A stretch of 40,704 nucleotides of DNA from assembly GCA_028716525.1 (NCBI GenBank), contig JAQUPQ010000039.1, positions 1-40,704 on the forward strand, read 5' to 3'. The notes under the pieces were generated by a model. It saw nothing but the letters and a program-made list of their open reading frames with translations, did no database searches and was not told the DNA's origin. The position numbers were made by a program, and so were the translations under genes. Below are positions 1-40,704 of the stretch, one piece after another; position 1 is the stretch's first letter; every line of letters begins with the position of its first letter. This stretch comes from Terriglobia bacterium (GTDB taxonomy: Bacteria > Acidobacteriota > Terriglobia > JAIQFV01).

Positions 1-368
1 CCGTCCGGACCCGGCACGGCTGGCTGATCGTTTATCACGGCGTGAGCGAAATGGCGGAACCGGGCAACGGCGGACATCATCTGTGCTACTCGGCCGGGGT
101 GATGGTGCTCTCGCAGGAGCATCCGTGCGTTATTCGTTATCGTTCCGCAGAGCCGGTGTTGACGCCCCTGCTGCAGCAAGAACGCCGCGGGACCGTCCCC
201 AACGTCGTGTTCCCCACCGGCATCGACCGGCGCGATGATCTCGGCTTGCCGGACCGTTTCGACGTTTATTACGGGATGGCCGATAACCGCATTGGCGTGG
301 CACGCCTTGACGTGCCGGATTTCTTGCCGCCGGGACGAGCTGCCGACCCGCCGGAAGCAAAGGTATGA
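1..368 (+). CDS. C-terminal part of a GH130-type glycosidase/phosphorylase (5' truncated by window)
   Basis: The reading frame is open from the first bases of the window and ends at TGA 366-368, so only about 121 C-terminal residues are visible. The segment reads GWLIVYHGV early, then NVVFPTGID, then DVYYGMADNRIGVA, which is the order of the last blades of the five-bladed beta-propeller in GH130 enzymes (beta-1,4-mannooligosaccharide phosphorylases and relatives). These enzymes cleave or phosphorolyse mannosides in the cytoplasm. The catalytic aspartate region lies upstream of the window, so substrate cannot be judged. The next gene on the same strand is a polyphosphate kinase about 65 bases away. 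The family call is fairly firm; the exact activity is inference. Confidence 0.75.
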   Translation, partial: VRTRHGWLIVYHGVSEMAEPGNGGHHLCYSAGVMVLSQEHPCVIRYRSAEPVLTPLLQQERRGTVPNVVFPTGIDRRDDLGLPDRFDVYYGMADNRIGVARLDVPDFLPPGRAADPPEAKV

Positions 369-433
369 GGTGCCTGATTTCGGAAAGTTGAAACCGTAAT
401 AACCGCGCGGCTGGCTTGGACGAAAGGATGAAG

Positions 434-1297
434 ATGAAAATCAATTCAAAGGACTTCCGTGTCCGGCCCGGAGCAAAGGTCAAACTCAACGAATGTCCGA
501 CGAGGGTGAAGCCCTTCTGCAAGTCGAAGAAGCGGTATCGAAAACTCCTGGAAGAACACGTGGAGGCGTTGAGCGCGCTCGAACGCCTTCACTACGCGTC
601 CCACCGCTATGCCTTGCTGCTGATCTTTCAAGGGATGGACGCGGCCGGCAAGGACGGCGCCATCCGCCACGTCATGTCGGGGGTCAATCCGCAAGGCTGC
701 GAGGTTTTCAGTTTCAAACAGCCGAGCGCCGAGGAGTTGGAACATGATTTTCTCTGGCGCACGACGCGCCATCTGCCGGAACGCGGGCGGATCGGCATCT
801 TCAATCGTTCCTATTACGAAGAAGTGCTTGTCGTTCGGGTGCATCCGGAGATCCTCCGCAGCCAGGGGCTATCCGAGGAGTTGCGTGACGAGAAAAACAT
901 CTGGGAAGAGCGCTATCGCTCCATCGTGGACTTGGAGAGCCATCTTTATCGTAACGGAACGCGGACCATCAAAGTATTTCTCCACCTTTCGCGGGAAGAA
1001 CAGCGAAAACGGTTCCTGGAGCGCATTGATGAGCCGGACAAGAACTGGAAATTCGGCCTCGCGGACATTCACGAGAGGAAATACTGGAAGGAATATATGA
1101 AGGCTTATGAGGCTTGCCTGAACGCGACCAGCACTCATCACGCGCCCTGGTACATCGTTCCCGCCGACGATAAGGAGAATGCCCGGTTGATTGTTTCTCA
1201 AATTGTTCTTGAAGCGCTCAATGAACTTAAGATGTCCTATCCCAAGACCACCGCGAAACGTCGACGGGAATTGAAATTTATCCGCAAGCAACTCTGA
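434..1297 (+). CDS. ppk2: Polyphosphate kinase 2 family protein (PPK2)
   Basis: PPK2 enzymes transfer phosphate between inorganic polyphosphate and nucleotides (AMP, ADP or GDP) in the cytoplasm. The 287-residue protein has the Walker A-like loop [10 protein letters not shown] near residue 65, the Walker B-like stretch [12 protein letters not shown] near residue 125, and the basic C-terminal half of the family. Its length matches single-domain PPK2. I chose ATG 434 because GAAAGG at 422-427 sits at proper spacing; ATG 428 and a TTG at 416 are alternative in-frame starts. The neighbours are glucose-6-phosphate metabolism genes, including a stump of a polyphosphate-glucokinase-type gene, which suggests that polyphosphate-linked sugar phosphorylation once operated here. 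Subclass (AMP- versus ADP-using) is not resolved. Confidence 0.93.
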
Positions 1298-1331
1298 AGG
1301 CAAAACGATGACCCATAAGCACAACAACAGT

Positions 1332-1601
1332 ATGCAATCGGCATGGTCAGCTCGGGCGTTATGGGACTCAATCTCGTAAGGTCAGGGAGCCTCAGGAAAA
1401 CTTGTGTCAAGTGGTACGCTGGGCGTGCCGAGTCAAGGCCCGGCTCCGGGGTTTGACGGTCTCGATGGGTTATCTCGGCACCGATCGTACTCTCAGCTGC
1501 CGGCCAATCTCATCCTGGCCGAGCGCGACTGCTTCGGCGCGTACACCTATGAGCGAATCGATGCCGTGGGCACGTTTCACACGGAATGGGAGAAGGCATG
1601 A
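1332..1601 (+). pseudogene. gnd: Decayed, internally deleted 6-phosphogluconate dehydrogenase (gnd) remnant
   Basis: Three pieces of a 6-phosphogluconate dehydrogenase survive in order. Near 1332-1380, allowing one lost base after the second codon, the translation is [17 protein letters not shown], which resembles the N-terminal NADP-binding loop (GLGxMGxNLV) with its first glycine gone. From 1404, [15 protein letters not shown] resembles the substrate-binding SGGxxGAxxGPxxMPGG motif. From about 1495, [23 protein letters not shown] and [10 protein letters not shown] match the enzyme's C-terminus and end at TGA 1599-1601. The normal enzyme has about 300-480 residues, so most of the middle is missing. 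It stands directly upstream of zwf, where a functional gnd would be expected. The C-terminal match is strong and the middle match weaker. Confidence 0.75.
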
Positions 1602-1606
1602 GAATC

Positions 1607-3106
1607 ATGAAAACGAATGATCAACTAGAACCGACGGTGATCGTCATTTTTGGCGGAGCCGGCGACTTGACTTGGCGCAAACTCGTGCCGGCCCTGTATG
1701 ACCTGTCCCGTGACCGAAGTATGCCTGCTCGTTTTTCAATCATCGTAGTGGATCGGGTTGACTTGAGCGAAGAAAAGCTGCGCCGGCGTTTCTACGACGG
1801 CGTCAGGAAATTCTCGCGCCAAGGAAGGGTGAAAACCGGCGGATGGGGCGAGTTTGCCAGGCATATCCGGTACCAGCAGGGCGATTTCAAGAAGCTGCAA
1901 ACTTACACGGCCGTGGGCGAACAATGCGCCAAGCTGGAAAAGGAATGGGGCGCCAAAGTCCACCGCATCTTTTACCTGGCCACACCGCCGAGCATGTTCG
2001 GCGAGATCCCAAAATACCTCGGCAAGGCCGGACTGGCGCGTGACCGGGAATGGGCACGGATTGTGGTAGAGAAACCGATCGGCTATGACCTCGAATCCGC
2101 TCGCGCCTTGAATGCCATCCTCGCCGCCCATTTCGAAGAATCCCAGATTTTCCGCATCGACCATTATTTGGGCAAAGAGACGGTGCAAAATATCCTGGCG
2201 TTCCGCTTTGCCAATCCTCTCTTCGAGCCGATTTGGAACCGGCGATACGTGGACTATGTGACCATCACCGTGGCCGAAAAAGTGGGTGTGGAACATCGTG
2301 GCGACTATTACGACCAGGCGGGAGCCCTGCGCGATATGGTGCAGAATCACCTGATGCAACTTGTTTGTCTCGTGGCCATGGAACCAATGGTCTCTTTCAA
2401 TGCCGATGAGATTCGCAACAAGAAAGTTGATGTGCTCCACGCTGTGCGGCCGATTCCGCGTTCCGCGGCTCAGCAGTGCGCCGTGCGCGGGCAGTATGGC
2501 CGGGGCACCCTTCAAGGCAAAAAAATGCGCGGCTACCGTCGGGAAGATGGCGTATCCCCACGCTCAAGAACGGAGACGTTTGCAGCCTTAAAATTGTTCG
2601 TGGATAACTGGCGCTGGCAAGGAGTGCCGTTCTATCTCCGCACGGGCAAACGTCTGCCCCGGCAGTTTTCGGAAGTGGTCATCCATTTTCGCAGTGTGCC
2701 GCATCAGTCGTTCCCGCCCGACTCCAGCCGCCATTGGCACCCGGCTTGTCTCGTCCTGTCGATCCAGCCCGAGGAAGGCATCGTGATGGGTTTTCAGGCA
2801 AAGTACCCGGGGCCAAAGATGCTGCTGCGGCCGGTGGAGATGCGGTTCACATATCAGGATAGCTTTGCCATCCCCTCGCCGGACGCTTACGAGACATTGC
2901 TCTTGGATGTGATGAATAATGATCCCACCTTGTTCATGCGCGCCGACCAGGTCGAGGCGGCGTGGCAGCTTCTGATGCCGGTGCTGGAGTTCTGGGCGGA
3001 ATCAAATCCTCGCAACTTTCCCAATTACGCTGCCGGCAGTTGGGGGCCAAAGGCGGCCGACGAGTTGCTCGCGCACGAGGGACACGCCTGGCGGCCAATC
3101 GCATGA
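1607..3106 (+). CDS. zwf: Glucose-6-phosphate 1-dehydrogenase
   Basis: This enzyme oxidises glucose 6-phosphate to 6-phosphogluconolactone with NADP, the first step of the oxidative pentose phosphate pathway, in the cytoplasm. The 499-residue protein has the usual length. Visible motifs are the coenzyme loop FGGAGDLTWRKL near residue 14, VEKPIG near 155, the active-site RIDHYLGKETVQN near 183 and FYLRTGKRL near 345. ATG 1607 is preferred because GGAGAAGG (1589-1596) is about 10 bases upstream; ATG 1586 and 1598 lie too close to, or upstream of, that site. The start region overlaps the end of the gnd remnant, and the stop overlaps the ATG of the glucokinase stump by four bases (ATGA), typical of a former operon. 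Confidence 0.96.
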   Translation: MKTNDQLEPTVIVIFGGAGDLTWRKLVPALYDLSRDRSMPARFSIIVVDRVDLSEEKLRRRFYDGVRKFSRQGRVKTGGWGEFARHIRYQQGDFKKLQTYTAVGEQCAKLEKEWGAKVHRIFYLATPPSMFGEIPKYLGKAGLARDREWARIVVEKPIGYDLESARALNAILAAHFEESQIFRIDHYLGKETVQNILAFRFANPLFEPIWNRRYVDYVTITVAEKVGVEHRGDYYDQAGALRDMVQNHLMQLVCLVAMEPMVSFNADEIRNKKVDVLHAVRPIPRSAAQQCAVRGQYGRGTLQGKKMRGYRREDGVSPRSRTETFAALKLFVDNWRWQGVPFYLRTGKRLPRQFSEVVIHFRSVPHQSFPPDSSRHWHPACLVLSIQPEEGIVMGFQAKYPGPKMLLRPVEMRFTYQDSFAIPSPDAYETLLLDVMNNDPTLFMRADQVEAAWQLLMPVLEFWAESNPRNFPNYAAGSWGPKAADELLAHEGHAWRPIA

Positions 3107-3264
3107 GAATCCGGGTCATTGATGTCGGCGGCACGCATGTGAAGGTCCTGGCCACCGGCTCCGCGTGCAATTGGTTCGGACAGAAGTGGAGCGCGGATAT
3201 ATCGACCTTAAGAGAGTGGCGTAAAGAGCGGCGAGTTGACGGATGGCGCCACTTTCTTACGTAA
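3103..3264 (+). pseudogene. 5' stump of a ROK-family (polyphosphate) glucokinase gene
   Basis: The ATG at 3103 overlaps the zwf stop (ATGA). The first residues, RIRVIDVGGTHVKVLATG, match the N-terminal phosphate-binding motif (DxGGTxxK) of polyphosphate glucokinases of the ROK family. After about 20 residues the similarity stops abruptly and the frame runs through unrelated sequence to TAA at 3262-3264, giving 53 residues against a normal length near 250. The coupled start shows that this was the gene following zwf. The break point, about 3160, may be a deletion or insertion boundary, since repeats follow at 3400-3451. It is almost certainly non-functional as a kinase. Confidence 0.7.
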
Positions 3265-3399
3265 CGAAGCACTTGTGCCCATGCTAAACCCCGCGGTAAT
3301 TCCCACCGGCACCAGACTGCACTTTCCCTTCATCAACCGGCCTGAGCAATTCTGACCACATGCGTGAGCAGTACTGGGCTGCGTGCGGATTGCCGCCGG

Positions 3400-3451
3400 G
3401 GTATAAGTAATGTGCATAAAATTTCCAGGTGTAAGTAGTGTGCGTAAAGTT
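3400..3451. repeat. Pair of 24-bp imperfect direct repeats
   Basis: Positions 3400-3423 and 3428-3451 carry the same 24-base unit in direct orientation with a period of 28. They differ at four positions, all A in the first copy and G in the second. The core of the unit is TAAGTAnTGTGC. The pair lies in the junk between the glucokinase stump and the next ORF. Spaced direct repeats of this kind can be transposase-binding sites at an insertion-sequence end, but no transposase gene is visible. Confidence 0.6.
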
Positions 3452-3499
3452 CTCAGCGAAGTTTGGCTGGGAAGCAAGTGTCAGAAACGGAGGTGTGAT

Positions 3500-3814
3500 G
3501 TGGTGGCTCGAGCAGCGCTCATCAGTGTGAAGCCTGGTTGCGACACGAAGCTGACCGGGACTCTGGAGCAGGAAGTCCTCCCGCTGTTTCGAAGCGAGAA
3601 GGATTTCCGGGGCGCCGTCGCCCTTGTATTCCCGCAGGGAACGCGAGCGGTCTTATTAAGCCTGTGGGGTCAAACGGGATACGCGGGTGCAACCTGCGCC
3701 ACCAGCTTAAGGGCACAGGTAGCATGGCAAGAGTGGTCCTGTGAACTCGGTTGGTTCAAGTGGGGAAGGTCTCTCGAATTTCTCAAACCACATCTTCGAT
3801 CTTTCGATAAGTAG
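3500..3814 (+). CDS. Possible antibiotic-biosynthesis-monooxygenase-like (ABM fold) protein, probably degenerate
   Basis: GTG 3500 follows a clean GGAGG at 3489-3493 with six bases between and opens a 104-residue frame. The N-terminal two thirds look like small acidobacterial ABM-fold proteins: a VKPGC strand, then a LEQEVLPLFRSEKDF helix, then ALVFPQGTRAVLLSLW. The last third (after about residue 70) does not continue that pattern and is rich in Trp, Arg and Ser, which suggests a frameshift near 3700. No catalytic function can be assigned. It could equally be a decayed gene, in keeping with the two remnants upstream. The ORF ends 61 bases before the sortase-substrate gene. Confidence 0.4.
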   Translation: MVARAALISVKPGCDTKLTGTLEQEVLPLFRSEKDFRGAVALVFPQGTRAVLLSLWGQTGYAGATCATSLRAQVAWQEWSCELGWFKWGRSLEFLKPHLRSFDK

Positions 3815-3875
3815 TCCGATTGTGTTCGCAACGGGGCAGAAAAGAACGCCCCCAAGAAAGAGTGAGGTAACTCCA

Positions 3876-4577
3876 ATGAAAACGATAAATCGATTTAAAG
3901 CAGTGGCGCTAATCTTCTGCTTGTCCCTGATGGTTCTAGCGTCTCTACCCAGTCTTGCGAAGGCAGACGAGTGGAACAGGAAAACAACTGTGACTTTTAG
4001 CGCTCCCGTCGAAGTTCCCGGTGTGGGTGCTCAGGTCTTGCCGGCGGGCACATATGTATTCAAGATCTTTGATTCGCTGTCGGACCGCCACATCGTTCAA
4101 ATCTTCAATGTAGCGGGAGACCATGTTTATACCACCATCCTCGCCATCCCCAATTACCGTTTGAAGGCGACCGACAAAACAGTCATGACGTTTAAGGAAA
4201 GGGCGGAAGGGCAACCGGAAGCCATCCGGGCATGGTTTTATCCGGGGCGTCAATGGGGAGAGGAGTTTGTATACCCCAAGGCAAGAGCCATCGAATTGGC
4301 GAAGATTACAAATCAGCCCATTCTCGCAACGCCGATCGAACTGGCAACGGCACCCATCGAAGATTTGAAGACGGCGCCGATTGTAGCTGTTGAACCTACG
4401 GGAGAAGTGGTGGAAGTCGCTAAGGTGGTTGAGCCCCCGCCGGTCGAGGTAGCTGCCGCAGTCCCCGCGGAGAGCTTGCCCCACACGGCCAGTTCATTGC
4501 CCCTAACGGGATTGATCGGGATGCTTTCGCTGGGCGCAGGCCTTGCTCTCTTGGTTATTTCGAAGCGATCGGCTTAA
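3876..4577 (+). CDS. Secreted protein with LPxTA/LPxTG-like C-terminal sorting signal (probable sortase substrate)
   Basis: This 233-residue protein starts with a clear signal peptide (residues 1-30, cleavage likely after AKA). The globular part contains VTFSAPVEVPG, LPAGTYVFKI, HIVQIFN, AIPNYRL and AWFYPG, a pattern seen in secreted acidobacterial proteins of unknown function. Residues about 165-200 form a Pro/Val/Glu-rich spacer. The C-terminus is LPHTA at about 201, then LPLTG at about 208, a hydrophobic segment of about 20 residues and the tail SKRSA. That tripartite order is a sortase recognition signal, and a sortase is encoded 1.5 kb downstream on the same strand. Which of the two LPxT motifs is cut is unknown. 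ATG 3876 follows GTGAGG; a longer frame from 3741 is not needed. Confidence 0.8.
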   Translation: MKTINRFKAVALIFCLSLMVLASLPSLAKADEWNRKTTVTFSAPVEVPGVGAQVLPAGTYVFKIFDSLSDRHIVQIFNVAGDHVYTTILAIPNYRLKATDKTVMTFKERAEGQPEAIRAWFYPGRQWGEEFVYPKARAIELAKITNQPILATPIELATAPIEDLKTAPIVAVEPTGEVVEVAKVVEPPPVEVAAAVPAESLPHTASSLPLTGLIGMLSLGAGLALLVISKRSA

Positions 4578-4887
4578 GTCAGGTAAGTCTCTGTTTGAGC
4601 AGGCTACGCTCGTGGTTCACAGAGGACGCTTCGGGCGCCAGTTTCCTAAGGCGCCCAGGCGAGTTGACCGAGCGTCGGATTGTGAAGGGGGCGGTACGTG
4701 AGTATCACCCCTCCCTTTCACGGACGGCAGAGGTCGCAATCACCCGAACATGGGTTTTTGAAATACCGTTCCGATTCCATCAACGCGCTGGACCGGTCCG
4801 AGATCAACCCGCAACAGTACAGCGATTATAGCCAAGGACAGGCCCAAGACTGGTCAGCGGTACAACTTGATACGATGAAAAGAGAAT
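4578..4887. other. 310-base gap inside the sortase cassette
   Basis: No convincing gene. A 68-codon frame beginning with GTG 4698 (AAGGGG seven bases upstream) and running to 4904 has a plausible polar composition, but it overlaps the next gene by 17 bases and matches no family I know. No clear terminator is seen after the sortase substrate, so transcription could continue into the downstream genes. Confidence 0.4.
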
Positions 4888-5085
4888 ATGTTCACTTTTC
4901 GTGAATTCGCCGTTTGTTTGCTTGCCGCTTTCTTCGTTGTAACGCTACTCTTTAGCACCTATGTGATGTACGTGGGGCTCAAAAAGGGTGGTGGCCTCTT
5001 GCGCCGCAGAGCGCAAGCGCTTGCGCGTGCCGTCATTCAATTGAAAGCTAGACGGCTGGCTGAAAAATTCTCTTTACTCAAGTAA
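4888..5085 (+). CDS. Small single-pass membrane protein, unknown function
   Basis: The 65-residue product has one strongly hydrophobic stretch (about residues 8-30) followed by a basic tail rich in Arg, Lys and Ala (LLRRRAQALARAV and so on), so the C-terminus should face the cytoplasm. A purine-rich AAAAGAGA lies just upstream of ATG 4888. I do not recognise a family. It sits between the sortase substrate and the VWA-sortase pair on the same strand, 27 bases before the VWA gene, so it may belong to the same transcription unit. A helper or assembly role is possible but only a guess. Confidence 0.6.
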   Translation: MFTFREFAVCLLAAFFVVTLLFSTYVMYVGLKKGGGLLRRRAQALARAVIQLKARRLAEKFSLLK

Positions 5086-5112
5086 CTGGTCGTCTTTATA
5101 AGGGAGTGGGAG

Positions 5113-6126
5113 TTGAGGGCCGTGGGATTATTCAGAATCGAAGGACGCAACAAGAAGAATCGTGTGCCCACTCGCCGGTGTGTGGTTGCACTGTTCTCTT
5201 TTCTTTTTCTGTCCGGCGTTGTTTGCTCTCAAGAGCGCCCACCGACAGAAAGTCACCAAACCGACCCCTACACGATTCGAATGAATGTTGAAATGGTAAT
5301 CCTGCGCGCCACCGTCCAGAACCACAAGGGGGTCCTTGTTTCAGGACTGGGCAAAGACGACTTTCAGGTCTACGAGGACGGGGTTCTCCAACAAATCACG
5401 TATTTCACCCACCAGGATATTCCGGTCACGGTCGGCTTGGTTGTCGACAACAGTGGTAGCATGCGGCCGAAGCGCTCTGAAGTTATTGCCGCCGCCTTGG
5501 CGTTTGCCCGCTCCAGCAATTCAGAGGACCAGATGTTCGTCGTCAATTTCAACGAACACGTTTCCTTTGGCCTTCCAGCCGGCATGGAGTTCACGGACCA
5601 AATGGCTCAATTGGAGATTGCCCTCTCCAGAATTAGCGCCAACGGCGAGACGGCGCTTTACGACGCTATGGCGGCGGCGCTCGATCACCTGAAGAAAGGT
5701 AATCGGGACAAGAAGGTCCTGATCGTGGTCAGCGATGGGGGCGACAACGCCAGCAAGCACACCCTGGATCAGATCATGGCAATGGCGATAAAGTCCGACG
5801 TTATCATATATACCCTGGGTCTTTTTGAGCCGGATGATCCCGACAAGAACCCACATGTCCTCCATCAGTTTGCCAAGGCCACGGGCGGAAAGGCTTTTCT
5901 GCCGGAGACGTTAAAGGACGTGGTCCCCCTCTGTGAGCAAATTGCGCATGACATTCGTAACCAGTACACCCTCGCTTATGCATCGAGCAATGAAAAGCGG
6001 GATGGAAATTATCGGGTCGTAGCGGTGAAGGCGGGCGGTGGACACCTCACCGTTCGAACTCGCCCCGGTTACTATGCGCCGAACAAACCTCAACCATCGC
6101 CGGTCAAGCTGAGCAACAAACCATGA
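5113..6126 (+). CDS. VWFA-related domain secreted protein (acidobacterial type)
   Basis: The product has 337 residues with an N-terminal hydrophobic signal segment (about 23-40). A short beta-rich part then contains LRATVQNHKG and DFQVYEDGVLQQI, followed by a von Willebrand A domain. The metal-ion-dependent adhesion site is complete at the start: DNSGSM at residues 112-117. The later motif VVSDGGDN and the closing RNQYTLAYASSN and RTRPGYYAP pattern are those of the VWFA-related family expanded in Acidobacteriota. VWA domains bind protein ligands through a metal ion. The start is TTG 5113 with GGAG at 5103-5106. The stop overlaps the sortase ATG by four bases (ATGA), so the two are translationally coupled. 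No sorting signal is seen at its own C-terminus. Confidence 0.9.
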   Translation: MRAVGLFRIEGRNKKNRVPTRRCVVALFSFLFLSGVVCSQERPPTESHQTDPYTIRMNVEMVILRATVQNHKGVLVSGLGKDDFQVYEDGVLQQITYFTHQDIPVTVGLVVDNSGSMRPKRSEVIAAALAFARSSNSEDQMFVVNFNEHVSFGLPAGMEFTDQMAQLEIALSRISANGETALYDAMAAALDHLKKGNRDKKVLIVVSDGGDNASKHTLDQIMAMAIKSDVIIYTLGLFEPDDPDKNPHVLHQFAKATGGKAFLPETLKDVVPLCEQIAHDIRNQYTLAYASSNEKRDGNYRVVAVKAGGGHLTVRTRPGYYAPNKPQPSPVKLSNKP

Positions 6127-6809
6127 TCCTCAGAATCAGAGCGCAGCATTTTCGTCCCCAACGAAGCCAATTGATCCTCGGGTGGAGTGGAAACCTCCTT
6201 CTGGTCATCGGCGCTCTTCTGTTGGTTTACGTCGGCTACGTGATGGTCGATACGAGGATGTATCAGTCTCGCGAAACGCGGCTATTCGAGCACGCATCGA
6301 AAGATTTGAAAGTGTCCACCGACGCGGGCAAGAACCTTCCCCTGTCGCCCCGTGCTGCTCCCTTCGAGGAAGCGAACGGCGTAGGAGCCATGAGCCCCGG
6401 CAGGGCTGTTCGCAAAGGCGATCCGGTGGGAAAAATCGAGATCAGCACCATCGGTCTTGCGGCCATGATTATGGAAGGCACTGACGGAAGGACCCTGCGA
6501 CACGCTGTCGGGCATCTTCCCGGAACGCCGCTTCCGGGTCAGCTAGGAAACGTCGTGATCACCGGGCACCGGGACACGTTCTTCAGAGGTCTACGCAAGG
6601 TTACCAAAGATGATGAGATCACGTTGACGACGTTAGACGGCTCCTTCCGCTATCGCGTGGACTTTACTGAGGTGGTCACCCCCGATGACATTTCAGTGCT
6701 GGACGATTCCTCTGACGCCACTCTGACCCTCGTGACCTGTTACCCGTTCTATTTTGTGGGCCCAGCACCCAAAAGATTTATCGTCCGAGCACATCGGATT
6801 TCCGGGTGA
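6123..6809 (+). CDS. Sortase (class D/E-like transpeptidase)
   Basis: Sortases cut a C-terminal LPxT-type signal and attach the protein to an amino group, outside the cytoplasmic membrane. The 228-residue protein has an N-terminal membrane anchor at about residues 23-42 and then the sortase beta-barrel. Catalytic residues are visible: His149 in VITGHRDTFF, Cys206 in TLVTCYPF, and an Arg in PKRFIVRA (218 or 222). The TGHRDTFFRGL and CYPFYFVGPAPKRF motifs are those of class D/E enzymes. The gene is coupled to the VWA gene by a four-base overlap, and a fitting substrate with an LPHTA signal is encoded at 3876. Sortases are unusual in organisms with an outer membrane, which makes the attachment target uncertain. 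Confidence 0.93.
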   Translation: MILRIRAQHFRPQRSQLILGWSGNLLLVIGALLLVYVGYVMVDTRMYQSRETRLFEHASKDLKVSTDAGKNLPLSPRAAPFEEANGVGAMSPGRAVRKGDPVGKIEISTIGLAAMIMEGTDGRTLRHAVGHLPGTPLPGQLGNVVITGHRDTFFRGLRKVTKDDEITLTTLDGSFRYRVDFTEVVTPDDISVLDDSSDATLTLVTCYPFYFVGPAPKRFIVRAHRISG

Positions 6810-7083
6810 AGCAGAACGCCCCCTGCTGTATCGACCTCGTAAAATTTGAGACAACACTTAATTCCCTTCCTCGACAACATAACCAGCCTAAGGAAATTGC
6901 AGCGCACCTGGGAATCACCTCTCCAGAGAAGAACCGCATAAAATCTTTCTCAGACTTGAATGCGGCTTTTTCAAAAGGAATGGAACCTGAAAATGGAACC
7001 GGGTCAGAAACTCAAACCAAGGAGGAACCCCAATCATTGATAGATAGAGGGATTCAGGAAGAGCAGAGGAAAAACAGGGAATC

Positions 7084-7177
7084 TGGCGGAGAGGGAGGGA
7101 TTCGAACCCTCGTACGAGGTTTTAGCCCCGTAAACTGCTTAGCAGGCAGCCCCAATCGACCACTCTGGCACCTCTCC
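7084..7177 (-). tRNA. serX: tRNA-Ser (anticodon GCU)
   Basis: Read on the minus strand, the seven-base acceptor stem GGAGAGG pairs with CCTCTCC, followed by discriminator G and an encoded CCA. The anticodon arm has stem CTGC/GCAG around the loop CTGCTAA, giving anticodon GCU. A long variable arm (ACGGGG/CCTCGT) is typical of serine tRNAs, and the T loop GTTCGAATC is intact. The total is 94 bases including CCA. On the plus strand this region produces a false protein sequence of the well-known 'GEGGIRTLV' artefact type. Confidence 0.96.
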
Positions 7178-7237
7178 GCGTGGTCTTCAAGCACCGCGCC
7201 GTGACCCCGGTTCCGATCACCGCGTATGCGGCCCCGC

Positions 7238-7243
7238 ATTATA
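7238..7243 (-). promoter_or_regulatory. Minus-strand -10 box (TATAAT) for tRNA-Ser(GCU)
   Basis: A perfect TATAAT lies on the minus strand 60 bases before the tRNA 5' end. No good -35 hexamer is visible at 16-18 bases. It is the best-placed candidate for the tRNA promoter. Confidence 0.5.
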
Positions 7244-7318
7244 ATATGGATTCACCGTCCCGCGAAGCACTTTACTCCGAGTGAGACAAACCAAGTACGA
7301 CGTTCCTCCCAACCCGTC

Positions 7319-8362
7319 TTAAAGCTGCGGCGAGCTGAGCCTTCTCTCAAAAAGCTCTAACAGCGATGCTCGACTCCCTGGAGAGGTAAAGCTGTGCTCC
7401 AGCGCCGATCGATTCATGCTCACAAAATCTTCGCGGGTAAAACCCAGCGCCGTCTCTGCAAGATCGTATTCCTTCTCCAGATCGGTTGAGAACAGCGCGG
7501 GATCATCGGTGTTCAAACTGACTGCCAGGCCGCTCCTGAGAAAATGCTTCAGAGGATGATCCTCGATCCGCTGGAGCGCGCCGGTCTTCACATTGGATGT
7601 CAAGGCACACTCTAAAAGGATACTTTTTTCGGCGAGATGCCTCATCAAGCGCTCATCCTGTCGCGCTGCCAGGCCATGGCCGATGCGCTCCGCTTTCAGG
7701 ATATCCAGTGCCTCCCAAATGGAATTCGGTCCGGCAACCTCACCGGCATGGATGGTGATGCGCAAGCCGGCCTCACGGGCGCGTCCCAAAGCGTGTTTGA
7801 ACTCGTTTGCTTCGATGGAATTCTCATCGCCACCCATTCCGACTCCCACCAGGTTGTCGAGGCCGGCAGCCCGAAGGCGAATTGCAGCGTCGACAACTTC
7901 CTCCGCCAACTTCCTTCCAAATTGCCGGGTGATATCAAGAATCCAATTCACCTCGGTTCCCTTCCCTGGGCCGTCAGTTCGAGTCACCTCACACACCGCT
8001 TCAACAATCTCATCGAGCGGCTTCCTTTGTTTTAAAATGACGCCGCCTGAAATGAAAATCTCGGCGTAGATCACCGATTGCGCACCCAAGCGATCCATCA
8101 ACCGCCCGGCCACCCAGGCATAATCCCGGGGTTGACAGAGGTGTTCCGTGACGCTTTTGAAAGCCAAAAGGAATCCCGGAAAATCGGAATACTGAAACTG
8201 ACGCGCGAACGCCTTCGCGGGAAGTTCCGCGCTCGGCAGGTGATTTCGGCGGGCCAATTCCCGGACATCCTGCGGCCACACGGAGCCCTCCAAGTGCAGA
8301 TGCAATTCCACTTTGGGCAGTAATTTCCATGGGCTCACCGTGTTTCTCTCTGGGTCCGCCAT
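7319..8362 (-). CDS. add: Adenosine deaminase
   Basis: This cytoplasmic zinc enzyme hydrolyses adenosine (or a related adenine compound) to inosine in purine salvage. The 347-residue protein shows the metal-binding HLHLEG near residue 22, the HAGE motif in the second half, a HGLAAR segment and SLNTDDPALF near the end, in the order of the adenosine/adenine deaminase family. ATG 8362 is chosen; an in-frame GTG at 8374 is possible, and neither has a good ribosome site. The gene is divergent from rex, and its start codon region overlaps the rex promoter, so binding of Rex there could affect both. Whether the true substrate is adenosine, adenine or another 6-aminopurine cannot be told from the sequence. 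Confidence 0.9.
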   Translation of the reverse strand: MADPERNTVSPWKLLPKVELHLHLEGSVWPQDVRELARRNHLPSAELPAKAFARQFQYSDFPGFLLAFKSVTEHLCQPRDYAWVAGRLMDRLGAQSVIYAEIFISGGVILKQRKPLDEIVEAVCEVTRTDGPGKGTEVNWILDITRQFGRKLAEEVVDAAIRLRAAGLDNLVGVGMGGDENSIEANEFKHALGRAREAGLRITIHAGEVAGPNSIWEALDILKAERIGHGLAARQDERLMRHLAEKSILLECALTSNVKTGALQRIEDHPLKHFLRSGLAVSLNTDDPALFSTDLEKEYDLAETALGFTREDFVSMNRSALEHSFTSPGSRASLLELFERRLSSPQL

Positions 8363-8367
8363 TTTTA

Positions 8368-8395
8368 TTGACACGTCGATGACCTATGCTAAACT
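8368..8395 (+). promoter_or_regulatory. Sigma-70-like promoter of rex
   Basis: TTGACA at 8368-8373 and TAAACT at 8390-8395 are separated by 16 bases. The site lies 35-60 bases upstream of the rex ATG and overlaps the 5' end of the divergent add gene. Confidence 0.6.
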
Positions 8396-8397
8396 AC

Positions 8398-8415
8398 TTG
8401 CGAAAATAGTTACAA
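8398..8415. promoter_or_regulatory. Rex-box-like operator
   Basis: The 18-base site TTGCGAA-AATA-GTTACAA matches the known Rex operator pattern TTGTGAA-N4-TTCACAA at 11 of 14 fixed positions. It sits immediately after the -10 box and 15 bases before the rex ATG, where bound repressor would block transcription start. Negative autoregulation by the NADH/NAD ratio is inferred. Confidence 0.6.
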
Positions 8416-8429
8416 ACGAACCCAGATCA

Positions 8430-9089
8430 ATGAAATCTGAAAAAATATCGGAGCTTACGACAAAGCGTTTGTCGATCTACCTGCGCTGTCTGCAGATCCT
8501 GGATCGGAACGGGATCCAAACGGTTTCGTCGCGGGCCATGGCCGAACAATTTCATCTGAACTCCGCGCAGATTCGCAAAGACCTGGCCTACTTCGGAGAA
8601 TTCGGTGTCCGCGGAGTGGGCTACAGTGTGTCACACCTGGCGCAGCATCTCACCAAAATTTTGGGACTGGACTCGCGGCACCGGCTGTGCATCTGCGGGG
8701 CCGGCAATCTGGGCCGGGCGCTGGCGGAGTACGGCGGATTTAACAGTGAGGGTTTTCAGATGGTGGCCCTGTTCGATACCGATGCCAAGAAAATCGGAAC
8801 CACCACGCGCACCGGTGTGCCGATTTACGACATCAAGAAATTGAAACCGATTGTCGTCAAGGAAAACGTCGATATTGCGGTGGTGACGGTGCCATCGGAA
8901 GTGGCCCAGAAGGTCGTGGATCTGTTGTGCGCTGCCGGAATTAAAGCCATTCTGAATTTCGCCCCGGTGCACCTGCGCGTCAATTCCGGCATCAAGTTGC
9001 AAAAGGTCGACCTGAAAGTGGAATTGGAAAATCTTTCCTATTATTTAAGCAATCCTTCCGTTTCTGCGCCCGCCAATCTTCCGGAATAG
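8430..9089 (+). CDS. rex: Redox-sensing transcriptional repressor Rex
   Basis: Rex senses the NADH/NAD ratio and releases DNA when NADH is high. The 219-residue protein has an N-terminal winged helix (VSSRAMAEQFHLNSAQIRKD, then YFGEFGVRGVGY) and a Rossmann domain with CGAGNLGRALAEY near residue 87, as in canonical Rex. ATG 8430 is chosen because the family starts with a K-x-S-x-x-T-x-x-R-L-like segment; the longer frame from 8313 would include the operator. A Rex-box-like site and a -35/-10 pair lie directly upstream. The downstream same-strand genes are a NAD-dependent malic enzyme and the microcompartment cluster, so Rex may control redox enzymes there, which is inference. Confidence 0.96.
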   Translation: MKSEKISELTTKRLSIYLRCLQILDRNGIQTVSSRAMAEQFHLNSAQIRKDLAYFGEFGVRGVGYSVSHLAQHLTKILGLDSRHRLCICGAGNLGRALAEYGGFNSEGFQMVALFDTDAKKIGTTTRTGVPIYDIKKLKPIVVKENVDIAVVTVPSEVAQKVVDLLCAAGIKAILNFAPVHLRVNSGIKLQKVDLKVELENLSYYLSNPSVSAPANLPE

Positions 9090-9180
9090 TTTTTTGCAAC
9101 CGAGGATGACAACCGTGCGATAATTTCATGGCGCGAGAAGTTTGTTCGCATCCAGGCGCCGCCGGTTCGAGGATTTCCGC

Positions 9181-10602
9181 ATGTCGATTGCCCACACCGC
9201 CAGCAACAGCATCACCGTCCGGGTCCGCATGAAGAATCGCCCCGGCATGCTGGGGCGGCTTACGTCCGCCATCGGTCGCGCCGGCGGCGACATCGGGGCC
9301 GTTGACCTGGTGGAAGTCACTTCCGATTCCATCGTCCGCGACATCACCATCAACGTTCGCGACGAAAAGCACGGCGACCAGATCGTTTCGACCATCCATA
9401 AATTGAAAGACGTGACGTTGGTCAATGTCAGCGACCTCACGTTCCTGATGCATTTGGGCGGAAAGATCGAAGTCCACTCCAAATTTCCGCTGAAGACACG
9501 CGCTGATTTGTCGCGCGCTTATACTCCCGGCGTGGCGCGCGTCTGCACGGCCATCGCCGCCGACAAAGCCAAGGTTTATTCCCTCACCATCAAGAAAAAC
9601 ACCGTCGCGGTGGTCACGGACGGATCGGCCATTCTGGGCTTGGGAAATCTCGGTCCCGAAGCCGCCCTGCCCGTGATGGAAGGCAAGGCCATGCTGTTTA
9701 AAGAATTCGGCGGCGTCGATGCCTTCCCCATCGCCTTGGCCACGCAGAACACCGAAGAAATCATTCAAGCCTGCAAGGCCATAGCGCCGGTGTTTGGCGG
9801 CATCAACTTGGAGGACATCGCGGCGCCGCGTTGCTTCGAAGTGGAAGAGCGATTGAAGAAGGATTTGGACATCCCGGTCATGCACGACGATCAACACGGC
9901 ACGGCGGTGGTGGTGCTGGCGGCGTTAATCAATGCCTTGCGCATTGTGAAAAAGAAACCCGAGAAATTGAAGGTCGTCGTTTCCGGCGTGGGTGCAGCCG
10001 GAGTGGCCTGCACAAAAATATTGATGGCCTACGGTGTGAAGCGTTTCATTGGCTGCGACCGCATGGGCGCTATTTTCAAAGGCCGCACCGAGAACATGAA
10101 TGTAGCGAAAAACTGGTATGCCGAACACACCAACACGGAAGGTTTCAAGGGCGGTCTGGAAGAAGCGCTCAAAGAGGCCGATGTTTTTTTGGGACTGTCC
10201 GGACCCGGCACGGTGAAGGCCAAGTGGCTGAAGCGCATGGCCCGGAACTCCATCGTGTTTGCGATGGCGAATCCGACCCCGGAAGTCATGCCGGAAGAAG
10301 CGGCGCCGTATGTGCGCATCATGGCCACCGGACGCAGTGACTATCCCAACCAGATCAACAATGTGCTGGCCTTCCCGGGAATCTTCAGAGGTGCGCTGGA
10401 TTGTCGCGCCCGCGAAATCAACGAAGCCATGAAACTGGCAGCGGCGAAGGCCATTGCTTCCATCATCACGCCCAAGGAATTGCACGATGACTACATCATT
10501 CCTTCCGTGTTCGACACGCGCGTCGCCAAAGCCGTGGCTCAAGGCGTGATGCAAGCTGCACAAAAAACCGGCGTCGCCCGAAGGCAGGCTCGGGAAAGCT
10601 AG
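9181..10602 (+). CDS. NAD(P)-dependent malic enzyme with N-terminal ACT domain
   Basis: Malic enzyme oxidatively decarboxylates malate to pyruvate in the cytoplasm. The 473-residue protein begins with an ACT regulatory domain (residues about 8-85, with NRPGMLGRLTSAI and DITINVRD), followed by the catalytic part: the AYTPGVA tyrosine motif, TDGSAILGLGNLGP, VMEGKAMLFK with the catalytic lysine, the metal-binding HDDQHGTAVV, the Rossmann loop SGVGAAGVACTKI and NNVLAFPGIFRGAL. ATG 9181 with GAGG at 9169-9172 is preferred to TTG 9142. The ACT domain implies control by a small ligand, perhaps an amino acid. It lies between rex and the aldolase/microcompartment genes on one strand, which may link it to redox balance. 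No shell-targeting extension is obvious. Confidence 0.94.
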   Translation: MSIAHTASNSITVRVRMKNRPGMLGRLTSAIGRAGGDIGAVDLVEVTSDSIVRDITINVRDEKHGDQIVSTIHKLKDVTLVNVSDLTFLMHLGGKIEVHSKFPLKTRADLSRAYTPGVARVCTAIAADKAKVYSLTIKKNTVAVVTDGSAILGLGNLGPEAALPVMEGKAMLFKEFGGVDAFPIALATQNTEEIIQACKAIAPVFGGINLEDIAAPRCFEVEERLKKDLDIPVMHDDQHGTAVVVLAALINALRIVKKKPEKLKVVVSGVGAAGVACTKILMAYGVKRFIGCDRMGAIFKGRTENMNVAKNWYAEHTNTEGFKGGLEEALKEADVFLGLSGPGTVKAKWLKRMARNSIVFAMANPTPEVMPEEAAPYVRIMATGRSDYPNQINNVLAFPGIFRGALDCRAREINEAMKLAAAKAIASIITPKELHDDYIIPSVFDTRVAKAVAQGVMQAAQKTGVARRQARES

Positions 10603-10648
10603 ACGGCTTGAGCGCAGGACGTACCAAGAATCTATCCGACTGACCAAC

Positions 10649-11455
10649 ATGGGTCCAAAATCATTCGAATTTCAAACTGAGAACGAAGCCGCGCGCGCCA
10701 TTGTGGAAATCGGTCGGCGCGTTTGGCAGAAGGGTTTCGTCGCAGCCAACGACGGAAACATTTCCGTCCGCATGAACGATAGGGAGGTGATGGCCACGCC
10801 TTCCAGCCGTTCCAAGGGATTCATGGAGGCGGATGAAATCGTCAAAGTGGATCTGCGTGGAAACAAGATTTCCGGCAAAGGAAAACCCTCCACCGAATTA
10901 CCGATGCACCTTTTGATTTACGAATTGCGGCCCGACGTTCAAGCCGTGGTGCACTGTCATCCCCCGGTCGCCACCGGATTTGCCGCGGCCGGGCTGGCGC
11001 TCGATCGAGCCTTGATTTCGGAAATAATTCTTTCCCTGGGTTGTGTGCCCTTGGCGGCTTACGGCACGCCCGCCACGGCTGACATCACGAAACCGTTGGC
11101 GCCTCTCATCCCTCACTACGACGCCATCTTGATGGCCAATCACGGGGTGGTGTGCTTCGGGCCCACGCTCGACAATGCCTATTTCAAGATGGAGACGGTG
11201 GAGCATTTTGCCCGCATCAATCTGGTGGCCAAGATTTTGGGCCGTGAAAACTTGCTTTCACGCGAGGAAGTAGATAAACTTTTTGCGCGACGAGGCTCAG
11301 TATACGGAATTCAATCGCCGACCCAGTTTGTGCCCGGATGTCCGGTCGTCGCGGACGCAGGCGTCGCCTCGACCCCGGGAGATTCAAGCATCATCACCGT
11401 TACCAAATCGGAACTCATTGATTTAATTCAACAGGTCCTGGAAAAGCGGTACTAG
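10649..11455 (+). CDS. Class II aldolase (fuculose-/rhamnulose-phosphate aldolase type) with probable encapsulation peptide
   Basis: Class II aldolases of this family split sugar 1-phosphates such as fuculose 1-phosphate into dihydroxyacetone phosphate and lactaldehyde. The zinc ligands and base are visible: Glu83 (STELPMH), His102 and His104 (VVHCHPP), and His165 (ANHGVV). Ordinary members have about 210-220 residues; this one has 268. The extra part is a Ser/Thr/Pro/Gly-rich linker (about 222-250) ending in an amphipathic helix, KSELIDLIQQVLEKRY, which looks like an encapsulation peptide that recruits enzymes into bacterial microcompartments. The next gene, 49 bases away, is a shell protein. 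Substrate is inferred from relatives in fucose/rhamnose-degrading microcompartments. Confidence 0.9.
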   Translation: MGPKSFEFQTENEAARAIVEIGRRVWQKGFVAANDGNISVRMNDREVMATPSSRSKGFMEADEIVKVDLRGNKISGKGKPSTELPMHLLIYELRPDVQAVVHCHPPVATGFAAAGLALDRALISEIILSLGCVPLAAYGTPATADITKPLAPLIPHYDAILMANHGVVCFGPTLDNAYFKMETVEHFARINLVAKILGRENLLSREEVDKLFARRGSVYGIQSPTQFVPGCPVVADAGVASTPGDSSIITVTKSELIDLIQQVLEKRY

Positions 11456-11504
11456 CAATCCCGACTCGACGAACGCAAATTGCAGTCGTTTTTAGGAGGA
11501 ATTC

Positions 11505-11789
11505 ATGGGTGAAGCACTGGGAATGATCGAAACGCGCGGGCTGGTGGCCATGATTGAGGCCAGCGACGCCATGGTGAAAGCCGCCAAGGTCACGCTGGTG
11601 GGCTGGGAAAAGATTGGATCCGGCTATGTCACGGCCATCGTGCGCGGCGATGTGGCGGCGGTCAAGGCAGCGACCGATGCCGGCGCCGCGGCGGCGCGTC
11701 GCGTGGGAGAATTGATCAGCGTGCACGTCATCCCGCGTCCGCACTCCAACCTCGAAGACGTTCTGCCGATCGGCAAGGCTTCGAAGTAA
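11505..11789 (+). CDS. Bacterial microcompartment hexameric shell protein (BMC-H)
   Basis: The 94-residue protein is a canonical single BMC domain of the PduA/EutM/CsoS1 type, which forms hexamers that tile the facets of a protein shell. Visible hallmarks are [24 protein letters not shown] at the start (helix A region), the pore loop KIGSG at residues 36-40, and [20 protein letters not shown] strong ribosome site, AGGAGG, lies upstream of ATG 11505. A small polar pore is expected from the GSG loop. It is the only BMC-H in view and precedes three pentamer genes. Confidence 0.97.
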
Positions 11790-11927
11790 GCCGAGATTTC
11801 CATTTCGGAGCGATGGCCCCCGCCACGGCGAAGCGGTGTATATCCTCCCGCCGATCCGAGGGGGCCGCGAAGTTTTTCGCATCGCGCCGACGCTTCAGAA
11901 ACACACCTTCGAGCTCAGAGGAATCGG

Positions 11928-12197
11928 ATGTTACTTGGCCGCGTCGTAGGAACCGTTGTCGCCACCCGCAAAGATCCGCGCCTGGAAGGCAAGAAACTGC
12001 TTATCGTCAAGCCCATTGATGCCGCCACCGGCAAGGATGACGGAAACTTCGTCGTCTCCGTGGATACGGTTCAAGCCGGGGTCAAAGAAAGAGTGTTGGT
12101 GGTGGCGGGCAGCTCCGCCCGCAATGCCTCCGGTTGCAAAGATTGCCCGGTCGACTCCGCCATCATCGGAATCGTCGATCAGGTGGAACTGCATTAA
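11928..12197 (+). CDS. Microcompartment pentameric vertex protein (BMC-P, EutN/CcmL family), copy 1
   Basis: The 89-residue protein has the EutN/CcmL fold signature: GRVVGTVVATRKDPRLEGKKLLIV at the N-terminus and VDSAIIGIVDQVE at the end. Such proteins form pentamers that close the twelve vertices of the shell. AGAGGA at 11917-11922 precedes ATG 11928. Unlike the other two copies it carries a CxxC pair (GCKDCP) just before the last strand, which could bind a metal or form a disulphide. It follows the BMC-H gene after 138 bases without a gene. Confidence 0.95.
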   Translation: MLLGRVVGTVVATRKDPRLEGKKLLIVKPIDAATGKDDGNFVVSVDTVQAGVKERVLVVAGSSARNASGCKDCPVDSAIIGIVDQVELH

Positions 12198-12298
12198 CGT
12201 CGGCGTCGAAGCTTGCAATTCGGATTGAAGAATCCTATCGCGCCCGGTTTGAAAATCAAGTTTCAGAAATAAGCAACAGAGTCACACCCCACATCGTC

Positions 12299-12583
12299 AT
12301 GCAACTGGCTCGCGTTATTGGAAACGTGGTTTGCACCATCAAAAACCCCACCTTGGAAGGTTTGAAGCTTCTGGTCTTGCAGCCCATCACCAAGGACGGC
12401 AAGGACCGCGGCAAACCGCTGGTGGCGGTGGACTCCATCGGCTCCGGCTTTGGAGAAGTGGTGTATTGGTGCCGGGGACGCGAAGCCTCGCTGGCGTTTC
12501 CGCGCTCCGTCCCCACGGAGTGCACCATCGTTGGAATCGTCGACTATCTCGAAACACCGGAGAAGAAAATCAAGTTTCTTTAA
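12299..12583 (+). CDS. Microcompartment pentameric vertex protein (BMC-P), copy 2
   Basis: The 94-residue protein carries the EutN/CcmL pattern: ARVIGNVVCTIKNPTLEGLKLLVLQP near the start and ECTIVGIVDYLE near the end, plus a short Lys-rich C-terminal tail (EKKIKF). ATG 12299 is chosen because the family begins just at this methionine; the longer open frame from 12134 is unrelated. It is clearly divergent from copies 1 and 3 (for example YWCRGREASLAF in the middle), so the three vertex proteins are not recent duplicates. Confidence 0.94.
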   Translation: MQLARVIGNVVCTIKNPTLEGLKLLVLQPITKDGKDRGKPLVAVDSIGSGFGEVVYWCRGREASLAFPRSVPTECTIVGIVDYLETPEKKIKFL

Positions 12584-12671
12584 TTGCGAATTGCGGAATT
12601 CGGATTTCGAAATGGCTTGCCTGCCCGTTCGGGCGTCGCCAAAACAGCAGGCCAATTGAGAGAGTAGCATT

Positions 12672-12944
12672 ATGATCATCGGCCGTGTCATCGGTGACGT
12701 CGTGGCGACCCAAAAATCGCCCTCCCACGAAGGCCGAAAGTTGTTGCTGATTCAACCGCTCAACCTTGATGGAACGGATCGCGGCGAGGCGGTGTTGGCC
12801 CTGGATGCGGTGGATGCCGGAGTCGGCGAGCAGGTGTTGGTGGTGCAGGAGGGATTTTCCGCCATGACGGCGGCTGGGCGCCCGAATTCTCCCATCGACA
12901 TGACGGTCGTGGGTGTGATCGATCACATTGATCTGGTGCCCTGA
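12672..12944 (+). CDS. Microcompartment pentameric vertex protein (BMC-P), copy 3
   Basis: The 90-residue protein has GRVIGDVVATQKSPSHEGRKLLLIQP at the N-terminus and PIDMTVVGVIDHIDL at the end, the EutN/CcmL signature. GAGAGAG precedes ATG 12672. It is the last shell gene of the cluster; ruvA follows 70 bases later on the same strand. No aldehyde dehydrogenase, phosphotransacylase, or trimeric (BMC-T) shell gene follows within the window. Confidence 0.95.
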   Translation: MIIGRVIGDVVATQKSPSHEGRKLLLIQPLNLDGTDRGEAVLALDAVDAGVGEQVLVVQEGFSAMTAAGRPNSPIDMTVVGVIDHIDLVP

Positions 12945-13014
12945 TGAAACCCTGGTGCCGCGCCCGAAGCCGGTTATTCGAGGATTCCATCAGCAGGCCG
13001 GCGAATGAGATTTC

Positions 13015-13620
13015 ATGATTGCCCACCTCAAGGGAAAAATTCTCAGCAAACTTCCGAATCAGTTGATTCTCGACGTTGCCGGCGTGGGATACGACCTGAC
13101 CATTCCCCTTTCCACTTTCTATGAGATGGGTGAAAACGGCGACACGGTTTCATTGTTCGTTCTGACCCATGTTCGCGAAGATGTCATTGCGCTTTATGGA
13201 TTTCGGACACGGGAAGAAAAATCTATTTTTGAGAAGTTATTGAGTGTTTCCGGGGTCGGTCCCAAGTTGGGCATCGCCATTCTTTCGGGGATCAGCACCG
13301 AGGAGTTGGTCGCCTCGATCCAGCAGGGTGACGTGGCGCGGTTGACGCACATCCCCGGCATCGGTAGAAAAACTGCCGAGCGATTGATCCTGGAGCTGCG
13401 CGATAAGCTGAAGGATTGGACGGGCGCGATACAGCCCACTCCCGCTGAAGCCGCTCATCCCACGGGTCAACTTCAAGGCGACGCCGTTTCCGCGCTCCTC
13501 AATCTCGGCTATCCCCAAGTTCTCGCGGACAAAGCTGTCCGCGAAGTGCTTCGCACCGAAGCTTCCCCGCCGACTTTTGAAATTTTGCTGAAGAAATCGC
13601 TGCAATTCCTGACGCGCTAG
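13015..13620 (+). CDS. ruvA: Holliday junction branch migration protein RuvA
   Basis: RuvA binds four-way DNA junctions and, with RuvB, drives branch migration in recombinational repair. The 201-residue protein has the N-terminal OB-fold start MIAHLKGKI, two helix-hairpin-helix motifs (VSGVGPKLGIAI near residue 78 and IPGIGRKTAERLILEL near 115) and the C-terminal RuvB-contact domain with ALLNLGY. The length is standard. No ruvB or ruvC is in view. It appears to be a housekeeping gene at the end of the microcompartment transcription unit rather than part of it. Confidence 0.97.
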   Translation: MIAHLKGKILSKLPNQLILDVAGVGYDLTIPLSTFYEMGENGDTVSLFVLTHVREDVIALYGFRTREEKSIFEKLLSVSGVGPKLGIAILSGISTEELVASIQQGDVARLTHIPGIGRKTAERLILELRDKLKDWTGAIQPTPAEAAHPTGQLQGDAVSALLNLGYPQVLADKAVREVLRTEASPPTFEILLKKSLQFLTR

Positions 13621-13681
13621 ACTTCCGCTAAACGGTTCCTCGTCTTCGATGACCGCCTGAGAGGTTGAGCTTGAAACCTAA

Positions 13682-13803
13682 TGAAGAAGATAAAATATAG
13701 TGACAGACATTAACTCTTTTCGAAGCGCCATGGCTTGGGTAGCCGCGGTGCGGTTTCTGCACCGCGGGGCTCGAGATGTCACTATATCCTGTCATCATCT
13801 GTA
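13682..13803. repeat. MITE-like repeat, copy 1 (122 bp)
   Basis: This 122-base unit recurs at 38660-38781 with 12 mismatches and no gaps (about 90% identity). It has a perfect 11-base terminal-type inverted repeat, ATATAGTGACA at 13695-13705 and TGTCACTATAT at 13777-13787, and a central hairpin with stem CCGCGGTGC/GCACCGCGG (13743-13751 and 13759-13767). It lies between the convergent ruvA and exporter genes. No coding capacity. Confidence 0.85.
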
Positions 13804-13881
13804 ATTAAGGAATCAAAAACCTCGAAAACGACATCCGAGAAATTATTCCGGATAGCTTGCGGGACCTTCTGAATCTCCCTC

Positions 13882-15153
13882 TCAACTGTACCGTAGCCAG
13901 CGCATCAATTCCGGCAGGCTGGGGCGCTTGCCGTACATCAAAATTCCCACCCGATAAATTTTCGCCGAAAGCCAAATCAATAGGCCGATGGTGGCCAGCA
14001 TCAGGGCGATGCAGGCAACAATCTGCGTCCAGGGCGGGGTTTGGATGGTAATCCGCATGAACATCAAGATGGGGGCAAAGAACGGAACCATCGACAGGGC
14101 GACGACCGTGGGGCTGTCCGGCGTCCGAATAACCAGACCGACCATGATGATGGGAACGACAATCAACATGGTGACCGGCATTTGAACCTGTTGGGCTTCC
14201 TGGTCGTTATTCACCATGGCGCCGATGGCCGCATACAGGGTGGCGTACAACAAAAAACCCAGCAAAAAGAAAACGACAAAATAGACAAACACGTAAGGAG
14301 GGATTTTAGGCAGATAACCGGCGGCATTGGGCAGAACCGAAGAAGCCGCCGCCAGGCCGTAACCGAAGATCAGAGTCCCGGCCGCCGCCCAGATGAGGTA
14401 TTGCGTCATGGCCACCAAGCTGACGCCGATGATCTTGCCGGCCATCAATTCCGTGGGACGAACGGCGGACAGCATGATCTCGACCACGCGGGAGGTTTTC
14501 TCTTCAATCACACTGCGCATCACGGTGATGCCATACATCAGGATCGTGGTGTAGAGAATCATCATCAGGACGTACGACACCCCGAACGTTTGCCCGCGTT
14601 CCTCCTTGTCGCCCGATTCGCTGATCTTCAGCATGGTCACGCGCGCCTTTCGGGTGAGTCCTTCAATTTTGGCGGGGTCCAAACCTTCTTTCCGAAGACG
14701 CAGATTGGTAATCAGATTGGACAGGGTTTGTGAATAGATGGCGCGTTCCGTCAAGTCGGCGACGTTCCGGGCGTGGTATTCCGCCTTCCCGTCTTCCAAT
14801 ACGTTCTTCGAAAACACCATATATCCGTCGAGTTGGCGACTCATGACCCGCTTCGACAACTCCCCCTGGATTTGCTCCAATGGTCGGTTTTCATTAATAA
14901 ACTGGAAATTGTACTGAGGCTTTCCGTCGTCGAGCTTGTCGGTAAAGGCGCCGGCGAACGGCTGCGCCACCTGCCCGGAGAGGTCGATCAGAGCAATGTT
15001 GTGCTGCACCGAAGTCTTCATGGTCGAAAACTTGATGGAAATGAAAATGATGCCCACCAGCAGCAGCGGGGTCAGAATGGTTCCCACCAGGAAGAGCTTG
15101 CTGCGGACGCGCTGCAGATATTCTCGTTTGATGATGTAAAAGATTTTCTTCAT
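13882..15153 (-). CDS. ABC-2 type exporter permease (NatB-like)
   Basis: The 423-residue membrane protein has one hydrophobic segment near residues 20-42 (KLFLVGTILTPLLLVGIIF), a long extracytoplasmic domain up to about residue 190, and then five or six membrane segments with the conserved cytoplasmic EEKTSRVVEIMLSAVRPTELMAGKI motif, typical of NatB/ABC-2 permeases that export sodium, drugs or other compounds. ATG 15153 with GGAG five bases upstream is preferred over the long N-terminal extension from 15237, which lies inside a repeat. Its partner ATPase is the next gene upstream on the same strand. The substrate is unknown. Confidence 0.88.
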   Translation of the reverse strand: MKKIFYIIKREYLQRVRSKLFLVGTILTPLLLVGIIFISIKFSTMKTSVQHNIALIDLSGQVAQPFAGAFTDKLDDGKPQYNFQFINENRPLEQIQGELSKRVMSRQLDGYMVFSKNVLEDGKAEYHARNVADLTERAIYSQTLSNLITNLRLRKEGLDPAKIEGLTRKARVTMLKISESGDKEERGQTFGVSYVLMMILYTTILMYGITVMRSVIEEKTSRVVEIMLSAVRPTELMAGKIIGVSLVAMTQYLIWAAAGTLIFGYGLAAASSVLPNAAGYLPKIPPYVFVYFVVFFLLGFLLYATLYAAIGAMVNNDQEAQQVQMPVTMLIVVPIIMVGLVIRTPDSPTVVALSMVPFFAPILMFMRITIQTPPWTQIVACIALMLATIGLLIWLSAKIYRVGILMYGKRPSLPELMRWLRYS

Positions 15154-15164
15154 GAAGGCTCCAG

Positions 15165-15291
15165 TTAGAACAGGTATCCGATGTCGGGTTTCAGGTGCCA
15201 GACAGATCAGAGCGGTCCGGCCCCTGACACCTGACACCCGACACCTGTCTTATCGCGCGGCGGCCGAAAACATGGCCTGATGCCGCTCCTG
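15165..15291. repeat. Arm A of an inverted repeat flanking the ABC ATPase gene
   Basis: This stretch reappears in reverse complement at 16388-16507 with high identity. It contains a block of CAGGTGTC/GGTGTCAGG-type words that can fold back on itself, plus the last about 40 bases of the ATPase coding sequence. It fills the gap between permease and ATPase genes. Confidence 0.85.
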
Positions 15292-16218
15292 ATTTTCGGC
15301 GTTTAACTGTTCGACGCTCTGCCCCACAATCTCCTTGAAAATTTCATTTAACGAAGGTTCGGTCACTTCAAACCGCGAAATGGTGGTCTTGTCCACCATG
15401 GAGCGCAACAATTCCTGCGGATTGGCGCCCGGTTTCAGTTTCAATTCCACGAAATTGCCATAGTCATTGGAGGACTGAATAAAGCGCCCATCGCTGACGA
15501 AGCTGTTATCGCCCTGATATTCCACCACCACGGTGTTCTTGCCATAACCCCGTTTGATTTCGCGCAGACTCCCGTCGAGCACTTTTTTGGCTTTGTTGAT
15601 CAAACAGATGTGGTCGCACAGCTTCTCCACCTGTTCCATGCGGTGTGTCGAAAAAATGATGGTTCGGCCTTGTTTCTTGAAATCCAGCATGATGTCTTTC
15701 AACACATCGGCATTCACAGGATCCAATCCGGAGAACGGTTCGTCCAAAATAATCAAGTCGGGATCGTTCATCACGGTGGTGATAAATTGAATCTTCTGCT
15801 GCATGCCTTTGGACAGCTCGTTGACCTTCTTCTCCTTCCACTCCACCAATTCCATCTTGCGAAGCCAGTAATCAATTTTCGATTTCGCCTCGGACGCCTT
15901 CATCCCTTTGACTTCGCCAAAAAACAGCAACGTCTCTCCCACCTTCATCTTCGGATACAGTCCGCGCTCTTCCGGCAAGTACCCGATGTGCCGCTTCAAA
16001 TCCTCCGTCATGCGTTGACCCAGGATTTCAATGTGGCCGCTGTCGGGAATTGTGATGTTCATGATCATGCGAATGGTGGTGGTTTTGCCGGCGCCATTCG
16101 GTCCCAGGAACCCATACATCGTTCCTCGCGGCACTTGGAGCGACAGGGCGTCGACGGCGGTGAAGCTGTCGAAGCGTTTGGACACATTTTCGACTTTCAA
16201 AGTTTCAGATGATTCCAT
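15250..16218 (-). CDS. ABC transporter ATP-binding protein (NatA-like)
   Basis: The 322-residue protein is the ATPase that drives the exporter permease encoded just downstream. It shows Walker A GPNGAGKTTT near residue 36, signature LSKGMQQK near 135, Walker B LIILDEPFSGLDP near 155 and the switch histidine STHRM near 190. A C-terminal extension of about 90 residues is usual in Nat-type ATPases. ATG 16218 is preceded by GGAGG with seven bases between. The 3' end of the gene (coding for the final RHQAMFSAAAR) is duplicated in inverted orientation at about 16388-16429, upstream of its own start. Confidence 0.95.
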   Translation of the reverse strand: MESSETLKVENVSKRFDSFTAVDALSLQVPRGTMYGFLGPNGAGKTTTIRMIMNITIPDSGHIEILGQRMTEDLKRHIGYLPEERGLYPKMKVGETLLFFGEVKGMKASEAKSKIDYWLRKMELVEWKEKKVNELSKGMQQKIQFITTVMNDPDLIILDEPFSGLDPVNADVLKDIMLDFKKQGRTIIFSTHRMEQVEKLCDHICLINKAKKVLDGSLREIKRGYGKNTVVVEYQGDNSFVSDGRFIQSSNDYGNFVELKLKPGANPQELLRSMVDKTTISRFEVTEPSLNEIFKEIVGQSVEQLNAENQERHQAMFSAAAR

Positions 16219-16387
16219 CCTCGGACCTCCGAACCTAAATTCCAATGTTCCGGACAGGGCGTGCCATGTTATTCCGAGTACGAAAAGATGTCGAGGAGAG
16301 TTTCAGTCGCGCGCACGGCGGGTGCAGGAGGGAAAATTGATCGAACCCTCGTCAAGAAATTCCGGACTTAAGCTCTCAACCGGGATG

Positions 16388-16507
16388 CAGGAGCGGCATC
16401 AAGCCATGTTTTCAGCCGCCGCGCGATAAGACAGGTGTCGGGTGTCAGGGGTCGGACCGCTCTGATCTGTCTGGCACCTGAAACCCGATACCTGACCCCT
16501 GTTCTAA
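16388..16507. repeat. Arm B of the inverted repeat, with a copy of the ATPase 3' end
   Basis: The reverse complement of this segment matches 15165-15291 almost base for base, apart from a short deletion in the CTGACACC tract and scattered changes. On the plus strand it still encodes the same terminal residues ERHQAMFSAAAR followed by a stop. The segment also forms a large imperfect hairpin on its own, with arms AGGTGTCGGGTGTCAGG and CCTGAAACCCGATACCT. Confidence 0.85.
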
Positions 16508-17051
16508 TTGTTACCTGACGAAGATAGTGACGGTCGTGACCGGAGTTGAGTGCACAACAATTGTGCAATGATTTTTCTGCTGGATCAAAATAAACAGCTT
16601 CCGGAAGGTGCCGTTATGAATTTCTGAACATTATTTCTATGAGAAACGGGAAAAAACGTCTTATCGCAATTTTGTCTGCACAATATCAAAACGAAATCGC
16701 AGTCTCGAACTCCTCCAGATCGATAAGATGAGTATCATTTTCTCGTAAATTGTGAAACAAGAGATATTTGGACGGGAAATTGCTCTCGTCAAGTGTGGGG
16801 ATAGGGGGTATGCGCGCAAGGTTGCACACACTCTCCTGAAGCAATTCGCTATTAGGAACCAGAACTGGGCTTGTGTTATGTGAGGTTGAAAGGTCGTTTT
16901 CTGTTCGGCCGAGCTCTCCACCGCATTTCCAGAACTCTCTCCTGAGAATTCACAAGCCATATTCTCGATCCTGACAGTTGTTCCACTCCCTTTTTTTATT
17001 TGGCTAGTAAACCTTAATGTGTTCCACAAAATTTTTTACTAGGAGGACTTA
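16508..17051. other. Long intergenic/leader region before the first TonB-dependent receptor
   Basis: This stretch is richer in A and T than its surroundings and contains no convincing gene on either strand. It ends with AGGAGG at 17040-17045, the ribosome site of the receptor. One perfect dyad is present at 16551-16567. No clear -35/-10 pair stands out. Long untranslated leaders are possible here. Confidence 0.4.
16551..16567. promoter_or_regulatory. Perfect 7-bp dyad TGCACAA-CAA-TTGTGCA (possible operator)
   Basis: TGCACAA at 16551-16557 and its exact complement TTGTGCA at 16561-16567 flank three bases. The size and spacing suit a dimeric regulator. No regulator gene is adjacent, so the role is open. 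Confidence 0.35.
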
Positions 17052-20000
17052 ATGAAAAAGCTACGTCTACTGATTCCGGTTCTCCTGATTCTGCTGCTTT
17101 TACCCCAAGTTGCACTAAGCCAGCAGAGTTCATCGGTAACCGGAATCGTTACTGACAGCAGCGGTGCCCTCATACCGGGCGTCGAGGTCAAGCTCACGGA
17201 CACGCAAACAGGATCCGTGTTGACGACCAAGACCAACGAACTGGGCGTTTACCTGTTCGTGCAAACCAGGCCCGGCAGTGGGTACACGTTGACGTTCACC
17301 ATGCAAGGCTTTCAAACTTTTATTATTAATGATCTGGCTTTGGGTGTAGGCATCACGGAAACCCGCAATGCACAATTGCAGGTGGGCGCCGTCACCAGCA
17401 CGATTGAAGTCAAGGCCGAAGGTGAAGCCACTCTGAACACCACAGACGCCTCCATCGGGAACGTGATTGACACCCGGCGCATGGTCGATCTGCCGATTCA
17501 GATCCGGAATTCGCCGGCGGCGTTGATGAGCTTGCAGCCGGGCGTGGTGGGCAACAACGTGGGAACGACCACCACCAACCGCGTGGGATCGGTGACCGGA
17601 TCGAGAGCCGACCAAGGAAACATCACGGTCGACGGAATTGACGCCAATGACCAGGCGACTGGACAGGCCTTTTCCACCGTCGGAAACGCTCCCATCGACT
17701 CCATTCAGGAATTCCGCACCACGTCGGCCAATCCCGGCGCTGAAATGGGACGCAGCAGCGGCGGACAGATCGAACTCGTCACGAAAAGCGGCGGCAACAG
17801 ATTCCACGGTGCTCTTCGTGAATTCAACCGCACCGCTTTTACGGCTGCCAATGATTTCTTCAACAACAAAGCCGGAATCAAGAGACCGGCGCTGACTCGA
17901 AATCAATTCGGCGGCAGCATCGGCGGACCGATCAAGAAGGACAAGCTGTTTTTCTTCTTCGATTATGAAGGACGCCGGGACGCTCAAGCCGTGTCCTACT
18001 CGCGAACCGTTCCGCTGGATCTGGTTCGCAATGGCGGCGTGGCTTACATCAACAACAACGCCGGGTGCAAGAGCAACAGCCGACTCAGCTCGACGCCGAA
18101 CTGCATCACCGTCCTGACCGGTGCCCAAGTCGCGGCTTTGGATCCAAAGAGTATTGGCGTCAACCAGGCGTTCTTGAATTTCATCAACGGCCGATATCCC
18201 CATGCCAACGATTTGTCGTTGGGTGATGGCATCAACACCGGCGGCTTCCGCTTTAATGCCCCCAGCCATCGTGGAGATAACACCTACACTTCGCGCGTGG
18301 ATTATCAACCGACCTCCACGCAGAAGATCTTTGGCCGTCTTACGTTTGTCCGCACCCGTTACACGGACACGGTCAACACCGTGGCGGCACAATTCCCGGG
18401 CGACCCGGAAAGCGGTCAGATTGCTGTTCAAGACTACGCCTGGGTGGTGGGTCATACCTGGACGTTGAATCCCAGCATGGTGAATATGGCCACGGTGGGA
18501 ATCAGCGATTCGCGATTGATGTTCCCCAGGCCGTTTAAACCCTCCTTCCCGAATGTGTATACTTTCGGCGGCGGATTGAGCTCTCCTTATGCCGGCTTCA
18601 GCGAACAGACACGCTTTGTTCCTACACCGACCGTCAAGGACGATTTTACCTGGCTCCACGGGACGCATAACATTCAGTTCGGCGGAAGTATCAAACCGAT
18701 CAGATCGCAATCCAGTTTGGCGAACGATTTCAATTTTGTGGGTGTCGGATTGGGGGGCTTGACCTCGACCCTGGATGCATCCCTCCGACCTGCAAATATT
18801 TTGAATGATGCCAACGCCGTCGCTCCGGGTAACTGGGACAGTATCTTTTCGACTATGCTGGGGCGCTTCTCTTCAATCGCGACGAACTTCAACTATTCTG
18901 TTGCGGGAAAAGCTTTTGCTCCCGGAACGGGAAAAGTTCGTAACTTCGCCTACAACGAGTTCGAGTTTTACTTCCAGGACACTTGGAAAGTTCGCAGCGA
19001 TTGGTCGGTTGTGTACGGCGTCCGCTGGGGCTATTACAGCCCGCCGTATGAAAGCAACGGCTTCCAAGCCACCAACGATGTGGATTTTCGAAGCCTCTTC
19101 AACCTGCGAGTTGCGAATGCGGCGAATGGCGTCAGCGGGGCCTCGGCCGAACCCTTCCTGCGATACGATTTGGCAGGCAAGGCCAATGGCGCCCGTGGAT
19201 ACTACGAGCCGGATTTGAACAACTTCGCACCCCGCCTGAGTTTCGCCTACAATCCCAGCTTCAAATCCGGATTGCTTGGAAAACTCTTCGGGGACCGCAG
19301 GACCGTAATTCGCGGCGGCGGTTCGGTAGTCTACGATCGCGTGGCCGGAGCTCTGACGTTCATCCAAGATCAGGTCTCCTACCTCTTTGACAACTCCGCC
19401 ACCACCAATTTTGGAGGCGGATCTCCAGCTACAGCCCTGAGAAATGACCCGCGTTTTACGGCCATCGGGACATTGCCGATTCAGAATGTGGCGCCCACGA
19501 TCACTCGACCCTTTACACCGTTTGTGGACCCCACAGGTTTTCCCACGGGCAATGCTACCGGCGAATTCAACTATGCATTCGACCAGAATTTCCGGACGCC
19601 GTATTCGATTCAGTACAGCCTCGGAATTGAGCGCGAGTTAAAGGGCAATTTCCTGCTCGACGTTGCCTATGTCGGACGCCAGAGCCGGAAACTGTTCACT
19701 GAAGCGGACGCAGCGCAGGCGCTGGATTTCAAAGATCTTCAATCCGGGCAGATGATGAGTGCCGCCTTCAATGCCTTACAGGCACAAATCCAAGCGGGAG
19801 CAGCCAGTTCCGCCATCGTCGCTCAACCCTGGTTTGAAAATCAGATCAGTTCGGCACTGGGAGCACCTTGCTCGGCTGTGTTTGGCGTTTCCTGCACTCG
19901 CGTGGTTCGCTCGTACTTCTCAACGCTGGTTCGAAGGGGCGATGTGTCGGATACCATGCAGGCACTTTATGGAAGCGGACTTCTCAATCCCAATGTGGGC

Positions 20001-20798
20001 ATGAGCGGCCAGTTTTCCACCAATGCCTACCTGACCAGTTTGGGAGCCTCGAGCTACAATGGCATGCTCGTCAGCTTGCGCAAGCGTTATTCGCACAATC
20101 TGCAGTTTGATTTGAACTACACGCTTTCCCATTCCATTGACAATCAGTCCAGCGTGGCCAACACGGTCACCGGTGGTTTGGTCTGCGATATAACCAACCT
20201 CCGTGTTTGCCGCGGCAATTCCGATTTCGACATCCGACATCTGATCAACGCCAACTGGGTATACGACTTCCCGGTCGGCCGTGGACAGCGTTTCGGTGGA
20301 AACATGCCGGGCTGGTTGAATCAAATCCTCGGTGGTTGGGAAATCGGAGGCATTTACACCTGGCGGAGTGGCCTGCCGGCCAGCACTTCGACCGGCTCCT
20401 ATCCGGTGGGCTTCAATTTCAACAGCCCTGCGGTTATCCACGGAACGGCCACCACGTTTGGACCGAACGTTCACAACACCGGCAATACGATTCAGTTCTT
20501 CGCCGATCCCACTGCAGCCCTCGGGAATTTGACCTTCCCGACGGCGCTGCAGATCGGAAATCGCAACACCTTCCGCGGCCTAGGATTCTGGAACGTGGAT
20601 CTGTCGGTTTTGAAAAACTGGAAGATGCCGTGGTCGGAGTCCCATCGCCTTCAACTGCGTTGGGAGTCGTATAATTTCTTCAACCACAACAGCTTTGGTC
20701 TCCCGAACCTCTCGATCACCTCGAGCTCCTTCGGGTTGATCACCGGCTCGGCCAGTTCGCCGCGCGTCATGCAGTTCGCGTTGCGGTACGACTTCTAG
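17052..20798 (+). CDS. Oar-like TonB-dependent receptor with carboxypeptidase-regulatory-like domain, paralogue 1
   Basis: This 1248-residue outer-membrane protein begins with a signal peptide (1-23), then a carboxypeptidase-regulatory-like beta-sandwich (about 26-115: SVTGIVTDSSGALIPGVEV, then a GYTLTFTMQGFQ stretch), a TonB plug domain (about 130-260, with NITVDGIDANDQ and GQIELVTKSGGNRFHG) and a long beta-barrel ending in the aromatic ALRYDF. Such receptors import large or scarce substrates, often oligosaccharides or siderophores, but the ligand cannot be read from sequence. GGPIKKDKLFFFFDYEGRRD is characteristic of the acidobacterial Oar-like group. A paralogue of nearly the same length follows. 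AGGAGG precedes ATG 17052, and a strong terminator follows. Confidence 0.93.
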   Translation: MKKLRLLIPVLLILLLLPQVALSQQSSSVTGIVTDSSGALIPGVEVKLTDTQTGSVLTTKTNELGVYLFVQTRPGSGYTLTFTMQGFQTFIINDLALGVGITETRNAQLQVGAVTSTIEVKAEGEATLNTTDASIGNVIDTRRMVDLPIQIRNSPAALMSLQPGVVGNNVGTTTTNRVGSVTGSRADQGNITVDGIDANDQATGQAFSTVGNAPIDSIQEFRTTSANPGAEMGRSSGGQIELVTKSGGNRFHGALREFNRTAFTAANDFFNNKAGIKRPALTRNQFGGSIGGPIKKDKLFFFFDYEGRRDAQAVSYSRTVPLDLVRNGGVAYINNNAGCKSNSRLSSTPNCITVLTGAQVAALDPKSIGVNQAFLNFINGRYPHANDLSLGDGINTGGFRFNAPSHRGDNTYTSRVDYQPTSTQKIFGRLTFVRTRYTDTVNTVAAQFPGDPESGQIAVQDYAWVVGHTWTLNPSMVNMATVGISDSRLMFPRPFKPSFPNVYTFGGGLSSPYAGFSEQTRFVPTPTVKDDFTWLHGTHNIQFGGSIKPIRSQSSLANDFNFVGVGLGGLTSTLDASLRPANILNDANAVAPGNWDSIFSTMLGRFSSIATNFNYSVAGKAFAPGTGKVRNFAYNEFEFYFQDTWKVRSDWSVVYGVRWGYYSPPYESNGFQATNDVDFRSLFNLRVANAANGVSGASAEPFLRYDLAGKANGARGYYEPDLNNFAPRLSFAYNPSFKSGLLGKLFGDRRTVIRGGGSVVYDRVAGALTFIQDQVSYLFDNSATTNFGGGSPATALRNDPRFTAIGTLPIQNVAPTITRPFTPFVDPTGFPTGNATGEFNYAFDQNFRTPYSIQYSLGIERELKGNFLLDVAYVGRQSRKLFTEADAAQALDFKDLQSGQMMSAAFNALQAQIQAGAASSAIVAQPWFENQISSALGAPCSAVFGVSCTRVVRSYFSTLVRRGDVSDTMQALYGSGLLNPNVGMSGQFSTNAYLTSLGASSYNGMLVSLRKRYSHNLQFDLNYTLSHSIDNQSSVANTVTGGLVCDITNLRVCRGNSDFDIRHLINANWVYDFPVGRGQRFGGNMPGWLNQILGGWEIGGIYTWRSGLPASTSTGSYPVGFNFNSPAVIHGTATTFGPNVHNTGNTIQFFADPTAALGNLTFPTALQIGNRNTFRGLGFWNVDLSVLKNWKMPWSESHRLQLRWESYNFFNHNSFGLPNLSITSSSFGLITGSASSPRVMQFALRYDF

Positions 20799-20830
20799 TT
20801 TTTCTCAGTTGAAACGTTTTTGAGGATTTC

Positions 20831-20870
20831 GGGTCCTGAGTCGCATTCATCGGCTCAGGACCCTTTTTTT
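20831..20870 (+). terminator. Intrinsic terminator after receptor 1
   Basis: A perfect 10-base stem, GGGTCCTGAG at 20831-20840 and CTCAGGACCC at 20854-20863, with a 13-base loop is followed by seven T residues. Confidence 0.92.
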
Positions 20871-21499
20871 GTGCGCCCTTCCATTCTTCCAACAAGATCT
20901 CCTGGAAAGACAAGATACATCCATTTCTACGTCGAATTAGCCTTCAGGTAGCTCTCCCCAATTGCCGGCCGTTCACCCAATCGCGAATTCCCCCTGCACT
21001 CCTTCAGCAAAGAGAAATATGAAAAACTGGACAATGTTGGTATGGAAAAACGGAGGGTCCAAGAATCCTCAAGATCGAGACAGGGCATTTGAGCCTAAAG
21101 AGACTCTCCAATCCCTTTCAATCCAAGAGGATGCCATTAATTCCGCTATCCAGACTACCTTTATCGTCTTTTGGGCTCTTAATTGCCAACAGACTAAAAG
21201 AAGAGGGAGCAGATACGCCTATGGCTTCCTCTATTGAACCACCCGGTTTTAATGTCGCGAACCCCGCGGCACGAATTTGATGAGTTCGCTCAATGTAGGT
21301 TGCGGTCAATCTTCCCGAGCTTGACTTTTTTTGGAGGCTTCACTTCCCTTAGTTGGAGCAACTTGTCTCAGACCTCCTTCGCTCTTTCTCCGAGTTGCTC
21401 CTAATTCCAGGCCCGCTCTTAACGCTTTGACTCTTGTTTTTCTCTCTCTAAGTTTTGTCTGCTTAGGTCCACGCACTTCCATACTTTAAGGAGGATCCG
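20871..21499. other. Intergenic region between the two receptors
   Basis: About 630 bases with only short, unconvincing frames. The end carries AAGGAGG shortly before ATG 21500. As before receptor 1, the receptor gene has a long upstream region, possibly containing its own promoter and leader. No repeat, tRNA or clear promoter was found. Confidence 0.45.
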
Positions 21500-24400
21500 A
21501 TGAAAAGGTTATGTCTCATGGGCCTTGTATTATTTGTCCTGCTGCTCTTGCCTCAAGTCGCCAGAAGTCAGCAGAATTCTTCGGTGACGGGATTTGTGAC
21601 AGACAGCTCCGGCTCGGTCATGGTCGGTGTGAATGTGAAACTTGCAAACGCCAAGACCGGGTTTGAGCAGTCCGTCAGGACCGACGATCATGGACTGTAC
21701 ACTTTCGTTCAAATCAAGCCGGCCTCCGGCTACACGTTAACTTTTGCGTTGCAGGGTTTTCAAACCGTTGTGATTTCCGACATTACGTTGGACGTCCGAA
21801 CGACTCTGACCCGCGATGTGAAAATGAACGTGGGCGCCGTGGCCACCACGGTGGAGGTGAAGGAGCAGGGTGTTCAGTTGAACACCACGGATGCCAGCGT
21901 GGGCGCCGTGATCGCGCCGATGCAAGTCCTCAAGCTGCCCTCATTGATCCGGGAGACTCCGCTGTTCTTGATGAGTCTTCAAGCCGGCGTTTCCTTCAGC
22001 CCTCTCGGCAGCACCAGCAACAACATCAATGGGTCCGTGACGGGCGCCCGGACGGATCAAAATAATGTGACGGTGGACGGCATTGACGCCAACGATCAGG
22101 CCGGCAACTTCGCGTTTGCGACCGTTGGAAACGCCCCGGTGGAATCGGTGTTGGAATTCCGCGCGGTCACGGCCGTGCCGGACGCTCAGTCGGGTCGAAG
22201 CAGCGGAGCCGACGTGGCCATCATCACGAAAAGTGGAACCAACAATTTCCACGGCTCGCTCTATGAATACAACCGGACGGCTGCCACCGCCGCCAACGAC
22301 TGGTTCAATAATCGCTCCGGCGTGGCGCGACCGGCATTGACGCGTAATCAATACGGCGGGAGCGTCGGCGGGCCGATCAAGAAGGACAAGCTCTTCTTCT
22401 TTTTCAATTTTGAAGGGCGTAAAGACCGCCGCGGAAGCTCCGTGTCACGCACCGTTCCTTTGACGGCACTGCGCAACGGCGGCTTGAATTACATTACCAA
22501 TGCGGCCGGCTGCAGTTCGACGGCCCGGTTGAATAACCCGGCGACCGCCGGTTGCATCGCCTCACTCACCGCCTCTCAGATCGCCGCCATGGACCCACAG
22601 AAAGTCGGCGCCGACGCCGCTCTTCTCAACGTTATCAACGGCGCCTATCCCTCACCCAATGACTTGACAGGTGGTGACGGAGTGAATTCAGGGCTGTTCC
22701 GCTTCAATGCGCCCGTGGTGTTCAATCGCAACACCATGGTCGGCCGCATCGACTACAACATCAACTCCAAGCAAAAAATATTCGGCCGATTCAACATTAT
22801 TCAGGGCGGCAATGGCACCCAAGTGGTTCAACAATTTCCGGATCAACCCACTCCCGAGTTCTTTGTCGACAAGTCGTACTCTTGGGCCATTGGACATACC
22901 TATGTGATCAATGCCAGCACCGTGAATCAATTTACGGCCGGCATTTCACGCCAGAACAATCAGTTCAACACCACGTTCTTGCCCAGTTTTCCCAACAGCA
23001 TCGGCTTCGGGCCGTTTAGCGGAGCGTTCCCGGGGTTGAGCAGCCAAAGCCGCATCGTGCCGACTTGGACTTTCCGTGATGATTTCTCGAAAATCAAAGG
23101 CCATCACAACTTCCAATTCGGCGCCGATTTGCGTCCCATTACGCTGAATACCACGTTGACCAATGCCTTCAATTTCCTCACGCTCGGCATCGGCGGAAAT
23201 CTCAGCGGGCTGGGAAGCTCGACGGTGGGCGGCGTCGCCAATCCCTTGAGACCCTCCAATATTCTGAACACCACGACGAATCAAAACGAATGGGACGGCA
23301 TGTTCACCTTCCTGCTGGGCCGATTTGCCTCCCAAGGCGCCAACTTCAACTACGATCCGTCGCTCAAACCTCTGCCCCTGGGCAGCACCAAACAACGCAG
23401 TTTCCGCTATAACGAAATGGAATATTACTTCCAGGACACGTGGCGTCTGCGGAACGATCTGACCATGGTGTACGGGGTTCGCTGGTCCTACTACAGTCCG
23501 CCGTACGAAGTGAACGGTTTCGAGACCACGCCCAACGTCGGTTTGGGCAATCTGTTCTCGATCCGGCAACTCAACGGGGCGCTGGGAGTCGGTGGCGACG
23601 GCGCAGCCCCCTACATGAGTTATGATTTGGCGGGAAAGACCAACGGCACACCTTCGTATTTCCAACCCACGCTGACCAATTTCAATCCGCGCTTGAATTT
23701 TGCCTGGAGTCCCTCGTTCAAGAATGGGCTCCTGGGTGTGCTCTTTGGTGATCGAAAAACCTCAGTGCGCTGGGGCGGTTCGCTGGTGAACGATCGCCTT
23801 TCCGGGTTTACATTCATCGCCGATCAGCTCGGTTATCTGTTCGACGATTCCACCAGCACTCCGTTCGGGGCTTCCACAGCTGCGGCATCACTGCTCACCG
23901 ATCCACGTTTCAAGAACTTGACCGCATCTCCCGTCGTATTAAACGCGCCGGCACACTCCCGCCCGGCAACGCCGTTTGTCAACAACGGCTTCGGGGTCGG
24001 GGAAGGCGAGGATCAGTTCAACTACGCGGTGGATCCCAACTTCAGAACCCCCTACGAGTACATCTTCAACTTCGGGGTTCAACGCGAGCTGAAAGGAAAT
24101 ATTTTGTTCGAGGTGGACTATGTCGGCCGTATGGCACATCGCCTGTTCAGCCAGGCGGATGCCGCTCAAATTGTCGACTTCAGAGATCCCGCCTCCGGCC
24201 AGATGCTGAGTGCCGCCTTTGCTCCGATCGAACTCGCTGTCCAGGGAGGTTCGGCGGCCATCGCGGCGCTGGCGAATCAGCCGTGGTTCGAAAACCAGAT
24301 GAATCTGGCTCTGGCGGCAAACTTCGGACCGGGAACCACCTGTCAAAGCGCATTCCATCGAAGCTGCACGCAGCAGGTGGCCTTGGGCAGCACTTCAAAC

Positions 24401-25279
24401 TCGGCCCGAATCGGCAGTCTCAGCAATGTCGTCCGTATTCTCGACGGCAGTGGGTTCCTGATGAACAACGTCGGATTGTACGGGCAATTCTCTGCGGCGG
24501 ATTACATCTCCAGTTTGGCCTCCTCGAATTACAACGGCATGTTGGTAAGTGTGAAGAAGCGCTTGTCGCATGGGTTGTTGATGGACTTTAATTACACCTG
24601 GTCGCACGCCATTGACAATCAATCCAGCGTGGCCAACACGGTCAGCGGCGGGACACTCTGCGATTTGCGCAATCTCCGCACCTGCCGATCCAACTCCGAT
24701 TTTGATCTGCGCCACATTGTCGTGTCCGACTGGATTTACAGCCTTCCGTTCGGGCAAGGCGGATCTGTCGGAAGGAACGCTCCGGGCTGGCTGAACCAGA
24801 TCATCGGGGGCTGGCAAGTGACGGGCGTTTGGTACTGGCATACGGGTAATTTCATCAGCTTCTCGCCCGGAGACACTCCCATCAGCCGAACCGTGAGCGG
24901 CAACGCCGTCTTCACCGGCGCCCCCTCCCTGCTCAGCAACAGCATTCACACCACCACCTCGGGATTGCAGTTCTTCAATGATCCGACCGCCACGTTGACG
25001 GGCCTGAATTTTCCGTTGGGGGGAACGACGGGACAACGCAACCTCCTCCCGGGTCCGCATTTTTGGAACGTGGATGCGGCTTTGTTGAAGGATTTCAAGC
25101 TCCCGTGGAAGGAAGGGCAAACGCTGGAGATTCGGGCGGAAGCGTTCAATCTTTTCAACCATGAGAATTTTGCCCAGCCCAACAACAGCATTACAAGCGC
25201 CTCGTTCGGGCTGATCACCGGCACATCGGGCAACTCTCAACCCCGGCAGGTCCAGTTCGCGATTCGTTTTGACTTTTAG
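21500..25279 (+). CDS. Oar-like TonB-dependent receptor with carboxypeptidase-regulatory-like domain, paralogue 2
   Basis: The 1259-residue protein has the same plan as its upstream neighbour: signal peptide (LLLLPQVARSQQ), regulatory-like domain (SVTGFVTDSSGSVMVGVNV), plug (NVTVDGIDANDQA, then IITKSGTNNFHGSLYEYNR), the GGPIKKDKLFFFFNFEGRK segment and a barrel ending in AIRFDF. The two align along their whole length, so they arose by tandem duplication, but the extracellular-loop regions differ widely, suggesting different ligands. Each has its own leader and terminator, so they can be expressed separately. The substrate is unknown. Confidence 0.93.
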   Translation: MKRLCLMGLVLFVLLLLPQVARSQQNSSVTGFVTDSSGSVMVGVNVKLANAKTGFEQSVRTDDHGLYTFVQIKPASGYTLTFALQGFQTVVISDITLDVRTTLTRDVKMNVGAVATTVEVKEQGVQLNTTDASVGAVIAPMQVLKLPSLIRETPLFLMSLQAGVSFSPLGSTSNNINGSVTGARTDQNNVTVDGIDANDQAGNFAFATVGNAPVESVLEFRAVTAVPDAQSGRSSGADVAIITKSGTNNFHGSLYEYNRTAATAANDWFNNRSGVARPALTRNQYGGSVGGPIKKDKLFFFFNFEGRKDRRGSSVSRTVPLTALRNGGLNYITNAAGCSSTARLNNPATAGCIASLTASQIAAMDPQKVGADAALLNVINGAYPSPNDLTGGDGVNSGLFRFNAPVVFNRNTMVGRIDYNINSKQKIFGRFNIIQGGNGTQVVQQFPDQPTPEFFVDKSYSWAIGHTYVINASTVNQFTAGISRQNNQFNTTFLPSFPNSIGFGPFSGAFPGLSSQSRIVPTWTFRDDFSKIKGHHNFQFGADLRPITLNTTLTNAFNFLTLGIGGNLSGLGSSTVGGVANPLRPSNILNTTTNQNEWDGMFTFLLGRFASQGANFNYDPSLKPLPLGSTKQRSFRYNEMEYYFQDTWRLRNDLTMVYGVRWSYYSPPYEVNGFETTPNVGLGNLFSIRQLNGALGVGGDGAAPYMSYDLAGKTNGTPSYFQPTLTNFNPRLNFAWSPSFKNGLLGVLFGDRKTSVRWGGSLVNDRLSGFTFIADQLGYLFDDSTSTPFGASTAAASLLTDPRFKNLTASPVVLNAPAHSRPATPFVNNGFGVGEGEDQFNYAVDPNFRTPYEYIFNFGVQRELKGNILFEVDYVGRMAHRLFSQADAAQIVDFRDPASGQMLSAAFAPIELAVQGGSAAIAALANQPWFENQMNLALAANFGPGTTCQSAFHRSCTQQVALGSTSNSARIGSLSNVVRILDGSGFLMNNVGLYGQFSAADYISSLASSNYNGMLVSVKKRLSHGLLMDFNYTWSHAIDNQSSVANTVSGGTLCDLRNLRTCRSNSDFDLRHIVVSDWIYSLPFGQGGSVGRNAPGWLNQIIGGWQVTGVWYWHTGNFISFSPGDTPISRTVSGNAVFTGAPSLLSNSIHTTTSGLQFFNDPTATLTGLNFPLGGTTGQRNLLPGPHFWNVDAALLKDFKLPWKEGQTLEIRAEAFNLFNHENFAQPNNSITSASFGLITGTSGNSQPRQVQFAIRFDF

Positions 25280-25305
25280 GAGCTCTCTCAGAAATTGAAG
25301 TCTCG

Positions 25306-25347
25306 GCGGGTTCCGAATTCCTGGCAGGGATTCGGAACCCGCTTTTT
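25306..25347 (+). terminator. Intrinsic terminator after receptor 2
   Basis: A perfect 13-base stem, GCGGGTTCCGAAT at 25306-25318 and ATTCGGAACCCGC at 25330-25342, is followed by five T residues. Confidence 0.92.
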
Positions 25348-25421
25348 GCACCGCCACGACGCCCCAGTCCGGCGCTGTAACCCCAAAGACAACTCTTCCG
25401 TCCTCTAACAACGGAATGGCG

Positions 25422-25454
25422 TTTCGAAACGAAGTCTTCTTTTTCGTTTCGAAA
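25422..25454. promoter_or_regulatory. Perfect 12-bp inverted repeat upstream of the ECF sigma gene
   Basis: TTTCGAAACGAA at 25422-25433 and TTCGTTTCGAAA at 25443-25454 are exact complements separated by nine bases. Each arm also contains the palindrome TTTCGAAA. The element ends 20 bases before the sigma factor ATG, so it overlaps or adjoins the promoter or the mRNA 5' end. It could be a double operator or an RNA hairpin; no T-run follows, so it is not a terminator. Confidence 0.6.
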
Positions 25455-25474
25455 ATTGATACTGTTATCGCCGC

Positions 25475-26086
25475 ATGAATGCGGAAGAGCGCGCACTGAT
25501 TCGGCGATGTCAGCAGGGTGACGAACTCGCTTTTAACGAATTGTTCCGTCGCTACCAGTCGAAGGTGTTTTCGATCGTGTATCACCTCATCTGGACGCGC
25601 GAGGACGTGGAGGATGTCGCCCAGAACGTTTTTGCGAAACTGTATTTTTCGATCAAGACGTACAATTTTCAGGGCGCCTTCGCCGTTTGGGTCGAACGGA
25701 TCTCGGTCAATCAGTGTTTTGATTTTCTGCGGCAGAAGAAGCGACAGAAAGGAACTCTGGAACTGGACGCCATGAGTCCCGAGGAGAGGAACCTGGCTTT
25801 GCAACCTCCGCGGGGCAGCGCTTCCAACGCCGAGAAGAGCGTCATTTCGCGACAAGCCGCTCAACGGTTGTTGCGACAGCTCAATGACGACGATCGGGCC
25901 ATGTTGGTATTGAAAGAAGTGGACGGGGCTTCCATTCAGGAGTTGAGTCAGGTGTTCAAGATTTCCGAGAGCAATGTCAAGATACGGTTGATGCGGGCAC
26001 GCCATAAACTGAGAGCCATCCATGAAAAATCTCAGGAAAAGGACGTGCTGCTGACCGCGCCCGCGGCGCGTGGAGGACGAACATGA
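25475..26086 (+). CDS. ECF-type RNA polymerase sigma factor (RpoE-like)
   Basis: The 203-residue protein has region 2 (ELAFNELFRRYQSKVFSIVYHL, then EDVEDVAQNVFAKLY) at about residues 15-65, a linker, and region 4 with the helix-turn-helix ASIQELSQVFKISESNVKIRLMRARHKL at about 150-185. It redirects RNA polymerase to stress-specific promoters. The stop overlaps the anti-sigma start by four bases (ATGA at 26083-26086), so the pair is translationally coupled. The inverted repeat just upstream may reflect autoregulation. The regulon is unknown; the same-strand genes that follow are a Spy-like protein, an OB-fold-like protein and a receptor. Confidence 0.94.
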   Translation: MNAEERALIRRCQQGDELAFNELFRRYQSKVFSIVYHLIWTREDVEDVAQNVFAKLYFSIKTYNFQGAFAVWVERISVNQCFDFLRQKKRQKGTLELDAMSPEERNLALQPPRGSASNAEKSVISRQAAQRLLRQLNDDDRAMLVLKEVDGASIQELSQVFKISESNVKIRLMRARHKLRAIHEKSQEKDVLLTAPAARGGRT

Positions 26087-26628
26087 ATTGCGCTTTTTGC
26101 CGTAACCAGCTGGAGGAATTTCTGGACGGGCGCCTCGATAAGGCGGCCACCGAGGTTTACCAGTTTCACATCGACCATTGTGAATCCTGCCGGGAGCGCC
26201 TGGACGACGCCTTGCTGTCGCGATCCGTAACTCGATCGGCGGTTCCCGCTGAGGCCTGTGAAGCGTCGGCGTCCTTCTTCTCCCAGGTCTGGCAGAAGAT
26301 TGAGGCCGAGCGCGCCGAAACATTTTCCTGGTGGGCTGTGCGTGGTCTGGCCGTGCGGTTTGCCGTGGCGGTGGCGGCCATCATCATTTTGCTGATCGGC
26401 GCCGACGCCCTGACGGCTCCGCGGCTGAACGAAAACCAAGCGGCGTTGGAAAGCTACCTGGAGGCTCCCGGGGCGCCCGAAGCTTTCCGCGATGTGTTGA
26501 TCGGCGACCTTGGCACCAACCGGGACCAATTGCTTCAGAATTTGCTGATTCGTGATCGCCAAATGGGCTCGGCCAAGATGCCCCACGAAAGCCCGGCTCC
26601 GGTATCAACACAGAAAAAGACCAAGTAG
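26083..26628 (+). CDS. Membrane anti-sigma factor with zinc-binding (ZAS) domain
   Basis: The 181-residue protein starts with MNCAFCRNQLEEFLDGRL and carries the zinc-binding HxxxCxxC motif (HIDHCESC) at about residues 25-32, typical of anti-sigma factors that hold ECF sigma factors. A transmembrane segment (VRFAVAVAAIIILLIGADAL) lies at about residues 88-108, and a short extracytoplasmic part follows. It should sequester the upstream sigma factor at the membrane until a signal releases it. The coupled overlap of genes supports the pairing. Confidence 0.9.
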   Translation: MNCAFCRNQLEEFLDGRLDKAATEVYQFHIDHCESCRERLDDALLSRSVTRSAVPAEACEASASFFSQVWQKIEAERAETFSWWAVRGLAVRFAVAVAAIIILLIGADALTAPRLNENQAALESYLEAPGAPEAFRDVLIGDLGTNRDQLLQNLLIRDRQMGSAKMPHESPAPVSTQKKTK

Positions 26629-26655
26629 AATTGCAATTTCGAGGGATTCACAATT

Positions 26656-27063
26656 ATGGCTGAAGCTCGAACCAAGACAATCGGTTGGTTGGTCCTGATC
26701 TTCCTGCTGGGAACGGCGGTAGGCGCCTTGGGCTATCGGATCCTCGCGCAAAAGGGTTATGTGGCTACCATGCGCTCGAGCTCAGCGCCCCGGCACCGCG
26801 ATGAAGCCGTGGCCCGCTTCACACGCGAATTGGGATTGTCCCCCGAGCAGGCTCAGCAGCTGAACGGCATCTTGGAGCAAAGCGAAACAAAATTCCGGGA
26901 ATTGAACCGCAGTTTCAAGCCCCAAGCCGACGCTATTCGCGCCGAATCTCGCAACCGTATCCGCGGTATCCTGACCGCGGAACAAAAGCCTAAGTTTGAA
27001 GAAATGCTTCGCAAGATGGACGAAGAGCGCGCCCAGCGCGAACAGCGCCGCAGCAAACAATAA
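26656..27063 (+). CDS. Membrane-anchored Spy/CpxP-like (LTxxQ) periplasmic protein
   Basis: The 135-residue protein has an N-terminal membrane segment (about 10-28) and a highly charged helical domain with two motifs of the Spy/CpxP/ZraP type: LSPEQAQQLNGIL and LTAEQKPKFEEML. Such proteins are periplasmic chaperones or stress/metal sensors. Its position 27 bases after the anti-sigma gene suggests that it modulates the sigma/anti-sigma pair, as CnrX-like sensors do, but this is inference. The end is Arg/Glu/Gln-rich. Confidence 0.8.
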   Translation: MAEARTKTIGWLVLIFLLGTAVGALGYRILAQKGYVATMRSSSAPRHRDEAVARFTRELGLSPEQAQQLNGILEQSETKFRELNRSFKPQADAIRAESRNRIRGILTAEQKPKFEEMLRKMDEERAQREQRRSKQ

Positions 27064-27089
27064 GATCTCATCCCCCATTCCTTAAACTT

Positions 27090-27120
27090 TCCGCCGTGCG
27101 CATTCGCCGGCGGATTTTTT
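27090..27120 (+). terminator. Intrinsic terminator of the sigma factor operon
   Basis: Stem TCCGCCG at 27090-27096 pairs with CGGCGGA at 27108-27114, followed by six T residues. Confidence 0.85.
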
Positions 27121-27256
27121 CTGTCTGCCACCGGATCCTTCCTTTTAGATCTTCCCTAGAATGACTTCCTGTAACCGTTCTTCCAAAGCCTTCGTCCATT
27201 AGCTCGACATTCAAAACCGCCGGAAAGGCACCTTAAGACCCGAGGAGGTTTTAACC

Positions 27257-27625
27257 ATGAAACGATTTGTTGTAGGAACGATGTTGGTGGCATTGGTGTT
27301 GTTGACCAGCAGCGCTATTTTATCGGCTCAGGAAGGCGGGCAACGCCCGGCCTTCGATCCCAACAAGATGACCGGTGGAGAAATCAAGAGCATCGACGCC
27401 ACCGCCTTGACCTTCGCCGTGGAACGCGTCAATCGCCGCACGGGTGAGACGACTCAGGACACCATCTACTGCAACGACAAGACCGCTTTTGAAAAAGACG
27501 GAGCGGCTGCAAAATTCGCCGATTTCAAAGTCGGCGACCGAGTCCGCGCTTCCGGCGATCGCAAAGACGGGAAGTTTTGGGCTGAAAAAGTCTCCACCAT
27601 GCAAATGCGAGCGCCACGACAATAA
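27257..27625 (+). CDS. Small secreted OB-fold-like (DUF5666-type) protein
   Basis: The 122-residue product has a signal peptide (1-24, cleavage near LSAQ) and a mature part with GEIKSIDATALTFAV and FKVGDRVRASGDRKDGKFWAEKV, the spaced strands of small OB-fold-like secreted proteins of unknown function. GAGGAGG precedes ATG 27257. It has its own space before and strong terminators after, so it is probably transcribed alone or with the sigma operon by read-through. No catalytic residues are recognisable. Confidence 0.7.
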   Translation: MKRFVVGTMLVALVLLTSSAILSAQEGGQRPAFDPNKMTGGEIKSIDATALTFAVERVNRRTGETTQDTIYCNDKTAFEKDGAAAKFADFKVGDRVRASGDRKDGKFWAEKVSTMQMRAPRQ

Positions 27626-27647
27626 CCGTCTTTGAAATAGACCTTTT

Positions 27648-27700
27648 GCAGACCGTTAAATGCGTTTTGTGTATCGAAGATCAGGTCTGCTGTGTTTTTT
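27648..27700 (+). terminator. Intrinsic terminator, first of two in tandem
   Basis: Stem GCAGACC at 27648-27654 pairs with GGTCTGC at 27684-27690 across a long 29-base loop; the tract TGTGTTTTTT follows. Confidence 0.65.
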
Positions 27701-27773
27701 GAATCGAGCTGGGCAGGAGCTCGGGAAAATTGTTGCTTCCTTTATTTTCCCTCCAGCTCGATTCGTGTTTTTT
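27701..27773 (+). terminator. Two-storey hairpin terminator, second of two in tandem
   Basis: Outer stem GAATCGAGCTGG at 27701-27712 pairs with CCAGCTCGATTC at 27753-27764. Inside it GGGAAAAT (from 27723) pairs with ATTTTCCC just before the outer 3' arm. The tract GTGTTTTTT follows. It stands 138 bases ahead of the third receptor, so it may also serve as an attenuator-like leader structure. Confidence 0.75.
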
Positions 27774-27911
27774 GGAAGCATTCAGGCAACGTCGTGAAAG
27801 CCGTGAAGGAGTGAGTTCTAATTCACGGCGTAGAAAGATTCAGGACAGGATTTGCAAAGCTGGAATCACCGATTCAGTTTGGACCACATTTGAACTCCAG
27901 GACGTTTGGCG

Positions 27912-30900
27912 ATGCTTACTTTCTTTAAAAGACTCTTGTTGTGCATGATCCTTGTGGGGTCCATTCCATGCGGGAAAATGCCCGGTCAAAGCCCGCCCGG
28001 CCGGCTCATCGGAACCGTCAAGGACGAACAAGGCACTCTCGTCCCCGGAGTTTCGGTTTTAGCCACCCATCTCGAAAGCGGCAAGAAGTTCGAAACCTAC
28101 ACCAATGACCAGGGCCAATTTACCTTTCCGCAGCTCCCGGGCGGCACCTATCGTGTGGACGCCGAACTGATCGGATTACCCGAAGCGGCTCAGGACGGAA
28201 TCAATGTGGTCAGTTCGCAAGAAACGAACGTGGATTTGGTCTTGGGAAAGATTCAGTTGACCGCTCCCAAAAAAATACCCGGCACGCCAGCAGCCCCCCC
28301 TAAAGCCTCCGAGAACCCTGCGACTTCTGCCCGACCACGCGCAGGCTCACCTTCCTCTAACGGTTTACCCGGAGCGCGTCAACGGCTGCAAAACTTCCAA
28401 AATTTGACCCTGACGGAAAATCCGGACGGGACCGATGCCACCCAGTCGGGGCCGCCAGCGCCGGGAGGCGAAAATGGCAGCCCGATGGCAGGAGCTGGAG
28501 AAGAAGGACAAGCCAGTCCCGAAAATTTTCTAATCAACGGTTCCGTTAATACAGGGGCCTTTCAACTGACTCAGCCCGGTACGGAAGGCATGAACGATCA
28601 AGATCGAATGAACCGACTGCGCGAGTTTGTTCAAAATGCCGATCCCGCGGTGTTGGAACGGATCCAACAGATGGGCGGTGCGGGAGGATTTGGAGGGATG
28701 GGCGGTGGTCGTGGGCCGGGCGGACCCGGAGGCCCTGGAGGAGGGCGTGGAGCGGGTGGCGGAGGCGGCGGATTTCGAGGTTTCGGAGGGGGCGGGCGGA
28801 ATGCGCGCGTCAATAAAATTCAAGGCAACATGTTTATCAACTACGGCAACTCGGTTTTTGATGCCCTGCCTTTTTCGTTCACCGGCATCTCCCAGCCACG
28901 GCCAAGTTATGTCAAAGACACCTTTGGAGCCTCGGTAGGCGGACCGTTGAACATCCCACATATTTACAAGTCCAAGGACCGGACGTCTTTCTTTTTCAAT
29001 TGGCAATCCCAACGGAGCCAAAATCCCTACTCGGCCACAACCACAGTGCCCACGCCGGCCGAACGGGCGGGCGATTTCTCGAATGTGACATACCCGTCCG
29101 GACCCTTTGCCGGACAGCCCGTCGCGATTTTCAATTCCCAAACTCATCAGCCGTTTGCGAACGGCCAAATTCCGCCGGGACTGATCAATCCCATTGCGCA
29201 GGCGTTGCTGCAATTCATCCCCAAGCCGAATCTGCCCGGCCAGATCCAGAATTTTCAGCTTCTCGAGAGCCTGCCGGTGGTAACCGATTCTCTCAGCTTC
29301 CGGATCGATCATAAACTTTCAAACAAAAACAATATCTCCAGCAACTACAATTTCAGCCGCAGCGATTCAAAATCGACGCAGCCGTATCCGCTGCTGACGG
29401 GCGATTCCAGCTCGCGCGGTCAGAACTTCGTTTTTTCTTACACCCACACATTCAACGATCATTTCCTCAATGTGGCGCGCTACCAATTCAACCGTCAACG
29501 TGTTTCCATCCTCAACAACTTCGCTTTCACGGACGATGTGGCGGGACAACTGGGAATTGCGGGAACTTCACGCGATCCCAAGAACTTCGGACCTCCGACC
29601 CTGACCTTTACCAACTTTGGCGCTCTCAATTTGGTCAATCCTCAATTGCGGCGCAATCAAACCGCCCACTGGGCCGACAACATCACTTACACGCGTGGAC
29701 GACACAATATCCGCGGAGGAATGGAATATCGGCGCGTCGAACTGAACAGCGACACCGACACCAACGCCCGTGGGACGTTCGTGTTCAGCGGTTTTTCCAC
29801 CGCCGCCTTCAACTCCCGCGGCAATGCCATCGATGGCACAGGGTTCGACTTCGCTGATTTTCTTTTGGGCTTGCCCCAAGCCACGTCGCGTCAGTTCGGC
29901 GAAGGCAACGTGTATTTCCGCTACAACGTCATTGCCGCTTATGTCCAGGACAACTGGCGTGTTACGTCCCGGCTGACCTTCAACCTGGGATTGCGCTATG
30001 AAATTACCACTCCGGCTGTTGAACTGAACAACCACATCGCCAATCTGGCGATTGCTCCGGATTTCTCGGCGGTGGCCGTGGTCACGCCCGGAGCCGTCTC
30101 ACCCTTTGGCGGGACCGTACCCCGATCTCTCGTCAACGGCGATTACAACAACTTCGCACCGCGCTTCGGATTCGCCTTCCGTCCTTTTGCGAAGCGGCGC
30201 ACGATTCTTCGCGGCGGGTACGGGATCTTCTTCATTCCGTCGATCTACAACCAGATTGATTTGCAGCTATCCAATCAGCCGCCTTTTGCGCCGTTGACTT
30301 CCCAGCTACTCACTTCGCCGACAAATATTTTGACGCTGGCGAACGGCTTCCCCACCATCCCGGCCACGAGCACCTCGCCGACGCTGATTACCAATTCGTT
30401 TGCCGTGGATCCCAATTACAAAACCGGCTACGTGCAGCAGTGGAATCTCACCCTTCAACACGAAGTTCGACGAAATCTGATCGTGGAGATCGGGTACCTC
30501 GGCACCAAGGGAACCAAGCTGGATCTGTTGCGCTCGCCGAACCGTGCTTCTCTGGGATCGGCTCTCACGACACAAAATCGGTTGCTCATCCCCGATGCAG
30601 AAGCATTCATTTACGACACCTCGGGCGCCAGCTCCATTTATCACGCCATGCAGGTTCGCGTGCAGCGGCGGCTGACCAGCGGCCTCATGGTGATGGGACT
30701 TTATACATATGGCAAAGCCATTGACAACGCTTCTTCAATCGGAGGCGCGGGTATCGGAACCGTGATCGAGGATGAAAGCAACTTTCGACTCGACCGGAGC
30801 CTTTCGAGCTTCGACGTCCGCCATCGATTCAATTTCAACAGCGTGTACGAATTTCCCTTCGGGGACGGCAAGCGTTGGTTGAGTAAGAACACGCTCCCGT

Positions 30901-31370
30901 CGCGGGTGTTGGGAGGATGGCAGCTCAGCGCCAACGCCACCATCCAATCGGGGAATTATTTCACGCCGCGTGTTTTGGGCAGTGCCATCAACAACAGCGG
31001 CAGTGGGGCCAGCCAATCGGAACGCGCCGACTTCAACGGCCAGTCCATCAGCCTGCCTCCAAATCAACGATCCCCAGCGGAATGGTTCAACACCGCGGCT
31101 TTTGTCGCCCCGCTTCCCGGGACGTTCGGCAACGCCGGACGCAATATCATCGAGGGACCGGGCTTGATCAATATCAACATGGCCTTGAACAAATCCATTC
31201 CCCTCCGCTGGGAAGGCAAGCGGCTGGAACTGCGTACGCAGGTACAAAATGTGTTCAACCATCCGAATTTCACGGGACTGAACACCACGATTGATTCCAT
31301 TAATTTTGGACGTCTCAATTCCACTCGAGGCCTTCGCACCGTCCAATTCAGTTTGCGATTCCGATTTTGA
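27912..31370 (+). CDS. TonB-dependent receptor-like outer-membrane protein with Gly-rich linker (third receptor)
   Basis: The 1152-residue protein has a signal peptide, a carboxypeptidase-regulatory-like domain (about 28-115: GRLIGTVKDEQGTLVPGVSV, then GGTYRVDAELIGL), an unusual low-complexity insert, a plug-like part (VNKIQGNMFINYGNS, then GASVGGPLNIPHIY) and a long barrel ending in FSLRFRF. The insert, at about residues 140-300, is Pro/Ser/Gly-rich and ends in a run of Gly, Arg and Pro (nucleotides about 28675-28800). It differs from the two upstream receptors, which lack this linker. ATG 27912 (AGGA upstream) is preferred to TTG 27906. A VWA protein starts 10 bases after its stop. Ligand unknown. 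Confidence 0.88.
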   Translation: MLTFFKRLLLCMILVGSIPCGKMPGQSPPGRLIGTVKDEQGTLVPGVSVLATHLESGKKFETYTNDQGQFTFPQLPGGTYRVDAELIGLPEAAQDGINVVSSQETNVDLVLGKIQLTAPKKIPGTPAAPPKASENPATSARPRAGSPSSNGLPGARQRLQNFQNLTLTENPDGTDATQSGPPAPGGENGSPMAGAGEEGQASPENFLINGSVNTGAFQLTQPGTEGMNDQDRMNRLREFVQNADPAVLERIQQMGGAGGFGGMGGGRGPGGPGGPGGGRGAGGGGGGFRGFGGGGRNARVNKIQGNMFINYGNSVFDALPFSFTGISQPRPSYVKDTFGASVGGPLNIPHIYKSKDRTSFFFNWQSQRSQNPYSATTTVPTPAERAGDFSNVTYPSGPFAGQPVAIFNSQTHQPFANGQIPPGLINPIAQALLQFIPKPNLPGQIQNFQLLESLPVVTDSLSFRIDHKLSNKNNISSNYNFSRSDSKSTQPYPLLTGDSSSRGQNFVFSYTHTFNDHFLNVARYQFNRQRVSILNNFAFTDDVAGQLGIAGTSRDPKNFGPPTLTFTNFGALNLVNPQLRRNQTAHWADNITYTRGRHNIRGGMEYRRVELNSDTDTNARGTFVFSGFSTAAFNSRGNAIDGTGFDFADFLLGLPQATSRQFGEGNVYFRYNVIAAYVQDNWRVTSRLTFNLGLRYEITTPAVELNNHIANLAIAPDFSAVAVVTPGAVSPFGGTVPRSLVNGDYNNFAPRFGFAFRPFAKRRTILRGGYGIFFIPSIYNQIDLQLSNQPPFAPLTSQLLTSPTNILTLANGFPTIPATSTSPTLITNSFAVDPNYKTGYVQQWNLTLQHEVRRNLIVEIGYLGTKGTKLDLLRSPNRASLGSALTTQNRLLIPDAEAFIYDTSGASSIYHAMQVRVQRRLTSGLMVMGLYTYGKAIDNASSIGGAGIGTVIEDESNFRLDRSLSSFDVRHRFNFNSVYEFPFGDGKRWLSKNTLPSRVLGGWQLSANATIQSGNYFTPRVLGSAINNSGSGASQSERADFNGQSISLPPNQRSPAEWFNTAAFVAPLPGTFGNAGRNIIEGPGLININMALNKSIPLRWEGKRLELRTQVQNVFNHPNFTGLNTTIDSINFGRLNSTRGLRTVQFSLRFRF

Positions 31371-31380
31371 TTGAGGAACC

Positions 31381-33552
31381 ATGAAGCGTTGGATTTCCTT
31401 TGTTTTGTGCTCCGCCTTATTGCTGAACCCCTTCGTGTCTGCATGGTCCCAAACACAATCGGGCGCTCGCTTTAAGATTTATGCGGATTTGGTCCTGGTG
31501 GACGTGCGGGTCGACGACCGCCATGGAAACCCCGTTCAGAACCTGGAGAAAAAAGATTTTCATGTTTACGAAGATGGAGTGGAACAATCCCTTGCCGTCT
31601 TCCGCTACCAGGATGTGACCCGGACAGAAGTTGCCGCCAAACCCGAAACCCCGGCCACGCCATTACCCCCGGCACCGGCCGCCGAGAAAAAACCTCCCGT
31701 CCCTCTGGGTCAAAGCGACGATTCCCAGTATTCCGATCGGCGTTTGATTGTCATGATGTTCGATTTGAGTTCTCTGGATGCATCGGATGCTTTGTACGCG
31801 CGCAAAACGGCCGAAGATTATTTGAAGACCAAGATTGCGCCGGCGGATTTGGTTGCCGTCGTCGTTATGGCCGCATCGCTTCGCGTGGTTCAAGATTTCA
31901 CCGATGATAAGAAGCTGCTGGAAGCCGCGCTGAACAAAATCAAACTCGGTCAAAGCACCGATCTGTCGGCACAAGGCCTTACCGATCCCACGGCCAACGA
32001 CAATACCGGCACCGTTGAAAACACCAACGAAGACACCTCCGATCCCTTCGCGGTCGATGATACCCAATTCAACATTTTTAATACCGATCGCAAACTGGTG
32101 GCCATCGAGTCGGTCGCCAAGATGCTGCAAGATCTTCCGGAACGAAAGTCGCTGATTCACTTCTCCAGTGGAATCACAACCACCGGCGTCGAAAACGACG
32201 CCCAGGTGAAAGCCACGGTGTACGCCGCCAATCGCGCCAACATGTCGATTTACGCGGTGGACTCCCGAGGGTTGGTGGCGACTCCTGCCGGGGGTGATGC
32301 CAGCCGCGGCGGGACGGGCGGCACGGCCATGTTCAGCGGCGCCTCCATCCGCTCCGGTCTCGATCAAATCAGCTCGGCGCAAGACACGTTGGTCACGCTA
32401 TCCGAGGACACCGGGGGCCGCGCCTTCATCGACACCAACGACCTCGGCCAAGTCTTCGATCAAGTTCATGAGGACACCCGCAGTTATTATCTGGTGGGCT
32501 ACTATTCATCCAACACCAAACATGACGGGCGGTTCCGCCGCATCAAGGTCACGGTCGATGTGCCCGACGTCAAACTGCAGTTCCGCCAAGGTTACATTGC
32601 CCCCAAGGAATTCGGCCAACTCACCAAGGATGAGCTCAATCGTCAATTGGAAGAGGCTCTCAACACCGACGCTCCATTCACCGATCTGCCGTTCATCCTG
32701 GGCGCCTATTCCTTCGAAGTCCCAGACCCTAAAGATCCCAAGACAACGGAAATGTTTGTGCCGGTTTCATTGCGCCTGCCTTCCAGCGATGTGCCCTTTA
32801 CCGACAAACGCGATCGCAAGGAAACTAACTTTGATTTTGTGGGAGCCGTCCAGGATCCGGCGCGGGCCAACACCATGGTGAGCTACGTTCGTGACACCAT
32901 CCACCTGAAACTCGACGACGCCTTATATGCCCGCATTGCCGCCGGCGGCTCCATTCAATACGACACCGGGTTTTTCCTGCGGCCGGGGAATTACAAATTG
33001 AAGTTCCTGATCCGCGAGAATCAAACCGGCAAGATTGGAACCTTCGAACAGGCGTTGGTGGTTCCTGATTTATCGAAGCAAGCCTTCAAAATGAGTTCGG
33101 TGGTTTTGAGCAGCCAGTTGCAGCCCATCGACAAAATGCAGGTGGGGGTGACACGCACGAACGACCGCGACGCCTTGTTGCAAAGGCAGGATAAAATCCC
33201 GAATCCGCTGGTTCAGAACCAGCAGAAGATTGTTCCCAACGTGGGCCATGTCTTTTCGGCGCGACAGACCTTGTACAGCTTTTTCCAGGTCTACCAACCC
33301 GCCGTCGATCCTCAGACCAAGAAGCCGCACATCGATTTGGCGGTGCTATTTTTTAAAGATGGAAAGAAAGTTTTCCAAAGCCCCGAATATGAGGTCGATC
33401 AGTTCAATGCCGATTCATTGACCACGGTGGACTGCAATTTCACAACGCCGCTCACTCAATTTGCGCGAGGGCGCTACCTCATGCAGCTGGTGGTCACCGA
33501 TCAGATTGCCGGCACACACGCCTACAAGAGAATCCCGTTTGTGGTGAAATGA
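31381..33552 (+). CDS. VWFA-related domain secreted protein, large form, paired with receptor 3
   Basis: The 723-residue protein has a signal peptide (1-24), the N-terminal beta-region seen in the VWFA-related family (VLVDVRVDDRHGNPV, then KDFHVYEDGVEQSL), a Pro/Ala-rich linker, and the A domain starting at MMFDLSSLDASDALYARK. The metal-binding motif is imperfect (DLSSL instead of DxSxS). After the A domain (RSYYLVGYYSSN, FRQGYIAPKEF) comes a C-terminal region of about 300 residues of unknown fold. The start lies ten bases after the stop of the receptor, so the two are very likely co-transcribed. Outer-membrane receptor plus secreted VWA partner suggests a joint surface function, which is inference. 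Confidence 0.88.
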   Translation: MKRWISFVLCSALLLNPFVSAWSQTQSGARFKIYADLVLVDVRVDDRHGNPVQNLEKKDFHVYEDGVEQSLAVFRYQDVTRTEVAAKPETPATPLPPAPAAEKKPPVPLGQSDDSQYSDRRLIVMMFDLSSLDASDALYARKTAEDYLKTKIAPADLVAVVVMAASLRVVQDFTDDKKLLEAALNKIKLGQSTDLSAQGLTDPTANDNTGTVENTNEDTSDPFAVDDTQFNIFNTDRKLVAIESVAKMLQDLPERKSLIHFSSGITTTGVENDAQVKATVYAANRANMSIYAVDSRGLVATPAGGDASRGGTGGTAMFSGASIRSGLDQISSAQDTLVTLSEDTGGRAFIDTNDLGQVFDQVHEDTRSYYLVGYYSSNTKHDGRFRRIKVTVDVPDVKLQFRQGYIAPKEFGQLTKDELNRQLEEALNTDAPFTDLPFILGAYSFEVPDPKDPKTTEMFVPVSLRLPSSDVPFTDKRDRKETNFDFVGAVQDPARANTMVSYVRDTIHLKLDDALYARIAAGGSIQYDTGFFLRPGNYKLKFLIRENQTGKIGTFEQALVVPDLSKQAFKMSSVVLSSQLQPIDKMQVGVTRTNDRDALLQRQDKIPNPLVQNQQKIVPNVGHVFSARQTLYSFFQVYQPAVDPQTKKPHIDLAVLFFKDGKKVFQSPEYEVDQFNADSLTTVDCNFTTPLTQFARGRYLMQLVVTDQIAGTHAYKRIPFVVK

Positions 33553-33558
33553 TAAAAG

Positions 33559-33665
33559 CAGGTGTGAGGGACTAGGGGCCAGGGACCAGGTGTCAGACAA
33601 GTCGGACGGGTCAGATAGGTCGGACCGGTCTGACAACCGACACCTGGCCCCTGACACCCGGCGCC
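33559..33665. repeat. Hairpin-forming intergenic repeat, third member of the GGTGTCAGG-type family
   Basis: The segment between two convergent genes contains AGGGGCCAGG and CAGGTGTCAG on one side and CTGACA, CGACACCTGGCCCCTGACACC on the other, which can fold into a long imperfect hairpin. The words, and a GTCGGACCGGTC-type loop, are shared with the repeats at 15165 and 16388. It may act as an RNA-end structure for both genes. Confidence 0.65.
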
Positions 33666-34841
33666 TCATTCCAGCGCCTGCCGAATGTCTTCAATCAAAT
33701 CCCTCGCATCTTCAACTCCGACGGAGAGACGGACGGTCCCCTCGGTGATCCCCACGTCCCGAAGCTGTTGGGGTGTGTATCCCCATTGCGAAGTCAGTAC
33801 CGGCAATGAGATCAGCGATTCCACGCCTCCGAGGCTGGCGGCATTCTGAAACACGCGCAAGCGGTCGGCAAACCGCATGGCCGCCCTTCGACCGCCGCGC
33901 AGATCCGCCGCTACCATGCCTCCGAACAAGCCACCCATCTGCTTTACCGCCAGCCGGTGATACGGGCTGGATTTGAGCCCGGGGTAGTGTGCGCGTTCGA
34001 TGCGCGAATGCCGTGCCAAAAACCGTGCCAGTCGCGAGGCTGTTTCACATTGTCGCTCCACCCGTACCGTGAGCGTTTTCAATCCGCGAAGCAAAAAATA
34101 GGCCGCTGTGGGATCCATGATCCCGCCCAAGCGTTTCATCGTGTCTCGAATTTCAGATATTACCTTGTGACTCCCCACCAATGCGCCCCCGATGATGTCG
34201 CTGTGTCCGCTCAGGTATTTGGTCACGCTGTGCATCACCAAATCAAATCCCAGCTTCAAAGGCCGCTGCAGCACCGGCGTACCAAAGGTGGAATCCACCA
34301 TGGAAAACAGGCGGTGTTTCTTTGCAATTTGAACTGCCCGCCGCAGATCGATGATGCGCATGGTGGGGTTGGCGGGTGTTTCCAGGTACAGCAGGCGTGT
34401 GCGAGGAGTGATCAATCGTTCCGCGGCCTCCAAATCATCTCCGTCGAAGTAATGTGTCCCAATATTGAATTTGGAAAGAACTTTGTTGAAGAAATGGAAG
34501 GTCCCGCCGTAGATGTTGCGACTGGAAACAATCTCATCGCCGGTGTGCAGTACCGTCAAAGCGGCGGTCGATATGGCTGCCATGCCGGACGCCGTGACCA
34601 ACCCTTCCTCGCCTCCTTCCAGAGCGGCAATCTTCACTTCAGCGGCATGAAGCGTGGGATTGCCGTAGCGCGTGTACATGTAGGCGCTGCTCTTCCCTTC
34701 AGAATAGCGCTGCACATCCAAACTGGTGGGAAAAATAAAGGTAGAGGTCTGAACAATCGGCGTGGAGAGCGGGTGAAACTGCCCGCGATGATCTTCTCCC
34801 GCCTGCACGGCCAGAGTGGCCAATCGGTGTTGTCGAGTCAT
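33666..34841 (-). CDS. Trans-sulfuration PLP enzyme (cystathionine gamma-synthase/lyase or O-acylhomoserine sulfhydrylase family)
   Basis: This 391-residue cytoplasmic enzyme belongs to the Cys/Met metabolism PLP family: YTRYGNPT near residue 57, ASGMAAIS near 83, the PLP-lysine motif SVTKYLSGHSD near 205 and RLSVGVED near the C-terminus. Members perform gamma- or beta-replacement or elimination on cystathionine, homocysteine or acyl-homoserines in methionine and cysteine synthesis. Which reaction applies cannot be told from motifs alone. ATG 34841 has GAGGA nine bases upstream. The MFS transporter gene lies upstream on the same strand, 86 bases away, so the two may form an operon. Confidence 0.92.
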   Translation of the reverse strand: MTRQHRLATLAVQAGEDHRGQFHPLSTPIVQTSTFIFPTSLDVQRYSEGKSSAYMYTRYGNPTLHAAEVKIAALEGGEEGLVTASGMAAISTAALTVLHTGDEIVSSRNIYGGTFHFFNKVLSKFNIGTHYFDGDDLEAAERLITPRTRLLYLETPANPTMRIIDLRRAVQIAKKHRLFSMVDSTFGTPVLQRPLKLGFDLVMHSVTKYLSGHSDIIGGALVGSHKVISEIRDTMKRLGGIMDPTAAYFLLRGLKTLTVRVERQCETASRLARFLARHSRIERAHYPGLKSSPYHRLAVKQMGGLFGGMVAADLRGGRRAAMRFADRLRVFQNAASLGGVESLISLPVLTSQWGYTPQQLRDVGITEGTVRLSVGVEDARDLIEDIRQALE

Positions 34842-34927
34842 GGCGTTTTGTCCTCAAGTAGAGCCGATGAAAAAGCCCGGCGCGCCCTCCGCAAATATCG
34901 CATGCGCGTCGCTGGCGGAAAATCTAT

Positions 34928-36139
34928 TTACCACTGACCCTGAAGTTTGCGTTCTGCCATCAAGTAGTAAGGAATTGCGAACATCGCCACCCCGGCGGTG
35001 ACGCCAAATGCCATATGATAACCGAAATGCTGAATGAAAATTCCGGTCAGGATGGAACCCGACCCGATTCCCGTGTCAAAAGCCAATAGGATGGACCCGT
35101 AAGCCGCCCCGTGTCGATGAGAATCGATGCGGTCGAGAACCATGGCTGCAAACACCGGATAGGCTGACCCGAAGCCCAAACCATAAATAACCGCAGAGGC
35201 CACGAGATTCCAAAAGGAGCCTGAAATCGAAAGCAGGATCAAAGCCATCCCGATGAGTGCCAGGGAGGGGAGAAAAATTCGCCGGCGGCCCAAACGGTCG
35301 GCCACTCGTCCCGTAGCGGGTCGCGCCAGAACCATGGTGCCGGCAAACACGAGGAAGAAAAGCCCGATGGGGTGCGTCCCGGAGTCCCGGGCATACAACG
35401 CCACGAAGCTGGTGACTCCTCCGTATCCGAAGGAGTAAAGAAACAGCGATATCGAAATAACAAACACGCGCCGCTCGAAGAATCCCTCGGAGAAAAAACC
35501 TCGAAGAGTTCGACCGGACGGATGAGCGTGAGGCTTGTCTTTCAAGATAAAAGCGATGGTCAGCAATACCAGGGACAGAAACGCCACTCCGCCGCACAGC
35601 CAATGCCAACCGTAGGCGTTGTAAATCTCCAACCCGCTCAGCGGAGACACGACGATGGCAAAGATGCCGGCCACTCCCCAATAGCCGATTCCCTCGGCAC
35701 GACGTTCAGCCGGTATGATATCTGTCATCAATGCAAAAGACGCCGCCAACAAGGCGCTCCAGAAGACCCCAAACACCACCGCCAACGGCAAAATGATCCA
35801 CAGGCTGCGAGCATAGAAAAAAATAAAACTGCAAAGGAAAAACACCGTGCTGGACGTCATCAAGATGTGACGCTGGCCCAGTCGATCGGTAATGGCTCCA
35901 CCAAACGGCGCCGACCAGGCCGAGGCAAAAGTCAGCAAACCCAGAAACAATCCGGCTTGCCCCTCGCTCCCCTGCAACGCCAGAATCCGAAAAGGCATGG
36001 TGGGATAGAGCTGAAACGCCGTGTAAAAAGTGACAAACGAAAAAAATGACAGCAGAAAGAACTTGGGTGTGAAAAGGGCTTTGTCGCCCAGATCATTTTC
36101 GCCCGACTTCGCCGCCCTATCGGAATCCAAAGTGCCCAT
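34928..36139 (-). CDS. MFS transporter
   Basis: The 403-residue protein has about 12 membrane segments in two halves. The conserved MFS cytoplasmic-loop motif appears between segments 2 and 3 (GAITDRLGQRHIL) and again in the second half (GRVADRLGRRRIF). The arrangement is typical of drug- or metabolite-exporting major facilitators. ATG 36139 starts a stretch that fits the family; the upstream open frame to 36361 is not needed and crosses an intergenic region. The substrate is unknown. It is followed on the same strand by the trans-sulfuration gene, which could hint at amino acid or sulphur compound transport, but this is weak. Confidence 0.88.
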   Translation of the reverse strand: MGTLDSDRAAKSGENDLGDKALFTPKFFLLSFFSFVTFYTAFQLYPTMPFRILALQGSEGQAGLFLGLLTFASAWSAPFGGAITDRLGQRHILMTSSTVFFLCSFIFFYARSLWIILPLAVVFGVFWSALLAASFALMTDIIPAERRAEGIGYWGVAGIFAIVVSPLSGLEIYNAYGWHWLCGGVAFLSLVLLTIAFILKDKPHAHPSGRTLRGFFSEGFFERRVFVISISLFLYSFGYGGVTSFVALYARDSGTHPIGLFFLVFAGTMVLARPATGRVADRLGRRRIFLPSLALIGMALILLSISGSFWNLVASAVIYGLGFGSAYPVFAAMVLDRIDSHRHGAAYGSILLAFDTGIGSGSILTGIFIQHFGYHMAFGVTAGVAMFAIPYYLMAERKLQGQW

Positions 36140-36450
36140 GATGAACGCCCCAGCCTCCAACCCCGGAGGCTGTTTAGCTCCATCCCTCCATATAAAAAAC
36201 TGGCATGTTACCACAGGTCCTCTGGTCGTGATGTCATGAGAACCTTTTCTCAATCTCGATGGGATGCCGAGTGTCCTGTGTTTTTTATGGAAATAGAAGT
36301 CCAGCTGCGCTAGACTCCCCCCACCATCGAACTTCACGCAGCAGGCAGATCCGGCGTTCATTAATAAACTTTTTCTTCATCGAGCTCTCAATCCGGCTTT
36401 TTCGAGATGACCGAACCCGCGACTTCACACCTTCGAGGAGGAAACGTCCC
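36140..36450. other. Divergent intergenic region
   Basis: About 310 bases between the MFS gene (minus) and the membrane protein gene (plus), which should carry both promoters. A GAGGAGGAAA ribosome site ends the stretch on the plus strand. No clear promoter hexamers, repeats or small genes were recognised. Confidence 0.4.
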
Positions 36451-37113
36451 ATGAGTAACGGATCCAAAACCACGTGGCAGCTGATTTTTGTGCCGGCGGT
36501 TATTACGTTGATCGTCACGATTGTGCGGCTGATCGGAGAATTGAATCAGTGGTCTTCAAAGTTGTTTAACCGGGAGGCGGGCGGCCCCATGGCGATTATC
36601 GGGATCGTCTGGCTGATTCCGATTTTCGGTATCTACTTTGCTTTGAAATTGGCAGGCCAAGGACAAGGTCCGGCCAGCAAGGGAAAAGCCATCGGGCTGG
36701 AAATTCTGGGCCTTATTGTGGCTTTTGGCGCCGTCATGCTTTCGTTCAGCCCTAAACTGCAATTTGCGGGGAAAGAATACGTGGGCTACCTGATTATGAT
36801 CATTTGCTGGTTTATCTTTATGGCGGCTTGGAGTGATTTGGGCAAAACGTTATTGGCTTACGGGTACGCTGCGCGTATCCCGGTGCTCATTGTAATGTTA
36901 ATTGCCATGATCCGAAATTGGACCACACATTACAATGCTTTTCCACCCGAAGAGTTTCCCCTCACTTCCACTTTTGGTTTCAAATTCTGGCATGGGGCCG
37001 TTCTACCGCAGATGATCTTTTGGATCACTTTTACCATGGCCGTCGGAGGATTATTCGGCATCATCACCGCGCTCTTCACGAAGAAGCCGGCCGGCACGAC
37101 CCAAACGGCGTAA
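36451..37113 (+). CDS. Polytopic membrane protein, unknown function
   Basis: The 220-residue protein has five or six hydrophobic segments, beginning with FVPAVITLIVTIVRLIGEL and followed by a Gly/Pro/Trp-containing IIGIVWLIPIFGIYF segment. A short polar stretch with THYNAFPPEEFPL separates the last membrane parts, and the C-terminus is basic (TKKPAG). I do not recognise a family; there are no obvious catalytic motifs. ATG 36451 with AGGAGGAAA upstream is clear, making the longer frame from 36259 unlikely. A terminator follows at 37146. Confidence 0.75.
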   Translation: MSNGSKTTWQLIFVPAVITLIVTIVRLIGELNQWSSKLFNREAGGPMAIIGIVWLIPIFGIYFALKLAGQGQGPASKGKAIGLEILGLIVAFGAVMLSFSPKLQFAGKEYVGYLIMIICWFIFMAAWSDLGKTLLAYGYAARIPVLIVMLIAMIRNWTTHYNAFPPEEFPLTSTFGFKFWHGAVLPQMIFWITFTMAVGGLFGIITALFTKKPAGTTQTA

Positions 37114-37419
37114 GCGCTTTTTCTCCTTCGTTATCCGGCATAACCCTCTCGAGGCCGCTACTCCAACGGCTTCGAGAGTCCTTTTGTTTTCCTCCTGTTC
37201 GACGCCCTGCTCGGGCGTTTGAAGGTGGATTGTGTTTGTTCCGCATCCCCCCAGACGCCGCGGCCGGGAAGATTCCGGTCTGCCTGAAAACCCTTGAAAA
37301 ACCGGAGGTGAACAATTACTCTGTGCCATTAGCTTCAAGTCCTCGGTGAAGACTGCAGGATCGGCAGCAGGACGGCACCACTCTCGAATCAAATCCCAAA
37401 CTTACGGAGACCCACAACG
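37114..37419. other. Intergenic region before the deoxyhypusine-synthase-like gene
   Basis: About 300 bases holding a terminator at 37146-37186 and the upstream region of the next gene (GGAG about ten bases before ATG 37420). No further gene or repeat is visible. Confidence 0.5.
37146..37186 (+). terminator. Intrinsic terminator after the membrane protein gene
   Basis: Stem CTCTCGAGGCCG at 37146-37157 pairs with CGGCTTCGAGAG at 37167-37178 (one mismatch), followed by the T-rich tract TCCTTTTG. Confidence 0.8.
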
Positions 37420-38604
37420 ATGGAGCACATGAAGTCCGAATGTCCCGGGAAAGAAAAATTTCTTACGGGAAAGCGCATTCTTCCTCACCCTATATCTGAA
37501 AAGACCAGCATTGCCGCCTTAATCGACAACATGGACGCTTACAACGGCGGACGCTTGCGGGCGGCCTGTCATTTGATCAAGGATCGGTACGCAGCGGACG
37601 ACGTGACCGTTGGATTGAGTCTCGCCGGGGCGCTGATACCCGCCGGACTGGGACCCTCCGCCATCATTCCGCTGATGAATCACGGGTTCGTCGATTGGAT
37701 TGTTTCCACCGGCGCCAACATGTATCACGATCTGCATTTTGCCTTCGACATGCCGATGCACCGCGGCAGCCATACGGTCGATGACGTGGAACTGAGAAAG
37801 GAAGGCGTCACCCGGATTTACGACATTCTGTTTGATTATGAAGACGTCCTGATGGAAACGGACCGAAGACTCCGCCGCATCTTGGTGCACCCGGAGTTTC
37901 AGAAGGAAATGGGTACACGGGAATTTTATTATCTGCTCGGAAAGGTGATGAACGACTTCGAGAAGAAAAACAATATCGGAGAAGTCAGCGTGGTGGCGGC
38001 CGCCTATCGCAACGGCATCCCGATCTTCACTTCCTCTCCCGGCGATTCGACCATCGGAATGAATGTGGCGGGCCTGGAGTTGCTGGCCGAGGCGGCGGGC
38101 CTCAAGGACAAGTTCCGTTTGAAGATTAACCCCAGCATCGATGTCAACGACTCCACCGCCATCATCTTGAATGCCAAGCGCTATGAAAAAGGCAAAACGG
38201 CGGTCATTTTGATGGGCGGCGGCAGTCCCAAAAATTTCATGCTCCAGACCGAACCCCAGATTCAAGAAGTGCTCATGATCCCCGAAGTGGGTCAGGATTA
38301 CGACATCAACATCACCGACGCCCGGCCCGACACGGGGGGATTGTCGGGCGCCTCCCCCGGAGAAGCGGTGAGTTGGGGGAAGATCGATCCGACCAAATTG
38401 CAGGAAAGCGTGACCTCTTACCTCGATGCCACTGTGGCCCTTCCGCTCCTGGCGGCTTACGTGTGTCAAACCACCCAACCGAAAAGATTAAAACGTTTGT
38501 ACAACCGCGGAGAAGAACTCCACAAGAAACTGATGGAGTCTTATGTCGAAAACAATCGCGAGGTCGAGGAGTTGAAAACCCTGATTCGAAAATTGTCCGC
38601 TTGA
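37420..38604 (+). CDS. Deoxyhypusine synthase-like protein (probable polyamine, e.g. homospermidine, synthesis)
   Basis: The 394-residue protein belongs to the deoxyhypusine synthase fold: VGLSLAGALIPAGLGPSAI near residue 66, GFVDWIVSTGANMYHD near 89, and GGGSPKNFML with the probable catalytic lysine near 270, followed by GASPGEAVSWGKI. Eukaryotic enzymes move the aminobutyl group of spermidine to a lysine of eIF5A. Bacteria lack that target, and bacterial members are thought to make homospermidine or related polyamines. The next gene on the same strand is an ornithine/lysine decarboxylase, which supports a polyamine role. The exact product is inference. ATG 37420 is used; ATG 37429 is possible. 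Confidence 0.85.
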   Translation: MEHMKSECPGKEKFLTGKRILPHPISEKTSIAALIDNMDAYNGGRLRAACHLIKDRYAADDVTVGLSLAGALIPAGLGPSAIIPLMNHGFVDWIVSTGANMYHDLHFAFDMPMHRGSHTVDDVELRKEGVTRIYDILFDYEDVLMETDRRLRRILVHPEFQKEMGTREFYYLLGKVMNDFEKKNNIGEVSVVAAAYRNGIPIFTSSPGDSTIGMNVAGLELLAEAAGLKDKFRLKINPSIDVNDSTAIILNAKRYEKGKTAVILMGGGSPKNFMLQTEPQIQEVLMIPEVGQDYDINITDARPDTGGLSGASPGEAVSWGKIDPTKLQESVTSYLDATVALPLLAAYVCQTTQPKRLKRLYNRGEELHKKLMESYVENNREVEELKTLIRKLSA

Positions 38605-38659
38605 ACAATTGCCCCGTGCGGTTTTTCACTCCGCCCGAATGAGGCGCAGCTCAATTTAT

Positions 38660-38781
38660 TGATGAAGATAAAATATAGTGACAGACGGTAACTCGTTTCG
38701 ACGCGCCATGGCTTGGGTAGCCGCGGTGCGGTTTCTGCACCGCGGGATTCGAGGTGTCACTCTATTCTGTCATCCTTTGTA
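38660..38781. repeat. MITE-like repeat, copy 2 (122 bp)
   Basis: This is the second copy of the unit at 13682-13803, in the same orientation. It keeps the left ATATAGTGACA (38673-38683), a slightly changed right arm TGTCACTCTAT, and the perfect CCGCGGTGC hairpin (38721-38745). It lies between the two polyamine genes, 56 bases after the first, and overlaps only a spurious upstream extension of the second. Confidence 0.85.
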
Positions 38782-38840
38782 GAACCGAATTCCACCGAAC
38801 CGTTAATCGCGGCTCCCATGAACCCGGAGTGGACATCTCC

Positions 38841-39971
38841 ATGAAAAAGGATCTCCTCCAACTCATCAAGAAGCACGGAACACCGTTGTTCATTCTGGAT
38901 CACAACATCCTTCGTGAAAACTACCGGATGTTCAAGAAACATCTTCCGCGCGTGCAGTGCTACTACGCCGTCAAGGCCAATTCCCATCCGGAAATCATCA
39001 AAACGCTGTTCAATGAGGGATCGAGCTTTGACGTCGCTTCCTACAACGAGTTCATGCAGGTATACAAATACATCAAGCATTTCGAGAAGAAAGACAAAGA
39101 GTTTTTTATCTGGGACAAGATTATCTTCTCGAACACCATCAAGGACTGCGATACGTTGCGGAAGGTCAAACGCTACCGCCCGCTTGTCACCTTCGACAAC
39201 AGCGAAGAACTGAAGAAGATCAAAGCCCACTGCGTCACGGCCGGTTTGGTACTGCGGCTGAAGGTTCCGGACACCGGGTCGCAAGTGGAGATGAGTTCCA
39301 AATTCGGAATCGACCAGGGCGAAGCCCACAGTTTGATCCGACAGGCTTTCGACGCGGGGTTGGTGGTGGAAGGATTGAGCTTTCATGTGGGAAGCCAGTG
39401 CACCAATTTCGACAATTACACCGCCGCCCTCAACATCACCGCCGACATTTTTCATGATGCCCGGAAGAAGGGTTATGACTTGAAGATTATTGATATCGGC
39501 GGGGGATTTCCGGTTCCCTACGACGAGCAGGTTCCGAAATTTGAAGCCTTGGCGAACATCATCGCTGCCGAATGCGACCGGCTGTTTCCGCAGGATATCG
39601 AGATCATCGCCGAACCGGGACGATTTATCGTCGCGACGGCGGCTGTCTTGATCTCCGAAATTATCGGAAAAGCCCGGAGAGACGGAAAAGTCTTTTACCA
39701 CATCAACGACGGCGTCTACCATACCTTCTCGGGAGTGGTGTACGACCACTGGATTCCCAATTTCCGCTCCTTCAAGCGCGGAAAGGAAGAAGTGTGCGCC
39801 GTTGTGGGGCCCACCTGCGACAGCTTCGACAAGATTTCCTTATCCGTACAACTCCCGCCCAACCTGGAGATCGGCGACTACCTGTTGACCGAAAACATCG
39901 GCGCCTATAGCGTGGCATCGACGACCAAGTTCAACGGCTTCTACGGCGCGACCATCGTTCACCGCACCTGA
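38841..39971 (+). CDS. Ornithine/lysine decarboxylase, fold type III PLP enzyme
   Basis: The 376-residue enzyme is of the eukaryotic-type ornithine/lysine/diaminopimelate decarboxylase family: YYAVKANSHPEI with the PLP lysine near residue 47, SFHVGSQC near 183, IDIGGGFPVPY near 217, EPGRFIV near 258 and the active-site cysteine motif GPTCDSFD near 325. The GPTCDS motif points to ornithine/lysine decarboxylases rather than LysA, so the product is probably putrescine or cadaverine. It lies after the deoxyhypusine-synthase-like gene, giving a short polyamine module. ATG 38841 with GGAG at 38826-38829 is preferred; the longer frame from 38754 runs into the repeat. Confidence 0.88.
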   Translation: MKKDLLQLIKKHGTPLFILDHNILRENYRMFKKHLPRVQCYYAVKANSHPEIIKTLFNEGSSFDVASYNEFMQVYKYIKHFEKKDKEFFIWDKIIFSNTIKDCDTLRKVKRYRPLVTFDNSEELKKIKAHCVTAGLVLRLKVPDTGSQVEMSSKFGIDQGEAHSLIRQAFDAGLVVEGLSFHVGSQCTNFDNYTAALNITADIFHDARKKGYDLKIIDIGGGFPVPYDEQVPKFEALANIIAAECDRLFPQDIEIIAEPGRFIVATAAVLISEIIGKARRDGKVFYHINDGVYHTFSGVVYDHWIPNFRSFKRGKEEVCAVVGPTCDSFDKISLSVQLPPNLEIGDYLLTENIGAYSVASTTKFNGFYGATIVHRT

Positions 39972-40037
39972 AATCAAACCCTATTGATTATCCAGAAGAC
40001 TTCAGAACATTGGAGGGCGGCTGCTGTTGCTTGATCA

Positions 40038-40131
40038 TGGCGGAGAGGGCGGGATTCGAACCCGCGTGAGAGCTTTTGGCCCCCAAACCGCTTTCGAGGC
40101 GGCCCCGTTATGACCACTTCGGTACCTCTCC
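40038..40131 (-). tRNA. serU: tRNA-Ser (anticodon CGA)
   Basis: On the minus strand the acceptor stem GGAGAGG pairs with CCTCTCC, with discriminator G and encoded CCA. The anticodon stem CCGC/GCGG closes the loop CTCGAAA, giving anticodon CGA. A long variable arm and the T loop GTTCGAATC are present. The total is 94 bases including CCA. Confidence 0.96.
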
Positions 40132-40151
40132 GCACCGTTGTGGGCGCCAAA

Positions 40152-40180
40152 ACGATACGCTAACTCCCTTGAAAGAGCAA
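40152..40180 (-). promoter_or_regulatory. Promoter of tRNA-Ser(CGA)
   Basis: On the minus strand, TTGCTC (40175-40180) and TATCGT (40152-40157) are separated by 17 bases and lie about 20 bases upstream of the tRNA 5' end. Confidence 0.55.
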
Positions 40181-40198
40181 CAGGGGCCTCGCTTGGCC

Positions 40199-40704
40199 TC
40201 AGGCCCGCCTCGAGGCAAAAAAATCCTTCATCAGGGCTCGACAGCCTTCCTCCAAGACACAGCTTGTAACCTCCAACTGATGATTCATGCGGTCATCGCT
40301 GCCCAGTCGAAAAAGGCTTTCAATCGCGCCGGCTTTGGAATCGGGCGCGCCGTAGACCAATCTCTTGATACGGGCGTTGATCATCGCGCCCACGCACATA
40401 ACACAGGGCTCTATGGTGACGTACACGGCGGCTTCCGTCAGACGATAATTTTCCAAGCGGCGACCCGCTTGCCGTAGCGCCAGAATTTCGGCATGGGCGC
40501 ACGGATCCTTCAAAGCGATGGGACGGTTGTGGGCTCCCGCGATGACGCGGCTTTCAACCACCACCACACAACCAATGGGCACTTCCCCTTCCCGTTCCGC
40601 TTCTCGTGCTTCTTCAATCGCCAAAGACATCAAGAACTTGTCGCTGGAATAAATTTCAGCCTCAATTTCCGCTTTTGCGGTTAAACTGCTTTCGTTTTCA
40701 CTCA
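40199..40704 (-). CDS. tadA: tRNA-specific adenosine deaminase TadA (start just beyond window)
   Basis: TadA converts adenosine 34 of tRNA-Arg to inosine. The cytidine-deaminase-fold motifs are complete: HAE in DPCAHAEILAL and PCxxC in TIEPCVMCVGAM, with the GEVPIGCVVV strand before them. An internal ATG at 40630 would start at MSLAIEEAR, but the family normally has a D-x-F-M segment just before this. The frame stays open up to the edge and reads (A)TG-AGT-GAA, so the true ATG probably needs one more base outside the window. That gives about 169 residues. The gene is upstream of, and on the same strand as, tRNA-Ser(CGA). Confidence 0.93.
   Translation of the reverse strand, partial: SENESSLTAKAEIEAEIYSSDKFLMSLAIEEAREAEREGEVPIGCVVVVESRVIAGAHNRPIALKDPCAHAEILALRQAGRRLENYRLTEAAVYVTIEPCVMCVGAMINARIKRLVYGAPDSKAGAIESLFRLGSDDRMNHQLEVTSCVLEEGCRALMKDFFASRRA

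Follow-up and report, generated by a model that had tools for sequence, protein, structure and literature searches.

The window, by which we mean the whole stretch of 40,704 nucleotides that was analysed, carries a cassette of four genes on its forward strand. The ORF list and translations place them where the original prediction had put them:

3876-4577, + strand: substrate gene (233 aa), with signal peptide, beta-rich domain, linker and C-terminal sorting signal
4476-4574, + strand: C-terminal sorting signal, LPHTA-SSLPLTGLIGMLSLGAGLALLVIS-KRSA (signal profile of the own-genome search, E = 1.9e-14)
4888-5085, + strand: small predicted membrane ORF (65 aa), with one hydrophobic segment and then a basic tail
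5113-6126, + strand: secreted VWA protein of the TIGR03436 type (220 bits)
6123-6809, + strand: class D-like sortase (PF04203, 108 bits), with an N-terminal membrane helix and the residues H149, C206 and R218

The VWA gene (ending at 6126) and the sortase gene (starting at 6123) share four bases. The overlap pointed out in the original prediction is confirmed, and 32 of the 44 co-directional VWA-sortase pairs with a substrate in the locus show it. The closest relatives, found by scanning species genomes with the sortase, are Terriglobia MAGs, which places the cassette in the Acidobacteriota. Sortases are known best from bacteria that lack an outer membrane. LptD was found in a search of the assembly, so the host has an outer membrane, as had been presumed. 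Promoter and terminator scans at the window locus gave no excess over the shuffled level. The ORF at 6806-7204, 3' of the sortase gene, is regarded as spurious, overlapping a tRNA-Ser (7084-7177) on the other strand, and pilus assembly was set aside as a role, multiple subunits being absent nearby. Elsewhere in the window, a malic enzyme-like ORF (9142-10602) lies downstream of the sortase gene, and a second VWA protein (31381-33552), related to that of the cassette (phmmer, 2e-13), is encoded directly 3' of a large ORF resembling a TonB-dependent receptor.

The sortase and its substrate

The enzyme belongs to the Sortase (C60) family (PF04203, 108 bits against a cut-off of 26.6), and its His-Cys-Arg set is complete, with H149, C206 and R218 identical in all 81 homologues. 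The highest score goes to NF058671 (151.5 bits; cut-off 140), a class D model specific to LPxTATN, whose cut-off the relatives of the sortase straddle (126–155 bits). The general class D model NF033746 is not reached (132.9 bits, cut-off 165), nor is the class GN model TIGR03784 (95.5 bits versus 158.25). Of the initial description as class D/E-like, class D-like can be kept and class E dropped, the class E model NF033747 giving 89.7 bits with a cut-off of 160. The AlphaFold model (pLDDT 89) has a fold that matches solved sortases, and its best PDB match is sortase D of Clostridium perfringens (4d70).

The substrate begins with an ordinary signal peptide (AKA-D), without a lipobox, followed by a beta-rich domain at approximately residues 30-135 (from the alignment of 53 orthologues; pLDDT of the AlphaFold model, 83). 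A Pfam search gives no family for this domain, and Foldseek finds no match in the PDB with an E value below 0.7. In the linker between domain and tail, a stretch at ~165-178 is conserved as LKxAPVxAVxPTGEEV. The tail itself, which reads LPHTASSLPLTGLIGMLSLGAGLALLVISKRSA in the translation of 3876-4577, shows the features of an LPxTG-type signal: an LPxT[GA] motif, a hydrophobic stretch and a basic C-terminus on a secreted protein. Columns were counted in 57 orthologues, the window protein included, and every one of them carries the signal. LPxT keeps its P and T throughout (57/57) and varies at the third residue; the fifth residue is A, G or S (44, 9 and 4 proteins, respectively), the sixth is S or G (51 and 6), and the tails then run x-LPL-x-[AG]-L-x-G-LL. 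The original prediction had read the tail as LPHTA...LPLTG. The LPHTA motif, the hydrophobic segment and the basic tail stand, whereas LPLTG, which lies in the second block (the hydrophobic segment), is not a second motif because its T is found in 1 of the 57 orthologues, the window protein alone.

Standard models recognize this tail poorly. TIGR01167 is marginal (cut-off 15.9; genome search 16.5 bits, hmmscan 13.5 bits), NF058670, which describes the LPxTATN signal, gives 17.9 bits against a cut-off of 32, and the Pfam cut-off of PF00746 is not reached. As a genome-wide detector TIGR01167 was rejected as uninformative, because at a lax threshold it matches all 14 control genomes. Further signals in the own genome were sought by profile only, in an assembly of 4.2 Mb that is 96.5% complete and in which a second target could be missed. 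This search, which the original prediction had proposed, returned the tail of the substrate as the single convincing signal (E value as listed above); the next-best match (E = 0.024) is internal to a glycosyltransferase. The whole assembly holds a single sortase. Within the reach of the profile, substrate and sortase are a dedicated pair, one enzyme with one target.

Conservation of the cassette and spread of the signal

Scanning species genomes with the sortase as the query gave 80 loci. Within 5 kb of these 80 related sortases, 74 tripartite tails lie on the same strand as the sortase; on the opposite strand there is a single tail anywhere in the loci, it too beside its sortase. In a tree of 81 sortases, 61 group with the window substrate family, and a VWA protein accompanies 48 of these. 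The sister clade comprises 20 sortases of Acidobacteriota, Myxococcota and Pseudomonadota MAGs; none has a linked VWA of the TIGR03436 type, and 18 adjoin a secreted protein that carries this tail too, in most cases on other domains. Because the sister clade keeps the tail without the VWA, enzyme and tail are the core of the system and the VWA is specific to one clade; judging from this absence, the VWA is not needed for the sortase reaction as such. A second cargo family adjoins sister-clade sortases (L062, L065, L068, L077, L080, L132, L140 and others): secreted proteins with the same tail and repeated units of the form GNDLVVKMADGTIRHxxVPDxxxFTVDGxxLxVxDLKPGM, for which the member tested has no Pfam match.

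The VWA protein of the cassette belongs to TIGR03436 (220 bits, cut-off 81.25). Its metal site consists of D112-x-S114-x-S116, T180 and D208. Among the 48 linked VWA proteins, D112, S114, T180 and D208 are kept in all, and S116 in 47, with T in the remaining one; the claim of an intact metal site in a protein coupled to the sortase is thereby upheld. None of the 48 carries a sorting signal itself, and TIGR03788, the model of the VIT-VWA target, gives the window protein 29 bits versus 551. The VWA gene lies directly 5' of the sortase gene in 47 cases, the window included, and in 44 of them the locus holds a full substrate. In L034 a truncated substrate, signal included, stands at the contig edge, and in L051 and L063 the contig stops within or just before the VWA gene. 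Wherever the contig extends far enough for the neighbour to be seen, there is thus no VWA-sortase pair without a signal-bearing gene beside it. Of the two refuting conditions set by the original prediction, orthologues without the signal and pairs with no such substrate nearby, neither was borne out.

It is possible, though not probable, that the VWA gene is an unrelated one that shares only the transcript. Proteins of this type are named for Acidobacteria (TIGR03436), a second related one is encoded in the window at 31381-33552, and the sister clade lacks the VWA-sortase pair. Against this, gene order and overlap persist in 44 loci from several orders, and the VWA label is clustered on the sortase tree, with 9 changes compared with 25.8 in shuffles. 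In many Bryobacterales (L010, L015, L041, L043) a malic enzyme gene stands between substrate and VWA; since the linkage persists across it, the association appears to be kept against rearrangement.

The small membrane ORF is present in the window in the same strand run, as predicted, but it is not a member of a conserved unit: phmmer matches to it just 5' of the VWA gene are confined to the four closest relatives, L002 (1e-16), L004, L003 and L006. Of the four-gene order that the original prediction suggested testing across the Acidobacteriota, the core of substrate and sortase holds, the VWA is confined to one clade and the small ORF to the closest relatives.

Across the phylum, PF04203 is found in 82 of 396 Acidobacteriota genomes and the signal profile matches 60 of the 396, 59 of them with a sortase as well. 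The match in the sortase-negative genome, G185, is false and corresponds to an internal membrane segment. Counted by genus, the values are 45/46 versus 62/214 (Fisher, 7e-31), a count that removes relatedness only partly. At the threshold used, 23 of the 82 sortase-positive genomes have no signal. Homologues of the substrate domain also occur in sortase-negative genomes (G392, G103, G140, G108, G160 and G213), where the ORF stops soon after the domain and the tail is absent.

Of 40 signal regions retrieved, 39 contain a tail-bearing ORF and the remaining one is at a contig edge. The N-terminal parts of these proteins are VIT-VWA, DUF4142, DUF6152, PG_binding_1 and several unclassified types. 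Because it ends secreted proteins of unrelated domains, the tail behaves as a portable sorting signal, a property that mean identity alone would be insufficient to reveal. Individual cargo proteins include one with a PG_binding_1 domain and the sorting tail (L147) and a VIT-VWA protein of an acidobacterium with an LPRTG tail, resembling the targets of class GN sortases (L155, G060:C22). Two others, L055 (335-664) and L134 (a 266-aa frame on the - strand), start with a lipobox and end in the sorting signal, with a low-complexity linker in between.

Proposed reaction and acceptor

The substrate gene travels with the sortase gene, and its product has a signal peptide at one end and, at the other, LPxTA with a hydrophobic stretch and basic residues behind it. 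As judged from sequence, the cassette is probably a dedicated sorting system whose substrate ends on periplasmic peptidoglycan. The Sec system would export the substrate, and the tail would hold it in the inner membrane. The membrane-bound sortase, with C206 as the nucleophile and with H149 and R218, would cut LPHT-A after the T, forming a thioacyl intermediate from which the protein would pass to an amine. As the amine, meso-diaminopimelate is the likeliest candidate, through its free side chain, be it in lipid II or in the stem peptides of peptidoglycan. This would leave the mature substrate attached to peptidoglycan in the periplasm, where it would face the outer membrane. For the co-transcribed VWA protein, linkage and the intact metal site suggest the role of a secreted partner, which may bind the substrate or help to deliver it.

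The mechanism of sortases is transpeptidation, and the class D sortase of Bacillus anthracis links its substrate to diaminopimelate, which makes diaminopimelate the plausible acceptor here as well. The MurE of the genome carries SDNPR, in which DNPR is the motif typical of meso-diaminopimelate; this, together with LptD, suggests transpeptidation onto periplasmic peptidoglycan. The original prediction had called the anchoring nucleophile not obvious; the MurE motif narrows it, pointing to peptidoglycan of the diaminopimelate type.

The substrate could be hydrolysed instead of attached. The sortase would then mainly cut the tail, with water or a small amine as the acceptor, and the substrate would be freed to the periplasm or exported to the surface, along the lines proposed for exosortase/PEP-CTERM. 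The cargo, small secreted domains with long linkers, would suit release. We nevertheless consider it unlikely: sortases are mechanistically transpeptidases, the expected peptidoglycan acceptor is present (MurE motif), and among the neighbouring ORFs, of which the translations were read, there are no linked genes for an outer-membrane transporter or exopolysaccharide.

About equally unlikely is that the sortase pins proteins to peptidoglycan so as to bridge it to the outer membrane, directly for lipoprotein cargo and via protein contacts in the case of the window substrate. The lipobox, low-complexity linker and C-terminal signal of the cargo in L055 and L134 are laid out as expected of a tether that joins the wall to the outer membrane, which makes these two a lead. 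They are a minority, since clear lipobox cargo accounts for just 2 of 126 signal matches (one other, in L049, resembles a weak lipobox), and the window substrate has its ordinary signal peptide in place of a lipobox. That the tail is a mere membrane anchor resembling a sorting signal, the sortase acting elsewhere or being a relic, is very improbable: the tail does score under the curated cut-offs of PF00746 and NF058670, but P and T are invariant around a variable third residue, tail and sortase co-occur almost perfectly, and the catalytic site is complete and conserved.

Attachment to peptidoglycan thus remains the preferred reading for the window substrate. Its extension is more tentative, and may well not hold in full: that in Acidobacteriota, and in relatives among Myxococcota and Pseudomonadota MAGs, a lineage of class D-like sortases with an LPxTASxLPL signal of its own attaches secreted proteins to the diaminopimelate peptidoglycan of the periplasm, some of these proteins bearing lipid at the other end and thereby linking outer membrane and wall. 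Should the product prove to be on peptidoglycan, diderm soil bacteria would join those that anchor proteins to the wall by sortase, possibly with an outer-membrane tether of a new type. With one enzyme and one target, the cassette is a minimal test case for sortase action in outer-membrane bacteria. The portable signal LPxT[A/G/S][S/G]xLPL scores at or below the cut-offs of standard models, and with it the cargo in these genomes can be listed and tested.

Comparison with known systems

The open-access literature that was searched yielded no paper on the acidobacterial system; for acidobacterial sortases it gave a single item, which counts six sortase genes for Solibacter usitatus (PMC3174227). 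Gram-negative bacteria are already known to have dedicated sortases that target a VWA protein: the class GN sortase (TIGR03784) and its VIT-VWA target (TIGR03788) form a dedicated, strictly Gram-negative system (PMC3237569). The present cassette is similar in having a single target, an outer-membrane host, a VWA protein and an LPXTG-like tail. It differs in that the sortase is of another type, preferring class D models and scoring under the TIGR03784 cut-off, in that the VWA protein has neither a tail nor a VIT match, and in that the target is another protein, with an undescribed domain, from a family for which Pfam has no model and the PDB gave no fold match.

Class D sortases recognize LPNTA in the case of SrtC of Bacillus anthracis (PMC12445088) and have LPXTA targets in B. 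cellulosilyticus (PMC3617157). These, with the NF058671/NF058670 pair of models, are the best family of the sortase by sequence, and its top PDB match is a class D enzyme; the LPxTA motif and an enzyme often encoded beside its target are further likenesses. The differences are the outer-membrane host, the relatives on both sides of the NF058671 cut-off, and the signal, in which S-x-LPL stands where the known one has TN and which falls short of NF058670.

The exosortase/PEP-CTERM, rhombosortase/GlyGly-CTERM and myxosortase/MYXO-CTERM systems of outer-membrane bacteria likewise combine a portable C-terminal motif, a membrane helix and a basic tail with a co-occurring processing enzyme, but their enzymes are unrelated to sortase. 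Attachment by L,D-transpeptidases, as for Braun lipoprotein and others, would give a matching product, a protein covalently bound to diaminopimelate, by means of a different enzyme and a different C-terminal signal.
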